This document shows positions 1 through 64,000 of a stretch of DNA of 64,000 nt, one piece after another. Where the stretch lies: positions 682,001 to 746,000 of the forward strand of contig JABUFD010000001.1 in the NCBI GenBank assembly GCA_013314735.1, written 5' to 3'. Numbering within the stretch: position 1 is the first letter of the stretch; every line of letters starts with the position of its first letter. The position numbers and the translations under genes are program-made. Source of the stretch: Anaerolineae bacterium (GTDB lineage Bacteria; Chloroflexota; Anaerolineae; Anaerolineales; Anaerolineaceae). The notes under the pieces are model-generated. The model was not told the origin of the DNA, did not search any database, and was given only the letters and a program-made list of their open reading frames with translations.

Positions 1-2
1 AC

Positions 3-1436
3 AAGCTTGAGCATGCCGTAAAACGTGCGCGGGAACGCAACATCATCATTCCGACCATTGCGCAAATGAAAAATCCAGCACTGGTTCCGGACCACATCAA
101 AGCAGAATTGGCGCAATTGGGATTGTGGGATGTCACGCCGCGAAACCTGTTCCGGATCACCTGGAAAAATGAGCCCAAAAGTGCCGGCGGGTTGTACGGC
201 GGCGTGAATTATATGGAACTGCCGAAATCATTGACCGGTGTGGATGCCCGGATCATCGCCCTGGTAGGCAAGTGGTTTCCCACTGGTGCACACAAAGTTG
301 GCGCTGCTTACGGATGCCTGGTACCGCGCCTGGTTACCGGCCAATTCGATCCGATTCATCAAAAGGCAGTCTGGCCTTCCACAGGGAATTATTGCCGCGG
401 TGGCGCGTATGACAGTACCCTGCTGGCCTGTGAAAGTATCGCCATCCTTCCGGAAGGGATGAGCCGGGAACGCTTTGATTGGCTTCGCACGGTTTCCGGG
501 GAAATTATTGCCACACCGGGAACAGAGTCGAATGTGAAGGAAATCTTCGACAAATGCTGGGAATTACGCGCTTCGGGACAAGACCTGGTAATCTTCAACC
601 AGTTTGAGGAATTTGGTAATTATCTGTGGCATTACGAGTTGACTGGCCATGCTTTCGAGGAAGTACTCGCCAGGGAATTGGGCGCCGATGACAAATATTT
701 TGGCGTTGCTCTTACGACTGGTTCTGCTGGCACCATTGGCTGTGGTGATTACCTGAAGCAACTTTTCCCGGGGAGCAAGATCGCGGCAAGTGAAGCGCTG
801 CAATGCCCCACCCTGGTCTACAATGGTTTCGGCGCACACCGGATTGAAGGCATTGGGGACAAACATGTACCCTGGATCCATAATGTGCAAAACACCGATA
901 TGGTCATGGCGATAGATGACAATGCAGTGGTGAACCTTTCCCGTTTGTTCAATGAGGTTGAGGGTAGGAAATACCTGGTTGAGCAGGGAGTCCCTGAAAA
1001 CCTGGTTTCCAACCTGGACCTGTTAGGATTTTCTGGGATTGCCAATCTTTTATCATCGATCAAGATGGCAAAATGGTACGAGCTGACTGAAAATGATGTG
1101 ATTCTGACTATTTTTACCGACAGTATGGAACTTTACGGCAGCCGTATTCATGAAATGCGTGAAGAAATGGGTGATTACACCAGGTTTGATGCAGTAAAAG
1201 ACTACCACCGCTGGCTCCAGGGAATCACAACCGATGCCACCATCGAATTGAGTTACCCTGACCAGAAACGGGTTCATAACCTGAAGTATTACACTTGGGT
1301 GGAGCAACAAGGGAAGACCTATGAGGAAATTCAAGATCAATGGTACGCCCCGGATTATTGGACCGAAATGCAGTCCCAGGTGCCGGAAATTGACGCATTG
1401 ATTGAGGAATTTAACGCCCGTGTCGGGTTGATCTGA
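3..1436 (+). CDS. Fold-type-II PLP-dependent enzyme (cysteine synthase/TrpB-like), 5' end outside window
   Basis: The frame is open from base 3, and the residues before the first ATG (base 66) read as normal protein, so the true start very likely lies left of the window and base 66 is an internal Met. The protein belongs to the beta-family of PLP enzymes: the segment FPTGAHKVGA (Lys77 counted from base 66) matches the TrpB-type GAHK Schiff-base lysine, and TTGSAGTIG near residue 220 fits the glycine-rich phosphate-binding loop. The family catalyses beta-replacement or elimination on amino acids, but the substrate cannot be told from sequence. It is cytoplasmic, with no signal peptide. A strong terminator follows the stop, so it is probably the last gene of its transcript. 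It resembles proteins usually annotated 'pyridoxal-5-phosphate-dependent protein subunit beta'; that label is from memory. Confidence 0.85.
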   Translation, partial: KLEHAVKRARERNIIIPTIAQMKNPALVPDHIKAELAQLGLWDVTPRNLFRITWKNEPKSAGGLYGGVNYMELPKSLTGVDARIIALVGKWFPTGAHKVGAAYGCLVPRLVTGQFDPIHQKAVWPSTGNYCRGGAYDSTLLACESIAILPEGMSRERFDWLRTVSGEIIATPGTESNVKEIFDKCWELRASGQDLVIFNQFEEFGNYLWHYELTGHAFEEVLARELGADDKYFGVALTTGSAGTIGCGDYLKQLFPGSKIAASEALQCPTLVYNGFGAHRIEGIGDKHVPWIHNVQNTDMVMAIDDNAVVNLSRLFNEVEGRKYLVEQGVPENLVSNLDLLGFSGIANLLSSIKMAKWYELTENDVILTIFTDSMELYGSRIHEMREEMGDYTRFDAVKDYHRWLQGITTDATIELSYPDQKRVHNLKYYTWVEQQGKTYEEIQDQWYAPDYWTEMQSQVPEIDALIEEFNARVGLI

Positions 1437-1455
1437 CGATAAGACATCAATCGAC

Positions 1456-1481
1456 AAGCCTCCAGCGAAATCTGGAGGCTT
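1456..1481 (+). terminator. Rho-independent terminator of the PLP enzyme gene
   Basis: A perfect 10-bp stem AAGCCTCCAG / CTGGAGGCTT with a 6-nt loop is followed by a T-rich stretch. It starts 20 bp after the stop codon. Confidence 0.85.
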
Positions 1482-1483
1482 TC

Positions 1484-1513
1484 TTGTGCAGCAGCATAGC
1501 CTCGAATTATAAT
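1484..1513 (+). promoter_or_regulatory. Putative sigma-70-type promoter of the GH2 gene
   Basis: TTGTGC (1484-1489) lies 18 bp upstream of a consensus TATAAT (1508-1513), ahead of the GH2 start at 1541. It directly follows the preceding terminator. The same TTGTGC-N18 arrangement occurs before the CDF exporter gene. Confidence 0.5.
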
Positions 1514-1540
1514 GATAAAAATTTTTATCGAGGAGTCACA

Positions 1541-3349
1541 ATGAGTATACCGAGAAATGAATATCCCCGCCCCCAATTTGCCAGGACTGATTGGCTGTGT
1601 TTAAATGGTGAGTGGGAGTTTGAAATTGATGCCGGAGATAGCGGTAAGGAGCGTGGTTTACTCGCCCGAAAACTGACCCAGATCATCACCGTACCCTTTT
1701 GTCCGGAAAGCGAATTATCAGGGATCGGTCATGTCGATTTTATGAATGTGGTCTGGTACCGAAAACGGGTGATGGTGCCGGCGGAATGGGCGGGGCGGCA
1801 GGTGCTGCTGCACTTCCAGGCAGTCGATTATGATGCCACTGTGTGGGTAGACGGGGAAGAATTGGTTCGTCATCGTGGCGGTTCGACACCATTCACCGTG
1901 AACCTGGGCAGTTGTGCCGGGAACGAGGTTGAGATCGTAGTACGCGCACGTGACTTTCAACAGGAGTTAAAACCACAGGGAAAACAGTCGCGGCTGTACC
2001 ACAACCATACCTGCCACTACACCCGCACTACCGGCATCTGGCAGACGGTGTGGATGGAACCCGTGGCAGAAACCTACCTGTTGCGCACAAGGATTACCCC
2101 AAACCTGGCTGACCATAGTTTCTGGATCGAACAGCCAGTATCAGGTACCCAGCAGCAACTGCAATTTCAGGCGGTTCTAAGCCAGGACGGGGTTGAAATT
2201 GCGCGACAGACGGTTGATTTGGGAAAGGCCTTCCAGGTTCAAACCCGGTTGGAGATACCCCAGGAACTGGTTCGGGTCTGGGAGCCGGGTGATCCGTATC
2301 TGTACCAACTGAGTTTTTCTCTGGTAAAGGACGGTCATGTGATTGACCGTGTCGAAAGTTATGCTGGTCTGCGAGGTATATCCATTGAAGGCCACAAGGT
2401 GTTGCTCAATGGAAAATCCGTCTTTCAGCGGTTGGTTCTGGACCAGGGGTATTATCCGGATGGCATCCTGACTGCCCCCAATGAAGAAGCCCTGGTGCGT
2501 GATATCGAACTCAGCATGGCTGCCGGTTTCAACGGCGCCCGGCTTCACCAGAAAGTATTTGAAGAACGCTTCCTGTATCATGCGGACCGTTTGGGCTACC
2601 TTGTGTGGGGCGAATTCCCCGATTGGGGTTGCAACCAGGGCGGGCCTGCGGGAGACAATCAGCAACCAGGCGCGACGTATATTACACAATGGCTTGAAGA
2701 GCTGGAACGGGATTACTCGCATCCCTCCATTGTGGGGTGGTGTCCCCTGAATGAAACCTGGCAATGGATGAAGGATCAGATCACGGTGCTGGATGATGTC
2801 ACCCGTGGGATGTTCCTGGCGGCCAAGGCCATGGATGGGACCCGGCCCGTTTTGGATGCCTCAGGATATGCGCATCGGGTGCCTGAAGCGGATATCTATG
2901 ACAGCCATAACTATGAACAGGCACTTGATAAATTCTCTGCAACATTTAGCCTGCCGGTGGTCAAAGGACACGTGTTTGAAAATGAGGTTCCTGAAGGGCG
3001 CCAATCACTCCCGTACCATGGCGGACCGTATTTCCTCAGTGAGTTTGGGGGGATCTGGTGGAATGAAGCCCTGGCGCAGCAGATGAATTCCGGCACGGAC
3101 CGTGAAGTTTCATGGGGTTACGGCGATCGGCCACGCAATATCGAAGAAGTGTATGAGCGCTTTGAGGGCATGTGTAATGTCCTGTTGGACAATCCGGGTT
3201 ATTTTGGTTATTGTTACACCCAATTGACGGATGTTTTTCAAGAGATGAATGGTATTTTCGATTTCCAACGAACCCCCAAATTTGATCTCAGGCGGCTTCA
3301 TCAAATTCAAACCAGAACAGCAGCCATCGAAGCAAGTGGCGCACAATAA
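1541..3349 (+). CDS. Glycoside hydrolase family 2 (beta-galactosidase/beta-glucuronidase type)
   Basis: This 602-residue GH2 enzyme hydrolyses terminal beta-linked sugars with retention of configuration. Order of parts: N-terminal jelly-roll sugar-binding domain (LNGEWEF; VWYRKRV; DYDATVWVDGE), immunoglobulin-like domain, TIM barrel. The acid/base is Glu405 in the CPLNETW motif and the nucleophile is Glu501 in FLSEFGG. I chose the ATG at 1541 because AGGAG sits just upstream; the longer frame from 1484 would start inside the preceding terminator. There is no signal peptide, so it is likely intracellular and acts on imported oligosaccharides. It lacks the extra C-terminal domains of LacZ-size enzymes. 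Sugar specificity is not decidable here. Confidence 0.92.
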   Translation: MSIPRNEYPRPQFARTDWLCLNGEWEFEIDAGDSGKERGLLARKLTQIITVPFCPESELSGIGHVDFMNVVWYRKRVMVPAEWAGRQVLLHFQAVDYDATVWVDGEELVRHRGGSTPFTVNLGSCAGNEVEIVVRARDFQQELKPQGKQSRLYHNHTCHYTRTTGIWQTVWMEPVAETYLLRTRITPNLADHSFWIEQPVSGTQQQLQFQAVLSQDGVEIARQTVDLGKAFQVQTRLEIPQELVRVWEPGDPYLYQLSFSLVKDGHVIDRVESYAGLRGISIEGHKVLLNGKSVFQRLVLDQGYYPDGILTAPNEEALVRDIELSMAAGFNGARLHQKVFEERFLYHADRLGYLVWGEFPDWGCNQGGPAGDNQQPGATYITQWLEELERDYSHPSIVGWCPLNETWQWMKDQITVLDDVTRGMFLAAKAMDGTRPVLDASGYAHRVPEADIYDSHNYEQALDKFSATFSLPVVKGHVFENEVPEGRQSLPYHGGPYFLSEFGGIWWNEALAQQMNSGTDREVSWGYGDRPRNIEEVYERFEGMCNVLLDNPGYFGYCYTQLTDVFQEMNGIFDFQRTPKFDLRRLHQIQTRTAAIEASGAQ

Positions 3350-3356
3350 CTTTTCC

Positions 3357-3390
3357 AACCGGCATACAGTGCCTCAGCTGTATGCCGGTT
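3357..3390 (+). terminator. Rho-independent terminator after the GH2 gene
   Basis: A 13-bp perfect stem AACCGGCATACAG / CTGTATGCCGGTT with an 8-nt loop is followed by CTGTTCTT, immediately downstream of the GH2 stop. Confidence 0.85.
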
Positions 3391-3522
3391 CTGTTCTTAA
3401 AATGTTCCTAAACCTGCCATGCCGATGATGCTTATGGTATCATAGTAGGCGTCTTATCATCTGATTAAATGTATTTAATGACATGATAATAGCTTGTCAA
3501 TGACTTATGAAAGGGTTCGATA

Positions 3523-5670
3523 ATGGTAGACAAAAAAAACCAGGAAAGCCCAAACCACTTCAATTTACCAAAGAAAATTGAGCGTTTGGGTGAGCTTGCA
3601 TATAACTTGTGGTGGACTTGGAATCCGGATGCTGCACGGTTATTCTCGCTGATTGATGAGGCATTGTGGGATGAAACCAGGCACAATCCGGTGGACTTTC
3701 TCCATCGGGTGGAGCGGCCCAGTTTGAATGCCGTGATGGATGACGATGCTTATATGGAAAATTACACCGAGCAGGTGGCTCTATTTGAAGAGTATGTGGC
3801 AGCCAAAGAGACATGGTTTTCCAGGCAGCATGCCGAAGCAGCCGGGAAGAAAATTGCCTATTTTTCATTTGAATTTGGCTTGCATGAATCTGTGCCGGTG
3901 TATGCCGGTGGTTTGGGTGTGCTTGCTGGTGATCATTTGAAAGAAGCCAGCGATCTAGGTGTTCCGATCATTGGTGTTGGCTTCATTTATCGCCAGGGGT
4001 ATTTCACCCAACATATCACCGAAGATGGCTGGCAGGAAACTGGACATTACATTCATAATTTTAATGAAATGCCTGTGGAGCCGGTACTGGATGGCGATGG
4101 TGAACCACTGATGATCTCTGTCCAGCTTCCCGGCCGGGAAGTGTTTGTTCGTATCTGGCGCGTACAGGTTGGGCGGGTGCCATTGTATCTGATGGACACT
4201 GATATTCCGAAAAACACCTACAACGACCGTCAATTGAATGCGCGCCTCTACTCCAGTGATCCGGAAGTACGAATTTCACAGGAAATCATCCTTGGAATTG
4301 GTGGTGTGCGAGTGCTGCGTAAACTCGGGTATGAAATTGATGTCTGGCACATGAATGAAGGTCATTCAGGGTTCCTCGCATTGGAACGCATCCGTGAATA
4401 TGTCGCGGCGGGGAAATCCTTCCAGGAAGCGAAAGATACTGTTCGTAAACGCACGATTTTTACCACCCATACACCCGTTCCCGCCGGGATTGACATGTTC
4501 CCGGTTTGGCTGGTGGAGCGCTTCTTCTTTAACATGTGGTCTGAGCTGGGGATTGACCGCAATGAATTCATCAACCTGGCGAAGCAAACCGTGGAATGGG
4601 GTGATTTCTTCAGCATGGCGAACCTGGCACTGCGCCTATCCGCCCATGCCAATGGCGTTTCAGAACTGCATGGCAAGGTCTCCCGCGAAATGTTCAATTT
4701 CCTGTGGCCTGACCGCGAACCGGAACAGGTGCCGATCACGCATGTAACCAACGGGGTGCACACCATGACCTGGCTCTCCGAACCCATGGCACGCCTCTAC
4801 GAAACTTATCTTGACAAAAACTGGTTGGATCACCTTGATGATGTGGAGATGTGGGAAAAAGTCGCTGATATTCCCAATGAGTTCTTATGGAAGATCCGGC
4901 TGGAGCAAAAGCGTAAGATGATCCGTTTTCTGACAGATCGTGCCCGAAGGCAATGGTTGACAGAGGCGGTGCATCCGGTGCAGATCATCGCCGGGGGAGT
5001 GATGCTCGATCCTGCCGTGTTGACAATTGGTTTCGCGCGGCGGTTTTCCACCTACAAACGCGGTAACCTGATTCTGAGAGACTTTGACCGCCTGTTAAAA
5101 ATCATCAATGACCGGAATATGCCGGTTCAGATCGTGTTTTCTGGCAAAGCGCATCCCGCCGATGAGCCCGGGAAGTTAATCATTCAGCAGGTCTACCGTG
5201 CCGTAAAGGATGCCAAGACCGGAGGTCGGATGGTTTTCGTGGAAGATTACGATATGAATGTTGCGCGATACCTGTTACAGAGCGTTGATGTTTGGCTGAA
5301 TACACCGCGGCGGCCGAATGAAGCCTCCGGTACCTCCGGGATGAAAGCAGCGATGAACGGTGCTTTGAATTTTTCGGTGCTGGATGGCTGGTGGCATGAA
5401 GCTTACAATGGCAGCAATGGTTGGGCGGTCGGGGACCTGACTGATTTCCCCGATACCAACCAGCAGGATGACTATGACGCTTCGCATCTGTATGATGTAC
5501 TTGAGAAAGAGATTGTGCCATTGTATTACAACCGGTTTGGAAACAGCGTCCTGCCTGATGCCTGGCTGCAGCGTGTGAAAAACAGCCTGCGAACGTTGTC
5601 TCCCCAATTTTCCATGCGGCGCATGTTGAAGGAGTACATTGAGAACCTGTATGTTGATGCCCTGTCATAA
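3523..5670 (+). CDS. glgP: Alpha-glucan (glycogen/maltodextrin) phosphorylase, short bacterial type
   Basis: A 715-residue GT35 phosphorylase that releases glucose-1-phosphate from alpha-1,4-glucans using PLP and phosphate. The N-terminal ~90 residues match the DUF3417 domain of the short alpha-glucan phosphorylases (AYNLWWTWNPDA). The PLP lysine is Lys608 in EASGTSGMKAAMNG, and SVLDGWWHEAYNG and GFARRFSTYKR are further family motifs. Start at ATG 3523, with GAAAGGG upstream. At 715 residues it has the size of the short Thermus/archaeal type rather than the allosteric muscle or MalP type. The preceding terminator makes it a single transcription unit. With the GH2 and GH13 enzymes in this window it points to intracellular glucan and oligosaccharide turnover. 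Confidence 0.95.
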   Translation: MVDKKNQESPNHFNLPKKIERLGELAYNLWWTWNPDAARLFSLIDEALWDETRHNPVDFLHRVERPSLNAVMDDDAYMENYTEQVALFEEYVAAKETWFSRQHAEAAGKKIAYFSFEFGLHESVPVYAGGLGVLAGDHLKEASDLGVPIIGVGFIYRQGYFTQHITEDGWQETGHYIHNFNEMPVEPVLDGDGEPLMISVQLPGREVFVRIWRVQVGRVPLYLMDTDIPKNTYNDRQLNARLYSSDPEVRISQEIILGIGGVRVLRKLGYEIDVWHMNEGHSGFLALERIREYVAAGKSFQEAKDTVRKRTIFTTHTPVPAGIDMFPVWLVERFFFNMWSELGIDRNEFINLAKQTVEWGDFFSMANLALRLSAHANGVSELHGKVSREMFNFLWPDREPEQVPITHVTNGVHTMTWLSEPMARLYETYLDKNWLDHLDDVEMWEKVADIPNEFLWKIRLEQKRKMIRFLTDRARRQWLTEAVHPVQIIAGGVMLDPAVLTIGFARRFSTYKRGNLILRDFDRLLKIINDRNMPVQIVFSGKAHPADEPGKLIIQQVYRAVKDAKTGGRMVFVEDYDMNVARYLLQSVDVWLNTPRRPNEASGTSGMKAAMNGALNFSVLDGWWHEAYNGSNGWAVGDLTDFPDTNQQDDYDASHLYDVLEKEIVPLYYNRFGNSVLPDAWLQRVKNSLRTLSPQFSMRRMLKEYIENLYVDALS

Positions 5671-6039
5671 CAGGTACTCTACGAACTGAAATGGATATCT
5701 GGCGGGGACAGCGTATGTCGTTGTCCCCGCTGCTCGTATCAATGACTCCAAATTCAACCCGGGAGGTAAAGAATTTACAGGTTAATTTTCTCCTGATGCA
5801 GCGACCTGATCAGATTGGTTGAGTTTTCCTTTGATATAATGGTGATTGTTTTTGGCTTCCTACAACCCTCCTTAAAAAGAGAGAGCCAGTTACGCCGATA
5901 CTGGCTCTCGTTTGATAAGGAGGAGAAGAAGAGAAGTCACCCTAAATCTATTGTACATCGCCTGGGAGGTGGTGCTTGACGGGCTTCCCATGACAACAAT
6001 ACGTTTCCCATACGCTTACCCACGGAGGAATTGTTTATT
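5671..6039 (+). other. Intergenic region: end of glgP unit, promoter and structured leader of proS
   Basis: No gene is seen in these 369 bases. A short GC-rich hairpin at 5702-5730 (GCGGGGACA / TGTCCCCGC) follows glgP but has no T-run. A consensus TATAAT lies at 5835-5840 with no convincing -35 box. About 25 bp downstream begins a long interrupted hairpin (listed separately), after which roughly 115 nt of leader run to the proS start. Confidence 0.6.
5867..5923 (+). promoter_or_regulatory. Long interrupted hairpin in the proS 5' leader
   Basis: The outer arms CCTCCTTA (5867-5874) and TAAGGAGG (5916-5923) are perfectly complementary. They enclose a perfect inner stem GAGAGCCAGT (5881-5890) / ACTGGCTCTC (5900-5909) with a 9-nt loop. 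The right outer arm is a full Shine-Dalgarno sequence but no start codon follows at a useful distance. No T-run follows the inner stem, so it is not a simple terminator. The function is unknown; it may be a leader regulatory element. Confidence 0.45.
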
Positions 6040-7794
6040 ATGCGCTTGAGTCAGTATTTCGGAAGAACACTACGAGAAACCCCCAATGATGCTGAAGTTG
6101 CCAGTCACCAGTTGTTACTGCGAGCTGGATATGTCCGTCAGACCGGGACGGGCATTTTCACTTCTCTGCACTTTGCCAAACGGACCCTGTCAAAAATCGA
6201 AGCTATCCTGCGGGAGGAGATGGAAAAAATCGGGGGTCAGGAAATCTCAATGCCGGTTGTGGTTCCCGCAGATATCTGGAAGGAAACAGGACGCTGGTAT
6301 AAAATCGGTTCTGAAATGGGTCGATTTTCTGACCGCAATAGCCGTGACATGGTTCTTTCCATGACACATGAAGAGGTCGTGGCAGACCTGGTGCGTTCTG
6401 AAGTGCAATCGTATAAGCAGCTGCCACGGCTGGTGTATCACATCCAGACCAAGTGGCGCGATGATCCCCGTCCCAGGGCAGGTTTGATCCGTGTGCGCGA
6501 ATTCACGATGAAGGATTCCTACAGCCTTGATGCCAATTGGGAGGGTTTGGAGCAGCAGTATCAAGCGCATTACCAGGCATATTTTAACATTTTTCATCGC
6601 TGTGGACTGCCTGTGATCTCGGTGCGGTCTGATACTGGCATGATGGGGGGAAAACTGGCTCATGAATTCATGTACCTGACGCCAATAGGGGAAGACACAT
6701 TGATCCTGTGTGACAACTGCGGTTACACTGCCAACCGGCAGGTGGCTGTTTTCAGGAAAGAGGCGGCACAGCCGGAACCCACTCACCTGATTGAGAAAAT
6801 CGCAACTCCAGATACCAAATCGATTGATGACCTATCAAAATTGCTGGAGATTCCAAAGAAGAAAACGGCCAAGGCGGTATTCATGGTTGCCACCCAGGTG
6901 GAAGATGGCCAGGATGTGAACCGCCTGGTATTTGCCGTCATCCGTGGTGATCTGGATGTGAATGAAACCAAACTGTCGAATGTGGTGGGAGCCAAAGCGC
7001 TGCGGCCAGCCCAGGACGACGAGATCAAAGCGATCGGGGCTGTACCGGGATACGCATCACCGATGGGGCTGAATGGCACTTTGGTGGTGGCAGATGACAG
7101 TATCGTCGGTTCACCCAACCTGGTGGCGGGGGCAAATGAGTGCGGGTATCACCTGCGAAACGTGAACTACGGCAGGGATTTTTCGGCCGATATTGTGGCA
7201 GATATCGCTACCGCCGAGGAGGGGTGTATATGCCTGCATTGCGGTAAACCGCTGCGGACTTCACGGGGCGTGGAAGTCGGCAACATTTTCCAATTGGGCA
7301 CGTTTTACAGTGACAGTCTGGGTTGTGCTTTTCTCGACGCACAGGGCGAGAGCCATCCTGTAATCATGGGATCGTATGGCATCGGGGTTGGGCGCTTGCT
7401 GGCGAGTGTGGTCGAGGAACATCATGATGACTCCGGCCTGTGTCTGCCAGTCAGTATTGCGCCGTACCAGGTGCACCTGGTCAGCATTCGTGGTGCCGAG
7501 GCGGAAGCTGAGTCGTTGTATCATCTGCTGCGGGCGAATGGTATTGAAGTATTGTTTGACGATCGTAATGAACGACCGGGTGTTAAATTCAACGACGCCG
7601 ATTTAATTGGTATTCCTCTGCGGGTGACTGTCAGCAGCCGGGCTCTGGAACAGGGCGGATATGAATTCAAACTGCGCCGAAGTGAGGAAAAACAAATCCT
7701 TGCCAGAGAAACCATCGTCGAAACGATCCAGGGGAAGATCAACGAGTTGCAGGAGGAGATAAACCGTACCGTACAACCGATTGTTTACCGCTGA
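6040..7794 (+). CDS. proS: Prolyl-tRNA synthetase, bacterial type with editing domain
   Basis: A class II aminoacyl-tRNA synthetase of 584 residues that charges tRNA-Pro in the cytoplasm. Motif 2 lies at TKWRDDPRPRAGLIRVREFTMKD (only partly quoted here: RPRAGLIRVREF) and motif 3 at GSYGIGVGRLLAS. A YbaK-like Ala-tRNA editing insertion spans about residues 240-390, which identifies the bacterial ProS type 1. The C-terminal anticodon-binding domain ends the protein. I took ATG 6040 (MRLSQYFGRT) because GGAGGA at 6024-6029 is correctly spaced; a TTG at 6031 is too close to the SD. The gene has a long leader with a strong secondary structure. Confidence 0.96.
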   Translation: MRLSQYFGRTLRETPNDAEVASHQLLLRAGYVRQTGTGIFTSLHFAKRTLSKIEAILREEMEKIGGQEISMPVVVPADIWKETGRWYKIGSEMGRFSDRNSRDMVLSMTHEEVVADLVRSEVQSYKQLPRLVYHIQTKWRDDPRPRAGLIRVREFTMKDSYSLDANWEGLEQQYQAHYQAYFNIFHRCGLPVISVRSDTGMMGGKLAHEFMYLTPIGEDTLILCDNCGYTANRQVAVFRKEAAQPEPTHLIEKIATPDTKSIDDLSKLLEIPKKKTAKAVFMVATQVEDGQDVNRLVFAVIRGDLDVNETKLSNVVGAKALRPAQDDEIKAIGAVPGYASPMGLNGTLVVADDSIVGSPNLVAGANECGYHLRNVNYGRDFSADIVADIATAEEGCICLHCGKPLRTSRGVEVGNIFQLGTFYSDSLGCAFLDAQGESHPVIMGSYGIGVGRLLASVVEEHHDDSGLCLPVSIAPYQVHLVSIRGAEAEAESLYHLLRANGIEVLFDDRNERPGVKFNDADLIGIPLRVTVSSRALEQGGYEFKLRRSEEKQILARETIVETIQGKINELQEEINRTVQPIVYR

Positions 7795-7854
7795 TTCCCT
7801 TCGGTATGGGGATTGTTCTGTTACAATCAATTAAATAAGCATAAAGGATAGAGA

Positions 7855-8757
7855 ATGAAATCTGGTTTTGTTACACTGGTGGGGAGACCGAATGTCGGCA
7901 AATCGACGTTGGTCAATCAATTATTAGGGCAAAAGATCGCGGCGGTATCTCCCCGCCCGCAAACCACCCGTCGCCGCCAGCTTGGAATTCTGACAACCGA
8001 TGAATACCAGATCATCTTCATGGATACGCCCGGAATTCACAAAGCTAGTGACAAGCTGGACCAATTCATGAATGACGAAGCCCGTGAAACCTTGCTCGAT
8101 GCCGACCTGGTGGTGTGGATCGTTGATGCGAGCGTACCTCCGCAACCCGAAGATGACCTGGTAGCCGGAACGTTCCTGGAATTGGGTGAACGCCTGCCTG
8201 ACGTGATCCTGCTCCTGAATAAAGTGGATCTGCTGGATTCTGATACTCGTGCTGCCCGGCTTGCTGCGTATTCGGCATTGTTTCCTGCCGCCCAACCGCT
8301 TCAGGCCAGCGCTTTGCGTGGAGAAGGTCAGGATGAGTTATTGGAAATGGCGGCAGTAAAATTGCCTGAAGGGCCTTACTATTATGACCCTGACCAGATC
8401 ACGGACCTCTACGAGCGTGACATCGCCTCAGACCTCATCCGCCAGACTTGTCTGAACATGCTGCGGGAAGAGGTGCCGCATGGTATCGCCGTGCGGGTGG
8501 ATGAGTTTGCTGAACGCGATAACGACCTGACCTATATCCATGCCACCATATTGGTAGAACGGGAATCGCATAAGGGGATCGTGATTGGCAAAGGGGCTGC
8601 GATGCTTAAGAAAATTGGCACCCAGGCCCGGAAAGAGATTGAGGAGATGGGGGGATACCCGGTGTACCTGGATTTGCAGGTAAAAGTCAACAAAAATTGG
8701 CGTAATAAACCTGAGATTCTGCAATTCCTGGGATATTCATTAAAGCGAGGAAAATAA
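7855..8757 (+). CDS. era: GTPase Era
   Basis: A 300-residue, full-length Era that binds 16S rRNA and supports 30S ribosome maturation. G1 is GRPNVGKS (10-17), G2 lies around RPQTTRRR, G3 is DTPG, and G4 is NKVD. The C-terminal KH domain carries GIVIGKGAAMLKKIG, and the typical LQVKVNKNWR ending is present. Start ATG 7855 has AAAGGATAGAGA upstream. A TACAAT box lies about 25 bp before it. It is followed within 3 bp by a YhhN-family gene, so the two are likely cotranscribed. Confidence 0.97.
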   Translation: MKSGFVTLVGRPNVGKSTLVNQLLGQKIAAVSPRPQTTRRRQLGILTTDEYQIIFMDTPGIHKASDKLDQFMNDEARETLLDADLVVWIVDASVPPQPEDDLVAGTFLELGERLPDVILLLNKVDLLDSDTRAARLAAYSALFPAAQPLQASALRGEGQDELLEMAAVKLPEGPYYYDPDQITDLYERDIASDLIRQTCLNMLREEVPHGIAVRVDEFAERDNDLTYIHATILVERESHKGIVIGKGAAMLKKIGTQARKEIEEMGGYPVYLDLQVKVNKNWRNKPEILQFLGYSLKRGK

Positions 8758-8760
8758 GAA

Positions 8761-9414
8761 ATGACTGCCGGGGGGTTGGCTTTGTTTGCTTTCGGATTCG
8801 CCCTGTTGGATTGGTATGCGGTCTGGAAGGATAAGTCCCGTTGGCGTTGGCTGACAAAGCCGATGCCGATGATGTTATTAATCATCCTGGTGGGAGTGCT
8901 GCGGCCTGGATACCCATTCCCGGTGAATATTTTCTGCCTGGGCCTGTTGTTAGGCCTGGTTGGTGATGTTTTGTTGTTGTTTAACGGTGAAAAGTTCTTC
9001 CTGCTGGGACTGGCCGCGTTTCTCGGCGGGCATTTGCTGTATATCCTTGGTTTCAACATCGAACCTGTTGGAGAGTCATTCGGGATGGTGATCTGCCTGG
9101 TACCGATTGCTGTCGGTCTCGCTTTTGTTCTGCGGCGGTTAGTTCCGTTTGTGAACAGGAAATTGCGCGTAGCGGTGTGGGCTTATGTGCTGATCATCCT
9201 GACCATGTGGTATTCAGCCATGCTGACGGCATTTCGTTCTGAATGGGAGACGACTGCGGTTATCCTGGCAATTTGCGGCGCAACCCTGTTTGTGATGTCC
9301 GACACAATGCTGGCGATTGGGAAGTTTATCAAGCCTGTTTCCGGGTTATGGGTGATGGTCACTTACCACCTGGCGCAGATGGCGATTGCGGCCGCTGTTC
9401 TATACCAATATTAG
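8761..9414 (+). CDS. YhhN family (lysoplasmalogenase-like) membrane protein
   Basis: A 217-residue integral membrane protein with about seven or eight hydrophobic segments. The segment LGLVGDVLLLF with GGHLLYILGF is typical of the YhhN/TMEM86 family. Eukaryotic members hydrolyse the vinyl ether bond of lysoplasmalogens; activity of bacterial members is less certain. It begins 4 bp after the era stop. Its stop codon TAG (9412-9414) overlaps the stop TAA (9411-9413) of the convergent YitT gene. Confidence 0.85.
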   Translation: MTAGGLALFAFGFALLDWYAVWKDKSRWRWLTKPMPMMLLIILVGVLRPGYPFPVNIFCLGLLLGLVGDVLLLFNGEKFFLLGLAAFLGGHLLYILGFNIEPVGESFGMVICLVPIAVGLAFVLRRLVPFVNRKLRVAVWAYVLIILTMWYSAMLTAFRSEWETTAVILAICGATLFVMSDTMLAIGKFIKPVSGLWVMVTYHLAQMAIAAAVLYQY

Positions 9415-10391
9415 ACAATTTGCCGGTCATCATTCGTATGATGGATGTCGATTTCTTCTTTATGGAGGGTGTGCCTGGTATTTTTGGGGGCGTGATGGTG
9501 GAGTGGTTGAAATCCCTCGCCAAGGGCTTCATTGGCCTGTCCTATGACCATGAAGGCTTCCGGGTCAGCTTCACTGACAATGGCTTTTAGCTTGGGGATT
9601 TCCGCGCGGGTCAAAGCGCAAAACAGAAGCGGGCGAGCCTGGTTGGTGTATGCCCCTGTTCCGGGCAGGATGGTTACGCCCCGTTCCATGCTGTGCAGAA
9701 TCTGCTGGGAAACTGCATCGGGCTGGTTGGTGATAATGATGGCAGTACGGAATACATTGCCGCCCTCAGAAACCATCTCAGCAGCCAGTCCGTTGATGTA
9801 GATCACAACCACCCCGTACAGCGCCAGGTCCCAGCCAAATATGAAACCACCGGCCAACACCACAGCGGCGTCGACCAGCAGGTAGGTCTGGGTGATGGGG
9901 ATGCCGGTGGCGTTGTTGATGATGCGGCAGAGGATGTCTGACCCGCCGCTGGTTCCCTTTCCGCGGTAGATGATACCGCACCCAACACCATACAACACGC
10001 CGCCATACAGCGCTTGCAGGATCAGGTCGTTGGTGATCCCGTTTGATGGGAACCAGATTGCCAGCAAATCCGTGAAGAGAGAAAAAGCGGCCACAGCCAG
10101 GGCTGTCCGCAGGACGAAACGTAAAGCGCCAAGGTGGCGCCAGCCAAGAATAAAGAGCGGAATATTGCCCAGAAAGATCATTGTGCCAATTGGGATGTTA
10201 ACCCATGTGTCGGCAATCTGAGCAATACCACTGACACCGCCGCTCACCAGGCGTGCCGGGATCAGGAAAATGCGCATGCCCACAGCCTGGACGACCGCCC
10301 CGATGATAATGATGAAGTAATCACGCAGATTGGGCCAGGAAAAGTCGAACTTGAATTCCTTAATCTCCTGCAGAAAAGTTTGTTCGGCCAT
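9411..10391 (-). CDS. YitT family membrane protein (DUF161 plus DUF2179)
   Basis: A 326-residue protein: an N-terminal cytoplasmic stretch, five to six membrane segments (IIIIGAVVQAVGMRIFLIPA; LVSGGVSGIAQI; GGVLYGVGCGIIYRGKGTSGG), then a soluble C-terminal DUF2179 domain (about residues 220-305, with GVTILPGTGAYT). The family is widespread, and its transport or regulatory role is not settled. Start ATG 10391 has AGGAGCAGA directly upstream. It lies 15 bp downstream of the methyltransferase gene on the same strand, so they are likely one operon. Confidence 0.9.
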   Translation of the reverse strand: MAEQTFLQEIKEFKFDFSWPNLRDYFIIIIGAVVQAVGMRIFLIPARLVSGGVSGIAQIADTWVNIPIGTMIFLGNIPLFILGWRHLGALRFVLRTALAVAAFSLFTDLLAIWFPSNGITNDLILQALYGGVLYGVGCGIIYRGKGTSGGSDILCRIINNATGIPITQTYLLVDAAVVLAGGFIFGWDLALYGVVVIYINGLAAEMVSEGGNVFRTAIIITNQPDAVSQQILHSMERGVTILPGTGAYTNQARPLLFCALTRAEIPKLKAIVSEADPEAFMVIGQANEALGEGFQPLHHHAPKNTRHTLHKEEIDIHHTNDDRQIV

Positions 10392-10406
10392 TCTGCTCCT
10401 GTTGGC

Positions 10407-11285
10407 TTACTTGAAATTGTAGATGCCGTTTTCGACGGGGTAGGTTGTGCCACAATTGTCGCATGTGAGCAGTGGCGGGGTATCTTCTAGGAGATGTTTG
10501 CAGGCAGGACAGCGGAAAAAAGTGTCCGGCGCTGCCGCCGCTGAATTTCCAATGGCCCGGTTACGGGTGAACACACTCGGTGAAAGTTGAACAAAATCAC
10601 CTGTCCATTGCAGTACCTGATCTAAACCGGCAAGAACCCTGACCGGTACCAGTTTTTTCACCGCGCCCAGGCGGAAATGGGACACTGTTAACTGCCGTTC
10701 CACGGCGAAATTGGCTTCGTAAAGCCATTCGCGAATGGAAGCAGGATGAAAGTCATAATTTAATTCCACAAATTCGACCGGTTGACGGTCAAACGGCGAC
10801 CATGCTTGTTTTTTCGTCCAGTAACGAAAGATGGATTTCAGGTTGTGCTTGTTGGCGTATTCCAGAATAAAGACAGAATTCTGTCGAAGAAGGTCACGTA
10901 CATTTTGAATCACCAGCGGTGCATCTGCCATATGATGCAGGGTGCGAATCATCGTGGCCGCATCAAACAAACCATTGACAAACGGCATTTTATAGATATC
11001 TGCTGCGACATAGATGTAACGGTTCGAATTTCCTAGTTTTTGACGGGCTTGCTGAAGTTGTGTACGTGAATAATCAAGCAGCACAATCCGATCAAAGCCC
11101 TCATACCGGGGGGTGTTTCTACCTGCGCCAGCGCCCAACTCCAGCAATAATTTCCCGTGTTTGGGGAGCAATTTCTTTAAAGCTGCCTGTTCGGCAAGGT
11201 CCTCATAGGCACGGCCGCCTTGCTCCCAAAAGATTTGTTGGTAGTTGGAGCCCTCGTAATCACAGATAGGAGGTGAATCTGTCAT
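10407..11285 (-). CDS. SAM-dependent methyltransferase with C-terminal zinc ribbon
   Basis: A 292-residue class I methyltransferase. The SAM-binding motif I is LELGAGAGR at 48-56, followed by the acidic VLLDYS strand. The last 34 residues form a Trm112-like zinc ribbon with Cys259, Cys262, Cys275 and Cys278 and the YPVENGIYNF ending seen in free-standing Trm112/YcaR-type proteins. Having the ribbon fused to the methyltransferase domain is unusual but known in scattered bacterial proteins. The substrate is unknown. Start ATG 11285; AAAGGA is 12 nt upstream, so initiation may be weak. Confidence 0.85.
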   Translation of the reverse strand: MTDSPPICDYEGSNYQQIFWEQGGRAYEDLAEQAALKKLLPKHGKLLLELGAGAGRNTPRYEGFDRIVLLDYSRTQLQQARQKLGNSNRYIYVAADIYKMPFVNGLFDAATMIRTLHHMADAPLVIQNVRDLLRQNSVFILEYANKHNLKSIFRYWTKKQAWSPFDRQPVEFVELNYDFHPASIREWLYEANFAVERQLTVSHFRLGAVKKLVPVRVLAGLDQVLQWTGDFVQLSPSVFTRNRAIGNSAAAAPDTFFRCPACKHLLEDTPPLLTCDNCGTTYPVENGIYNFK

Positions 11286-11446
11286 GCGTAGTCGATCCTT
11301 TGATTGATGATTCTGTCGTATGGTTTGAAAAATCGCATCTTAATTTTACCCGACATAACCCCGAACAGCGGTGATGTCTGGCAGAGGGTGAAGAATTGAA
11401 GGGCGAATGTCAGATATCTATCAACAGTTGTTGGTGATCAAAGAAA

Positions 11447-11555
11447 ACGCCCGGGCAGGTAAACCGACGGCACCCGGAACATCTACCTTATCGCTGCTTC
11501 CTCTCGGACCTGGCGAGGTTCGATAGCATCCGCCGCGTCGGGCCCGCCCAGACGC
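11447..11555 (-). ncRNA. ffs: Signal recognition particle RNA, small bacterial (4.5S) type
   Basis: Read on the minus strand, the segment CCAGGTCCGAGAGGAAGCAGC is the conserved apical domain of bacterial SRP RNA, where Ffh binds. The usual GGAA tetraloop is here GAGA, closed by UCC/GGA. The RNA ends pair over more than ten base pairs: GCGUCUGGGCGGG at the 5' side with CCUGCCCGGGCGU at the 3' side, then CCCGACG with CGUCGG. The length is about 109 nt. The 3' end runs into TTTTCTTT, which with the terminal helix can terminate transcription. The 5' end fits 7 nt downstream of the promoter -10 box. Ends are estimates within a few nucleotides. Confidence 0.93.
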
Positions 11556-11561
11556 AACGTA

Positions 11562-11589
11562 AGGATACCACAAGTCAGCCGGATGTCAA
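11562..11589 (-). promoter_or_regulatory. Promoter of the SRP RNA
   Basis: On the minus strand a consensus TTGACA (11589-11584) is followed after 16 bp by TATCCT (11567-11562). Transcription would begin at about 11555, exactly where the folded RNA begins. On the plus strand a TACAAT box (11609-11614) serves the divergent DUF4037 gene, so the two promoters sit back to back. Confidence 0.8.
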
Positions 11590-11642
11590 TTTGAGGATCA
11601 GTATGTGTTACAATCTGGTTTCGATGGAGAAGGAGGTCCGCG

Positions 11643-12776
11643 ATGGACGCCGCATTTGTTCCTGGGAAACAACTGAGCCAGATGTTGTTTGATGAAGTGG
11701 TGCAGCCGCTTTTGGCACAATACTATCCGCGCCTGGCGTACTCTGCGGGGTTGTTTGGTTATGGTTCTGAAGTGCTTGGCTTTGATACGCCGATGTCACG
11801 CGACCATGATTGGGGACCCCGACTGCAGGTATTCATCCGAAACTCGGAACCGGCAACACTTTCCCAGGAATTGTTTGATTTTTTCGCCATGCAATTACCG
11901 CATCAATTTCACGGGTACTCCACGCATTTTGGCCCACCCAATGAAGCAGACAAAGGCACAAGGCACCTTTCCTTGCCGGATACGGAGCGTGTGTCCCATC
12001 GCATTGAAGTGCATCGATGGAGCGATTACCTGGCAGATTACCTGCCGGTGAACCCACTCATGCCGATGACATCGGTGGATTGGTTGTTGATCCCCTCACA
12101 GAAATTGCGCACGATAGCGAATGGCAGCCTTTATTGTGATGGTACCGGTGAGTTGAAGCCGGTAATCGAATCACTGGCTTGTTATCCCAAGCAGGTGCGG
12201 TACTACCTGCTGGCTTCCGCCTGGCAGCGGGTGGGGCAGGAAGAACACCTGATGGGGCGGAGCGGTTGGGTGGGTGATGAATGTGGCTCCTCGCTGTTGG
12301 GTAGCAGCCTGACGAGGACGCTGATGCAAATCTGTTTCCTGCTGGGAAACCAGTACGCGCCGTATCCCAAGTGGTTTGGCACTGCCTTTCAGCAGCTTGC
12401 CTGCGCGCCTGTGTTGACACCGTTACTGCTTGCAGTAGAAACGGCTGATTCCTGGCATAAACGCGAAGCGGCCTTCTGCGCTGCCTCGTCAATCATTGTT
12501 AAAGAGATGAACCAACAGCAATTGTGCGAGCCGCTATCTACAAATTGTACGCTGTTCTTCGGTAGACCATTTTCGGTCATCTGGGGCGGGCAGATTGCCG
12601 ACAAGCTTAGAGCTTCCATCCATGATCCCGTTCTACGGGCGCTGCCCTTGATCGGAGGTGTGGACTTGATCACATCCTCTACCGATGTGCTGGAAAATAC
12701 CCAAATGTGCCAGCGAATGCGTGCATTGTACGTCACTGACCAGGGTACCGACTTCGTTGGCCTCCCGGATGAATGA
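11643..12776 (+). CDS. DUF4037 domain protein (nucleotidyltransferase-like)
   Basis: A 377-residue protein. Residues about 35-60 read GLFGYGSEVLGFDTPMSRDHD, containing GSE and DHD that resemble the metal-binding core of the nucleotidyltransferase fold. The rest, including WLLIPSQKL and ACYPKQVRYYLLASAW, fits DUF4037 proteins. No experimentally known role is familiar to me. Start ATG 11643 has GGAGG 7 nt upstream, and TACAAT at 11609-11614 is a likely -10 box. It converges on pcrA with 7 bp between stops. Confidence 0.8.
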   Translation: MDAAFVPGKQLSQMLFDEVVQPLLAQYYPRLAYSAGLFGYGSEVLGFDTPMSRDHDWGPRLQVFIRNSEPATLSQELFDFFAMQLPHQFHGYSTHFGPPNEADKGTRHLSLPDTERVSHRIEVHRWSDYLADYLPVNPLMPMTSVDWLLIPSQKLRTIANGSLYCDGTGELKPVIESLACYPKQVRYYLLASAWQRVGQEEHLMGRSGWVGDECGSSLLGSSLTRTLMQICFLLGNQYAPYPKWFGTAFQQLACAPVLTPLLLAVETADSWHKREAAFCAASSIIVKEMNQQQLCEPLSTNCTLFFGRPFSVIWGGQIADKLRASIHDPVLRALPLIGGVDLITSSTDVLENTQMCQRMRALYVTDQGTDFVGLPDE

Positions 12777-12783
12777 TCCGTGA

Positions 12784-15030
12784 TCAGTCGAGGATTTCCA
12801 AACGTACAATGGATGCCAGAACTTTTTTAAAACCGACATCTTCAAAAGTGATATCGACTGTTTCTTCTTCGTCATACACACGGCTGTCAAGGACGATCCC
12901 TTCACCCCAGCTGGGATGGCGCACACGCATCCCGGGGTGGTATTTTTTCTCCGTCTCCGGCCGGTTTGCACCGGGGACACGGAACACTCGGGTACCAGTG
13001 TTGATGCCAGAAGCGCCACGCTGAGGACCGACATACTGGTTCCAATCTCCACCAGAGCTGCCTGCAGCACGGTGGTGGTGACGGGTGCTGCCAGGGCGTC
13101 CGGCGACTTCGAGGCATTCCAGCGGGATATCTTTGAGAAATTCAGATGGTTCGCAGTCAGAATAAGATCCGTATCCCGAGCGGCGGTCAGCCCTGGTGAT
13201 ATAGAGCTGGTTTTCTGCACGGGTCATACCCACATAAAACAGGCGGCGTTCCTCAGCCAGCTCTTCTGGTTCGAACAGAGAACGGGAATGGGGAAGGATT
13301 TCCTGGTCAAGGCCGACGAGAAAAACGGTGGAAAATTCAAGGCCTTTGGCAGCATGCAGGGTGAGGAGTGTTGGGGCATCAGCCGCCTCAGGAAGTGTGT
13401 CCTGGTCGGAAACCAGTGCCATGTTTTCTAGAAATACCTCCAGTCCGGCTTCTTCATATTCATAGGTTAACCGGCGGAGCTCATGCACATTCGCCATGCG
13501 GTCGGTGGCATTTTCGCGGGTGGATGAATTTTCTTCCAGGTATTGCTCGTAGGCGATGTCTTCGATCACCATGTCGAGCAATTCGGGCAGGTGCAGGTCA
13601 TTACGGGCATCAAGCCAGCCGGCAAATTGGCGACCGAAAAAGGCAAGTGTATTCAGGTTGCGGCTTGCAAAATGACCCCAGTGCTCCGATTTGTCACCTT
13701 CCAGCCCAAGTGACAAAACCAGTTCACCCGGTGAAATGTTGGCTGCGTGGGCTGCGGCAAGCAAGTCCTGGAGTGTTTTGGGGCCGATACCGCGTTTGGG
13801 AGTATTGATGATGCGGGAAAAACTGAGTTCATCTGCCGGGTTGTGGATCAGCCGCAGGTAAGCAATCAAATCCTTAATTTCTAGGCGGCCGTAGAACCGC
13901 TGGGCACCCACCAGTTTATAATCGAGGCCTGATTTCAGAAAGGCTTCTTCCAACAGGCGGCTCTGGGCGTTGGTGCGGTACATCACGGCAAAATCACTGC
14001 CTTTGGCATTACCATGATCCATCAGGCGGCGGATGGTATCGACCACGAAAACGGCTTCATCGCGGTCATCATAGGCTTCATGCAGGATGATCTTGTTCCC
14101 TTCGATCTCCCGTGCGGCACGCAGATCTTTGATAGTCCGGTTGGAGTTGCGATTGATCACCTGGGTGGCGGCATTCAGGATCACCTGTGTGGAGCGGTAA
14201 TTCTCTTCGAGCAGGATTTTTTTTGCGTTGGGGTAATCCTTCTCGAACCGGAGGACATTGCGATAATCCGCACCGCGCCAGCGGTAGATGGATTGATCTT
14301 CGTCACCAACAACGAAGATATTGCCGTGGTAACTGGCAAGGTGGTTCAGGAGGGCGTATTGGACCAAATTGGTGTCCTGGAACTCATCCACCAACACATG
14401 TTCAAATTGCCGGGCGTAGGCATCCCTTACGGCTGGATGTTCGTTGAGTAATTTTACTGACCAGAAAAGCAGGTCATCAAAATCGAGTGCGTTGTTGGCA
14501 AATAAGGTTTGCTGGTAGCGTTGATAAACTCGCTGAGTTACTTTCTCGCGCTGGGTGTCAACCGAAAGCTCATCGGGTCCAACCAGGTTGTTTTTGGCAT
14601 TCGAAATATCAGAATGTACCGTGTACGGGCGGAATTGTTTGTCATTGATGTTCTCTTCCTTGAGAATATTTTTAACAATCCCGATCTGGTCATCACTGTC
14701 CAGAATCACGTAGTTACTATCAAAAGGCAAATAAGCCGCTTCTCTACGCAAAATCCGGGCACAAGAGCTATGGAATGTGCCCATCCAGATACCGCGCATA
14801 GATTCGCCGACCATGCTTTCCACGCGTACCTGCATTTGCTGAGCTGCTTTGTTGGTAAAGGTTACCGCCAGGATATGAAATGGGGCAATCCCCAACTGCT
14901 GCACAAGGTAGGCAATGCGATGTGTCAGCACGCGTGTTTTGCCGGATCCGGGCCCTGCCAATACCAAAACCGGGCCTGAAGGTGCGGTAACCGCTGCTTT
15001 TTGCTTCTGATTCAAATGATCCAATTGCAT
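12784..15030 (-). CDS. pcrA: ATP-dependent DNA helicase PcrA/UvrD, superfamily 1
   Basis: A 748-residue 3'-5' helicase for nucleotide excision repair and clearing of replication obstacles. Walker A is AGPGSGKT (25-32), motif II DEFQDTN, motif III GDEDQSIYRWRGAD, motif IV LEENYRST, motif V TLHAAKGLEF, and motif VI VGMTRAENQLY. The C-terminus forms the small Tudor-like domain typical of PcrA/UvrD (HPSWGEGIVL). I moved the start to ATG 15030 because GAAAGG lies 7 nt upstream and the family begins with LNxxQxxAV; a frame from 15081 adds 17 unlikely residues. It is divergent from holB. Confidence 0.95.
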   Translation of the reverse strand: MQLDHLNQKQKAAVTAPSGPVLVLAGPGSGKTRVLTHRIAYLVQQLGIAPFHILAVTFTNKAAQQMQVRVESMVGESMRGIWMGTFHSSCARILRREAAYLPFDSNYVILDSDDQIGIVKNILKEENINDKQFRPYTVHSDISNAKNNLVGPDELSVDTQREKVTQRVYQRYQQTLFANNALDFDDLLFWSVKLLNEHPAVRDAYARQFEHVLVDEFQDTNLVQYALLNHLASYHGNIFVVGDEDQSIYRWRGADYRNVLRFEKDYPNAKKILLEENYRSTQVILNAATQVINRNSNRTIKDLRAAREIEGNKIILHEAYDDRDEAVFVVDTIRRLMDHGNAKGSDFAVMYRTNAQSRLLEEAFLKSGLDYKLVGAQRFYGRLEIKDLIAYLRLIHNPADELSFSRIINTPKRGIGPKTLQDLLAAAHAANISPGELVLSLGLEGDKSEHWGHFASRNLNTLAFFGRQFAGWLDARNDLHLPELLDMVIEDIAYEQYLEENSSTRENATDRMANVHELRRLTYEYEEAGLEVFLENMALVSDQDTLPEAADAPTLLTLHAAKGLEFSTVFLVGLDQEILPHSRSLFEPEELAEERRLFYVGMTRAENQLYITRADRRSGYGSYSDCEPSEFLKDIPLECLEVAGRPGSTRHHHRAAGSSGGDWNQYVGPQRGASGINTGTRVFRVPGANRPETEKKYHPGMRVRHPSWGEGIVLDSRVYDEEETVDITFEDVGFKKVLASIVRLEILD

Positions 15031-15236
15031 GAACAAACCTTTCAGTTGTGTGTCTGTATTGATGATCCAATCATACCCCAATCGAGGCGGACCTGTGCCG
15101 GGCTGTGCCCGTTTGATTCTACCGCCAGCTATGGATGACTGTCAATTGCAGGATACCGCGTTCGGCACCATCCTGGGATTGACAGCCCAATGCCGGTCAA
15201 TATCAGGTAGAATGAAACGTGAAAGGAATCAGCAGA

Positions 15237-16238
15237 ATGGATTGGAAGATGATTGGGCATGAATGGGCAGTACGGATGCTGCAAAAGCACATTGAACAGG
15301 ATCAGGTACGGCATGCCTACCTGTTCAGTGGCCCGCACGGAATCGGCAAGCGAACATTGGCGTTGCGCTTCGCCCAGGCATTAAATTGCACTGACAAAGA
15401 TCATAACGGAAACCCCTGCGGCAACTGCCGTATCTGCCGGCAGACCATGCGAATGGAACATCCCGATCTTTCTGTGGTCGCACTGGCCGATGATAAAACA
15501 GAAATCCTGGTGGAGCAAGTGCGGGAATTGCAGCATGTTTTGTCACGCAGCCCGTTTGAGGCCAGGTACCGCGTGGGCCTGTTGCTGGATTTTGAGAAGG
15601 CCAATGCGAATGCACAGAATGCGTTGTTAAAGACCCTGGAAGAAGCGCCGACCCAGGTCATTCTGATGATGACGGTTGATACTGTAGATAACCTGCTGCC
15701 GACAATTGTTTCCCGCTGCGAGATACTGCGCCTGCGCAGCCTGGAACTGGCGAGGCTTGAGACAACCCTTGCGGAGCAATTTGATTTACCATCAACAGAC
15801 GCCAGGCTGCTGGCACATGTCAGCGGTGGTCGGGTAGGGGAGGCACTGAAGCTGCATCAGCTACCTGAGTTGATGGAAACGCGGAAGCAGTGGTTGGATG
15901 AAATGATTGATGCGATGCACCATGACCGGAATCATCGCATGGATTATGCAGAAAAAAAATTTCGCCACGGCGGGCGTGAGCAAATGCGAATTGCCGGGCA
16001 AATCTGGCTGACTTTCTGGCGGGACGTGGCAATGCGTGCTTCTGGCGAAAACCCGCCTTTGCTCAACCCGGATTATGAAGCGGAGATTGACCAGGTGGCG
16101 CAGTCCCTGGGTTTGCAGACGGCTGTTGAGTTTTTACAAACACTTCATCAAAGCATGGAAAAACTCGATGATAATGTCAATATCTGGATGCTGGCGGATG
16201 TAGTAATGTTACAGCTTCCTGATAGGGCGGAAATTTAG
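15237..16238 (+). CDS. holB: DNA polymerase III delta' subunit
   Basis: A 333-residue clamp-loader subunit. It has the AAA+ fold with GPHGIGKRT as P-loop, a four-cysteine zinc module (the Cys at LNC plus CGNCRIC), the LLKTLEEAP motif and the SRC motif (VSRCEILRLR) that contacts the neighbouring clamp-loader subunit. An AAAGGA box 10 nt upstream supports ATG 15237. An in-frame GTG at 15219, 5 nt after a TAGAAT box (15208-15213), would add six residues and cannot be excluded. The gene stands alone and is followed by a strong terminator. Confidence 0.92.
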   Translation: MDWKMIGHEWAVRMLQKHIEQDQVRHAYLFSGPHGIGKRTLALRFAQALNCTDKDHNGNPCGNCRICRQTMRMEHPDLSVVALADDKTEILVEQVRELQHVLSRSPFEARYRVGLLLDFEKANANAQNALLKTLEEAPTQVILMMTVDTVDNLLPTIVSRCEILRLRSLELARLETTLAEQFDLPSTDARLLAHVSGGRVGEALKLHQLPELMETRKQWLDEMIDAMHHDRNHRMDYAEKKFRHGGREQMRIAGQIWLTFWRDVAMRASGENPPLLNPDYEAEIDQVAQSLGLQTAVEFLQTLHQSMEKLDDNVNIWMLADVVMLQLPDRAEI

Positions 16239-16268
16239 ATCAAATCGGTTGATAACCCTCCAATGAAT

Positions 16269-16300
16269 AAAACACCGCGTGTGTTATCAGGCGGTGTTTT
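16269..16300. terminator. Bidirectional terminator between holB and the HUMPS gene
   Basis: The stem AAAACACCGC / GCGGTGTTTT (10 bp, 12-nt loop) has a T-run on both strands and lies between two convergent genes. Confidence 0.85.
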
Positions 16301-16327
16301 GTTGCAACATTGTGAATTGAGTGACAG

Positions 16328-16999
16328 TTAAGCGATGGTTTCCAGGAATTTTTGCGCCACAACGGCAATTTCCCCGGCCAGTGAAATGCCGGTCAATTTG
16401 CTTTCGGGATTGACAAGGTTGGCGACCACGATATTGGCGCCGTTAAAAATTGCGCTGCGGGCTTCCCGGATGTCAACACCGCCTGCAACGGAGATCAAGG
16501 ATGGCGATTTGCTGCGGATGCGGTTAATGTGGCGGTATTCAATCAATTTGTTTTTATTGATTTCCTCATCACGTCCACGATGAAGCACAATCACATCAGC
16601 AGGTTGTTTTAACGGCCTCAGGATGGTCAATGGGTCTTTGACACCAATCAGGTCAATCATGGATAAAATACCATTGTTTTTGCAGGTTTGAATGAAGAAA
16701 TCCAGCGTGGGCGTCGGGGCAGAACCCAGGCAGGTGACCGCGTTCGCTCCCGCCTGACGGGCCATGATCACTTCTTCCATTGCGCCATCAGCAACCTTCA
16801 TATCAGCCACAATCACGCCCTGCCATAGTTGCCGCATCAGGCGGATGCCATTCAACCCCTCACGCTTAATGTAAGGAGTGCCAGCCTCAATAAAGATATT
16901 CAGCGCCTGTGGGATGACCGGCACCACTTGCCTGGCCATCTGCATCGTATCGTTAAACGCTATTTGCAGATACCGATGTTTGTTATCGAGCGTGACCAT
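16328..16999 (-). CDS. Orotidine-5'-phosphate decarboxylase/HUMPS family protein
   Basis: A 223-residue TIM-barrel protein of the OMP decarboxylase suprafamily. The conserved D-x-K-x-x-D motif is Asp66, Lys68 and Asp71 in ADMKVADG. VLHRGRDEE and SVAGGVD are the phosphate-binding strands. Length and motifs fit 3-hexulose-6-phosphate synthase and 3-keto-L-gulonate-6-phosphate decarboxylase better than PyrF, but I see no isomerase (PHI) partner gene beside it, so the reaction is open. Its ATG (16999) lies 3 bp after the slipin stop, so it is last in a leftward amrS-slipin unit. Confidence 0.82.
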   Translation of the reverse strand: MVTLDNKHRYLQIAFNDTMQMARQVVPVIPQALNIFIEAGTPYIKREGLNGIRLMRQLWQGVIVADMKVADGAMEEVIMARQAGANAVTCLGSAPTPTLDFFIQTCKNNGILSMIDLIGVKDPLTILRPLKQPADVIVLHRGRDEEINKNKLIEYRHINRIRSKSPSLISVAGGVDIREARSAIFNGANIVVANLVNPESKLTGISLAGEIAVVAQKFLETIA

Positions 17000-17002
17000 G
17001 GT

Positions 17003-17779
17003 CTACACTTTTTTTGTGGTTTGCTGAACGAGGTCAGCCACATTGGAGGGGACAAACAGGACGATCTTCTCGGAGGGATCGGTGGAGATATCACGCAGCG
17101 TTTGCAGGGTGCGCAGGTGGAGTGCCCCGGGATTCTGGCCCAGGATTTCAGCTGCGGTGGAGAGATTCTGGGCTGCTTTCAACTCACCTTCCGATGCGAT
17201 GATCATGGCGCGGCGTTCGCGTTCTGCTTCTGCCTGTTTTGCCATGGCGCGTTTCATCTCCGCTGGCAGCTCCACTTCCTGAATCTTGATCGATTCCACA
17301 TCCAGTCCCCACTCATTGGTTTCCGTATCAACAATTTTTTGGATCTCGTTGGCGATGGATTCGCGTTCGGTAAGGACAAAATCCATCTCAGCGTTGCCGA
17401 TCACATCACGCAGGGCAGCCTGGGTGTATTGGCGGATGGCAAACATGTAATCCTGAATGTTGATGATTACCGCTTTCGGGTCAATCACCTTAAAGTACAC
17501 TACCGCGTTGACAAGAATCGATATGTTATCCTTGGTCATTACTTCCTGGCGGGGAATATCGGCTGTTTGGATGCGGACATCCACCACGCGCAATTTTTGA
17601 AAAATTGGAATGACAAATGTCAACCCTGGTTCTCGCATTCCCGCGAATTTGCCCAGGGTGAAGACTACGCCGCGTTCGTACTGCATCAACACCCGGATTG
17701 CGGTTCTCAATAAAACCACAACGGCCACAAAAATGAAGGCTGCGGCACAGATCAGAAAAACACCAAAACCAGAATTCAT
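17003..17779 (-). CDS. SPFH/band 7 family membrane protein (slipin)
   Basis: A 258-residue protein with one N-terminal membrane anchor (about residues 5-26) and then a prohibitin-homology domain (RGVVFTLGKFAGMREPGL, partly; later ADIPRQEVMTKDN). A charged coiled-coil region around residues 170-215 contains ELPAEMKRAMAKQAEAERERRA-type sequence and supports oligomerisation in membrane microdomains. It is typical of the slipin subfamily. I used ATG 17779 because GGAGAAAA precedes it; the longer frame from 17872 overlaps amrS. Many bacterial slipins pair with an NfeD protease partner, but none is present here. Confidence 0.9.
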   Translation of the reverse strand: MNSGFGVFLICAAAFIFVAVVVLLRTAIRVLMQYERGVVFTLGKFAGMREPGLTFVIPIFQKLRVVDVRIQTADIPRQEVMTKDNISILVNAVVYFKVIDPKAVIINIQDYMFAIRQYTQAALRDVIGNAEMDFVLTERESIANEIQKIVDTETNEWGLDVESIKIQEVELPAEMKRAMAKQAEAERERRAMIIASEGELKAAQNLSTAAEILGQNPGALHLRTLQTLRDISTDPSEKIVLFVPSNVADLVQQTTKKV

Positions 17780-17829
17780 TTTTTTTCTCCTTGGTAAGTT
17801 CCGATAATGAATGATAACCGCAGAAGCGG

Positions 17830-18936
17830 CTAAAATGCAAATCTGCGGGCGGAAGGTTTTTCCGTGTCCCATACACCGGGGATGGGTGTTCCGCAGTACT
17901 CACAATGGCCATCGGGTGTCAGGTGATAGTGGGTGACGGTGAAACCGCGTCGAATAATCACCGGTTTCAGGCATTGTGGGCAATGTGTATTTTCCAGCGA
18001 TCCCACGCGTCCGGGCAGGTTTCCGGCGTAGACATAAATCAGACCTGCTTCCTGCCCAATCTCCGAAGCCTTCAGTAATTCATCTGGTGATGTCGGTGGG
18101 TGTTCCTGCATTTTATAATCGGGATGGAAGGCAGTCACGTGCCAGGGGGTATTGGGTGAAATCGAAGCAATCGAACGGGAAATGGCCCAGAGTTCATCGG
18201 GTGAATCATTCCAGCCGGGGATGACAAGGGTGACAACTTCGACCCATATGCCCAATTCCTGCGCATAGGCAATAGTATCGATCACATCCGCCAGGCGGCC
18301 GCCAAGCTCGCGGTAGTGCGATTCTGTCCCGCATTTCAAATCCACTTTGAGCGCATCAAGGTTGGGTTTTAAAGTATCTAGTCCCTTGTGGGTGGCAAAT
18401 CCATTCGACACATACCCGGTTCGCAATCCTTTTTTCTTTGCCAGGGTGAAGATAGCCTCTGACCAATCCGCTGTGATCCAGGGCTCATTATATGTGGAAA
18501 TGATCGCTTTTGCGCGGTTACGGATGGCTGCGGCCACCACCTCTGCCGGTGTAACGGGCTGAAGGTAATATGGGGAAACCTTTCCATATGGCTCATTCAC
18601 CGCCTGGGCGGTGATCCAATTCTGGCAGAATTCGCAGGTGAAATTGCATCCGAGCATACCGAAGCTCAGTGTCAGCGAACCAGGCAAAAAATGGTTGAAC
18701 GGTTTCTTTTCCACCGGGTCCAATGCCATACCAGTGGTGTATCCCCAGGGTACCTTCAGCACGCCTTTTTCATTGAAACGTACCCGACAAACACCTCGCT
18801 GGCCGGGTTTCAGGACGCATTGGTGGGCACAGGCATAGCATTTGACCCTGTTCCCGTCCAAAGGCTCAAAAAACGTGCCGGTAACTGTCAATTGGTCAAG
18901 CTGTTCGACCAGTGAGTGAGAAGATATCGTTCTCAT
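17830..18936 (-). CDS. amrS: AmmeMemoRadiSam system radical SAM enzyme
   Basis: A 368-residue radical SAM protein. The [4Fe-4S] cluster motif CxxxCxxC is Cys97, Cys101 and Cys104 in GCNFTCEFCQNW. An N-terminal cysteine group (Cys33, Cys36, Cys40, Cys50) is typical of AmrS and PflA-like enzymes. The C-terminus adds two further CxxC pairs (THCPQC and HCEYC), which looks like a zinc ribbon. The partner genes amrA (AMMECR1) and amrB (Memo) are not in the window. The reaction is unknown. The -10 TATAAT lies 10 nt before the ATG and no SD is visible, so the mRNA leader would be about 3 nt. Slipin and HUMPS genes follow on the same strand. Confidence 0.9.
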   Translation of the reverse strand: MRTISSHSLVEQLDQLTVTGTFFEPLDGNRVKCYACAHQCVLKPGQRGVCRVRFNEKGVLKVPWGYTTGMALDPVEKKPFNHFLPGSLTLSFGMLGCNFTCEFCQNWITAQAVNEPYGKVSPYYLQPVTPAEVVAAAIRNRAKAIISTYNEPWITADWSEAIFTLAKKKGLRTGYVSNGFATHKGLDTLKPNLDALKVDLKCGTESHYRELGGRLADVIDTIAYAQELGIWVEVVTLVIPGWNDSPDELWAISRSIASISPNTPWHVTAFHPDYKMQEHPPTSPDELLKASEIGQEAGLIYVYAGNLPGRVGSLENTHCPQCLKPVIIRRGFTVTHYHLTPDGHCEYCGTPIPGVWDTEKPSARRFAF

Positions 18937-18946
18937 TGCTTATTCG

Positions 18947-18952
18947 ATTATA
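18947..18952 (-). promoter_or_regulatory. -10 box of amrS, nearly leaderless
   Basis: TATAAT on the minus strand ends 10 nt before the amrS ATG. No Shine-Dalgarno sequence and no clear -35 box are seen. Confidence 0.5.
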
Positions 18953-19027
18953 TATCCAAATGAATCAAATGATGGAATGACTGCATCCAGCAGTATAATT
19001 AACCGGTATTAACCCAAGGAGAAAGAT

Positions 19028-20098
19028 ATGAAAATCATCAAGCAGTGCGGCTTTGGATTGTGGATTTTCTTCCTGGTCTTAGGCATAACAGCCTGTCAGT
19101 TTGGAAATCCGCCTGTTGAAGACTCGATGGTTGAGCCGCTGGCGGAGTTACAATCTGCTCCCGTGCTCACCATAGAACTGGCCGGGCCGATGAAAGCAGC
19201 CAATGCCGAGGTATCTGGGGCAGCCATTTTCGATGATAAGCTTATCTTGCTTCCACAATATCCTGACAACTATGGAGAGTCTGAACAAGAAGGGAAAATA
19301 TTTTCCCTTCCTTTGGAAACAGTCCGCATTTATCTTGAGGAAGGAGGTGGTGCGTCTGCGCTTCGACCGGATGAAATCGTCATGGAATTCAACGGCCTGC
19401 TGGACGACATCCAGGGGTATGAGGGCTTTGAAGCGGTGGCTTTTGCCGAAGGATATGCTTTTTTTACATTGGAAACCAAAGGGGCAGATGGCATGGTGGG
19501 GTATGTGGTACGCGGTGATGTACATGAACAGGCGGGAACTGTCACTATCATTCTGGATCCAGGGAGTATGACTCCGATCGTGCCACAAACAAACTTCAGC
19601 AACATGACCGATGAGGCGATTCTGGTGTGTGACGGGCAGGTGATCACTTTTTATGAAGCCAATGGTGAATCGGTGAATCTGGACGCAGTGGTACATATTT
19701 TTGATTTTGATTTGAACCCACTCGGTGAAGCCGGCATGGTAAATTTCCCGTACCGGTTGACGGATGCCAGCCCTGGTGAATCGTGCAATTCATTCTGGGC
19801 GATCAATTATTTCTTCCCAGGGGATACACACCTGGCTGATGACGGGAGAACCGACCCGTGGTTCCAGGGTGATGGATCACCGGATACCAAAATCCCAATC
19901 GAGCGCATTGTGTCTTTGTCGATTGATGGCGCAGGCAATATTCAATATGGCACGCAAGGTGGTTATGGACTGGAACTGCTTGAAAACCAGGAGGCAAGGA
20001 ATTGGGAAGGCCTGGCATACTGGGAATCGATGGGGTTCCTGATCGTGACCGACAAATACCCGGGCACCATACTTGCCTTTGTGCCCTTTGGCCAATAG
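19028..20098 (+). CDS. Predicted lipoprotein, beta-propeller-like, unknown function
   Basis: A 356-residue protein with a type II signal peptide: a hydrophobic stretch and lipobox LGITAC, with Cys near residue 23. The mature part contains repeated beta-rich stretches (GYEGFEAVAF; NWEGLAYWESMGFLIVTDK) that recall the phytase-like esterase/SdiA-regulated propellers, in which 'FEGLA' motifs recur. I cannot assign a reaction. Start ATG 19028 has AAGGAGA upstream and a TATAAT box about 25 bp further. A separate TATAAT (20106-20111) lies before the next gene, so it is probably transcribed alone. Confidence 0.75.
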   Translation: MKIIKQCGFGLWIFFLVLGITACQFGNPPVEDSMVEPLAELQSAPVLTIELAGPMKAANAEVSGAAIFDDKLILLPQYPDNYGESEQEGKIFSLPLETVRIYLEEGGGASALRPDEIVMEFNGLLDDIQGYEGFEAVAFAEGYAFFTLETKGADGMVGYVVRGDVHEQAGTVTIILDPGSMTPIVPQTNFSNMTDEAILVCDGQVITFYEANGESVNLDAVVHIFDFDLNPLGEAGMVNFPYRLTDASPGESCNSFWAINYFFPGDTHLADDGRTDPWFQGDGSPDTKIPIERIVSLSIDGAGNIQYGTQGGYGLELLENQEARNWEGLAYWESMGFLIVTDKYPGTILAFVPFGQ

Positions 20099-20144
20099 GC
20101 TGGGATATAATAATCGAAACATTCGACCAATGTGAGGAGTGATA

Positions 20145-21398
20145 ATGGACTCAGTAAAAGTGATTGTTGCTGGTGCTGGAAGCCGCGGAGCGGGATACAG
20201 CCAATATGCCCTGGAGCATCCCGACCAGATGACTGTTGTTGGCGTCGCTGAACCGCGCGACTATTTTCGTGAAAAGATGGCTGCCGAACACAATATTCCA
20301 TCTGATAACGTATTTTCTGATTGGCGTGAAATGGCCGCACGTGAAAAATTCGCTGATGCGGTGATTATTGCCACCCAGGATGCCATGCATGAAGAGCCGG
20401 CCCTTGCCTTCGCCGAAAGGAAGTATGCAATCCTGCTGGAAAAACCGATGGCACCAACGGCCGAAGCGTGTGAGCATATTGTGGAAGCTGTGAAGAAAAA
20501 CGGGAATCTATTTGCTGTTTGTCACGTCTTGCGTTACACCGCATATACCCGAAAACTGAAAGAACTGCTGGCACAGGGTGTTGTTGGCGAGATCATCGGT
20601 ATCGACCGGGTGGAACCCGTTGGATTCTGGCATATGGCGCACTCTTTCGTGCGGGGAAACTGGCGGAATGAACAGGAATCATCATTCATGCTGTTGGCGA
20701 AATCCTGCCATGACATGGACTGGATTCACCATGTGATGAGCAGCAAATGTACCGCGGTCAGCAGTTTTGGATCTTTGCGCCATTTTGAGCCTGGGCAAGC
20801 ACCAGAAGGCGCGGCCCTGCGGTGCCTGGATTGCCCGTCCTTGGTTGAGAAGAATTGCCCATATTCCGCCCTGCGGATTTACCTGCGAGGCTGTGTTGAA
20901 CGTGGATACACTGGCTGGCCGGTTGATGTGGTAACACCTGAACCAACCATCGAAAGTGTCACCGAGGCGCTTCGGGTTGAGCCGTATGGCAGGTGTGTTT
21001 ATCACTGTGATAATAACGTGGTTGACCACCAGGTGGTATCAATGGAATTCGAGGGCGGCAAAACTGCCACATTTACCATGATGGCATTCACCCAGATGGA
21101 ACACCGTTCTGACCGTATTTTCGGTACACGCGGTGAAATCAAAGGCGATGGCTCAAAGCTGTCCGTATATGATTTTCTCACCGATACCACCCAGGTATAC
21201 GACACCGAACTTCAGGACAGCTCTATTCTCGGTGGACACGGCGGCGGTGATTATGGGTTGATCCATGCCTTTGTCCAGGCAGTGGCTGCCAACGACCAGA
21301 CGTTGTTATTGACTGGCGCAGATGAGACTTTGGAATCGCACCTGATGGTATTCGCGGCGGAGCAGGCCCGGTTGGACGGAAAGGTGATGAACCTGTAA
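20145..21398 (+). CDS. Gfo/Idh/MocA family oxidoreductase
   Basis: A 417-residue NAD(P)-dependent sugar or inositol dehydrogenase-type protein. The N-terminal Rossmann fold has VAGAGSRGAGYSQ and the family motif EKP (LEKPMAPT). The middle carries an unusual cysteine-rich insertion (RCLDCPSLVEKNCPYSA, then RGC) that probably binds a metal. ATG 20145 is supported by GAGGAG 5 nt upstream; a GTG at 20139 overlaps that SD. It is the first gene of a four-gene unit whose next member starts at the base after its stop. The substrate is unknown; the neighbouring nucleoside hydrolase hints at ribose or another released sugar (inference). Confidence 0.9.
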   Translation: MDSVKVIVAGAGSRGAGYSQYALEHPDQMTVVGVAEPRDYFREKMAAEHNIPSDNVFSDWREMAAREKFADAVIIATQDAMHEEPALAFAERKYAILLEKPMAPTAEACEHIVEAVKKNGNLFAVCHVLRYTAYTRKLKELLAQGVVGEIIGIDRVEPVGFWHMAHSFVRGNWRNEQESSFMLLAKSCHDMDWIHHVMSSKCTAVSSFGSLRHFEPGQAPEGAALRCLDCPSLVEKNCPYSALRIYLRGCVERGYTGWPVDVVTPEPTIESVTEALRVEPYGRCVYHCDNNVVDHQVVSMEFEGGKTATFTMMAFTQMEHRSDRIFGTRGEIKGDGSKLSVYDFLTDTTQVYDTELQDSSILGGHGGGDYGLIHAFVQAVAANDQTLLLTGADETLESHLMVFAAEQARLDGKVMNL

Positions 21399-22289
21399 AT
21401 GACTGAAAAAGTGCTTCTCGATACCGACATTGGCAGTGATATTGATGATGCGGTTTGCCTGGCATATTTACTTGCAAACCCTGACTGTGATCTGGTTGGC
21501 ATTACCACCGTAAGCGGTGAAAGCCAACGGAGAGCGCAACTGTGCAGCGCGTTGTGCGTTGCTGCCAAGCGGGAACTCCCCATCTTCCCGGGCAGCGAAT
21601 CACCCCTGTTGGTGGATTCGCGCCAACCTTCTGCACCCCAGGCAAGCCGATTGCCTTTCTGGCCGCACCGGGAAATTTTTCCGAAAGGACAGGCGGTCCC
21701 TTTTCTGCAGGAAATGATCCATTCCTATCCACATGAGATCACCTTATTGCCGATTGGACCGCTGACGAATATCGGATTATTGTTTGCCATGGATCCGGAG
21801 ATTCCATCGTTGTTGAAGCAGCTGGTCATCATGGGTGGAAAATTCACCTGCGCGCATGGATTCCGAACCCCTGAGTGGAACATCTGGAACGATCCCCATG
21901 CCGCTGAGATCGTTTACAGGGCCAATCCACCGCTGCATCGCAGCATCGGCATTGACGTTACCCTTTCGGTCAGCATGAACGCTTCGGAGGTGGCTGAACA
22001 ATTCCAGCATCCTTTACTGCGGCTGGTGGCAGACCTGGCTGGTGTTTGGTTTGAACATGCTGAGAAGATGATCTTCCATGATCCACTCGCTGGTGCAGTG
22101 ATCTTTCAGCCGGATATCTGCCGTTACCAAAGAGGTGAAATTGCGGTTGAATTGGAAAGCACTCGTCTTGAGGGATATACTCATTGGGAACCGGCGATGA
22201 ACGGCAGCAAGGAAATTGCTGTTTCCGTCGATTCCGAGGCTTTTTTTAGCCATTTCTTTGCACCGTTCCAGTTATCGATGGAACATTAA
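21399..22289 (+). CDS. Inosine-uridine preferring nucleoside hydrolase family
   Basis: A 296-residue enzyme that would cleave the N-glycosidic bond of ribonucleosides. The calcium-binding N-terminal motif is DTDIGSDIDDAV, GPLTNIGLL matches the LGPLTN motif, and HDPLAGAV near residue 228 supplies the conserved His-Asp pair. The start ATG directly abuts the stop of the upstream oxidoreductase gene, indicating translational coupling. No signal peptide is present. Confidence 0.92.
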   Translation: MTEKVLLDTDIGSDIDDAVCLAYLLANPDCDLVGITTVSGESQRRAQLCSALCVAAKRELPIFPGSESPLLVDSRQPSAPQASRLPFWPHREIFPKGQAVPFLQEMIHSYPHEITLLPIGPLTNIGLLFAMDPEIPSLLKQLVIMGGKFTCAHGFRTPEWNIWNDPHAAEIVYRANPPLHRSIGIDVTLSVSMNASEVAEQFQHPLLRLVADLAGVWFEHAEKMIFHDPLAGAVIFQPDICRYQRGEIAVELESTRLEGYTHWEPAMNGSKEIAVSVDSEAFFSHFFAPFQLSMEH

Positions 22290-22299
22290 GGAGTTTAAC

Positions 22300-22797
22300 A
22301 TGAAGAAATTAATCCTGATGCGGCATGGCAAGTCCAGTTGGAAAGATGAACATCTCACCGATTTTGAGCGGCCTTTGAAAAAACGGGGTCAGCATGACGT
22401 CATTCTCATGGCGAAATTGCTCAAACAAGAAAAACTCATCCCCGGCTTGATTCTTTCTTCCCCTGCCATGCGCTGCCGTGAAACAGTTCTGCTGGCAAAT
22501 GAAGTGTTTGGCCTGCCAGAAGAAGCGATTGTTTGGGATGACAATCTCTATATGGCAGATGAAGAAGATTACCTGGCTGCGCTGAAAACTTTGCCAAAGG
22601 ATGAAAAGATTGTCCTGATATGTGGTCATAATCCTACCATGGAGTCCCTGATGCAATCGATGACTGGAACCATTGATGTGATGAGTACTGCCGGGGTGGC
22701 GTACATCAAATTGGACCTTGAGGCATGGGGTGACATTGATGAGGAAGTCGATGGACGTCTCAAAGCGTTGTGGCGCCCCAAGGAGATCAACGAATGA
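22300..22797 (+). CDS. SixA-like histidine phosphatase
   Basis: A 165-residue member of the histidine phosphatase superfamily. The catalytic RHG motif is LMRHGKSSW at the N-terminus, and the second histidine is in ICGHNPTME. Length and motifs fit SixA, which removes phosphate from phosphohistidine, but small-molecule phosphatases look alike. TAAGGAG is 8 nt upstream of ATG 22300. A longer frame from 22216 lies inside the nucleoside hydrolase gene. It overlaps the next gene by 4 bp (ATGA). Confidence 0.88.
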   Translation: MKKLILMRHGKSSWKDEHLTDFERPLKKRGQHDVILMAKLLKQEKLIPGLILSSPAMRCRETVLLANEVFGLPEEAIVWDDNLYMADEEDYLAALKTLPKDEKIVLICGHNPTMESLMQSMTGTIDVMSTAGVAYIKLDLEAWGDIDEEVDGRLKALWRPKEINE

Positions 22798-24677
22798 GCA
22801 AGGTCAAAAAACCATACGGCATGTGGGTGAGTGAATTATCGGCTGAAATGTTGGGAAGCGCGCTGCGGTTCAACGATATTCGCTGGGGAAAAGATAATAC
22901 ACTGGTATGGATCGAGAACCGCAATGGCCTCGGGGTTGTAGTAAGTGAACTTGCGGGAGATGGGATGCGAGATCTGTGCGGTGCTGAGAATGCTCGCGGT
23001 GGAGTCGGATATGGAGGCGGTGAGTTTGATGTGGTGGGTGATCGTCTTGTATTTGCGGCAAAAGACGGAAAACTGTACACCCGAACGACAGGCTATAATC
23101 TTCCGAAACCGATCCTGCCTTGCTTTGGTCAGGCAGCAGCCCCGGCCATCTCGCCTGATCAGCAGTGGGTAGTTTTCGTGCACAGTGACGGACAGCAAGA
23201 CGCACTGGCGATTGTGGATACTGCGGGTAACATGTGGCCTCAGAAGCTGGTGCACGGCGCTGATTTCTATATGCAGCCTGTGTGGCATCCATCTGGCGAA
23301 TCTCTGGCGTGGATTGAGTGGGACCATCCCAATATGCCATGGGATGGCACACAACTTCGCCTGGGGCGTCTGGAGCGCACAGGTGGCAACACAGCGGTCA
23401 TCTTTTCCATCGAGACTATAGCCGGGGATGCCAATGTGCCGGTATGGCAACCACAGTTTTCGCCTGATGGGCGCATGTTGAGCTACATCATTCAGGACGG
23501 GGAATGGGACTCATTGGTGCTGTATGACTTGCAGCAAAAAACGCGCGAAGTCCTGGTTGTTGGAGATGGTTTTCATCTGGCAAAACCTGCCTGGGTGCAG
23601 GGAAATCACGAATATGGCTGGACCTTCGACAGCCAGCGGATCTATTATCTGCGGTTGGAAAACGCTTTCACCACCTTATGGTACGTTGACATCAACGAAA
23701 AACAACACCGCCAAATCGATACCAGCCCATACAGTTACCTGCATCAACTGAGCGTATCGGGCAGTGAACGCGAATCCCTGGCGATGATCGCTTCAGGGCC
23801 CGCTGTTCCTGACAGAATCGTTCGCTATGACAAGGGAGCATTTTCTGTCGTCAGGCGAAGCAGCATGGAGAGCATTGACCCGGGCTATTACGCGGTTCAG
23901 AAGCCAATCTCCTGGCAGGCTGCAGATGGAACCAGGGTGCATGGCATTTATTATGCCCCAACCCATCCAGCCATTTTTGGGGAAGGACTACCGCCAGTAA
24001 TAGTCAATATTCATGGTGGGCCGACCAGCCAGCAGTATATCCGTAATCATCCAACCGCCTCGTATTTCACTTCTCGCGGTTATGGGTGGTTGGAAGTGAA
24101 TTACCGCGGCAGTACTGGTTATGGACGTAGTTACCAGGAAGCGTTGAAAGCCCGTTGGGGTGAGATTGATACAGAAGATGCCATCGCAGGAGCGCAAGCC
24201 CTGGTTGATCAGTCCCAGGCAGATCCAAAACGGATTGCCATCATGGGGGGGAGTGCTGGCGGTTATACGGTGTTAAATGCTCTGGAAGCAGATACCCAGG
24301 TATTTGCTGCAGGTATTGACCTGTATGGCGTGAGTGATTTGTTTGCATTGGCCACTGACACCCACAAATTCGAACTGCACTATACTGATAGCCTGGTGGG
24401 TCCATTGCCTGAGGCGGGAACCTTATACCGCCAGTGGTCACCCATCACTGGCGCAGATCGAATCAAGGCACCCGTGGCGGTGTTCCAGGGCAGTGAGGAT
24501 GTGGTTGTTCCACCGAACCAGTCCGAGGTGATTGTGCAGGCGCTTCGCCGAAATGGTGTTCCCCACCTCTATAAAGTTTACGAAGGTGAGGGACACGGCT
24601 TTCGAAAGGCAGAGTCGATCAAGGACTACTTGAAAGAAACTGAGGTATTTCTGCAAAAGCACATGTTGTTTGTGTAA
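22794..24677 (+). CDS. S9 family serine peptidase (acylaminoacyl peptidase/DPP-like)
   Basis: A 627-residue prolyl-oligopeptidase-family enzyme. The N-terminal ~370 residues form a beta-propeller (ISPDQQWVVFVH; FSPDGRMLSYI) and the C-terminus an alpha/beta-hydrolase. The catalytic triad is Ser487 (GGSAGGY), Asp569 (GSEDVVV) and His601 (GEGHGF), and NIHGGPT supplies the oxyanion region. No signal peptide is present, so it is cytoplasmic and likely degrades peptides or acylated peptides. ATG 22794 has AAGGAG upstream and overlaps the sixA-like stop as ATGA. Confidence 0.93.
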   Translation: MSKVKKPYGMWVSELSAEMLGSALRFNDIRWGKDNTLVWIENRNGLGVVVSELAGDGMRDLCGAENARGGVGYGGGEFDVVGDRLVFAAKDGKLYTRTTGYNLPKPILPCFGQAAAPAISPDQQWVVFVHSDGQQDALAIVDTAGNMWPQKLVHGADFYMQPVWHPSGESLAWIEWDHPNMPWDGTQLRLGRLERTGGNTAVIFSIETIAGDANVPVWQPQFSPDGRMLSYIIQDGEWDSLVLYDLQQKTREVLVVGDGFHLAKPAWVQGNHEYGWTFDSQRIYYLRLENAFTTLWYVDINEKQHRQIDTSPYSYLHQLSVSGSERESLAMIASGPAVPDRIVRYDKGAFSVVRRSSMESIDPGYYAVQKPISWQAADGTRVHGIYYAPTHPAIFGEGLPPVIVNIHGGPTSQQYIRNHPTASYFTSRGYGWLEVNYRGSTGYGRSYQEALKARWGEIDTEDAIAGAQALVDQSQADPKRIAIMGGSAGGYTVLNALEADTQVFAAGIDLYGVSDLFALATDTHKFELHYTDSLVGPLPEAGTLYRQWSPITGADRIKAPVAVFQGSEDVVVPPNQSEVIVQALRRNGVPHLYKVYEGEGHGFRKAESIKDYLKETEVFLQKHMLFV

Positions 24678-24687
24678 TCTGGTTCTG

Positions 24688-24714
24688 ACATCTGATTTCA
24701 CCAAAAGTCAGATG
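24688..24714. terminator. Hairpin between convergent S9 peptidase and WD40 lipoprotein genes
   Basis: CATCTGA...TCAGATG arms, extended by TTT/AAA, form a hairpin in the short space between two convergent genes. The T-run is poor, so this is a tentative terminator. Confidence 0.35.
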
Positions 24715-24756
24715 CCAGAATCTCTATCCTGCTCTGTGATGTCCCTCACCGGTATA

Positions 24757-25869
24757 TCAGGGTTGGACACCCCATAAAATGACAGTATTATCAAAAGAAC
24801 CGGTGAGAATTCGGCGGTTGTCGGGAGATAAGGAAACAAAACTGATCAGGTCTTGATGGCCTTCAAAGGCAGCCACCAAAGCACCCGATGCTGGATTCCA
24901 GGCACACAGTTTGTTTCCATCCGAACCGAACAACAAGCTGCCATCATTGGTAAGTGCCAGACCCCTTGCGAGAGATTCAGTGGTGATAAAACCAAGGTCT
25001 TCTCCTGTATTTCGGTTCCATACTTGAATCCCGGGATGGTAGTTGCCCTCCCAGGTACGGGCTGTTGCAACCACTAATATTGATCCGTCCGCATTGAGTG
25101 TGTATGAATTGATAAAATCCTCGTGGTAGAAGGTGGTGGATATTTGTTGGCTGTCCATATTTTGTACCATGGCAGTCCCGCGAGAGACCCAGATCAGATC
25201 ATGCGAGAGCGGAGCATACGTGACCGAATACACCGGGCCGGCAAATTCAAAACCGGTAAATATTCCCAACTGGTGACCGGATACCAGGTCGTATTCCACC
25301 GCTTTGATCTCATCCATCGAAGATACCAGGATACGCTGGTTGTCCATTGAAAAATCCACCGAGTTGATTAACATAGACACTTCGATGCGTTGAACAGCGG
25401 CCGATGTTGTTGAGTCGATAATTTCCACTGTCTCCATATCGCGAGTCAATGCGATCAAAGTGCCGTCATGTGAAACATCAAGAAATTGGGCAGATTGATC
25501 CAGTTGAGTAGAATTTATCGCCGAATTGGAGGTAAAGGTAAATGTTTTAAGCGTTTCCATTGAATAAGTGGAAAAAGAAGGGGCGTCATTTTGCCATGCG
25601 GCAGCCATGGGATTTGTCATGGGGTATTGGATGATCTGTTGGAGCGATGACACCGAATCGAGATCGAGTTCACGGGGCGGGTTTGCTTCCGGCGAGGGTA
25701 TCACAGGATCTTCCTGTGTGGGCTCCAGGGTCTGGGTTGGTTGATCTATCGGCTGGGTGGTTGGTTCGGGCGCTGCCGGTGTTTCCGGTTGGGGCGTGAA
25801 GATACCACATCCGGCGGTAAACAGCAGGATGATGCCAATCAATGTCCACTTCAAGTACCTTGTGCGCAT
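24757..25869 (-). CDS. Lipoprotein with WD40-type beta-propeller
   Basis: A 370-residue exported protein. A type II signal peptide ends in lipobox LFTAGC, followed by a Pro/Thr/Glu-rich linker (about residues 30-65). The rest is a beta-propeller with WD-like repeats (DVSHDGTLIALTRD; LTNDGSLLFGSDG; LSPDNRRILTGSFDNTVILW). Such proteins are scaffolds, and no activity can be assigned. ATG 25869 is preceded by GGAGG with 4-nt spacing. A TACAAT box lies about 35 bp upstream of that start. The gene follows rpoD on the same strand after 159 bp. Confidence 0.85.
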   Translation of the reverse strand: MRTRYLKWTLIGIILLFTAGCGIFTPQPETPAAPEPTTQPIDQPTQTLEPTQEDPVIPSPEANPPRELDLDSVSSLQQIIQYPMTNPMAAAWQNDAPSFSTYSMETLKTFTFTSNSAINSTQLDQSAQFLDVSHDGTLIALTRDMETVEIIDSTTSAAVQRIEVSMLINSVDFSMDNQRILVSSMDEIKAVEYDLVSGHQLGIFTGFEFAGPVYSVTYAPLSHDLIWVSRGTAMVQNMDSQQISTTFYHEDFINSYTLNADGSILVVATARTWEGNYHPGIQVWNRNTGEDLGFITTESLARGLALTNDGSLLFGSDGNKLCAWNPASGALVAAFEGHQDLISFVSLSPDNRRILTGSFDNTVILWGVQP

Positions 25870-26028
25870 ACGACCTCCATGTGTTTCTACATCCATTGTA
25901 CACCTATCCGGTCAGGCAGTGTTTTTCCAGGCAGAATGCTATTTCTCACAATTGAGGTGGGATGCGAACAGTCATCAAAAAAGTGGTTGTAGCGGAATGT
26001 TGAATTTCGAGGTTGATGGAAACGAAAA

Positions 26029-27660
26029 TCAGGTCAGGTACTCCCGCAGCTGGTGGGACCGGGTGGGGTGCCGTAGTTTGCGCAGTGCTTTGGCTTCTAT
26101 CTGCCGGATGCGCTCCCGCGTTACATTAAAATAACGGCTGACTTCTTCGAGGGTGTGATCTTTACCATCCACCAGGCCGAAGCGCAATTCCAGTACCTGC
26201 CGTTCACGGTCTGACAACACAGATAAAGCTGCCTGTACCTGTTCTTTGAGTATTTCACGTGCAGCGGCATCCATCGGTTCAAGTGCTTCATCATCTTCGA
26301 TAAAATCACCCAATTCATTATTTTCCTCATCGCCCACAGGACGGTCGAGGGAAATGGTATCATCGGCAGACTGGAGGATGCGTTGTACCTTCACACTGGC
26401 AGCCTGCCAGCGCTGCAATAAGGCAGGATCTGTTACCTTGCCGTCACTGGAGAGGACGGTTTTGATGCGGTTAATATCTTCTTCCGGCAGGATGTCAGAT
26501 TCCAACGCCAATTCTTCAAAAGTAGGTTCACGGCCCAGGGTCTGGATCAACTGGCGTTGGACGCGCATCAGACGGGTGATGGCTTCGAACAAATGCACTG
26601 GAATGCGGATGGTGCGTGCTTGCTCAGCGATATGCCGGCTGATGGATTGCCGGATCCACCAGGTGGCATACGTGCTGAATTTGAAGCCGCGGGTGGGATC
26701 AAACTTATCCACTGCGCGCAACAAGCCAAGGTTTCCTTCCTGGATCAGATCGAGGAAGGAGATACCGCGGCCGGTGTAACGTTTGGCGATACTGACCACC
26801 AGCCGCAAGTTGGAACGGATGATGAGGTTGCTGGCTTCCTCCCGCAGGAAGAGAATCTGATCCATCGATAACAGCATCCGATCCTGATCGGGCAAGCGTT
26901 TTTCAATAAACTTGCCATTCACCAGATCATTGTTATTGGCCATTTTCTTGGAAAGGTGTTCCAGAGTTTGGGGTGGGATCATATACAAACCCAAAAATAT
27001 CTCATAAATACTAGAGATAAAAAGGTCCCATTTCTCGGTTCGGGCATTCTTGTGTTTCCATGCCTCCTGATCGAAATAACCACGCAGATACGATTTGGTA
27101 TCTGGTCGCCACTGGCCACGGAGTTTTTGTGCTTCTTCCAGCATGGAGGAGAAATCGGGATAATCCTCATCATCAAGGCTGAGTTCATCAATGGCTTCCA
27201 GGAAGGATGCGTAAGCAGAGGTGAAATCTTTGATGATTTCTTGATGAACCGACAGCGGCATGCCATCGTCTTCAATGATGTGTGCCAATTTCCATTTCTC
27301 GATGCGCTTGCCAGCCTCGAATTGGGATGCCAGTTGAAATTCACTATCAGCACTGAGCAGCGGAATCAACCCAATTTCTCTCAGGTATAATCGGACAGGG
27401 TCATCAGTACTGCCAGCACGAGCCAGGGCAGCGTTATTGAGGATGGTCAGCGGATCATCGCTGTTGTCTCCCCAATCTTCATCGTCGGATTCTGTTTCGT
27501 CGTCTGTGTCGGAAAGGTCATCCTCCCCAAGTTCTTCATCTTCCACATCGAGCGGGAGTTCTTTGCCATCGATATCATCAGCAAGATCTTCCTGGGTGAA
27601 TTCATCATCCAGTTCATCCATGGAACCCGACATTGTTTGGTCAGCAGGTTTCTTCTTCAC
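26029..27660 (-). CDS. rpoD: RNA polymerase primary sigma factor
   Basis: The 543-residue housekeeping sigma factor. Region 2 ([29 protein letters not shown]), region 3, and region 4 with the -35-binding helix-turn-helix ([20 protein letters not shown], partly) are all present. The N-terminal ~70 residues are extremely acidic, about half Asp and Glu, in the place of region 1.1. The start is GTG 27660, with GGAGGAGACAGAA before it. It follows dnaG by 89 bp. That gap contains a minus-strand TATAGT within the palindrome GTATACTATAC (27728-27738), so it probably also has its own promoter. Its product should read the TTGACA/TATAAT promoters found elsewhere in the window. Confidence 0.97.
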
Positions 27661-27749
27661 TTCTGTCTCCTCCAGGGTGAAAACCAGGGTCTTCTACGGC
27701 GGTATGTGGTGATTACCAGGACAATGTGTATACTATACCACAAGAGTGC

Positions 27750-29654
27750 TCAGGCAATGATAAGCGGTTTTCGAAGGGCTTTGTCCAATTGCACTTTCCG
27801 CGCGCTTTCCCGCGCGAAATCTATTTGCATTTGTTGGAGTTCTGACTGGTTCTCCAGATCCTGCAGCAGGAATTGGAGCTGCTCCAGCCGTCGAGCCGTG
27901 TACAACAAGCGCAACCTGACAAAGCCGCGAATGGCATTTTCCCTGATCTGGCGTTGTCCCGGTTCGCCTTGCACCAGTGGTTCGTTCAGGCGTGTCCATA
28001 GTGCGTCAACCAGCTGTTCGGCTTGCGTTCGGATGTAATCTTCAGGGTCCTGTTGATCCTGCTCAAAGGCATTAAGGATAATGGCGGCCATTTGCTGATG
28101 ATCGATATGGTGAAAATCGCGTTCCTGCAAACGCTCCAGGTTGAAGGATAGCAGCCAGCGGTTCAGTTGGTGCAAGGTTTCGGGAAGGCGGACCAGAAGC
28201 TGCAGAATGATAAATTCCAAATCAACTGTGATGGGAGTTTTCACAGGGGCAGTTTTCAGCACCGTTGAATCTGTTTGCTGCAGCATGGCCTGTGGTTTTC
28301 GGGCTGGTTTCTGTCGTGAGGCATCTCCTGTTATGATTAATGAGCGTTCATCCACTTTCAACATACGCGCGAGCCGCTGGCGGTAGTCCTCCCGTTCGAC
28401 AGTGTTGGGAACATCCTCGATTAACGGCAATACCATGTCTGCGATCTGACCTTTCACTTTTGGGTCATCCGTATCCTGGTTCTTTGCCAGGGTTTCCATC
28501 ACATGGATAACGATCGGCCGCGCATTGCCCAATATGTCTGACCAAGCCTGGGGGTCCTGAAGGATGATTTCATCCGGGTCGAGGCCCTCGGGCAGCTGGC
28601 AGACACGGATATCCGCCTGGAGTCGAGCTTCCTGGTGCAGCAAGCCACGGGCATCAAACGCCAATTCATTTTCATGGTCCATGGTCTGGCGCGCAATTTC
28701 GAGGCCGCGCAGAGTGGCCTTCTCACCGGCAGCATCCGGGTCAAGTGCCAGGACGATATGCTGGGTAATTTTTTTCAACTGACGTAACTGCTGGACGCTC
28801 AGGGCAGTACCCATCGGGGATACCGTGTTGGTGAATCCTGCCTGGTGAGGGATGATCACATCCATGTATCCTTCCACAATCACTGCCTGATCAGTGTCCC
28901 GGATTGCCTTACGCGCCAGGTCCATACCATACAGCAGGTGACTTTTATTGAACAAGGTTGTTTGTGGCGAATTTAAATATTTAGGGATTCCATCAGGATC
29001 GAGTGTCCGACCGCCGAATCCAGCCATTTTCCCGCGTGCATCACGAATGGGAAACAGTATGCGGTTGCGAAATTTGTCATAATTGGTGTGTCGTTCTTCG
29101 TTGGCTGTGATTAAACCAACGTTAAGGAGTTCCTCTGAGGAATACCCCTGTGACAAGAAGTGATCCATGGCATCGCTCCATTTGTCCGGGGCAAAGCCAA
29201 TACCGAATTTTTCGATGGTTACGCGCGTTACGCCCCGGCGTTCCAGATACTGCCGGGCAGGCTCGCCATCCGGCGTATTGAGGAGGCGATGCTGGTAGAA
29301 CAGAACTGCTTCCTCCAGCAGCTGGCGGAGACGGGAATATTCTTCAGCCTGTTCCTGTTGTTTTGGTGATCTGGGTTCCAATTCGACGCCCGCACGGTTG
29401 GCCAGGTATTGCAGGGTTTCTTTGAAATCCCAACCCTCCCGCTTCATCAGGTAAGAGAAAACATCACCGCCCTCACCGCAGCCAAAACAATGCCATGTAC
29501 CGGTTTCTGGAAAAACCGAAAAAGCTGGTGTGCGGGTATTGTCATGAAATGGGCAGAATCCGGTGTAGGATGAACCTGCACGTCGCAGCCGGACATTTTC
29601 CGACACCACATCAACGATATCTATTCGTTCCTTAATTTCATCGATAACGCTCAT
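27750..29654 (-). CDS. dnaG: DNA primase
   Basis: A 634-residue primase that lays RNA primers at the replication fork. The CHC2 zinc module has Cys34, His37, Cys56 and Cys59 (CPFH and CFGC). The TOPRIM core follows with VIVEGYMDVI and LALDPDAAGEKA. The C-terminal third is the helicase-interacting part. ATG 29654 has AGGA about 10 nt upstream, and a TACAAT box lies about 70 nt upstream. Together with glyQS and rpoD it forms the conserved glyS-dnaG-sigA neighbourhood known from Firmicutes. Confidence 0.96.
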   Translation of the reverse strand: MSVIDEIKERIDIVDVVSENVRLRRAGSSYTGFCPFHDNTRTPAFSVFPETGTWHCFGCGEGGDVFSYLMKREGWDFKETLQYLANRAGVELEPRSPKQQEQAEEYSRLRQLLEEAVLFYQHRLLNTPDGEPARQYLERRGVTRVTIEKFGIGFAPDKWSDAMDHFLSQGYSSEELLNVGLITANEERHTNYDKFRNRILFPIRDARGKMAGFGGRTLDPDGIPKYLNSPQTTLFNKSHLLYGMDLARKAIRDTDQAVIVEGYMDVIIPHQAGFTNTVSPMGTALSVQQLRQLKKITQHIVLALDPDAAGEKATLRGLEIARQTMDHENELAFDARGLLHQEARLQADIRVCQLPEGLDPDEIILQDPQAWSDILGNARPIVIHVMETLAKNQDTDDPKVKGQIADMVLPLIEDVPNTVEREDYRQRLARMLKVDERSLIITGDASRQKPARKPQAMLQQTDSTVLKTAPVKTPITVDLEFIILQLLVRLPETLHQLNRWLLSFNLERLQERDFHHIDHQQMAAIILNAFEQDQQDPEDYIRTQAEQLVDALWTRLNEPLVQGEPGQRQIRENAIRGFVRLRLLYTARRLEQLQFLLQDLENQSELQQMQIDFARESARKVQLDKALRKPLIIA

Positions 29655-29756
29655 GGGTTTTCTTTCCTGGCTTTGTCACTGGGCTCATGGTTGGGAAGAC
29701 ACAATGTGTCGTCAGTTAATTGTACGCTAAAACGATGTCATCACCGGGTTGAAAAA

Positions 29757-29784
29757 GGAAGGGATGGTATACGCCATCCGTTCC
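29757..29784 (-). terminator. Terminator of glyQS
   Basis: On the minus strand GGAA-C-GGATGG and CCATCC-C-TTCC pair around a 6-nt loop and are followed by TTTTTC. It lies 30 bp after the glyQS stop and before dnaG. Confidence 0.8.
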
Positions 29785-29813
29785 TTTTGTGAGAATTCGG
29801 TGGTGGTCGAAGA

Positions 29814-32804
29814 TTAAAACCCCTCGAGACACGATAAATCGGCACAGCTGTCGGCGAAGGCAGAAATTTTCTGCAACAAGGCCAACCGGTTTTCACGCAA
29901 GCGCTGGTTCTCATCCATTACGAGCACGGCGTCGAAGAATGCATTGACCAGGGGTACCATCGGGGTGAATGCTTCAAGAAAACGATCGACATCAGTATTC
30001 CCTTGCAGCAATTGGGCGGTATCGTTGACGGCTTCAGCCAGGGTGGTTTCCTCGGTGGTTTCAAGGGCAGACATATCGAGAGAGAACTGCTGTGATAACC
30101 CGCGTGTGATGCGAACGCATCGCGAGAATGCGGGTAGAATCCCGTTCCAATCGGTGCGGTTAACCCAACTTGTCAATTGCACTGCGGCACGAGCTGCCCC
30201 TGCTGGATTCATCGATTGCCTGGCCAAAACAGCATCGACGATATCATATCGATAATTCAGTTCCAGCAGGTAGTTTTTTAACCGTGCCTGGAAAAATTCC
30301 AGAATGGACGCCTTGTCTTCTGGCGAGCAGCTTACTGGCTGATGTCTCAAGGCGCATTCGACAGCTGCAACGAGGTCCAGATCCAGATTCCAGGTGATCA
30401 GGCTTTGAATCAGGCCGATGGCTGTACGGCGCTGGGCGAAGGGATCTTTTGCGCCACTAGGTGCCAATCCGGCTGCAAACAAACCGGAAATGGAATCCAG
30501 ACGATCAGCCAACCCGATGACCAATCCGGCCATGCTGGATGGTGACTTGTCGCCCGTATATCGGGGCAGGTAATGCTCATAAATTGCCTGGGAAACGTCA
30601 TCGGGTTCACCGGAGAGATCTGCGTAATAGCGTCCCATGATTCCCTGAAGGGATGTCATTTCGACCACCATCTGGGTTGCCAGATCCGCTTTGCAAAGGT
30701 GTGCAGCACGATGAATCGCTTCTGCCTTTTGAGCGGCTCCTGGAATTATCGCAGCCAGGTCATTCACCAACTTTTCTATGCGGTGGGTTTTGTCGAGCAT
30801 CGAGCCCAGCTTCAGTTGAAAGGTCAATTTTTCCAAATCGGGCAGGTAGGACTCAAGGTCTTTTTTCCGGTCTTCCCGAATAAAGAAAGTGGCATCGGCA
30901 AAACGCGCTTTGATCACCTGTTCATTGCCATCAATCACGACCTCCGCATGTTCCTGGTTTCCGTTGCGGATCGTAATGAAGTAATTCATCATATTTCCGG
31001 CGTCATCAAATACCGGGAAATATCGCTGGTGTTTTTTCATGACTGAGATCAACACTTCCGACGGGAGGGTCAGGTGTTCTTCCGAGAAACGACCTAATAT
31101 GGCAGTTGGCTGTTCCACCAGGTTGGTGACTTCATCCACCAGTGAGTCTTCCAGATTGGTGGTCGCATTCAGGTCAGCCAGGAGTGCCTGGACCTGGCTA
31201 AGGATTGCCTGTTTGCGTTGTGCCGGGTCGAGAATAATACCCTGGGAAGCGGTAATGGTGAAATAATCCTGAGGATCACTGACGGTATAGCTTTCGTGGG
31301 CTGTGAAGCGAAGCCCGCGGCTGATCCGGTCAGAAAACAAACCAGCAAAACGAAAACGCACCAGGCTGCAGCCGTGCAGTGCCAGTAACCAGCGGATGGG
31401 TCGAGAGAAACTTTTCTGGCTCTGGTTCCAGCGCATTGACCTGGTGAATTTGATGGAATCCAGCAAGCGTGTCAGTGCCGCCGGCAGGATGTCTGCAGCA
31501 GCCTGGCCTTTCTCAAACACTTCTGCGACGGCGTACACCCCGCCATCCATTTCACGTGCCGACAGTGACTCCACCGGTATGCCTTTACTCTGGGCAAAAC
31601 CAGCCGCGGCACGGGTCGGTTTGCCTTCGGCGTCAAAAGCGGCACGGGCAGGTGGTCCTTTGACCAGGGAAGTCTGATCTGCCTGCCGAGTGGCAAGGTA
31701 TCGAACTGACAACACTACCCGGCGAGGTGTGCCGAAGACATCGAAGGTGTCGTATTGCAAACGCAAATCTGCCAACATCGCGCCAGCAAGAGTTCTTACC
31801 TGATCCATGGCACTGTCGAGATCTTCCACTGGTAGTTCTTCAGTACCAATTTCAAGGATAAAATCGGCGGCATCGTCCGTTTCCATTTCATCCTCAATTT
31901 CAGGCTGGTTAGGTGCTTCGGCTGGGTTGACTGACCAGGGGAATCCCAGGCCCTCCCGCTGTTGAAGGTAGGCTTCAGCGACACGGCGAGAGAGATCGCG
32001 CATACGGGAGAACATGGCCTGGCGTTCAGTGACCCCGACCGCGCCGCGCGCGTCGAGGATATTGAAGGTGTGAGAGCATTTGAGTACGTTGTCATGGGCG
32101 GGCAACACAAGACCATGAGTGAGACTGTTGTTGGCTTCTGCTTCGAACAGGTCATACATCTGCCGAACACGTTCCACGTCAGCAACTTCAAAATAATAGG
32201 TGCTGTGTTCACGCTCTCCCTGCAAATTTACGTCACCGTAGGTGCGATGGTTATCCCAGGCGATATCACGGAAAGATTTTACTCGTTGAAGGGCGATGGC
32301 AATCCGCTCAAGGCCGTAGGTGATTTCGACAGCAACCGGATCCACCACAAAACCGCCAGATTGCTGGAAGTAGGTGAACTGCGTGATTTCCTGTCCATCA
32401 AGCCAGACCTCCCAACCCAACCCCCAGGCACCGAGTGCGGGTGAGGTCCAGTTGTCTTCGACAAAGCGAATATCGTGTTCACGGGGATCAATGCCAATCG
32501 CTTTCAGCGAGTTCAGGTAAAGCTCGACAGGGTTGCCGGGATCGGGCTTGAGAATGACCTGGAACTGGTAATGTTGCTGCAGGCGGTTCGGGTTGTCGCC
32601 ATAACGGCCATCATCGGGGCGGATAGAGGGTTCCACATACGCCACGTTCCACGGTTCAGGGCCTAACACGCGCAGAAAGGTTGCCGGATTATAAGTACCG
32701 GCACCAACCTGGGTGTAATATGGCTGCCAGATCAGACAGCCGTTCTCTCCCCAAAATTTTTGCAGTTCCAGGATGATGTTCTGAAAGTTCATAGCTTCGG
32801 TCAT
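29814..32804 (-). CDS. glyQS: Glycyl-tRNA synthetase, fused alpha and beta chains
   Basis: A 996-residue single-chain version of the bacterial alpha2beta2 GlyRS. Residues 1 to about 290 are the catalytic alpha chain ([19 protein letters not shown], partly; [12 protein letters not shown]), followed by an acidic linker (about 305-320) and the beta chain, beginning [10 protein letters not shown], with its tRNA-binding region and DALRG-like C-terminus. Most bacteria encode the chains as glyQ and glyS; fusions are known in Chlamydia and some others. ATG 32804 is preceded by GAGGAAAG. A minus-strand TATAAT at 32854-32849 is a likely -10 box. The product charges tRNA-Gly in the cytoplasm. Confidence 0.96.
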
Positions 32805-32868
32805 GTGTCTTTCCTCAACGTAACGGTAAAGTGAAGTAATTGTTGGAGATTATACCATTGGACCTTTT

Positions 32869-34302
32869 TCATTCGTTGGAGATCTGGCGTGAGATTTCTT
32901 CTGCCGATGCAAGGGCACTTACCAAGCCCAGGCCGCGCCAGACTGAATCACCAGAGAAGAACAGCCTGTCAATGAGGAGGGGACGGATCGGTTGGTAATG
33001 AGTTCCCCAATCCATATCATAGGTTTCCTGAAGCAGCCGGGGGCTGGTGATCTTTTCATGGACGATGGTCTCTTCAAAACCGGGCAGCAAGGTATTCAGC
33101 GCCGACAGTACTTTCCTGCGAATGGTTAACATTTCCTTGCTGGTATGTTCTATCAAAGAAAGATTGGGCAGGGGGGTTATGACGACCATGGTTTCCGTGC
33201 CATCATCCGTTGCCTGTGATTCGATCACCCCGGGAAAATAAATATATATCCAGGGAGAAGATGCGAAACGATCAGTGTGAAACACGGATTGCATGTTATT
33301 GGAAAAGCCGTCAGGATGGATGATGGTGTGCAAGTTGAGTTTTTCACGGTGCGGTATATCTCGCACCACCAGGTACATGACCAGAAAACTGCACCCGAAT
33401 TTTGGGCCTGCCTGGATTGGTTTTGGCCCAGTCCGAATCAACCGGGCTTGAGTCTGGTATGGAGACAGGTTGGAGATGATATAGTCAGCCTGCCGAAATT
33501 CACCATCTTGGAGGCGAATCCCTGTGACCCTGTCTTTTGCGACCTCAATCTGATCTACCGCCGTACCCAGGTATAATTTTCCACTTAACCGTTGAAAGTA
33601 ATCAACCAGTAGGCGGACCAGATTCCGCATTCCGCCTTGCAGGTAGGCGATTCCCCACTGGCGCTCAATGGCATGGATCATGGCAATTTTGTCAGGTGAA
33701 GTATATGGATTCTGGCCGAAGAAAATTGGATGGAAGAGAAATCCTCCCTGAATAAGGGGATGAGAGAAGTGGCGTTCAACGAATTGAGCGTATGTTGCCT
33801 GCAACACAGGAACAGCTGATGACAGGCTCCGCCCAATGCCCGATTTGATCTTCTGCATGCCTCCGTTTGTGCGCTCTGGCTCCAGTTGCAGGTTGTTGCG
33901 GTAGATGCGCGCGGTTTCATGCTGGAAGGCGTCATACCGCCTTGCGTCCTCTGGCGAAATTTGGGCAATGCTGTTGCGAGTTTGTTCTGGCTCTTGATAT
34001 ACGTCCAGGCACCTGCCGCCTGAGCTTTCATACACCCGGTAGTGTAACGGCAGCTGATTCAATTGTAGCTGCTGCCGAATATCTTCAGGCGCTTTTGAGA
34101 ACAGATCTGAGATCAAATGCGGCATGCGCAGAATGGTTGGTCCAGAATCGAGCCAATAGGATTCCAGATTGACGCCGGCTGCCTTTCCGCCCGGCCTGGA
34201 ATTCCGTTCGTAAATCGTAACCTGGTGGCCCAGGGCTGCCAGCCGGCAGCCGACGGCCAAACCTCCCACACCGCTTCCGATGATGGTAATACTGCGCTTC
34301 AT
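32869..34302 (-). CDS. Phytoene desaturase (CrtI)-family FAD-dependent oxidoreductase
   Basis: A 477-residue flavoprotein. The N-terminal dinucleotide-binding motif is IIGSGVGGLAVGCRLAALGH followed by ERNSRPGGKA, and the C-terminal FAD motif is FFSGDSVWRGLGLVSAL. The family covers carotenoid desaturases and isomerases and related retinol or ketolase enzymes. No phytoene synthase or other carotenoid gene is nearby, so the substrate is uncertain. The ATG lies 1 bp beyond the nagA stop, indicating cotranscription with nagA, an odd pairing. Confidence 0.85.
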   Translation of the reverse strand: MKRSITIIGSGVGGLAVGCRLAALGHQVTIYERNSRPGGKAAGVNLESYWLDSGPTILRMPHLISDLFSKAPEDIRQQLQLNQLPLHYRVYESSGGRCLDVYQEPEQTRNSIAQISPEDARRYDAFQHETARIYRNNLQLEPERTNGGMQKIKSGIGRSLSSAVPVLQATYAQFVERHFSHPLIQGGFLFHPIFFGQNPYTSPDKIAMIHAIERQWGIAYLQGGMRNLVRLLVDYFQRLSGKLYLGTAVDQIEVAKDRVTGIRLQDGEFRQADYIISNLSPYQTQARLIRTGPKPIQAGPKFGCSFLVMYLVVRDIPHREKLNLHTIIHPDGFSNNMQSVFHTDRFASSPWIYIYFPGVIESQATDDGTETMVVITPLPNLSLIEHTSKEMLTIRRKVLSALNTLLPGFEETIVHEKITSPRLLQETYDMDWGTHYQPIRPLLIDRLFFSGDSVWRGLGLVSALASAEEISRQISNE

Positions 34303-34303
34303 G

Positions 34304-35473
34304 TCAGTTTGAGTGCGAGATGCGCCCGTTGATGATCGTCATCCGGACTTGAATACTTTCATCAAGGAGAACCAGATCAGCATCTTTGCCAACAGCGAGG
34401 CTTCCTTTGCGGTTGGCCAGTTTCATCGATCGGGCAGGATTGATGGTAACCATCGGCAGGATTTCTTTCATCGAAGTACCTGTGGCATCAATCATGTTAC
34501 GCAGTGCCGTTTCCATGGTCAGGGTCGAACCTGCCAGTTGTCCGCCGGGCAGCCGGGCTGCGCCATGATGGATGGTGATGATGCGATTGTCAACCGGGTA
34601 TTCACCATCCGGTAAACCGGTTCCGCGCATGGCGTCGGTGACGAGGATCACTTTTTCTGATCCTTTCGCCCTGTAAACCAGTTTCATCACAGCAGGATGG
34701 ACATGGATGGTATCGGCGATTAACTCACAGGAGAGTGCATCCAGTGTCAGTGAAGCGCCAACCGTTCCGGGTTCACGATGATGAAGGCCTTTCATCGCGT
34801 TGAAGGTATGCGTCACCTGGGAAACCCCTTTTTCCACGGCAGCGACCATGGCATCAAAATCGGCATTGGTATGACCGGCAGACACCGTGATACCGCGTCT
34901 TACGCATTCATGGATCAACCAGTCATTTTCGGGGATTTCTGGCGCAAGGGTTATCAGTCGAATCACATTCAGATCAAGAAGTTCCTTCAGCCGTTCAGCA
35001 TGTGGCGCGTAGATAAATTCAGGGTTCTGCGCCCCGGCCATGGCCGGATTGATGAACGGCCCTTCCAGATGAACGCCCAAAATGGCTGCTCCTTCGTGAT
35101 GCTGATCCATTTCCTGCCTGGCCATTTGCAGAACTGGCAGCAGGTCATCGATTCCCGCCGCCCAGGTGGTCGGGAGGAATCCTGTTACACCGTGACGCGC
35201 GTAAAAACGCCCCATTTGTTTCAGCAAAGAAGGGTCTGCATCCATGGCTTCTGCGCCCAGTGCACCATGAACATGGATGTCGAGAAATCCGGGAGTCAAC
35301 AGCAACCCTCCCCCATCAATGACCTGGCAATGAGCGGATTCAATCATGTTGGGCGGCTGTTCAATTCCGAAGTTCTGGATGATTCCATTTTCACACAGCA
35401 GCCAACCGAACATGTCAGTAGAAACGCCATCCATCAGGTGTACATTTTTGATCAGTAAGGGGTTTGCACTCAT
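34304..35473 (-). CDS. nagA: N-acetylglucosamine-6-phosphate deacetylase
   Basis: A 389-residue amidohydrolase that converts GlcNAc-6-phosphate to glucosamine-6-phosphate. The metal site HxH is His67 and His69 (DIHVHGALG), SAGHTNA and VTHTFNAM supply further histidines, and the catalytic Asp is in LVTDAMRGTGLPDGEY. ATG 35473 (MSANPLL) was chosen because the upstream 34 codons are not protein-like; an AGG lies 7 nt before it. A minus-strand TATACT near 35520 is a plausible -10. No nagB or transporter is adjacent. Role: cell-wall or chitin sugar recycling. Confidence 0.93.
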   Translation of the reverse strand: MSANPLLIKNVHLMDGVSTDMFGWLLCENGIIQNFGIEQPPNMIESAHCQVIDGGGLLLTPGFLDIHVHGALGAEAMDADPSLLKQMGRFYARHGVTGFLPTTWAAGIDDLLPVLQMARQEMDQHHEGAAILGVHLEGPFINPAMAGAQNPEFIYAPHAERLKELLDLNVIRLITLAPEIPENDWLIHECVRRGITVSAGHTNADFDAMVAAVEKGVSQVTHTFNAMKGLHHREPGTVGASLTLDALSCELIADTIHVHPAVMKLVYRAKGSEKVILVTDAMRGTGLPDGEYPVDNRIITIHHGAARLPGGQLAGSTLTMETALRNMIDATGTSMKEILPMVTINPARSMKLANRKGSLAVGKDADLVLLDESIQVRMTIINGRISHSN

Positions 35474-35570
35474 ATTTACCTGCCTTGTTTGTTTCCATTG
35501 CTTTCTTCCAAACACCAAAAGTATAACAGTTTCGAAACAGAATATCGATATCAGACTGTAAGTTTCACGG

Positions 35571-35576
35571 TACAAT
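35571..35576 (+). promoter_or_regulatory. -10 box of the GNAT gene, leaderless arrangement
   Basis: TACAAT ends 6 nt before ATG 35583, so transcription should begin at or next to the start codon. No SD is visible. Confidence 0.5.
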
Positions 35577-35582
35577 CATGAC

Positions 35583-36560
35583 ATGCCGCCAAGAGTCACC
35601 TTATTGTCCCCATCCATTCGTCCTCTTGCACCTGCGACTGACATGGGCGCAGCGGCAAATTTGATCGACCTGTGTTTTGGTTACCAGATGGATCAGGATG
35701 GGTTGGATTATCTGCGCTATATCCGCCAGGTGGCTTCAGGGGCGCGAACGATGCGCTGGGTCGATGGTTCCATGGAACGCGTGACGGTGCCGTTGTTTGG
35801 GTATGTTTGGGAAGAGAACGGGCAGATTATCGGGAATATCAGCTTGTCACCGTTCCAATGGCGAAAATCCTGGTATTACCTGATTGCCAATGTGGCAGTT
35901 CATCCTGACCATCGTCGGCGTGGGATCGCCCGTATGCTGACACGCCAGGCGATCGAACACTGCGTGGTTCGACAAGTATCCAACTTATGGCTCCAGGTGA
36001 AAGATTTTAACCAGGGGGCGATCAACCTGTACCATTCCCTGGGTTTTGTGGAACGTGAACGGCGGACAACATGGCGCAGTCAGGCTGCGCTATCCTCCTC
36101 TGGAGATGTTTCCAGCAAAATCCACGTCATCCCGCGCCTGAAGCGTGATTGGGAGTCTCACCGAACCTGGTTGGGAGAAATGTATCCAGAGCACATCCGC
36201 TGGTATTTTGGCCTCCATACCGAGGACATGGCGCCTGGCTTGATCCGCCATGTGGAAAATTACCTGCTTTATGAGCAGGTGATGCATCATTATTCTGCTT
36301 ATCATCAACATGAGCTGGTTGGTCTGATGACACAGCAACCGGTCAGCAACCGGCAGAACCATCTCTACCTGGCTATACCCCGTGGTGACTATGAAGTGGA
36401 AGCTACAACGCATTTGCTGCTGTTTGCCCAACGCATGTTTGGCGGTGAAAAAGCATTACGGGTAAATTACCCAGCCGGGAAAGGCGTCCCAGGGTTTGAA
36501 ATGGCAAATTTTAAACCAACCAACACCTTGATCTGGATGGAATACCCGATGGTACAATAA
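35583..36560 (+). CDS. GNAT family N-acetyltransferase
   Basis: A 325-residue protein with a clear GNAT domain in the first ~160 residues: the acetyl-CoA loop is NVAVHPDHRRRGIARML and LYHSLGFVE is the motif B region. The C-terminal half (about 180-325) looks like a second, degenerate acetyltransferase fold (FAQRMFGGEKALRVNYP), as in two-domain GNAT proteins. The substrate is unknown. There is no Shine-Dalgarno sequence; the promoter -10 box is 6 nt upstream, which predicts a leaderless mRNA. It is divergent from nagA. Confidence 0.85.
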   Translation: MPPRVTLLSPSIRPLAPATDMGAAANLIDLCFGYQMDQDGLDYLRYIRQVASGARTMRWVDGSMERVTVPLFGYVWEENGQIIGNISLSPFQWRKSWYYLIANVAVHPDHRRRGIARMLTRQAIEHCVVRQVSNLWLQVKDFNQGAINLYHSLGFVERERRTTWRSQAALSSSGDVSSKIHVIPRLKRDWESHRTWLGEMYPEHIRWYFGLHTEDMAPGLIRHVENYLLYEQVMHHYSAYHQHELVGLMTQQPVSNRQNHLYLAIPRGDYEVEATTHLLLFAQRMFGGEKALRVNYPAGKGVPGFEMANFKPTNTLIWMEYPMVQ

Positions 36561-36585
36561 TGGTGAAATAGAAAGGAAGAAAGAC

Positions 36586-36987
36586 ATGAAGAGTTTTTTG
36601 ATTCGATTAATCATCAATTCGGTGGCAGTGTACGCAGCTATTGCCATCATGGACGGTCAGGGCCTGACAGCCACGACGGGTGTATGGTATTCGTATGTGG
36701 TTGTGGGCTTTATATTTGGCGTGGTGAACGCGCTGCTCCGCCCACTGATCAAATTGTTGACCTGCCCCTTGATTGTGTTGACCCTGGGTTTGTTTACCTT
36801 GTTGATCAATACAGGGATGTTCTACCTGACGGGCTGGCTGGGAACAGTCATCACGGGTTTCGGCTTCACCGTTGACACTTTTTGGGGAGCGTTCTTCGGC
36901 GCTTTAATCACCTCGATCGTCAGCGTGGTTCTTAGCATTTTTCTTGATGACGATAAAAAGAAGAAGAAACATCGGAAAACCGAATAA
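36586..36987 (+). CDS. Phage holin family IV-like four-helix membrane protein
   Basis: A 133-residue membrane protein with four hydrophobic segments and a lysine-rich tail (DDDKKKKKHRK). The segment NALLRPLIKLLTCPLIVLTLG (partly) is diagnostic of the 'mycobacterial 4 TMS phage holin' family (PF04020), which despite the name is a common chromosomal protein. No phage genes are near. ATG 36586 has AAAGGAAG upstream. The function is unknown. Confidence 0.88.
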   Translation: MKSFLIRLIINSVAVYAAIAIMDGQGLTATTGVWYSYVVVGFIFGVVNALLRPLIKLLTCPLIVLTLGLFTLLINTGMFYLTGWLGTVITGFGFTVDTFWGAFFGALITSIVSVVLSIFLDDDKKKKKHRKTE

Positions 36988-37005
36988 ATCCGGCTGGCAA
37001 TGATA

Positions 37006-37045
37006 CAATAACAGGCTGAAAACACACCTGTTCAGCCTGTTATTG
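37006..37045. terminator. Large hairpin between convergent genes
   Basis: A perfect 15-bp stem CAATAACAGGCTGAA / TTCAGCCTGTTATTG with a 10-nt loop sits between two convergent genes. The T-run is weak, but the position and strength suggest a bidirectional terminator. Confidence 0.6.
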
Positions 37046-37098
37046 TGGTAATTCCCTGAAGCTGGCGAATATCGAGTGGCGCAAATATCGACCTTACC

Positions 37099-37902
37099 TC
37101 ATGAAAAGTATGAACCGCGTGACGATTGCGATTGGTTCTGGCGTTCAGTGGCTTCTCCAATGCTATCCTCTGACTGGATTTCACCGTTCATACTGTGGTA
37201 GGTTGGTTCAAATCGGGGGCGAGGGGGATTTGCGGATGCATACCGGGTGTGTTGGCCTGTGTTACGGGATGGCCGGGCACTGATGGGCATCGGCATCGGG
37301 TCACGTTGAGACCTTGTGGTTCCTGTTGGTTCACGACGGGTGGATTGAGGTTTGACCGGGTCCTGGCGATATTGCTGTTGAACACGTTGCGCAGGCCTGG
37401 CAGCATTCAGGATTTGATCACCTGCCGCAGAAAGGCTGCCGATGACCAGGACACGGGTCACCCAAACCAGGATCGCGACAAAGATTGGAACCACCTTCAG
37501 GATCGTATCGGCCTGAACGATGGCAGTTGATGCGGGGGTGTGGTTGGCAATCGCCATCGAAACACCCCACCACGTTAACGAAGCGTTCATGGTTGCTGCC
37601 AACAGCCATGCCCCGAACAGGTACCAGATCTCTTTTGGCTCTTCCTTCCCGGTTTCCGGGGTGAACATACGGGCAATACCGGCAAAATCAACGGCGCAGA
37701 ATGCGATTGACAGGGCGGTGGCCCAAGGGATACCCAGGAACTTCAAACTACCGAGGAGGTCGCGAAGTGCGAATTGTGTGGTACTGAAGTTAAACACCTC
37801 AAAAAATAACAATGCAACAATGATCAGGATACCATATACCAGGCTGCGTTGATCAGGATGTTGTTGCATACGTTGGAAAAACCGATTTTGGCCGTTTGAC
37901 AT
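37099..37902 (-). CDS. Unknown membrane protein with disordered C-terminal tail
   Basis: A 267-residue protein I do not recognise. About residues 20-170 hold four hydrophobic segments (SLVYGILIIVALLFFEVF; WATALSIAFCAVDFAGI; WYLFGAWLLAATMNASL; VVPIFVAILVWVTRVLVIG). The remaining ~95 residues are rich in Arg, Pro, Ser and Gln and look disordered. ATG 37902 is preceded by AAGGAGAAAAAGC. Its promoter, TTGCTT-N17-TATAAT, is back to back with that of the TetR gene. Confidence 0.7.
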   Translation of the reverse strand: MSNGQNRFFQRMQQHPDQRSLVYGILIIVALLFFEVFNFSTTQFALRDLLGSLKFLGIPWATALSIAFCAVDFAGIARMFTPETGKEEPKEIWYLFGAWLLAATMNASLTWWGVSMAIANHTPASTAIVQADTILKVVPIFVAILVWVTRVLVIGSLSAAGDQILNAARPAQRVQQQYRQDPVKPQSTRREPTGTTRSQRDPMPMPISARPSRNTGQHTRYASANPPRPRFEPTYHSMNGEIQSEDSIGEATERQNQSQSSRGSYFS

Positions 37903-37932
37903 GCTTTTTCTCCTTGAACGACACTTAATATG

Positions 37933-37961
37933 ATTATAGAACAAATGTACTAATTAAGCAA
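37933..37961 (-). promoter_or_regulatory. Promoter of the unknown membrane protein gene
   Basis: On the minus strand TTGCTT (37961-37956) and TATAAT (37938-37933) are separated by exactly 17 bp. The divergent tetR promoter starts 25 bp away. Confidence 0.7.
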
Positions 37962-37985
37962 TGAAACTAACCAAACTCTCATCTA

Positions 37986-38014
37986 TTGACAAAATGTATA
38001 CCGATCGGTATAAT
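37986..38014 (+). promoter_or_regulatory. Consensus tetR promoter with embedded operator
   Basis: TTGACA (37986-37991) and TATAAT (38009-38014) with 17-bp spacing form a perfect sigma-70 consensus. The perfect 16-bp palindrome TATACCGATCGGTATA (37997-38012) fills the spacer and overlaps the -10 box, so bound repressor would block RNA polymerase. The expected transcription start coincides with the tetR ATG. Confidence 0.88.
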
Positions 38015-38021
38015 GACGGGT

Positions 38022-38588
38022 ATGGATGCAAAGCAATTACTTGAACAAGCTGCTTTAACTCTCTTTTCGGCGAAGGGCTACGAAGGTGTGGGCGTTCAGG
38101 AAATTGTCGATCATGTTTCCCTCACCAAACCCACGCTCTACCATTACTTTGGTTCCAAGGATGGCCTTTTCCGCACCATCATCGCACGGGGAGTTTTACC
38201 ATTGGAACAGGAGCTGATACTGGCAGCCAGATATGCGGGTGACCTGACAGGGACCTTGTCAACCATCGCAAGGTGCTACTTCACTTTTCTGGATCGCCAT
38301 CCGGTGTTCTATCGGTTATGGCTGGCGATACAGACTGCACCAACAGACTCGATCATGAAGCAATTGGCGGCTCCGTATTTAGAACATCAAATCGAGGTAA
38401 TTGAAACAGTATTCCAGCAGGCAGTTCGCGATCATGGCAATATGGATGGCAGAAGTACAATCTATACGATGACGTTCATCGGAATGATTAACAGTATAGC
38501 CAATCTGGTTCTGGACGGTACGTTGGAAATCGATGAGGGCATGCTCTACCGTGTGTTGCACCAGTTTGAACACGGCATTTACTCGTAA
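38022..38588 (+). CDS. TetR/AcrR family transcriptional regulator
   Basis: A 188-residue repressor with an N-terminal helix-turn-helix (FSAKGYEGVGVQEIVDHVSLTKPTLYHYFGSKDGLF, partly) and an all-helical ligand-binding C-terminus. I set the start at ATG 38022 (MDAKQLLEQ): an open frame reaches back to 37986, but that TTG is the promoter -35 box and the intervening bases are operator and -10. The predicted mRNA is leaderless. It should repress itself and, through a second copy of the operator at 38610-38625, the downstream GH13 gene. The ligand is unknown; a glucan-derived sugar is a reasonable guess. Confidence 0.93.
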   Translation: MDAKQLLEQAALTLFSAKGYEGVGVQEIVDHVSLTKPTLYHYFGSKDGLFRTIIARGVLPLEQELILAARYAGDLTGTLSTIARCYFTFLDRHPVFYRLWLAIQTAPTDSIMKQLAAPYLEHQIEVIETVFQQAVRDHGNMDGRSTIYTMTFIGMINSIANLVLDGTLEIDEGMLYRVLHQFEHGIYS

Positions 38589-38609
38589 AAATTTTTTTAT
38601 CGAAAGGAA

Positions 38610-38625
38610 TATACCGAACGGTATA
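38610..38625 (+). promoter_or_regulatory. Second TetR operator, upstream of the GH13 gene
   Basis: TATACCGAACGGTATA has the same 7-bp arms as the tetR operator (TATACCG/CGGTATA), differing only at the two central bases. It lies between the tetR stop and the GH13 ribosome binding site. Confidence 0.82.
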
Positions 38626-38635
38626 GAGGTGAATG

Positions 38636-39997
38636 ATGAACCATCATTGGAGTTCAGAAAGTGTTTTTTATCACATCTACCCGCTTGGATACTGCGGGGC
38701 AGAGCATGAGAACGATGGCAGCCTGGCTGTGACCAATCGGCTTCATGCCATCATCGATGTATTGGATGACCTGGTCGAGCTGGGGATTACTGCAATCTAC
38801 CTGGGGCCGGTTTTTGAATCTTCTTCTCATGGTTACGATACCACCAATTACTTTCAGGTTGACCGGCGGTTGGGGCAGAATCATGATCTGAAAAGATTAT
38901 CTGAGGAAATTCATCTGCGGGGGATGCGATTGGTGTTGGATGGTGTTTTTAACCACGTGGGGCGCCGGTTCTGGGCATTCGAGGATGTTAATCAAAACAG
39001 GGAGCTTTCGGCATATACCGGATGGTTTGTCGACCTAAATTTTCATGCGTCCAACAGGTATAATGACAATTTTTCATATGCCTGTTGGGAAGGACATGCC
39101 AGTCTCCCCCGGTTGAACCTGCATAACGATTCGGTAACAAAACATTTGCTCGATGCTGTGGGCTATTGGATCGATGAATTTGACATTGATGGCTTGCGTT
39201 TGGATGCGGCAGACTGTGTTCTGCCGTCCTTCTGGCAGCAATTGCGTCAGTTCACACGTCAGCGCAAGCCAGAGTTCTGGTTGATGGGTGAAATCATCCA
39301 CGGCGATTACCGAAAATGGGCAAATCATGAACAATTTGATTCTGTCACGAATTACGAAGCGTATAAGGGGATATGGTCGAGTCTGAATGATCGCAATTTC
39401 TGGGAAATTGCCTATACCTTCAACCGGCAATCGGGACCGGAAGGAATTTACACTGACCTGCCGCTGTATAACTTTGTTGATAACCACGATGTGGAACGCA
39501 TTGCATCCATTCTCATCCATCCGGCTCATCTGTCACTGGCTTATGTGTTGATGTTTACCATGCCAGGTATTCCATCCATTTATTATGGCAGTGAATTGGG
39601 TTGGGCAGGGAAGAAAGCCGCCGGTGATTGGGGGCTTCGCCTCCCGATGCCGGCAGTCGCGGAATACCGGCATCAGCGGGAGCAATCATCAGTGTCTCAG
39701 TTGATCCGACATCTGGCCCTCACGTGCCGAAACATCCCGGCGTTGCGGCATGGAACCTACCACCAGGTTCATGTCAGTTCAGAGCAGCTGGCATTTGCCC
39801 GCATGGATGGTGACCAATGGGTACTCGTTGTGTTGAATATGAACAGCGATCCGGTTGAGATCAACATCCAACTGCCAACAGGAACGAATGGTACCTGGTT
39901 TGATCAACTGAACGGCGAAGATTTGGGAATCCGGTCGGAGAATTCAGTCGTCCAAATTCCTGGAAATTGGGCAAGAATCATTACCATCAAAAGGTAA
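38636..39997 (+). CDS. Alpha-amylase family (GH13) glycoside hydrolase
   Basis: A 453-residue cytoplasmic GH13 enzyme without signal peptide. The (beta/alpha)8 barrel begins at VFYHIYPLGYCG. The catalytic residues are Asp190 (LRLDAADC, nucleophile), Glu219 (LMGEII, acid/base) and Asp285 (FVDNHDVERI, transition-state stabiliser). DGVFNHVG is conserved region I. A short beta-sandwich C-domain ends the protein. It lacks the N-terminal domain of cyclomaltodextrinases, so maltooligosaccharide hydrolysis or transglycosylation is likely but not certain. GAGGTGA favours ATG 38636 over the ATG at 38633. Expression is probably controlled by the upstream TetR protein. A terminator follows. Confidence 0.93.
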   Translation: MNHHWSSESVFYHIYPLGYCGAEHENDGSLAVTNRLHAIIDVLDDLVELGITAIYLGPVFESSSHGYDTTNYFQVDRRLGQNHDLKRLSEEIHLRGMRLVLDGVFNHVGRRFWAFEDVNQNRELSAYTGWFVDLNFHASNRYNDNFSYACWEGHASLPRLNLHNDSVTKHLLDAVGYWIDEFDIDGLRLDAADCVLPSFWQQLRQFTRQRKPEFWLMGEIIHGDYRKWANHEQFDSVTNYEAYKGIWSSLNDRNFWEIAYTFNRQSGPEGIYTDLPLYNFVDNHDVERIASILIHPAHLSLAYVLMFTMPGIPSIYYGSELGWAGKKAAGDWGLRLPMPAVAEYRHQREQSSVSQLIRHLALTCRNIPALRHGTYHQVHVSSEQLAFARMDGDQWVLVVLNMNSDPVEINIQLPTGTNGTWFDQLNGEDLGIRSENSVVQIPGNWARIITIKR

Positions 39998-40000
39998 CAG

Positions 40001-40033
40001 AAACTGCCAGGGAAAAAATTACCCTGGCAGTTT
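40001..40033. terminator. Bidirectional terminator between GH13 and Agl23 genes
   Basis: AAACTGCCAGGG / CCCTGGCAGTTT (12 bp, 9-nt loop), followed by TTTT, between convergent genes. Confidence 0.88.
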
Positions 40034-40054
40034 TATGATTGATTGTTTCAAGGA

Positions 40055-43000
40055 CTAGGGCAAAGTGAAATGCAACAACCGATTGTTGGCGGCATCACTG
40101 ACCCAGAGGCCGCCCAACGGGTCAACTGTGATTCCACTGGGCAGGCCGAAGCCATCCTCGCCGGGTGAATAATCCCCCCAGGTCTGGACAAAATTCCCGT
40201 CACTGTCAAATTGCAGGATACGATATCCTTCGGGATCAGTCGCATACACGTAACCCATACCATCAATATCGATATAGGGTTTGTTGTCAAGAGACTCACT
40301 AAACCAGCCATAGATATCCCAGGTAGCCTCAGGCCCAAAATACTTGAAGGTGACATCCACCAGGAAGCTTTGAATCCTTCGATTCCAGGTATCAGCAACA
40401 AATAGTTTCCCGTCCGGGGCGATGGCAAGCCCAACAGGTTCGTCGAACTTTCCGGGGTCGAAACCGGCTCCGCCAAATTCGGCGAAAAATTCACCATCTT
40501 CCGTGAAGACCACGACCCGCTTGTTACCGGTGTCGGTAACGTAAACCAGGCCTTTCTGATCAACCACAACGGAACGGGGTCCCCACATTGCATCAGGTGT
40601 TTCGGCAGTTCCGAAATATCCCCACATCGTTATGAAATCACCTTCAGCTGTGAACTTTTGGATGCGGTGATTCCAGGTATCAGCCACATACACGGAACCA
40701 TCTGGACCGACTGCGACATCCCAGGGTTCATTAAAAGTCCCACCTGGCGCGCCCGTGTTGACAGCATCACCAAAACCACCCCATTCGTTAATGAAAACGC
40801 CATCGAACGTGAAGTGCTGGATGCGGTTGTTCAGTGAGTCTGCCACATACAGGCTTCCATCCGGCGCTGCGGCAATACCGCGCGGTGTATTGAAGCTGCC
40901 TGGTTCTGAGCCAAAAGAGCCGAAGACAAAATCGCTTTGGAGATCAACCACATTCCCGATATATGGATCTTCCTCAACAGTGAATTCGAAACTGGGGCTT
41001 GCGCCGTATTCCCACATTTGGGCAACAACATCTTTGCGGATGTAAAAGGTGAATTTGTCTGCCGGTGACCAGGTTTCGAGGTTGGTGGCTGTTGTGTTCT
41101 TCACTTCTCCATACCTGGTATAATCGCGATTGAGCCAGATGTTGAAGATTGCTGTTCGCAGCGGCGGGTCCTGGAGCACTTCCCAGGCACGCTTCAATGA
41201 GAAATTAAAGTAATCCTGGTTTGGCCACCATAGGCGGGTATATTCAAGCTTGACATAGTTGTCTTTGACAATAGAGTCGATCTTGCTGATTTTGCCCGTG
41301 GACGCAAGGATAACTGCCGAATCTGCTATATCGCGGGTAGGTTCTTCACCGAAATAATTGACATTGGTGTAGTCGCGGAAATACCACCAGTACGGGTATA
41401 GACTGTCGTTGTCGTAGGAGATATCCAGGTCTTTTCCACCGGTAATTCGGTAAGAAATGGATTCGATTTGAGAGAGGATTTCTTTTGGGGCGGGTGAAGC
41501 ATGCGCATAGACAAGGTATTCTGTTGGATACTGATCATTGACATAAGCCGCCATATAAGCTGTCCGAGCTGTTAAGAGCGTCATGCCGATGAACAAGGTC
41601 AAAACCAACAATTGAACCAGGTGACGGCGTTGCAATCCGCGCAATGTTTTGAGCATGAAAAATAATGAGGCACCAAAAGCCAGTAATGCGAGTAGGAATG
41701 TGCTTGTATCCTGGAGTTGCTGCAATTCTTTTCCCTGGAACGGCGGTGTATCGCCGAACAGTGCTCCGAGTATGCCCAGGAAACTGATCAATACCAGTGG
41801 CAGCAGCAGGAGTGTGAGGGCGTGGCGAGGCTGCAGGATCTGTTTCCAATCAATCCGTTCGATCAATTGTCCAAGCCCCCAGGCGGCTGCCAGGCAGAAC
41901 GGCAGGGCAATATGGACTGTCAGCCAGGGCATCCGCTCCCCGGCGATGCTGAAGACCACCAGGTTCATGATCGACCAGAAGATGAGCAGAGCCGGCACGG
42001 GAACGGCAGCCCTGTCAGGGTGATGACGTTGCACCAGCTCTCCAGCGGGTGTACCTTCATCAACCCCGAGCGAATTTGGTCGACGGGCTGTTTTAAGCCC
42101 AAACCAGGCAGCAACTGCAAGGCCTGCAATTGAGAGGTATTCGTAAAACGGCATTTGCAAGAGGGCGTAGTAGAAAAGCGGCTGGGTGCCGCGCTCCACG
42201 CTTTGCTGTACCAGCCAGTAGCCGAGGGCACCGACCAGGCCGGTAAAAAAGCCGCGGCCATTGGTAAAAAAGGTGGTGTAGAAGACGGTGAAGATTGCGT
42301 AGAAGATGATCATGTGGCTTGACCACTTTTTAAAATTCCACCAATACCCCAGCGCCATCGATATCCCAAGCATTACTGCCAGCATGATGGCAGTACGCAC
42401 GAGACCCTGGTTGGTATAATCCAGCGGATCCCAGGCAGGGAAGAAACTACCCATCAGGCGAATAGGAAACGCGACCAGAAGTGGAAGGACAAGGGTTCCC
42501 AGCAGCATCAAGAGGTCAAAGGAAGCTTCGTTGCGGATGCTTTCCCATCCCAGGTTGCGGATCAGGTAGATCACATCGGCCACCGCAGCAACCAGGAAGG
42601 CTGCACCGAAAATCAGGGCGAGGGTCATGGTAATATCGGAACCCCCGGCCTGTTCAATTGCCGTTCCACTTTCATTGACCTGTGCCTGCGATGCATGCCA
42701 CACCTCAAAACCGAAAGCGATGGCAAACAAGAGTATGGCAAGCACGGAGAAAACCACAAAGTTCTGGCGAAGGGTTTCATTGCGCCAGAGCGGATTGCGT
42801 ACCAACCTGACAAAGAGGAAAATCGCCAGGAATATCATCAATTCGGCTGTATAGATATACGCTGTTTCCTTGGCGGTGAAATGCAGCGCGGTCGTTATCG
42901 TCAACAAAAGCAGGGATGCGTTGTCTTTTCGTTCCAAATAACGGAGAACTGCATAGAGCATCATCACTGCGAATAATTCGATGAACGCCTCGTTTCGAGT

Positions 43001-43483
43001 ATACCTGCCATAAAAAAGCAAAAATGGCGAGATCAGGAAGAACAATCCCGCCAGAAGAGCTCCAGTACGACCGATGTAGCGTGGAAAAGCGAACAGGACA
43101 AAGGCGATCGCAGCGACACTGAATAGTGCTGCGGGGATTCGAGAACTGAGGTCGCTGTCGCCAAACAAGAAATAGGAAGCTGCCAACAGATGAAATTGCA
43201 GCGGTCCATGGGTAACAGGATCATGGGCATATCCCCTTCCCATATACAGGTCATAGGCGGGCACAACATGATTCACTTCGTCATGCGCCATCACCCGTTC
43301 GCCCACCTGGTAAAAACGGCTTACGAGCGCCAGGATCAATAAAACGGCCACCAGTACATTTTCCAATGATAAGTGTGGAAAAAAGTGAAATGCCGGCCTG
43401 TCCAGCACGCAGACCTGCCTGGTAGAATCCTGGTTCGTATTCAAGATTGTTGGGGAGGTTTGATCGGGTTTCTGTTCTGCCAT
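40055..43483 (-). CDS. Agl23/TIGR03663-type membrane glycosyltransferase-like protein fused to NHL-repeat propeller
   Basis: A 1142-residue protein. After a short cytoplasmic start come about a dozen membrane segments (residues ~40-650) of the PMT/GT-C type, with HDEVNH in the first outside loop, as in TIGR03663 proteins (the archaeal member is called flippase-activity-associated Agl23). A soluble region follows, then six NHL repeats from about residue 850 to the end (GSLYVADSLNNRIQHF; GSVYVADTWNHRIQKF; GLVYVTDTGNKRVVVF; GKLFVADTWNRRIQSF; and two looser ones), predicting a six-bladed propeller outside the membrane. Role: likely lipid-linked glycan transfer or surface glycosylation. ATG 43483 is preceded by GGAG. 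Divergent from the MFS gene. Confidence 0.88.
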   Translation of the reverse strand: MAEQKPDQTSPTILNTNQDSTRQVCVLDRPAFHFFPHLSLENVLVAVLLILALVSRFYQVGERVMAHDEVNHVVPAYDLYMGRGYAHDPVTHGPLQFHLLAASYFLFGDSDLSSRIPAALFSVAAIAFVLFAFPRYIGRTGALLAGLFFLISPFLLFYGRYTRNEAFIELFAVMMLYAVLRYLERKDNASLLLLTITTALHFTAKETAYIYTAELMIFLAIFLFVRLVRNPLWRNETLRQNFVVFSVLAILLFAIAFGFEVWHASQAQVNESGTAIEQAGGSDITMTLALIFGAAFLVAAVADVIYLIRNLGWESIRNEASFDLLMLLGTLVLPLLVAFPIRLMGSFFPAWDPLDYTNQGLVRTAIMLAVMLGISMALGYWWNFKKWSSHMIIFYAIFTVFYTTFFTNGRGFFTGLVGALGYWLVQQSVERGTQPLFYYALLQMPFYEYLSIAGLAVAAWFGLKTARRPNSLGVDEGTPAGELVQRHHPDRAAVPVPALLIFWSIMNLVVFSIAGERMPWLTVHIALPFCLAAAWGLGQLIERIDWKQILQPRHALTLLLLPLVLISFLGILGALFGDTPPFQGKELQQLQDTSTFLLALLAFGASLFFMLKTLRGLQRRHLVQLLVLTLFIGMTLLTARTAYMAAYVNDQYPTEYLVYAHASPAPKEILSQIESISYRITGGKDLDISYDNDSLYPYWWYFRDYTNVNYFGEEPTRDIADSAVILASTGKISKIDSIVKDNYVKLEYTRLWWPNQDYFNFSLKRAWEVLQDPPLRTAIFNIWLNRDYTRYGEVKNTTATNLETWSPADKFTFYIRKDVVAQMWEYGASPSFEFTVEEDPYIGNVVDLQSDFVFGSFGSEPGSFNTPRGIAAAPDGSLYVADSLNNRIQHFTFDGVFINEWGGFGDAVNTGAPGGTFNEPWDVAVGPDGSVYVADTWNHRIQKFTAEGDFITMWGYFGTAETPDAMWGPRSVVVDQKGLVYVTDTGNKRVVVFTEDGEFFAEFGGAGFDPGKFDEPVGLAIAPDGKLFVADTWNRRIQSFLVDVTFKYFGPEATWDIYGWFSESLDNKPYIDIDGMGYVYATDPEGYRILQFDSDGNFVQTWGDYSPGEDGFGLPSGITVDPLGGLWVSDAANNRLLHFTLP

Positions 43484-43718
43484 AACATCACTCCAGGTTG
43501 TAGTTAATTATCGGTTTATTGTATTACAAAACGCGGTGGTTAAGGTCTTATGGAGCCCTTTGTGTGAATGATATTGGTTAATCATTATGTAATCGATTGC
43601 GCAACCTGGCAGGCATATTAGCGAGCCGCCTCAGGGAGGAACACTTTTCTCTTTCCTCAAAAATTCGAGTATACTACAGGGAAATCCGCCTGAATTAAAA
43701 TCCAAGGAGAACACCATC

Positions 43719-44918
43719 ATGATCACTTCCAACCGGTTCTTGCGGTATTTCATGTTTGCACTGTTATATTTTGCACAGGGCGGGATTATGGGTTATTTCG
43801 CCGCGTTGAACTCGGTGTACTTCTTGGATTCCGGGTTAACGATTGCCCAGGCTGGTATGATTGGCACCATCGCCATGATTCCATTTATCCTAAAAATTTT
43901 CCTGGGCATGCTCAGCGACAAAGTCAGCCTGGCGGGATGGGGACACCGGAAGCCTTATATCGTGATCGGTTTACTGCTTCAGGCTGGATGCTTGCTCACC
44001 TTCCTGGTGATCTCACCGCAGATGCAATTTGGCTGGTATGCCGGGCTGGCTTTTGTTCTGATGTGTGGGATGGCATTGTATGATACCTGCACCGATGGTT
44101 ATGCTTTGGACAGCACCCCGCCGGAAGATGAAGGACTCGTTCAGGGATTGATGGTGGGCGGGAGAGCCGCCGGGACGATCATTGTTGGTTTGCTGGGGTT
44201 GCTGGCCCAGGCGTATGGATGGAATGCGGTATTCATTGCCCTGGCATGTTTGACCTTGCTGCCTTTACCTTTGACATTGATATCCATCCGTGAAACAGAG
44301 CGTCCGGTGGAGCGCAACTTTGATTGGAAGGCCTTTTCCTCCTTCCGAAAAAAGCCCGTAGTTGCCCTGGCTTTATTGGGTGCCTTATACTCGTTTTGCA
44401 TTTACGGTGCGTATGAGATTGTCGCGCCAGCGTTGAGCGAAGGATTTCACATGGATATCGCCCCCACCAGTTTTATTATCTCGGCGTGGGGGATCGGGGT
44501 GGTTATTGGTGGATTATTAGGAGGGGTGATCAGCAAGCGAGTGGGTCTACAGCCATCCGTGACTGCTGCGGCTGCCCTGGCGATGGTATCAACACTGCTG
44601 CTGGCTTTTATCCTGAATCCGACTGTCGCGTGGATTGTTGTCCCGATTTTCGGGATTGCATTTGGTTATTATGAAACGTTATTTTTTGCCCTGGCAATGC
44701 GCGAAACCGATCCTCGCATCGCTGCTTCGATGTATGCGATCCTGATGGCGGTGGCCAATATTGGCACAGGGATCGGGTTGGGTCTGACCGGGTTCCTCTC
44801 AGAAGCGTTTGGATATTCAACAGCCTTCATTGTACTGGGGGTTGCCAACCTTCTGGCTTTCCCGCTGTTATCGATGATGGATGGAAGGCAGTTAAAATCC
44901 AAGCTCAAAACCATGTAA
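43719..44918 (+). CDS. Major facilitator superfamily transporter
   Basis: A 399-residue protein with 12 predicted membrane helices. The loop between helices 2 and 3 reads LGMLSDKVSLAGWGHRKPY, the MFS signature in the form seen in sugar- or AmpG-like branches. TDGYALDSTPPEDEG is a second recognisable loop. The substrate cannot be assigned. AAGGAG precedes ATG 43719, and a TATACT box lies upstream. The HAD-HD gene follows after 13 bp and is likely cotranscribed. Confidence 0.87.
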   Translation: MITSNRFLRYFMFALLYFAQGGIMGYFAALNSVYFLDSGLTIAQAGMIGTIAMIPFILKIFLGMLSDKVSLAGWGHRKPYIVIGLLLQAGCLLTFLVISPQMQFGWYAGLAFVLMCGMALYDTCTDGYALDSTPPEDEGLVQGLMVGGRAAGTIIVGLLGLLAQAYGWNAVFIALACLTLLPLPLTLISIRETERPVERNFDWKAFSSFRKKPVVALALLGALYSFCIYGAYEIVAPALSEGFHMDIAPTSFIISAWGIGVVIGGLLGGVISKRVGLQPSVTAAAALAMVSTLLLAFILNPTVAWIVVPIFGIAFGYYETLFFALAMRETDPRIAASMYAILMAVANIGTGIGLGLTGFLSEAFGYSTAFIVLGVANLLAFPLLSMMDGRQLKSKLKTM

Positions 44919-44931
44919 TCGGGGAAGGCCG

Positions 44932-45996
44932 ATGGACATTCAAGTCGTTCTGTTTGATATCGGAAACACGTTAATTAATGATGACCATACCCAACCCGGG
45001 AAAATGATTGATTGGCAGCGGTTGGAGCCCATAGCGGATGCGCCGGGTGCAATTCACACGATCAGTCGATCAAAAGCATGTTTTGCTGCTTCGAATGCAC
45101 AGGATTCAATGGGGCAGGAGGCATCCCGCGCGTTGGAAAAAGCTGGTTACAAGCATATCTTCCGTGATATTTTCACCAGCCGAAGCCTGGGGTTGACAAA
45201 AGACTGTCCGGAGTTTTACACCGAAATTTGCCGACTGATTGGTTTCCCGCCTGCCGCAGTTCTGATGGTGGGTGACGATTTGAACCTGGATGTGGCGTCT
45301 GCGGTTGAGGCTGGCATCAAAACCTGTTTCTACAATCCGACCATGGATCGGGTCAATGCTGCCTGTCTGCCTTTACAGAATGGTGAATTCCATCATTTTG
45401 CTGACCTGCCAGGGTTGCTGACCTCTGGCATTCATCCCTCGATTGAAACATGCCTGGTCTGGTTAGTCCAATCCGGTGTATCGCAAGGTGTTTTGCAGCA
45501 TGTGATGATGGTGGCTGCGGTGGCGTATTGGATTGCACTCAGGTTCTGCCGCAGCGGCACTAAGGTTGATCCAATTCTGATCCACCGCGGCGCACTGCTG
45601 CATGATATCGACATATTACACCCCGCCTCCTCACGTGAAGCCCACGGGAAGGTCGGGGCTGCGATTCTGATCGAAAAAGGCTATCCTGCCATCGCAGAAA
45701 TTATCCGCCGGCATGTTCCACCATCAACCTGGTCGCAGGAGCTTGCACCACAAACCTGGGCGCAGAAAATTGTCTTTTATGCTGATAAATTGGTAAACCA
45801 TCAAAGGTTGGTAACGCTGGAGGAACGAATGCGGGGATTAATGGAACGTTACCCGGCCAACCGGGAATTTCTAATCGAAAGCACTCCCCAAATCGAGGTG
45901 GTGCAAAAAGAAATTCTTGCCGTGCTTGGTATGAACAGCGATGATTTACACCTTGCCCTTTCCACCTTCATCAAAGGACGGGCATTACCCGGTTAA
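44932..45996 (+). CDS. HAD-like phosphatase domain fused to an HD domain
   Basis: A 354-residue two-domain protein. Residues 1-150 form a HAD hydrolase (FDIGNTLI as motif I; MVGDDLNLDVASAVEAGIKT as motif IV). The usual second motif I aspartate is Gly, so phosphatase activity may be weak or altered. Residues about 185-310 form an HD domain: HVMMVAAVA, LLHDIDILH, HGKVGAAIL and RRHVPPSTW give the H...HD...H pattern of uncharacterised HDIG hydrolases. A nucleotide or phosphate-ester role is inferred only. GGGGAAGG precedes ATG 44932. Its stop directly touches the stop of the convergent serine hydrolase. Confidence 0.82.
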   Translation: MDIQVVLFDIGNTLINDDHTQPGKMIDWQRLEPIADAPGAIHTISRSKACFAASNAQDSMGQEASRALEKAGYKHIFRDIFTSRSLGLTKDCPEFYTEICRLIGFPPAAVLMVGDDLNLDVASAVEAGIKTCFYNPTMDRVNAACLPLQNGEFHHFADLPGLLTSGIHPSIETCLVWLVQSGVSQGVLQHVMMVAAVAYWIALRFCRSGTKVDPILIHRGALLHDIDILHPASSREAHGKVGAAILIEKGYPAIAEIIRRHVPPSTWSQELAPQTWAQKIVFYADKLVNHQRLVTLEERMRGLMERYPANREFLIESTPQIEVVQKEILAVLGMNSDDLHLALSTFIKGRALPG

Positions 45997-47478
45997 TTAT
46001 TCGATATTTACGTAATTGTAGATCACCCGGGATAGCTCTGCTATCAAAAGGTTTGCCTGATCGAAATACAATTGCACCGGATGCCACAAGTAGACGCACA
46101 AAACATAATTTCCCGCTGGTGAGTAAATGATCCCCACATCGCTGATGGTATGAATCAGACCATCAGCTTCGGTGATCCAACCGTGTTTGTGGGCGATGCG
46201 GGTTCCGTCCGGCAAGCCGGCCTGGATTAATACACCAATGCGGTTACCTGCGAGATAGGAGATCATTTGCTGGCATTCGCCGCGAGTAATCTGGTCTGGA
46301 TAGAGTGCAAGCAATGCTCCCCCACCTGTATCCGCGCATTGGTAGAGGTCATCCAACAACATACCAATTTCGGAGGAAGTCGTCTGGTTATACACATCGG
46401 GAGTAACGTCAATGTCCTGGCGTGTGTTGGCTGGTGTGTCAACCAGGGTCAGTAAAGGAGCACCGATATAGTAAAAACCAGAAATGAAGGTGTTCTTCAA
46501 GCCGAGGTTCTGGATGTTCTCTGTGACGAGCAGAGGCCCAAAGTTACCGCCTAATAATTCCATCAGCCGATCCGAAGGGGTGTTCTCAGACTGTTCGATC
46601 ATTAATTGTAAGTCGTTGGCAATGGAGGGTGACAATGGTAAATCTTCCTGAATAAAAACCGATATCATGATCGGGATTTTCATGGTCGAGGCGGCTGTGA
46701 ATGCAATATCCGGTGCAAGGTCTTCGCCATCCTGAACGGCGAAGTGAACTTCGTTCCGTGTATTCAGATCCAACAGGTAAATTTCAGCGATTCCATCGAA
46801 ATCGCTCAACTCAATTTTTCGTTTTAACAGCGCCTCAAGATATTGGTAGGATGGACGCGGTGGATCGACCTGGTTGAAAACCAGGTTAGCTGATCGATTG
46901 GTTGCAGAAAAAAAAGCCTGTTCAATCACGGGAAGGCTGCGGGGGACATCAATCACGGTTCCCGGAACGCCGGCATCGAACACTGAGCTGCCGCTGAGCG
47001 AAACAGCCGGGACTGCCGGGCGATTATAGCGGGGTGCGATCTCAGAATTGAGGTGGTTGGCAACCAGTTCTGTCGATAGTGATGCTCGCAATGGTACTGA
47101 TTCCGGTTCGGGCAGCCGGCCCCATAAATAATCCCAGAAGGCATCCCAAAACGGCTGATCGAGCCGCTGCAGGTCAGCAGCAGTTAACATCCCTTCCATA
47201 TCCAACTTAAAACCTGCAACTGCCGGATTGATCTGAAACACCTGGTCCAGGTAATTGACCTCAACTGGCAGACTGTAGACCTGAGATATCCGGTCGGCGG
47301 CTTGCTGCTGGTTTAAACCACCTACATTCACCTCGGCGATTTTCATTCCGATGGGGAATGCGCTGCGCAGGCGTGAATAGGAAACCAGCTGTAAACCCAA
47401 AAGCAGGGCGGCTGCAAAAATCAAAAAAAGCGCCACAAATCGTAAAATCAGGAATGCGATGTGTTGTTTTTGTCTCAT
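45997..47478 (-). CDS. Class A beta-lactamase-like serine hydrolase with peptidoglycan-binding-like N-terminus
   Basis: A 493-residue protein anchored by one N-terminal membrane helix (about residues 10-30). Residues ~45-210 resemble the YoaR/VanW-type putative peptidoglycan-binding module (GLNQQQAADRISQVYSLPVEV, partly). The C-terminal domain carries the penicillin-recognising motifs: Ser264-x-x-Lys267 (STMK), Ser297-Glu298-Asn299 in place of SDN, and Lys431-His432-Gly433 in place of KTG. No obvious Omega-loop ExxLN is seen, so it is more likely a cell-wall enzyme or sensor than a resistance enzyme. No SD is visible before ATG 47478. Confidence 0.83.
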   Translation of the reverse strand: MRQKQHIAFLILRFVALFLIFAAALLLGLQLVSYSRLRSAFPIGMKIAEVNVGGLNQQQAADRISQVYSLPVEVNYLDQVFQINPAVAGFKLDMEGMLTAADLQRLDQPFWDAFWDYLWGRLPEPESVPLRASLSTELVANHLNSEIAPRYNRPAVPAVSLSGSSVFDAGVPGTVIDVPRSLPVIEQAFFSATNRSANLVFNQVDPPRPSYQYLEALLKRKIELSDFDGIAEIYLLDLNTRNEVHFAVQDGEDLAPDIAFTAASTMKIPIMISVFIQEDLPLSPSIANDLQLMIEQSENTPSDRLMELLGGNFGPLLVTENIQNLGLKNTFISGFYYIGAPLLTLVDTPANTRQDIDVTPDVYNQTTSSEIGMLLDDLYQCADTGGGALLALYPDQITRGECQQMISYLAGNRIGVLIQAGLPDGTRIAHKHGWITEADGLIHTISDVGIIYSPAGNYVLCVYLWHPVQLYFDQANLLIAELSRVIYNYVNIE

Positions 47479-47668
47479 AAATTTTTTTCAAGAGGGCGGA
47501 TAAACGCCATCCGGGATGTTTTCATTCAACCACAATTCTGTCATTGTACCAGATGCGCCAGTGATTGTCAGGTATAATGAGGACGGCGATTCCCTCCCGC
47601 ATGGCTGCCGTATGCCAATGGATGCGAATTGAATCCCTTTATATCAACTCAAAGGATGAACCGATTCA

Positions 47669-48823
47669 ATGACTGAGAAAAGGAAAAGTGTATTTGTCAG
47701 TGGCTGTTTTGATATGCTTCATAGTGGCCACGTTGAATTTTTTCAACAGGCATCCCAATTCGGCGATCTATATGTGGCACTGGGGTCTGATAAAACTGTT
47801 TACGACCTGAAAGGCCGGGTGCCTTTTAATACAGAATCAGAACGACAGTTTATGGTGCAATCGTTAACCTGTGTGACCGAGGCGTTTATCTCAAAAGGTT
47901 CTGGTTTCCTCGATTTTGAGCCTGATCTGCGGGAGCGGATGCCGGATATGTTTATCGTGAATGAAGATGGAAACACGCCTGAAAAAAGGCTGTTGGTCGA
48001 ATCTCTGGGGGTTGAGTACAAAATCCTGCATCGAGAACCCCACACCGGACTTCAACCTCGCTCAACCACTGCCATCCGCAGTGAATGCCGCATTCCTTTC
48101 CGAATTGATATTGCAGGGGGATGGCTCGATCAACCATGGGTATCGGAAAAGTACCCGGGCGCAGTGATCACGGTATCACTCGAACCCACAATCGACTTTA
48201 ACGAGCGCAGCGGGATGGCCAGCAGTACCCGTCGTTCCGCCATTGAAATATGGGGCAACCACCTTCCTTTGGGTGATCATGAGAAGAACGCGAAGATATT
48301 GTTTTGTTACGATAATCCCCCGGGGACGAAAGAAATTTCCGGATCGCAGGATTCGATTGGTATCGTAATGCCAGGGTTGAATTATGCCTTCTACGAAGGC
48401 ACCTATTGGCCGAGTCGGATAGAGTCGATCTATGATGAGCATTTGTTGGATTTTGTGGAGCGCTTGTTCTACCTGATCCCACTTGGTCCGCGCCATGATG
48501 GATTCAATGTGCTGAACAATACACACATCAGTATTCAGGGCGCAAGAAAACTGGCAGAGGCGGCTGATGGGGTATGGGAGGCAATTCAACGGCAGGACGC
48601 GAAGGCGTATGGCATGTGTTTCAGAAAGTCCTTTGAGGCTCAAATCGAAATGTTCCCCAATATGATGACCCCAACTGTTGCCAGGTTGATCAATGAATAT
48701 AAAGATCAGGCCCTGGGATGGAAATTGTCAGGTGCTGGCGGTGGGGGATACCTGATATTAATTGCTGATAAACCGGTTGAAAATGGAGTACGGGTGGTTG
48801 TTCGCGGCAGGAATGGGTCATGA
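47669..48823 (+). CDS. Cytidylyltransferase-like domain fused to a shortened GHMP kinase-like domain
   Basis: A 384-residue fusion. Residues 1-135 are a nucleotidyltransferase (GCFDMLHSGH with HSGH at 18-21; VALGSDKTV), as in RfaE/HldE or glycerol-phosphate cytidylyltransferases. Residues ~140-384 resemble sugar kinases of the fucokinase/heptokinase group: IDIAGGWLDQPW (148-157), SGMASSTRRS (181-190) as a possible ATP loop, GSQDSIGIVMPGLN, and LSGAGGGGYLI. The gap between the first two motifs is about 30 residues instead of the usual ~90, so the kinase domain is compressed. A sugar-nucleotide synthesis role is likely. AAAGGA lies upstream of ATG 47669, and TATAAT lies at 47573-47578. Confidence 0.8.
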   Translation: MTEKRKSVFVSGCFDMLHSGHVEFFQQASQFGDLYVALGSDKTVYDLKGRVPFNTESERQFMVQSLTCVTEAFISKGSGFLDFEPDLRERMPDMFIVNEDGNTPEKRLLVESLGVEYKILHREPHTGLQPRSTTAIRSECRIPFRIDIAGGWLDQPWVSEKYPGAVITVSLEPTIDFNERSGMASSTRRSAIEIWGNHLPLGDHEKNAKILFCYDNPPGTKEISGSQDSIGIVMPGLNYAFYEGTYWPSRIESIYDEHLLDFVERLFYLIPLGPRHDGFNVLNNTHISIQGARKLAEAADGVWEAIQRQDAKAYGMCFRKSFEAQIEMFPNMMTPTVARLINEYKDQALGWKLSGAGGGGYLILIADKPVENGVRVVVRGRNGS

Positions 48824-48842
48824 TTTCCATTGCATCGCTTCG

Positions 48843-48871
48843 TTGACAGTGGATTGTGGCTGTGTTACAAT
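48843..48871 (+). promoter_or_regulatory. Promoter of tRNA-Glu
   Basis: TTGACA (48843-48848) and TACAAT (48866-48871) with exactly 17-bp spacing, 15 bp before the tRNA 5' end. Confidence 0.88.
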
Positions 48872-48886
48872 CTGTCCGAATCAGCC

Positions 48887-48959
48887 GCCCCCATCGTCTA
48901 GTGGCCCAGGACGTAGCCCTCTCAAGGCTAAAACGGGGATTCGAATTCCCCTGGGGGCA
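48887..48959 (+). tRNA. tRNA-Glu, anticodon CTC
   Basis: A 73-nt cloverleaf: acceptor GCCCCCA pairs with TGGGGGC, anticodon stem TAGCC/GGCTA encloses loop CTCTCAA giving anticodon CTC, and T-arm GGGGA-TTCGAAT-TCCCC. The CCA tail is not encoded. It is a single-gene transcript with its own promoter and terminator. Confidence 0.96.
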
Positions 48960-48961
48960 TC

Positions 48962-48989
48962 AAAACACTGTAACAACCAGTGTTTTTTT
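48962..48989 (+). terminator. Terminator of tRNA-Glu
   Basis: AAAACACTG / CAGTGTTTT with a 7-nt loop and a seven-base T-run, directly after the tRNA. Confidence 0.92.
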
Positions 48990-49073
48990 GTTTAAGTCAT
49001 TAAGCTGCCAGCAAGGGAGAGATTATCTCTTTGCCGGTGCTAGCCTAGGGAGAATATCGCTCTTTCCATGGGC

Positions 49074-49922
49074 TTAATTCTTCGAATTTGGTCTCGATGG
49101 TGCGAGTGATGTGAACCCCCAGACGATCACAAACAAAAAGGTGGCAGTCAAAACGATGGCGGCACCAGATGCAATCGACAGGTAATAGGATAAATACAAC
49201 CCCGCGAGCGCACTGAGACATGCCATGCCAGCCGCAAGCACCATAATCACCGGCATGCGTTTTGATAACAGCGAGGCAGTTGCGGCCGGGGTAACCAGCA
49301 TGGCTACCATCAAGGCAACGCCGACCGTTTGCAGGCTGACCACGATTGTTACTGCAATCAGGATGAAGAGAAGGTAATCCAGCATTCGCACAGGCAGGCG
49401 TAAGGTTGTCGCCATAATGTGGTCAAATGAGATAATCAGGAATTCTTTGTAAAACAACACCACCATGCCCACCACGATGCCCCCCAGGATACTGATGCGG
49501 AGCAAGTCACCATTCGAAACTCCCAATACATCGCCAAATAGAAAATGGCTCAGATCCGCGGTGTAGGATCGTACCGTTGAGATCAACGCCACGCCCAATG
49601 CGAACATACCGGCAAAAATGATGCCAATGGCGGTATCTTCTTTAATTTTTTTGTTCTTGCTGATGGCACCGATCCCTAATGAGCTCGCAATGGCTGCCAG
49701 CAACGCCCACCAGAAAACAGGTCCACGTTCACCGCCGCTGGAGAGATACCCAATGGCTACCCCAGGGAGGATGGAATGTGCCAGGGCATCACCGAAGAAT
49801 GCCATCCCTCGCACAACAACATAGGTGCCCATGACGGCACATACGATACCAACCAGGACAGCAGCTGCCAGACCACGTGTCATGAAAGCATAGGAAAGCG
49901 GAGCCAATAGAAAATCAATCAT
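49074..49922 (-). CDS. Metal ABC transporter permease (ZnuB/MntB family)
   Basis: A 282-residue inner-membrane protein with about eight helices (FMTRGLAAAVLVGIVCAVMG; FFGDALAHSILPGVAIGYL, partly), the ABC-3 family signature. It forms the channel of a zinc or manganese importer. ATG 49922 has AAGGAG upstream and overlaps the ATPase gene by 8 bp. Last gene of the leftward importer operon. Confidence 0.93.
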   Translation of the reverse strand: MIDFLLAPLSYAFMTRGLAAAVLVGIVCAVMGTYVVVRGMAFFGDALAHSILPGVAIGYLSSGGERGPVFWWALLAAIASSLGIGAISKNKKIKEDTAIGIIFAGMFALGVALISTVRSYTADLSHFLFGDVLGVSNGDLLRISILGGIVVGMVVLFYKEFLIISFDHIMATTLRLPVRMLDYLLFILIAVTIVVSLQTVGVALMVAMLVTPAATASLLSKRMPVIMVLAAGMACLSALAGLYLSYYLSIASGAAIVLTATFLFVIVWGFTSLAPSRPNSKN

Positions 49923-50754
49923 TTTGATTCTCTCCTTCACAACAGGTGTCACCCAGTGTCAGCATCCCTTCGGGGGTCTGCACCATATGGAGATGACCTC
50001 CGTAGGCCTGGATCAGGTTCTCAGAGGTAAATACCTCGTCCGGGGTTCCAAAACCAATCTGGTCGGTATTCAACAGGAGCACACGGTCAAAGTGTTCTGA
50101 TGCGAGATGCAAGTCGTGAAGTGAAACCAGGACTGTTACAGAACGAGCCTGAAGTGTACCCAGAATGGTGAAGATGTCAGCTTGCGAATTCGCATCCAGA
50201 CCGGTGAGTGGTTCGTCCATCAGCATCAGTTCAGCCTGCTGCGCCAAGGCACGCGCAATAAACATGCGTTGCTGTTGTCCGCCTGAAAGCTGGTTGATCT
50301 GTCGTTTCGCCAAAGACTGGAGGCCTACAGTCTCGATTGCGTCCATGACAATCTCCCGATCAATACCGCGTGGTTTTCGGAACAATCCCAATTGTCCGAT
50401 CCTACCCATCATTACCACATCATAAACCGACACAGGGAAAGCCCAGTCGACATTGTTGCGTTGAGGGACATATGCGATACATATATGCTGTCCTGGTTCA
50501 TGCCCAAAAATGTTGATCATCCCCTGACTGGCTTTCTTTACGCCGGCAATCAATTTCAATAAGCTGCTTTTTCCAGCACCGTTCGGACCAATGACTGCAA
50601 CCCGCTCACCGCGTATGACAGAAAATGTAATTGAGCGCAAGGCTGCGCCAGTTTCATACAGGATGCTGACATTGGCAACGGAAAGGATTGGTGCAGCAGG
50701 ATCATGAGGGATGGTGTGCCTTGTATTCAGCTTGACAAGGGGTTCGGTTTGCAT
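49915..50754 (-). CDS. Metal ABC transporter ATP-binding protein (ZnuC/MntA family)
   Basis: A 279-residue ATPase. Walker A is GPNGAGKS, the ABC signature LSGGQQQR, Walker B LMLMDEP, and the H-loop SLHDLH. The last residues, GDTCCEGENQND, hold a vicinal cysteine pair that might sense metal (inference). ATG 50754 is favoured over GTG 50760 by its distance from the AGGGAAG box. It lies 20 bp after the binding-protein gene. Confidence 0.93.
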   Translation of the reverse strand: MQTEPLVKLNTRHTIPHDPAAPILSVANVSILYETGAALRSITFSVIRGERVAVIGPNGAGKSSLLKLIAGVKKASQGMINIFGHEPGQHICIAYVPQRNNVDWAFPVSVYDVVMMGRIGQLGLFRKPRGIDREIVMDAIETVGLQSLAKRQINQLSGGQQQRMFIARALAQQAELMLMDEPLTGLDANSQADIFTILGTLQARSVTVLVSLHDLHLASEHFDRVLLLNTDQIGFGTPDEVFTSENLIQAYGGHLHMVQTPEGMLTLGDTCCEGENQND

Positions 50755-50774
50755 GGTCACTTCCCTTCCAGCGG

Positions 50775-51758
50775 TTATTGCAAAGCTGTTACAAAAACGT
50801 TTGTATTGTAACGTATGTACTCAAGGTATGTCGGCGCTTCACCGCCTGGATCAGACAACGAACCTGTATAAACGGTGTAGAGCTGAACACCTGTATCCTG
50901 GCTGATACGTTCTGCCAATTGCGGATTGATCGTATTCCCGATAAAGATTGCCCTGGCATTGAGCTTCAGGATTGCATCTTCGAGTGCAGCGATTTCGCTG
51001 GCAGATGCCTCTGCAGATGTGCTGAACGCCGGGATGATCGCGCCGACCTGTATGAATCCATATGCATCTGCGTAGTATCCAAACAGCTGATGATCGGTAA
51101 CGATTTCGCGGTTTTCCTGCGGGATAGTTGCCACCTGTTCGCGAACCCATTGATCCAAATCCTTCAGTAAGGTTTTATACGCTTCCGCGTTCGCCTGGAA
51201 ATCGAGGGCATGACCGGGGTCGGCTGAACTCAATGCCGCAGTGATATTGTCTACCCAAACCAGTACATTGTTTGGATCGGTCCAGGTATGCGGATCAATC
51301 TGGCCATGGTCATGGTCTTCTTCTCCATCGCCTTCGGCATCATCGGTGTACTCACCTTCGTGTTCATCATTTTCGGTACCGTGCACTCCGACAAGGTATT
51401 CAATGCCGTCCGATACATTGATGACTTCGTCCTCGAGCTGGTTACTGACGATCAGTGGTTCAAGAAATTCTTCCAAACCAGCGCCGTTGGCAAAAATCAA
51501 GTCTGCGTCCACCAGGCTTGCCATTTCCTGTGGATTCGGTTCGAATTTGTGGGGATCCATTCCGGGAGGCAGCAGCACAGTCAATGTGATATGATCACCG
51601 CCGATCGTTTGAACAATATCACCGACAATCGTCGTGGTAGAAACAATCATGAGGGATTCCGATGGCGCCACAGGCGTGCTTTGGCAAGCGGTAACCAGTA
51701 GAACGCTCAAGGTTAAAAGAAAAAATTGGAAAATTGGTGCCTGATGTTTTCTAAACAT
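50775..51758 (-). CDS. Metal ABC transporter substrate-binding lipoprotein (ZnuA-like)
   Basis: A 327-residue cluster A-I binding protein with signal peptide and lipobox LVTAC. Metal ligands are likely in MDPHKFEP, IDPHTWTDP and TDHQLFGYYADAYGF. Residues ~125-160 form an acidic, histidine-containing loop (EDHDHGQIDPH end), the feature that in ZnuA proteins points to zinc rather than manganese. AAGGGA precedes ATG 51758. A perfect Fur/Zur-type palindrome lies 16 bp upstream. Confidence 0.92.
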   Translation of the reverse strand: MFRKHQAPIFQFFLLTLSVLLVTACQSTPVAPSESLMIVSTTTIVGDIVQTIGGDHITLTVLLPPGMDPHKFEPNPQEMASLVDADLIFANGAGLEEFLEPLIVSNQLEDEVINVSDGIEYLVGVHGTENDEHEGEYTDDAEGDGEEDHDHGQIDPHTWTDPNNVLVWVDNITAALSSADPGHALDFQANAEAYKTLLKDLDQWVREQVATIPQENREIVTDHQLFGYYADAYGFIQVGAIIPAFSTSAEASASEIAALEDAILKLNARAIFIGNTINPQLAERISQDTGVQLYTVYTGSLSDPGGEAPTYLEYIRYNTNVFVTALQ

Positions 51759-51773
51759 ACGAACAAGTCCCTT

Positions 51774-51796
51774 TTATTGAAAATGATTTTCAATAA
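51774..51796 (-). promoter_or_regulatory. Fur/Zur-type operator of the metal importer operon
   Basis: The arms TTATTGAAAAT and ATTTTCAATAA form a perfect 11-bp inverted repeat around one central base, AT-rich and of Fur-box size. It sits between the Fur-family gene and the importer genes, just ahead of the binding-protein start. Confidence 0.85.
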
Positions 51797-51858
51797 GATT
51801 GTAAAGATTCCCGATATGAAAGTCAAATTAAGGAATAATTTTTAATAAAATTCTTACA

Positions 51859-52302
51859 TCAGGAAATGCATTCAGGGCAGCGACCAAACAATTGCAGCCA
51901 ATGATCAGTGACTTGATATCCTGAGAATGCTTCCACTTTTTCAATTAATCCATGGATGTCGTCACCACTGAAGTAATAAACCTTGCCACATTGTTCACAG
52001 ATCATGAGGTGTTGATGACCTTCCAGTCCAGCCACAAATGCATGGCAGTGCTCATTACGGTGTACACGGGTGACCAAATGCAAATCTTCCATTTTCTCCA
52101 GGGTGCGATACACAGAGACCAATGAAAGGGCGGGGTACTCTTCGCTTGCTTTTTCATGGAGGGTGGAGGCATCCAAAGCCTGGTCACTCTGTGCGAGCAC
52201 TTTAATGACTGCGAGCCGCGGTTGGGTAAGGCGATATCCATTATCCTGGAGAGCTTTGATCCAGGAATTGTAGCGAGAGGTTAATCGATCAAATTCAGCC
52301 AT
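51859..52302 (-). CDS. Fur-family metal-responsive repressor (Zur or Fur type)
   Basis: A 147-residue regulator. The winged helix covers GYRLTQPRLAVIKVL and SLVSVYRTLEKMEDL. The dimerisation domain holds the His-rich metal site (HRNEHCHAF; EGHQHLMICEQCG) and two CxxC pairs (CEQC and CPEC) for structural zinc. Given the adjacent zinc-type importer it is probably Zur, but Fur cannot be ruled out. The ATG at 52302 overlaps the CDF stop codon by one base (TGATG), so the two are translationally coupled. Its target is presumably the operator at 51774-51796. Confidence 0.93.
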   Translation of the reverse strand: MAEFDRLTSRYNSWIKALQDNGYRLTQPRLAVIKVLAQSDQALDASTLHEKASEEYPALSLVSVYRTLEKMEDLHLVTRVHRNEHCHAFVAGLEGHQHLMICEQCGKVYYFSGDDIHGLIEKVEAFSGYQVTDHWLQLFGRCPECIS

Positions 52303-53216
52303 CAACTTCGTTCAGTCCCACCTGATTCCACTGGTTCCATGTGGACATAAGCACGGTCAACCTCCGGCATGGATTCAATTAATTGGGTGATTTCATCGCA
52401 GATTTCGTGCGCCCGGGTAAAAGGCAAAGCAGGATCGATGGCACAATGCATGTCAACAATCAAATGCGGTCCAACATATTCGGTAATCAGGTGGTGAATA
52501 TTCTTGATCCCTTTGACAGAAGCTGCTGTCTTGATGATCTGATCACGAATTTCAGCATTGGCGCTTCCGCCGGTTAAAAAGACCAAATTTTCTCTGCCTG
52601 AACGAATGGCAGCCGTGATGATCCAAAGCCCAACAACGATTCCAGCGATAGGATCAAAAATAGGTGCCAGGAATGTTGAAGCAATAGTGCCCAGGAAAAC
52701 CACAATTGACGTTAATATATCTGTCAGATTATCCACTGCGATGGCGCGAAGCGATGGACTGTCCTGTTGACGTGCAATATTTTTAATAAAAAGGTACATA
52801 ACAACCTTTACCGCTGCACTCGCCAGTACCACCAGCGAAGGGAGAGAGATTGGTATTGCCTTCGCCCCTTCAATAAATGTCTCAACGGCGTTCCGTCCAG
52901 CTTCATATGCCGCTATCGTCATTGCAGCTGTGACAACCAGCCCTACCAGGGGTTCAAAGCGGCTGTGGCCTTGCGGGTGTGATCGGTCTGGCGGTTGGGC
53001 TGCAATAAACAAGCCCACAGCCACCATGAGGGAGTACAACACGTCAGAGATCGAATTGGCTGCATCTGAGTATAGGGCAGCGCTTCCTGTTATTCCAGCT
53101 GCAATTGCTTTGCCGACGGCCAGGAAGACATTACCGGCTACAGTGATGAGAATGGCGAATGTATATAATCTCTTCCGGTTCTCCTGGTTCGATTCGGGAT
53201 GGCGAATTTCTATCAT
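52302..53216 (-). CDS. Cation diffusion facilitator family metal exporter
   Basis: A 304-residue protein with six membrane helices and a C-terminal metallochaperone-like domain (HLITEYVGPHLIVDMHC, partly). Site residues in helix 2 lie in YSDAANSISD (Asp51, Asp58) and in helix 5 in VDNLTD (Asp162, Asp166). The acidic helix-5 pair, without the histidine of zinc-specific YiiP-like sites, leaves manganese, iron or zinc open. The promoter -10 box TACAAT ends 6 nt before the ATG with no SD, which predicts a leaderless mRNA. It heads an exporter-repressor operon. Confidence 0.9.
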   Translation of the reverse strand: MIEIRHPESNQENRKRLYTFAILITVAGNVFLAVGKAIAAGITGSAALYSDAANSISDVLYSLMVAVGLFIAAQPPDRSHPQGHSRFEPLVGLVVTAAMTIAAYEAGRNAVETFIEGAKAIPISLPSLVVLASAAVKVVMYLFIKNIARQQDSPSLRAIAVDNLTDILTSIVVFLGTIASTFLAPIFDPIAGIVVGLWIITAAIRSGRENLVFLTGGSANAEIRDQIIKTAASVKGIKNIHHLITEYVGPHLIVDMHCAIDPALPFTRAHEICDEITQLIESMPEVDRAYVHMEPVESGGTERS

Positions 53217-53222
53217 ATCTTA

Positions 53223-53252
53223 ATTGTACTTTCTTTCCCTTACTCTGCACAA
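53223..53252 (-). promoter_or_regulatory. Promoter of the CDF-fur operon, leaderless arrangement
   Basis: On the minus strand TTGTGC (53252-53247) is followed after 18 bp by TACAAT (53228-53223), and the ATG of the CDF gene comes only 6 nt later. Confidence 0.6.
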
Positions 53253-53274
53253 CATCGAGGTGATCACAATCGAT

Positions 53275-53300
53275 AAAAAAAAGCCAGGGACACTGGCTTT
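53275..53300 (-). terminator. Terminator of trxA
   Basis: On the minus strand AAAGCCAG / CTGGCTTT with a 5-nt loop is followed by an unbroken T-run, 26 bp after the trxA stop. Confidence 0.9.
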
Positions 53301-53325
53301 CGTACTAATGCGTATAAATAAAAGC

Positions 53326-53673
53326 TTATTCCTCAGTTGGGATAGCTGCCAGGAATTGTTCCAACACCTGCCGGAGGGCACCTTCCGGGAGCGCGCCAGT
53401 TTGTTGGTGAACGACCTGGCCTTTGTGGATAAAGAGCATAGTGGGGATGCCGCGAACGCGGTACTGGCCAGCCCACTGCTGGTTTTCATCTGTGTTCACT
53501 TTGGCAACCACCAATTTCCCGGCATATTCTTTGGCCAATTTGTCGAGGGTTGGAGCTACCATTCGGCAAGGGCCGCACCAGGGCGCCCAAAAGTCGACGA
53601 TGACCGGCAGTTCATTTTGTAGAACAGTTTTTTCAAATTCCATATCCGTTACGTGGATGGGTTCAGTGTGCAT
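53326..53673 (-). CDS. trxA: Thioredoxin
   Basis: A 115-residue thioredoxin with the redox site Trp32-Cys33-Gly34-Pro35-Cys36 and the cis-proline in RGIPTMLF. It reduces disulfides in the cytoplasm. ATG 53673 is used; a TTG at 53682 lies within the likely SD region (AAAGGAATTGGAA). It lies 119 bp downstream of the ICMT-like gene on the same strand. Confidence 0.95.
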   Translation of the reverse strand: MHTEPIHVTDMEFEKTVLQNELPVIVDFWAPWCGPCRMVAPTLDKLAKEYAGKLVVAKVNTDENQQWAGQYRVRGIPTMLFIHKGQVVHQQTGALPEGALRQVLEQFLAAIPTEE

Positions 53674-53792
53674 AAGTTCCAATTCCTTTCCTATCAGGTG
53701 TCACATCTTCTGTATTTTTTCTCATAATATTCAAAACTATGAATATAATAATGGGCGAATGGATAAATGTCAAATATAAAATTTGTTAACGA

Positions 53793-54443
53793 TTAATCAT
53801 AATCCGGCTTCATCAGGACTGGCTTCCGAGCAGTTTTCGGAATCAGTCGACCTGTTTGTTGCAAGTACTGTTGGTACTGGGTGCCAAAATATTCCAGCAT
53901 CATCCTTTCTTCGGCTCTGACGCGGAAGAGGTACAGCGGAAGAAAGCTGACCATTCCGCTGAAACCTGCTGCCCAATTCGGGATGATCAATGCCTGTGCG
54001 ATTGTCATCATCCAAACCGCTGCATAAATAGGGTGCCGGATCGATGCATATAGACCCGTGGTTACCAATTTCTGGTTGTGAATGATTTCAGGACTCAGTG
54101 TCCAGTTGTGGTTCAGGTCGTGGTGGGCGGAAGCCAATATCCAGAAACCTGTAAGGTATACAACAAACCCCAGCAAACTCGCCGGAATGGATGGAAGCCG
54201 ATGCGCAGCAGACACCAGGTCGGTACGCCAGGCGATGATCGGTAGACCCCAGGTGCCGGCAATCATGATGATGAACAGCAGCCGTTCCCACAGCATCCCA
54301 CGATTCACCAGCACGTCGTGCTTTCGATGATGCTGAATTTCACGCAAATAGAATTTTCCTCGGAATAATTCTGTCGCAATTAACAAACCAAGGTGGCAAA
54401 TGAAGAATATGTTCCGGTCTGCCAGAGGAGAGATTCCTTCCAT
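53793..54443 (-). CDS. Isoprenylcysteine carboxyl methyltransferase-like membrane protein
   Basis: A 216-residue membrane protein with about five helices. The C-terminal motif LVTTGLYASIRHPIYAAVW and the following RAEERMMLEYFGTQYQQYLQQTGRLIP (partly) are typical of the ICMT/PEMT family that methylates lipids or small molecules with SAM. The frame extends 62 codons further upstream, but that part runs across the glnS start and promoter and is not membrane-like, so I use ATG 54443. A TACAAT box ends 7 nt before it and no SD is visible, so the mRNA is probably leaderless. Substrate unknown. Confidence 0.82.
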   Translation of the reverse strand: MEGISPLADRNIFFICHLGLLIATELFRGKFYLREIQHHRKHDVLVNRGMLWERLLFIIMIAGTWGLPIIAWRTDLVSAAHRLPSIPASLLGFVVYLTGFWILASAHHDLNHNWTLSPEIIHNQKLVTTGLYASIRHPIYAAVWMMTIAQALIIPNWAAGFSGMVSFLPLYLFRVRAEERMMLEYFGTQYQQYLQQTGRLIPKTARKPVLMKPDYD

Positions 54444-54450
54444 ACGGTGA

Positions 54451-54456
54451 ATTGTA
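54451..54456 (-). promoter_or_regulatory. -10 box of the ICMT-like gene, leaderless arrangement
   Basis: Minus-strand TACAAT, preceded by an extended TGC element, ends 7 nt before ATG 54443. Confidence 0.55.
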
Positions 54457-54566
54457 GCACAAGCGGCATGGGAAGCCTGATTAACAAACCTGGGAAAATG
54501 TAAAACACAAATACTTGAGGATGATATAATAATCCCCATTAAAACATTTTGGTATGGAGAACAGGT

Positions 54567-56255
54567 ATGTCTGAAGAAATGGGTGATGGCGTCAGGTCCA
54601 ATTTTATCTGGGATATGGTTGATGAGCACAATGTTTCCGGCCGTTTCGGTGGAAAGGTTGTGACCCGTTTCCCGCCTGAACCCAATGGTCAGTTACATAT
54701 CGGGCATGCCAAAGCAATTTACATCGATTTTGAAACCGCCCGACGGTATGGTGGTCACTGCAATTTACGCATGGATGACACCAATCCCAGTAAAGAGGAA
54801 ACAGATTACATCGATGCTATTCAAAGGGACATCCACTGGCTGGGGTATGATTGGGAAAACCGGTTTTTCTACGCCTCCAGTTATTTCGAACAAATCTACC
54901 AATACGCGGTCCAATTAATTCAAAAAGGCGCTGCCTATGTGTGCGATCTGAGCCCTGATGAAATGCGCCAATTCCGCGGAACCCTGACTGAACCGGGAAA
55001 GGAATCCCCATACCGGGAGCGCAGTATCAGCGAGAATCTCGACCTGTTCCAGCGGATGCGAGCAGGCGAATTTCCAGAAGGTTCCCGTACCCTTCGTGCA
55101 AAAATTGATATGGCCTCCCCCAACTTGAATATGCGCGATCCGGTGATTTACCGCATTATGTTTGCGCACCACCATCAGACCGGTGATGATTGGTGCATTT
55201 ACCCGATGTACGATTTCGCCCACCCGTTGTCTGATTCGATTGAGGGGATCACTCATAGTTTGTGCTCCCTCGAATTTGAAGACCACCGTCCATTGTATGA
55301 CTGGTTCTGTGACCAGTTGGAAATCCACCATCCGCAACAGATCGAATTTTCACGCCTGAACCTGACCTATACTGTAATGAGCAAGCGTAAATTGCTGAAA
55401 TTGGTGACCGAAAAGCATGTCAGCGGTTGGGATGATCCGAGAATGCCCACCTTGAGTGGGATGCGGCGGCGGGGATATACCCCCGAAGCCATCCATGCTT
55501 TTTTGGAACAAAATGGAATCTCCAAAACGAACAGTGTGGCGGATGTTTCCTTGCTGGAATACTGCCTGCGCGCTGATCTGGAAAACCGCGCGCCGCGGGT
55601 GATGGCTGTGCTGGACCCGGTAAAGGTGGTGATTGACAATTACCCGGAAGGGCTGGTGGAGGAATTTGAGATACCACTCTACACGCAGAATCCCGAATGT
55701 GAAGACAGCCGCCAGGTTCCTTTTACCCGGGAAATTTACATCGAGCGGGATGACTTTATGGAAAATCCACCGAAGAAATACTTCCGCCTTTCGCCTGGTA
55801 CTGAAGTGCGGCTAATCAAGGCCTATTACATAACCTGCACTGGTGTAGTGAAAGATGATGCCGGCAACATCATCGAAATCCATGCCGAGTATGATCCGCT
55901 TTCGAAGGGCGGCATGTCAGATGATGGCCGCCGCGTCAAAGGCACATTGCATTGGGTGAGTGCGGCACATGCCGTCGATGTTGAACTAAGACTGTATGAT
56001 CGACTGTTCAATGTTCCCAATCCCGACGATGTACCTGAAGGCGAAACATTCCTTGTGCACCTGAATCCCGATTCGCTGAATGTAGTTACCGCCAAAACCG
56101 AGCCTTACCTGCAAAATGCTGAACCCGGTTTGCAATACCAGTTTATGCGCAAGGGGTACTTTATTCAAGACCCGGATAGTACCAATAATCACCCTGTTTT
56201 TAACCAGGCGGTTGCGCTGCGGGATTCATGGGCGAAGCAAATGGCACAGGGTTAA
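54567..56255 (+). CDS. glnS: Glutaminyl-tRNA synthetase
   Basis: A 562-residue class I synthetase that charges tRNA-Gln. The HIGH motif is at 44-47 ([14 protein letters not shown]) and the KMSKS counterpart is VMSKRKL. The C-terminal beta-barrel anticodon domain is full length ([17 protein letters not shown], partly). ATG 54567 has GGAGA upstream and a TATAAT box at 54525-54530. Many bacteria lack glnS and use the GatCAB route, so its presence is a useful lineage marker. Confidence 0.96.
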
Positions 56256-56267
56256 ACACGGTACATT

Positions 56268-57140
56268 ATGGAATTGTGTGTCGCGCTGGCGCAAATTAAC
56301 ACCATGCTGGGCAAAGTCCAGGAGAATTGCGAAAAACACCTGGAATATGTAGAAGCAGCAGTGGCTGAAAACGCAGATCTGATCGTTTTTCCCGAATTAT
56401 CTTTGACCGGATATGTGCTGCAAGACCTTGCTTCAGCCGTAGCGATTCAACCATATAAAATAGACCATCCAGTAATGCGGTCCTTGACGGAAGCAAGCCG
56501 GAAAATTGATCTCATTTTCGGTTTTGTCGAAGAAGATGAACGCAACCGGTTTTTCATATCATCTGCTTACGCATCCGGCGGTAAAATTCTGCACATCCAT
56601 CGTAAGGTCTACCTGCCGACATATGGGTTATTTGATGAAGGTCGGTTTTTTGCCTGGGGCGACAGCATCCGTGCATTTGACACCCGATTTGGCCGGGTGG
56701 GTATGTTGATTTGCGAGGATTTCTGGCATGCTTCACCGCCATACCTGTTGTGGCTGGATGGTGCCGATGTGTTTTTCCTGCTTTCAGCGTCGCCAGGGCG
56801 TGGAATCACTGGAAAAGAGGAGGTCGAAACTTCTCATTGGGTAGACCACATCAACCAGGCTTATGCCAGTTTGTTTACGTCCTTTGTGGTGCATACCAAC
56901 CGGGTTGGTTATGAAGACGGATTGCATTTTTGGGGCGGGGCTTCGGTGTATGATCCCAACGGGAAGCAAATCGTTCGAGCCCCCGGGAATGAGGAATGCC
57001 TGACCATTGCCACCCTGGATTTAAACCAGCTGCACCGTACCCGTGCCAGGCTGCCATTGCTGCGTGATGAACGGACTGCCCTGGTCCAGCAAGAATTAAG
57101 CTGGATATTGTCAGACCAGCATAATCAATCAGGGAGATAG
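56268..57140 (+). CDS. Nitrilase-family amidohydrolase, probable glutaminase partner of NadE
   Basis: A 290-residue carbon-nitrogen hydrolase. The catalytic triad is Glu43 (FPELSLTGY), Lys113 (HRKVYLP) and Cys149 (ICEDFW). These match the glutaminase domain found at the N-terminus of long glutamine-dependent NAD synthetases. The gene ends 5 bp before nadE, strongly suggesting that the two form a split glutamine-dependent NAD synthase. It starts 12 bp after glnS and has little SD, so it is probably expressed as part of a glnS-nitrilase-nadE unit. Confidence 0.88.
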   Translation: MELCVALAQINTMLGKVQENCEKHLEYVEAAVAENADLIVFPELSLTGYVLQDLASAVAIQPYKIDHPVMRSLTEASRKIDLIFGFVEEDERNRFFISSAYASGGKILHIHRKVYLPTYGLFDEGRFFAWGDSIRAFDTRFGRVGMLICEDFWHASPPYLLWLDGADVFFLLSASPGRGITGKEEVETSHWVDHINQAYASLFTSFVVHTNRVGYEDGLHFWGGASVYDPNGKQIVRAPGNEECLTIATLDLNQLHRTRARLPLLRDERTALVQQELSWILSDQHNQSGR

Positions 57141-57145
57141 CGGCC

Positions 57146-58000
57146 ATGCCAAAAGTTATTCGTGCAGAAAAGAAGTCCCATCCCGGATTGTTGATCGATC
57201 CTGCGCTGGCGAGGCGTATCCTGGTTGGATTTATTCGCAGTGAAATCACCAGAACCGGGATGCACAAGGCAGTGTTGGGATTATCGGGGGGGATTGATTC
57301 TGCTCTGTCGTGTTACCTCGCGGTTGAAGCACTGGGTCCACAAAATGTGACCGCTGTGCGGATGCCGTACAGAACATCCTCCCAGGCTTCACTTGACCAT
57401 GCACAGTTGGTCATAGATGCGCTTGACATCCCATCATTGACGATCGATATCAGTGGCATGGCTGACAGTTTGATTACACAATTTCCTGAAATGAGCCGCA
57501 TGCGCCAGGGAAACATCATGGCCCGTTGCAGAATGATCGTATTGTACGACCAATCAGCCTGTCAGCAGGCGCTTGTGGTGGGTACAGGCAATAAAACTGA
57601 AATCCTGCTGGGGTATTCCACTCTGTTTGGAGATTCCGCATGCGCCATCAATCCGTTGGGTGATCTTTACAAAGCCCAGGTACGCCAGCTTTCCCGGGCG
57701 ATGGGTGTGCCGGATGTGATCGTTGATAAGGCACCAACCGCTGACCTGTGGGATGGGCAGACAGATGAAGGGGAACTCGGTTATACCTATGAGGACGCTG
57801 ATCACCTGCTATTCCTCTTGATTGATGAACGCTATACACCTGAAGAGTGCGCAGCAGCCGGTTATGACCGTGATTTCGTTGATAGAGTGGTGGAACGTGT
57901 GCGCCGCAACCAGTTTAAACGGGTGCTCCCGCCGATCGCCAAGTTATCCCACCGCACAATTGGGTATGATTACCTGTATTTGCGGGATTGGGGGACCTGA
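57146..58000 (+). CDS. nadE: NAD+ synthase
   Basis: A 284-residue NAD synthase that amidates deamido-NAD with ATP. The PP-loop is SGGIDS (47-52), TGNKTEILLGYSTLFGDS (partly) is the substrate site, and KAPTADLWDGQTDEGELG the second conserved loop. The chain contains only the synthase domain; ammonia could come directly or from the adjacent nitrilase. GGGAGATAG precedes ATG 57146. It converges with the propeller gene, 9 bp between stops. Confidence 0.95.
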   Translation: MPKVIRAEKKSHPGLLIDPALARRILVGFIRSEITRTGMHKAVLGLSGGIDSALSCYLAVEALGPQNVTAVRMPYRTSSQASLDHAQLVIDALDIPSLTIDISGMADSLITQFPEMSRMRQGNIMARCRMIVLYDQSACQQALVVGTGNKTEILLGYSTLFGDSACAINPLGDLYKAQVRQLSRAMGVPDVIVDKAPTADLWDGQTDEGELGYTYEDADHLLFLLIDERYTPEECAAAGYDRDFVDRVVERVRRNQFKRVLPPIAKLSHRTIGYDYLYLRDWGT

Positions 58001-58009
58001 AAACCATTT

Positions 58010-59362
58010 TCAAGGAAGCCATACAGGCAGCACACCCGGCGAGTGCAGCAATTGACGTTGGCCGTTTCCACGATTCCAGAGCCAGATTTCGGGTTTGACA
58101 TCGCTTTGGGACACATCCAATCTTTGGTATACCAGAAAGTCACCGGTGAGGTCGAATGAGTACCGGGCATGGCTGTACAATTGCTGGTCGGTGATCTTCT
58201 CGATATTCCCACTGGTAATATTCAACATCCATAGCTGCCTGGTATTCTCACCGGCCACATTTTGACGGGCGAAAACCAGACTGTCTTCTCCCGGAACCAT
58301 AGCTGGAATGCTGTACTGCCCGTCCAATAAAGCGGGATACTCCAGGGGAAGGAACTCACCTGTCAGGAGGTCAAGCCGGCACAAGTGCGAATAGGTGTTG
58401 GTAATATTGCGATGGGTATGGCGCAGATAAATCGAGCTGCCATCATTTGACCATGCTCCCAGGCTGATTTCCTCTTTCTGGAACATCCTGGTTGAGCGAT
58501 CATCAAGGCTGAAAACCAGTACAGTTTGCGTTTCAGGATCAAAGACTGCGATCCGTTTTCCATCCGGTGACCAAATAGGTGGATCCTGTAATGGGCTTGA
58601 GAACGTGAGGAGGGTGGTCTCTGAATGGTCAAGGATATTGTACAGTTGGAGCTGGACATTGGCGGAATGATATTCAAGGCTTGTGAAAACGAATGCGGCT
58701 GCTGTGGGAGACATGGAAAAATGATCACACAATACCTGATCGCATTGTTCGATGATCCTGCTTTTGTTGCGTTCGGTGTCGAACAGGAATGTTGATGTCA
58801 TGTTCGCTTCATCCTCAGCCTGCCATAATAGCCATCTGCCATCGAAACTTGCATTCAATTGAAGGATATCTCCGATGACAGGCAGCACTTGTTGCATGGT
58901 CTCGTTCTCCTTGATGATGATCGCGTTTTCGTCAGGATCGAACAGTGCGATACGGGGAGATCGGATGGTGAAGCTGGCAGAGAATGGTTTCCGCAATTTC
59001 ATTCGGTTGGCCTGATCTGTAAAGGGATCAATTGTCAGGCGGATTGATTCCCCATAGGTCTGCGGAAGCTCGGATCGAATCCAAATCTCGTTGCCCTCTG
59101 CCACGAGGTCAAAAGCAAGGGGAGGATCCAGGCGTATATGGCTTTCGAGGAGCTGGTCATCGGGTTGTGGATTAACGGTCAGCAGAATGTTTATATAAGG
59201 ACCAATCGTTCCCTGCGTGGTGTTGATGTGAAGCTCATTGTCCCACGGACGAAGTAACAGGAAAGCCGCCAGGATTACCAGGATCAATCCTAAAAATCCC
59301 AAAAGTCTGCTTTTCCGGGAAAGTTTGCTGAGTTGTTGTTTACCGTATATAAAAATCTTCAT
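58010..59362 (-). CDS. Membrane-anchored TolB-like beta-propeller protein
   Basis: A 450-residue protein. One membrane helix at about residues 20-38 anchors it, followed by a ~110-residue beta-sandwich-like part and then a beta-propeller with TolB/WD40-like repeats (WSPDGKRIAVFDPE; WSNDGSSIYLRH). No catalytic residues are recognisable. ATG 59362 is preceded by TACAAT ending 6 nt before it, with no SD, so the mRNA is probably leaderless; a longer frame to 59428 spans that promoter. Confidence 0.8.
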   Translation of the reverse strand: MKIFIYGKQQLSKLSRKSRLLGFLGLILVILAAFLLLRPWDNELHINTTQGTIGPYINILLTVNPQPDDQLLESHIRLDPPLAFDLVAEGNEIWIRSELPQTYGESIRLTIDPFTDQANRMKLRKPFSASFTIRSPRIALFDPDENAIIIKENETMQQVLPVIGDILQLNASFDGRWLLWQAEDEANMTSTFLFDTERNKSRIIEQCDQVLCDHFSMSPTAAAFVFTSLEYHSANVQLQLYNILDHSETTLLTFSSPLQDPPIWSPDGKRIAVFDPETQTVLVFSLDDRSTRMFQKEEISLGAWSNDGSSIYLRHTHRNITNTYSHLCRLDLLTGEFLPLEYPALLDGQYSIPAMVPGEDSLVFARQNVAGENTRQLWMLNITSGNIEKITDQQLYSHARYSFDLTGDFLVYQRLDVSQSDVKPEIWLWNRGNGQRQLLHSPGVLPVWLP

Positions 59363-59368
59363 GGCAGG

Positions 59369-59374
59369 ATTGTA
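59369..59374 (-). promoter_or_regulatory. -10 box of the TolB-like gene, leaderless arrangement
   Basis: Minus-strand TACAAT ends 6 nt before ATG 59362. No convincing -35 box. Confidence 0.5.
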
Positions 59375-59493
59375 CCCAATCAATGCCCGACAGACATAAA
59401 TGTTGGGCAATCGACGAACGACCAGCACCCACCTGGAGGGTCAGGCTGGAACGATGATGTCTGGAAGACACCATCGGAAACGATCAGGGTTTG

Positions 59494-60456
59494 CTACTCA
59501 TCCTTTGAATCTTCTTCAGATTTCCGCTCGAATGGATTCGGGAAAGAGTCAGGCAGGTGGATTTTGCGTGCAGTATCCTTAACTGTTTGCCAACTTTTTT
59601 CAAGCAATGAGGGATCCGGGTGGTTAACCGCGACTGCCGCGAAGCCGACGGCTGTCGGGCCCAGATGGGCTCCCAATACGGGATTGACTACCATGGTCTC
59701 GGGATTGAGTCCTTCACAGTTTAATCCCTGGCAATTTTGCTGGAGAAGGCTAATGGCATCGGGATTGTTGGTGTGGAGAAAAGACATTTTTTCAAATGGG
59801 GACAGTTTCTCCGTCAGTTCTGCCAGGCGTTCGAGTCCTTTCCTCATTGTGCGGAACTGTTCAGCGCCAGGTTTACCCCGGTTCATTTTGAGCATGATCC
59901 GGATTTTTAACACAGAACCCAGGGTTGTGATGAATTGACCCATGCGTCCACTGTGTTGCAAATGATCCAGATTATCAAGGATGGCGAAGGTGTAGGTCCT
60001 GGGGATCACATCATCGATAACCGTTTTGATCTGCTCCATGGATTGCCCTGCTTTTGCCGCCCTGGCGGCGGCCTCAACCACGAAGCCGGCGCCTGCGCTC
60101 AGGTTCTGGGAGTCAATCACGGATACAGGGAAATCAGTGATCTCCTTTGCCGCCATATGCGCGCTGTTAATGGTTGCGCTCAACCTGCCCGAAACGTGAA
60201 TCGAGATCACGCCATCGTATCCTTCAGCCTGCGCTTTGCGGTAGGCATTCTTAAATGTTTCCGGGCTGGGTGCGGATGTTTTGGGATAGGGCACCATGCT
60301 GTTCAGGGTTTGGTAAAATGTCTCACGAGTGATATCAACGCCTTCGAGGTAACTTTTATCACCGATGTTGATGTACAGCGGAATTGATTCAATCAAATCC
60401 CGGTCAGGTGATTGTGGATGGATATCACAGGATTTATCTGTAATAATTTTTATCAT
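59494..60456 (-). CDS. DegV family fatty-acid-binding protein
   Basis: A 320-residue DegV protein. The N-terminal IITDKSCDI and TSAPSPETF motifs, then ISIHVSGRLSATINSA, are the family hallmarks that hold a fatty acid carboxylate. Members related to FakB deliver fatty acids to the kinase FakA; no fakA is near. The C-terminal tail (ERKSEEDSKDE) is charged. ATG 60456; an AAAGG lies 13 nt upstream, so the SD is poor. Confidence 0.92.
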   Translation of the reverse strand: MIKIITDKSCDIHPQSPDRDLIESIPLYINIGDKSYLEGVDITRETFYQTLNSMVPYPKTSAPSPETFKNAYRKAQAEGYDGVISIHVSGRLSATINSAHMAAKEITDFPVSVIDSQNLSAGAGFVVEAAARAAKAGQSMEQIKTVIDDVIPRTYTFAILDNLDHLQHSGRMGQFITTLGSVLKIRIMLKMNRGKPGAEQFRTMRKGLERLAELTEKLSPFEKMSFLHTNNPDAISLLQQNCQGLNCEGLNPETMVVNPVLGAHLGPTAVGFAAVAVNHPDPSLLEKSWQTVKDTARKIHLPDSFPNPFERKSEEDSKDE

Positions 60457-60540
60457 GACTGTAGTACCGCACCTTTCTGTTCATTTCGGAACTTAATATG
60501 ATTGTATTGTAAATGACGAAAAATACCATAAGAATCATGT

Positions 60541-60571
60541 AAAAAACCACCGCATCAGACGGTGGTTTTTT
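60541..60571 (-). terminator. Terminator of clpC
   Basis: AAAAAACCACCG / CGGTGGTTTTTT, a 12-bp stem with a 7-nt loop, T-runs on both strands, 18 bp after the clpC stop. Confidence 0.9.
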
Positions 60572-60589
60572 AGTAATTTGTTCTTAAAT

Positions 60590-63061
60590 TTACGCTTCAA
60601 CTGGTGCCATCTGGTCAGACTTTCGGAAAACGACTTCCTTGCCAGATTCGGTTTCATCAATATCAATCAGAATTGTTTGACCCGGTATGAACTCTCCGCT
60701 CAACAGGCGCTTGGCAAGGGGGCTTTCCACATATTTTTGCAGGACACGGCGGAGAGGACGAGCACCGAAGTCCTGGTTGTAGCCTTCATCCGCAAACCAT
60801 TGGCGCGCACTGTCGCTGAGTTGCACATGCAGATGATTTTCTGCCAGGCGCTCCTGGATTTCTTTCATTTGGAGGTCGACGATTGGCAGCATTTGTTCAT
60901 GGGTCAACGATGAGAAGATTACGACCTCATCAATGCGGTTAAGGAATTCCGGGCGGAAAGCGTTTTTTAACGCCTTTTCGATTTTTTCCTTGGCTTCCCG
61001 TTCTTCTTTTTGCGTTGTTCCTCCAGGCTGCAGGAAACCGAGTGCACCGCTTTGGCCGATATACTCTGTGCCCAGGTTGGAGGTCATCAATAAGACGGTA
61101 TTGCGAAAGTCGACAACGCGGCCCTGACCGTCAGTCAGGCGGCCATCATCGAGAATCTGCAATAATGAATTCCAGACTTCAGGGTGGGCTTTTTCAATTT
61201 CATCAAAGAGGATAACGCGGTAAGGGCGTTTACGTACCAACTCGGTCAATTGTCCGCCTTCTTCGTATCCAATGTAGCCGGGAGGAGCGCCAAACAGGCG
61301 GGAGACGGTATGCTCCTCGTGGAATTCGCTCATATCCAGACGCACGAGGGCGTCGATATCACCAAACATGAACTCCGCCAGCGCTTTCGCCAATTCTGTC
61401 TTGCCAACGCCGGACGGACCAACAAAGATGAAGGAACCGATTGGCCGGCGGGGATCCTTCAACCCGGAACGAGCACGACGAATGGCGTCGGCAATCACAC
61501 CGATCGCATGGTCCTGGCCGATGACGGATTTATGGAGACTTTCCTCCATGTGTAACAGGCGCTCCGCCTCAGTTTCCATCATCTGTGCTACCGGGATACC
61601 GGTCCACTGGTTAACGATATAAGCAATGTCATCGACACCGACAATTTCATCCAGTTTCTGTTCCTGTACCCATGATTCCTTGAGCCGGTTGAACTCTTCT
61701 TCCAACAACAGGCGCTCATGTTTTTTCACTGCAGCCCGTTCATAATCGCGTTCAAGGCCAGCTTCTTCTTCCTCTGATTTGAGCAGGTCAATCCGGTTTT
61801 TCAGGTCCTTCAACTCAGGCGGGAGGGAGTAGAGCGCAACGCGCAAGCGAGCGGCGGATTCGTCCATCAAATCAATGGCTTTGTCCGGCAGGTGGCGGTC
61901 ACTGACATAGCGGGATGACAATTGCGCGGCTGCCGTCAGGGCATCATCGGCGAAGCGGACGTTGTGGTGATTTTCATACCTGGCCCGAAGACCCTGCAGC
62001 ATACGGATGGTATCCTCAACACTGGGCTCTTCCACATAAACAGGTGCGAAACGGCGTTCGAGAGCGGCATCTTTTTCGATATACTTGTGATATTCATCAA
62101 GCGTGGTGGCGCCCACACACTGCAATTCTCCACGCGAGAGCGCCGGTTTCAGCATATTTGAGGCGTCCATTGCCCCTTGCGCAGCACCGGCACCGACCAT
62201 GGTGTGAAGTTCGTCGATGAACAGGATGATCTCGCCTTCGGAATTTTTAACTTCTTCAATGGCTGCTTTCAAACGCTCCTCGAATTCACCCCGAAAGCGG
62301 GAACCAGCAATCATTGCACTCAAATCCAGGGCGATCACTTTTCGCCCCAGCAAAATTTCCGGCACATCATTCGTAATGATCTTCTGGGCAAGTCCCTCCA
62401 CGATGGCTGTTTTTCCGACACCCGCTTCACCGATCAGGACAGGATTGTTCTTGGTGCGGCGCGACAGGACCTGCATGACACGCAAAATTTCTTCATCGCG
62501 GCCGATGACAGGATCGAGTTTCCCTTCACGCGCCATCAGGGTAAGGTCGCGGGAATACTTCTCGAGAGTGCGATAGCGGCGTTCTGAATTGCGGTCGGTT
62601 ACTTTTTGTCCCCCACGGATTTGCGCAATGGCTTCATCCACGCGGTGGCGGGTGGCCCCAATTCGTTCCAATACCCGGGCTGCAGGGGTGTTTTTCTCAC
62701 TGAGAATGGCGAGAAACAGGTGTTCCGTGGAAACAAATTCATCGCCCAAACGACTGGCTTCTTCATGGGCGAGTTCAATGATGCGTTTGACGCGCGGGGT
62801 GATAAAGACCTGACCCATACCACCGCCAAAAATGTTCGCTTTGGGTGTACTGCGAAGGATATAATCGAGGCGGTCTGTGATGATCAGGGGATCAATTTTC
62901 AAATAATCCAGAATCTGGGAGACAGTACCTTCCGGCTGCTCAATCAACGCAAGAAGAATGTGCTCAGTGTCAATCTGGTTATGTCCATAACGCTGGATAA
63001 TTTCAGCAGCTCGTTGAGCTGCTTCCTCAGCTCTTTCTGTAAATCCATCAAATTTCATCAT
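60590..63061 (-). CDS. clpC: ClpC-type AAA+ unfoldase of the Clp protease
   Basis: An 823-residue double-AAA+ ATPase that unfolds proteins for ClpP. Order: two Clp N repeats (residues 1-145), first AAA+ domain with GEAGVGKT, a short middle domain with a UVR-like [14 protein letters not shown], second AAA+ domain with GPSGVGKT and [13 protein letters not shown], and the C-terminal small domain. ALGF in the second module supplies the LGF-type ClpP-docking loop, which favours ClpC over ClpB, as does the short middle domain. ATG 63061 is preceded by AAGGA, and a minus-strand TATAAT is at 63118-63113. No mcsAB or ctsR genes are adjacent. Confidence 0.93.
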
Positions 63062-63159
63062 CTGGTTTTCCTTGTGGTATTCTTGTGCGTTTCTTTTCGC
63101 TTCCTTTATCTTATTATAAGTGGACTTTATTAACATAATGAAAGAAAACCGTTTTAGCG

Positions 63160-63165
63160 TATAAT
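63160..63165 (+). promoter_or_regulatory. -10 box of rsmG, leaderless arrangement
   Basis: A consensus TATAAT ends 6 nt before ATG 63172. No SD or clear -35 box is visible. It is divergent from the clpC promoter. Confidence 0.6.
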
Positions 63166-63171
63166 CATTTT

Positions 63172-63897
63172 ATGAATATGGAAGCCCTTAAAAAGCATGC
63201 TGCGGCCCTGTTCCATGTTCACCTCACAGAACACCAGCTCAAACAATTGATGTTGTTTGAGGAGGAGTTGTTGCGGTGGAATGCGAACATTAACCTGACA
63301 GCCATATCTGATTCGGATGGGGTGCGCAGTAAACATTTTCTTGATTCAATGTCAACCTATCCATTGCTTAAAGAACGTACTGTCCGGTCGGTGATTGATG
63401 TCGGTACTGGTGCAGGATTTCCAGGATTGGTCATAAAGTTGTTGTTGCCTGAGATTAAGCTGACATTGGTGGAATCGGTTGGAAAGAAGCTGCAATTTTG
63501 TGAACATATCTGTACCCAGTTGGGTTTTACGAATGTAACATTTGTGAACGCACGGGCGGAAGAAGTGGGACAGGAAGCCAGGCATCGGGAACAATATGAT
63601 GTCGCCATCGCCAGGGCCGTTGCCCAACTGCCCATTCTGGTGGAATACCTGGTGCCATTGGTCGGTTTAAATGGCATCGTGGTTGCCCAAAAAGGAGAAA
63701 GCGGTCCGGCTGAAGCACAAAAAGCGGAGTATGCCATTCGTGTTCTGGGCGGGCACTTACGCCAGTTGATTCAGATCAATGTACCAGAGGTGGTGGAGGA
63801 TCGCTACCTGGTGGTGATTGACAAAATTGCCACCACGCACGATCGTTACCCACGCCGGGTGGGCATGCCGGCCAAGCGGCCACTGTTGCCCGAATAA
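63172..63897 (+). CDS. rsmG: 16S rRNA (guanine-N7) methyltransferase
   Basis: A 241-residue RsmG/GidB that methylates G527 (E. coli numbering) in 16S rRNA. LRWNANINLTAI and KHFLDSM are the N-terminal family motifs, DVGTGAGFPGLVIK is the SAM motif, and YDVAIARAVAQLP supports the assignment. The next ATG (63178) is also possible. There is no SD and the -10 box is 6 nt away, so a leaderless mRNA is predicted. It converges on recF with one base between the stop codons. Confidence 0.95.
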   Translation: MNMEALKKHAAALFHVHLTEHQLKQLMLFEEELLRWNANINLTAISDSDGVRSKHFLDSMSTYPLLKERTVRSVIDVGTGAGFPGLVIKLLLPEIKLTLVESVGKKLQFCEHICTQLGFTNVTFVNARAEEVGQEARHREQYDVAIARAVAQLPILVEYLVPLVGLNGIVVAQKGESGPAEAQKAEYAIRVLGGHLRQLIQINVPEVVEDRYLVVIDKIATTHDRYPRRVGMPAKRPLLPE

Positions 63898-63898
63898 A

Positions 63899-64000
63899 TC
63901 AACCTTCCGTCAGGATACCACCGTGGATGCGCCAGATGTGGCTCCCTTGCAGGGAAGCGGGATCAAACAAGTTCAGGTCGGTTGTGGTCAGGAATACCTG
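63899..64000 (-). CDS. recF: RecF C-terminal fragment, runs off the window
   Basis: The minus strand encodes 33 residues and a stop: QVFLTTTDLNLFD, then IWRIHGGILTEG. This is the C-terminal Walker-B-distal segment of RecF (QVLLT-TDL and W-hydrophobic-GG). The rest of the gene lies right of the window. RecF loads RecA at gaps and often sits near dnaN. Confidence 0.75.
   Translation of the reverse strand, partial: QVFLTTTDLNLFDPASLQGSHIWRIHGGILTEG

Follow-up and report, generated by a model that had tools for sequence, protein, structure and literature searches.

How does a TetR-type repressor control the enzyme gene behind its own when one of its two putative operators lies in a canonical promoter and the other, between the two genes, lies in none that can be recognised? 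The question is raised by a tetR-GH13 gene pair from an Anaerolineae bacterium, located in a 64,000-nucleotide stretch of contig JABUFD010000001.1 that is called the window below. The elements on which the argument turns are the following.

37986 to 37991, forward strand: -35 box TTGACA of the tetR promoter (read from the sequence).
37997 to 38012, forward strand: O1, putative 16-bp palindromic operator TATACCGATCGGTATA, overlapping the spacer and the -10 box (sequence, conservation).
38009 to 38014, forward strand: -10 box TATAAT of the tetR promoter (sequence).
38022 to 38588, forward strand: tetR, 188 aa (Pfam TetR_N, 1.5e-15; AlphaFold2 model).
38592 to 38598, forward strand: coding-strand T7 tract, separated from O2 by 11 bp, the proposed U-tract or release element (sequence).
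38610 to 38625, forward strand: O2, putative second operator TATACCGAACGGTATA in the tetR-GH13 intergenic region, the proposed roadblock site (sequence, conservation).
38633 to 39997, forward strand: GH13 gene, 454 aa from ATG 38633 (PF00128, 3.4e-55).
40004 to 40034, forward strand: intrinsic terminator after GH13, with a perfect 9-bp stem, a 9-nt loop and TTTT (read directly).

The tetR promoter is an exact TTGACA-N17-TATAAT (37986-38014, with the 17-bp spacer at 37992-38008), and O1 takes in the final 12 bp of that spacer and reaches 4 bp into the -10 box. The first-pass annotation had described a perfect palindrome filling the spacer of a perfect promoter; palindrome and promoter are indeed exact, but O1 does not simply fill the spacer, as it also enters the -10 box. 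Of 70 related loci, 65 have TTGAC at most 25 bp upstream of O1, and the hexamer at +12 from the operator ends in T in 66 of the 71 O1 rows (one other row being the false match L133). Seven nucleotides separate the -10 box from ATG 38022, the most likely start of tetR; TTG 37986 was rejected as a start codon because it is part of the -35 box. Transcription would presumably begin near 38021, and since this falls next to the ATG at 38022, the tetR mRNA is probably leaderless in the window and in the scored loci of the family. The distance from the -10 box to the tetR start, with start codons placed by script, is 6-10 nt in 61/61 scored family loci, while among the 11 scored loci outside the family it is 16-34 nt in nine and 7 nt in two.

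The protein itself matches the TetR_N helix-turn-helix domain (PF00440) with 57.1 bits against a cut-off of 24. Its AlphaFold2 model is all-helical, with nine helices and a pLDDT of 90.5, and aligns with the solved folds 6azh and FasR (6o6p) at a TMq of 0.78. The domain, the modelled fold and the conserved palindrome before its own gene, which ends with the stop codon at 38586-38588, together assign it to the TetR/AcrR family of regulators. A ligand could not be taken from the fold, since the nearest ones, which include FasR and a putative fatty-acid regulator besides further TetR proteins, are about 12-23% identical and name none. A small membrane protein is encoded upstream at 36586-36987 (PF04020, four-TMS phage holin superfamily IV), with no evident link to the regulon.

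The second gene encodes a protein with neopullulanase/cyclomaltodextrinase-like catalytic and C-terminal domains and no N-terminal domain. ATG 38636 is also possible as its start, and the AGAGG ahead of the start (38625-38629) abuts the end of O2. The PF00128 match reaches 188.5 bits (cut-off 22), the closest solved structure is 1j0h (1.3e-64), and Foldseek aligns 1vfm at a TMq of 0.86. D191, E220 and D286, which we take to be the catalytic carboxylates, are invariant among 21 sequences, and DGVFNH, GLRLDAAD, GEI and VDNHD are presumably the motifs of the GH13 catalytic domain. The catalytic domain and these motifs are shared with the neopullulanase, cyclomaltodextrinase and maltogenic amylase enzymes 1j0h, 1vfm and 1gvi, from which the protein differs in its missing N-terminal domain and an identity of about 30%. 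It stays under the curated cut-off in all 25 NCBIfam models listed of the 41 matched, including the cyclomaltodextrinase AglB and maltodextrin glucosidase equivalogs (NF041090, 197.2 vs 540 bits; NF008051, 202.2 vs 568 bits). No signal peptide is evident by eye. The terminator behind the gene was not listed by the scan, which admitted loops of at most 8 nt.

We scored 74 distinct tetR loci, including the window's own and one from Spirochaetaceae; rows L091-L093 (duplicates, with L032, L030 and L031) were excluded, L129-L132, which have no tetR match, were kept out of the operator counts, and weaker TetR matches were left out as fragments or other TetR proteins. GH13 directly follows tetR in 72 of the 74 loci and the remaining two are cut by contig ends. 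The relatives' TetR proteins are 34-48% identical to that of the window. All of the best 30 tetR matches, the window's own included, have GH13 directly downstream. A class-wide draw of 396 genomes gave a tetR match (E at most 1e-20) in 16, six of them family genomes with the window's own among these, and GH13 adjoins in 16/16. A GH13 relative (E at most 1e-80) is present in 67 of the 147 family genomes. Most other GH13 relatives have no close tetR relative within the stretch examined; in a Clostridia locus (L055) a tetR relative lies downstream of GH13.

The search for the palindrome in front of orthologous tetR and GH13 genes, on whose outcome the first-pass annotation had let its proposal depend, found O1 with at most three mismatches in 72 of the 72 tetR loci that have upstream DNA, and O2 in 54 of 72. 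The O1 count omits L038 (6 mismatches) and the false match L133, where the contig begins; O2 was scored as canonical (at most two mismatches) or as the variant TATACCTACCGGTATGTA (at most three). A reversed-pattern control found at least four mismatches at O1 in 73 of 74 loci and two mismatches in one, and no O2 in 72. A clear O2 is absent from 18 of the 72 loci, 15 being without O2 and three having a degenerate one; the Spirochaetaceae locus (L060) has tetR, O1 and GH13 without O2. No operator was found in the 300 bp upstream of the family's tetR-less GH13 orthologues L129 (G094) and L130 (G122), the best candidates having five mismatches, while L131, at a contig edge, keeps an O2-like site alongside the tail of tetR. 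Under a rule fixed before four other families (98, 24, 5 and 150 genomes) were searched, ten new loci were obtained from three of the four; GH13 is adjacent in 10/10, O1 present in 10/10 and O2 in 9/10, with the O2 of L163 beyond the mismatch limit. Because the tetR loci are related, these counts are not independent. The outcome does not refute the first-pass proposal, and phylogenetic footprinting across many species lends support to the idea that a single local repressor would serve both tetR and GH13.

The palindrome pair is real and beyond chance. As exact copies of the motif, O1 and O2 are alone in the 4.09-Mb genome, where the reversed pattern has none. At up to two mismatches, the genome holds 12 places for the operator against 13 for the control, and it is the exact sites alone that rise above the background; within the window, seven sites with at most three mismatches compare with a mean of 0.81 and a largest value of 4 in 100 shuffles. 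Across the family (Anaerolineaceae) the exact motif occurs in 51 of 147 genomes and the reversed control in 2 of 147. A wider regulon was considered and set aside, as a third exact site is absent from the genome, and the single one-mismatch site (L087) was rejected as a target since it sits in an ORF that by eye is sulfatase-like. Five off-locus exact sites of relatives were read and dismissed as targets, one of them without certainty: three lie within ORFs (G027, G042, G079:C9), one is near a contig end (G145:C204), and the fifth (L081, G079:C11:45142) lies 91 bp ahead of an ABC-transporter-like ORF and would be the likeliest further target.

O2 lies 613 bp beyond O1, and the earlier statement that a copy with identical 7-bp arms precedes GH13 holds at 38610-38625. 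In many loci the centre and the right arm of O2 are altered, and binding of the same protein there is our assumption. The variant sites (L014, L021, L022, L025, L026, L029, L035, L036, L040, L041, L107, L111, L159-L161) lie near TATACCTACCGGTATGTA(TA), a form that is itself conserved and keeps an invariant left arm TATACC, and O1 stays canonical in these loci. In L023, L028 and L039 (genus g39), where O2 and the T-run are lost, perfect palindromes that are potential hairpins lie between tetR and GH13 and may perhaps serve another kind of control.

When the loci are aligned on O2, nothing outside the operator stands out as strongly as a run of T at -17 to -11. In 43 of 54 loci a T-run of at least six stops 8-12 bp short of O2 (10 bp in 25, 11 bp in eight, 8 bp in seven, 9 bp in two and 12 bp in one); against the background, a T6 would end in a window of 5 bp with a probability of 0.0039. 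The T-run is missing from the other 11. Among the held-out loci, eight of nine have it, all at exactly 10 bp; in L161, the exception, a T4 lies 10 bp and a T6 1 bp from O2. Runs of at least six T were counted in 44 of 54 O2 loci vs 5 of 18 others (three of the 15 without O2 and two of the three with a degenerate one), with a Fisher p of 5.7e-5 that ignores kinship; shuffled stretches gave a T-run anywhere in a mean of 3.9 loci and at most 13 (1000 shuffles), against the 44 observed. The distance from the tetR stop codon to the T-run varies from 0 to 192, yet where this stretch is longer (L086, L100) the T-run remains at O2, and in held-out L158, with a tetR-GH13 gap of about 300 bp, T8 still stands 10 bp before O2. 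The position of the T-run tracks O2 and not the stop codon.

Evolutionary losses of the two elements coincide in part. On a FastTree tree read by Fitch parsimony, O2 was lost on nine branches and the T-run 15 times in total; five of the nine O2-loss branches are also T-run losses (L042; L034; L101; L028, L023, L105, L039 and L112; L030 and L120), the other four show no such coincidence, and most of the T-run losses lie on branches without an O2 loss. The tetR-less L130 has a T7 run near the GH13 start without an operator. A general use of the T-tract device in this genome found no support: a T-run 7-13 bp before a palindrome was found in 464 kb with five entries (four distinct sites, O2 included), against 0-5 per equal interval elsewhere, a comparison of low power.

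It is conceivable that GH13 has a weak promoter of its own, at O2 or inside tetR, that TetR at O2 blocks it in the ordinary way, and that the T-tract is an AT-rich promoter element. The right end of O2 reads TATAAT, TATATT or TATAGT in 6 of 37 sites, and the tetR-less L129 has GH13 behind its own TTGACG-N17-TATAGT. A promoter-like site inside tetR (38434-38461, 9/12 match) is weak and no better than those of shuffles (two sites found, mean 1.5), and it leaves room for a separate GH13 start. The aligned loci, however, have no TTGACA at O2; the T-tract, the sole -35 candidate, would in that role be separated from the hexamer at +12 by a spacer of about 22 bp, and the window scan listed no promoter-like site in the tetR-GH13 intergenic region. 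That hexamer ends in T in only 7 of 37 O2 sites. Because its last T is kept at O1 and mostly lost at O2, O1 is by its anatomy a promoter operator, and O2, which resembles none, has the features expected of an operator placed downstream of a promoter without one of its own. We therefore regard a private GH13 promoter as unlikely, if worth keeping in mind.

Less plausible again, the T-tract could be a bent A-tract or another DNA-shape aid to TetR binding, with O2 a plain roadblock or an auxiliary operator. The T-tract does lie about one helical turn from O2, but it is rare at O1, where T6 occurs within 24 bp upstream in 3 of 70 loci (within 60 bp in 6 of 70), and it is one-sided at a nearly symmetric operator: the mirror A6 is found within 24 bp downstream of O2 in 1 of 54 loci and in 0 of 10 held-out ones, and A-runs within 24 bp upstream in 2 of 54. 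As the ribosome site constrains the downstream side of O2, the one-sidedness is not decisive.

An intrinsic terminator of tetR that has the T-tract as its U-tail, close to O2 merely through short spacing, is highly improbable, for although in 12 of 44 loci the tract comes immediately after the tetR stop and a stem of -4 kcal/mol or better precedes it in 7 of 43 (one of them -8.3), the stem median is 0 kcal/mol (43 loci; 0 in the window as well) vs a shuffled mean of -1.3, and the run shifts with O2. The stem test covered stems ending at most 3 nt from the T-run in the 30 nt ahead of it, and a stable hairpin directly before the U-tract, at -8 kcal/mol or better, was found in 1 of 43 loci.

The reading that we prefer, with a probability of roughly 0.6, is a two-gene, self-contained regulon in which TetR would block initiation at O1 and act as a roadblock to polymerase at O2, with the RNA end in the U-tract. 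A TetR dimer bound to O1, inside its own promoter, would prevent initiation, and a dimer would also bind O2 between the genes; for both sites the argument comes from conservation. Since no promoter is seen at O2, GH13 would probably share an mRNA with tetR and be transcribed from the promoter of the latter, as the anatomy of the locus suggests. The front edge of a bacterial elongation complex is about 14-18 bp ahead of the 3' end of the RNA, and a polymerase stopped by TetR at O2 would therefore have that end within the U7-U8 tract, about 10 bp upstream of the operator. There the weak rU:dA hybrid may favour backtracking or release, perhaps with the help of Mfd, which is encoded in the genome; Rho may act as well. 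An inducer, presumably a sugar derived from alpha-glucan, would free O1 and O2 together, so that repressor could be made in small amounts and the enzyme kept under tight repression.

Parts of this scheme have precedents. The first-pass annotation called a TetR protein uncommon as a regulator of a sugar enzyme, and uncommon it is, but not without example: according to the available part of the source, the BgrT group of bifidobacteria comprises TetR-family proteins predicted to regulate the use of beta-glucosides and beta-galactosides (PMC4746261). As described there, these too are local regulators beside glycosidase genes, predicted with their palindromic sites by comparative genomics; their palindromes are of 18-22 nt and their targets include transporters (PMC4746261). 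The present locus has a 16-bp operator, no transporter and a single GH13 enzyme of alpha-glucan type. Repression by roadblock is known for LacI, CcpA and CodY, which stop elongating polymerase downstream of the promoter as we propose for TetR at O2; the accessible portions of these reports do not mention the feature seen here, a T-run that is conserved and keeps its distance ahead of the operator (PMC10310618, PMC4132739). About 90% of termination at the E. coli LacI roadblock is ascribed to Mfd, in the part of that account available (PMC4132739).

A parallel in layout is eukaryotic. As excerpts of one study report, the stop of Pol I falls 15 bp ahead of a Reb1/Nsi1 site, where the non-template strand is T-rich (PMC12366685). 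The T-run before O2 resembles in its placement that T-rich stretch of the Pol I terminator (Reb1/Nsi1/TTF1). The Pol I terminator is not inducer-controlled and needs a hairpin for release, since in the same excerpts a roadblock and T-rich sequence without an upstream RNA hairpin gave no RNA release, which tells against simple release at O2 (PMC12366685). The O2 system, unlike the Pol I terminator, is bacterial, is presumably inducer-controlled and has no visible hairpin in most loci. That it is a repressor-gated, hairpin-less bacterial terminator, with T7-8 about 10 bp before an operator, inducer-controlled stop and release and an origin independent of Pol I, is a tentative suggestion, to which we give somewhat short of even odds.

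A literature search, mostly without subscription journals, found no bacterial element of fixed T-tract and operator and no paper title on a TetR regulator of a GH13 enzyme. Autoregulated local TetR repressors and roadblock repression are known; the phased T-tract at the second operator is, as far as that search goes, the new part. It is this promoterless-looking O2 with its phased T-tract, together with the probably leaderless tetR, that goes beyond the first-pass annotation. If the reading is right, one repressor and two short DNA elements would switch elongation as well as initiation, and the point at which polymerase stalls would have been selected to fall in a U-tract. A small system conserved in nature would then allow tests of how roadblocked polymerase is released, and T7-N10-operator would be a compact part for synthetic control. 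The locus would also be one more conserved case beside the small number of TetR-family regulators that are linked with sugar enzymes.
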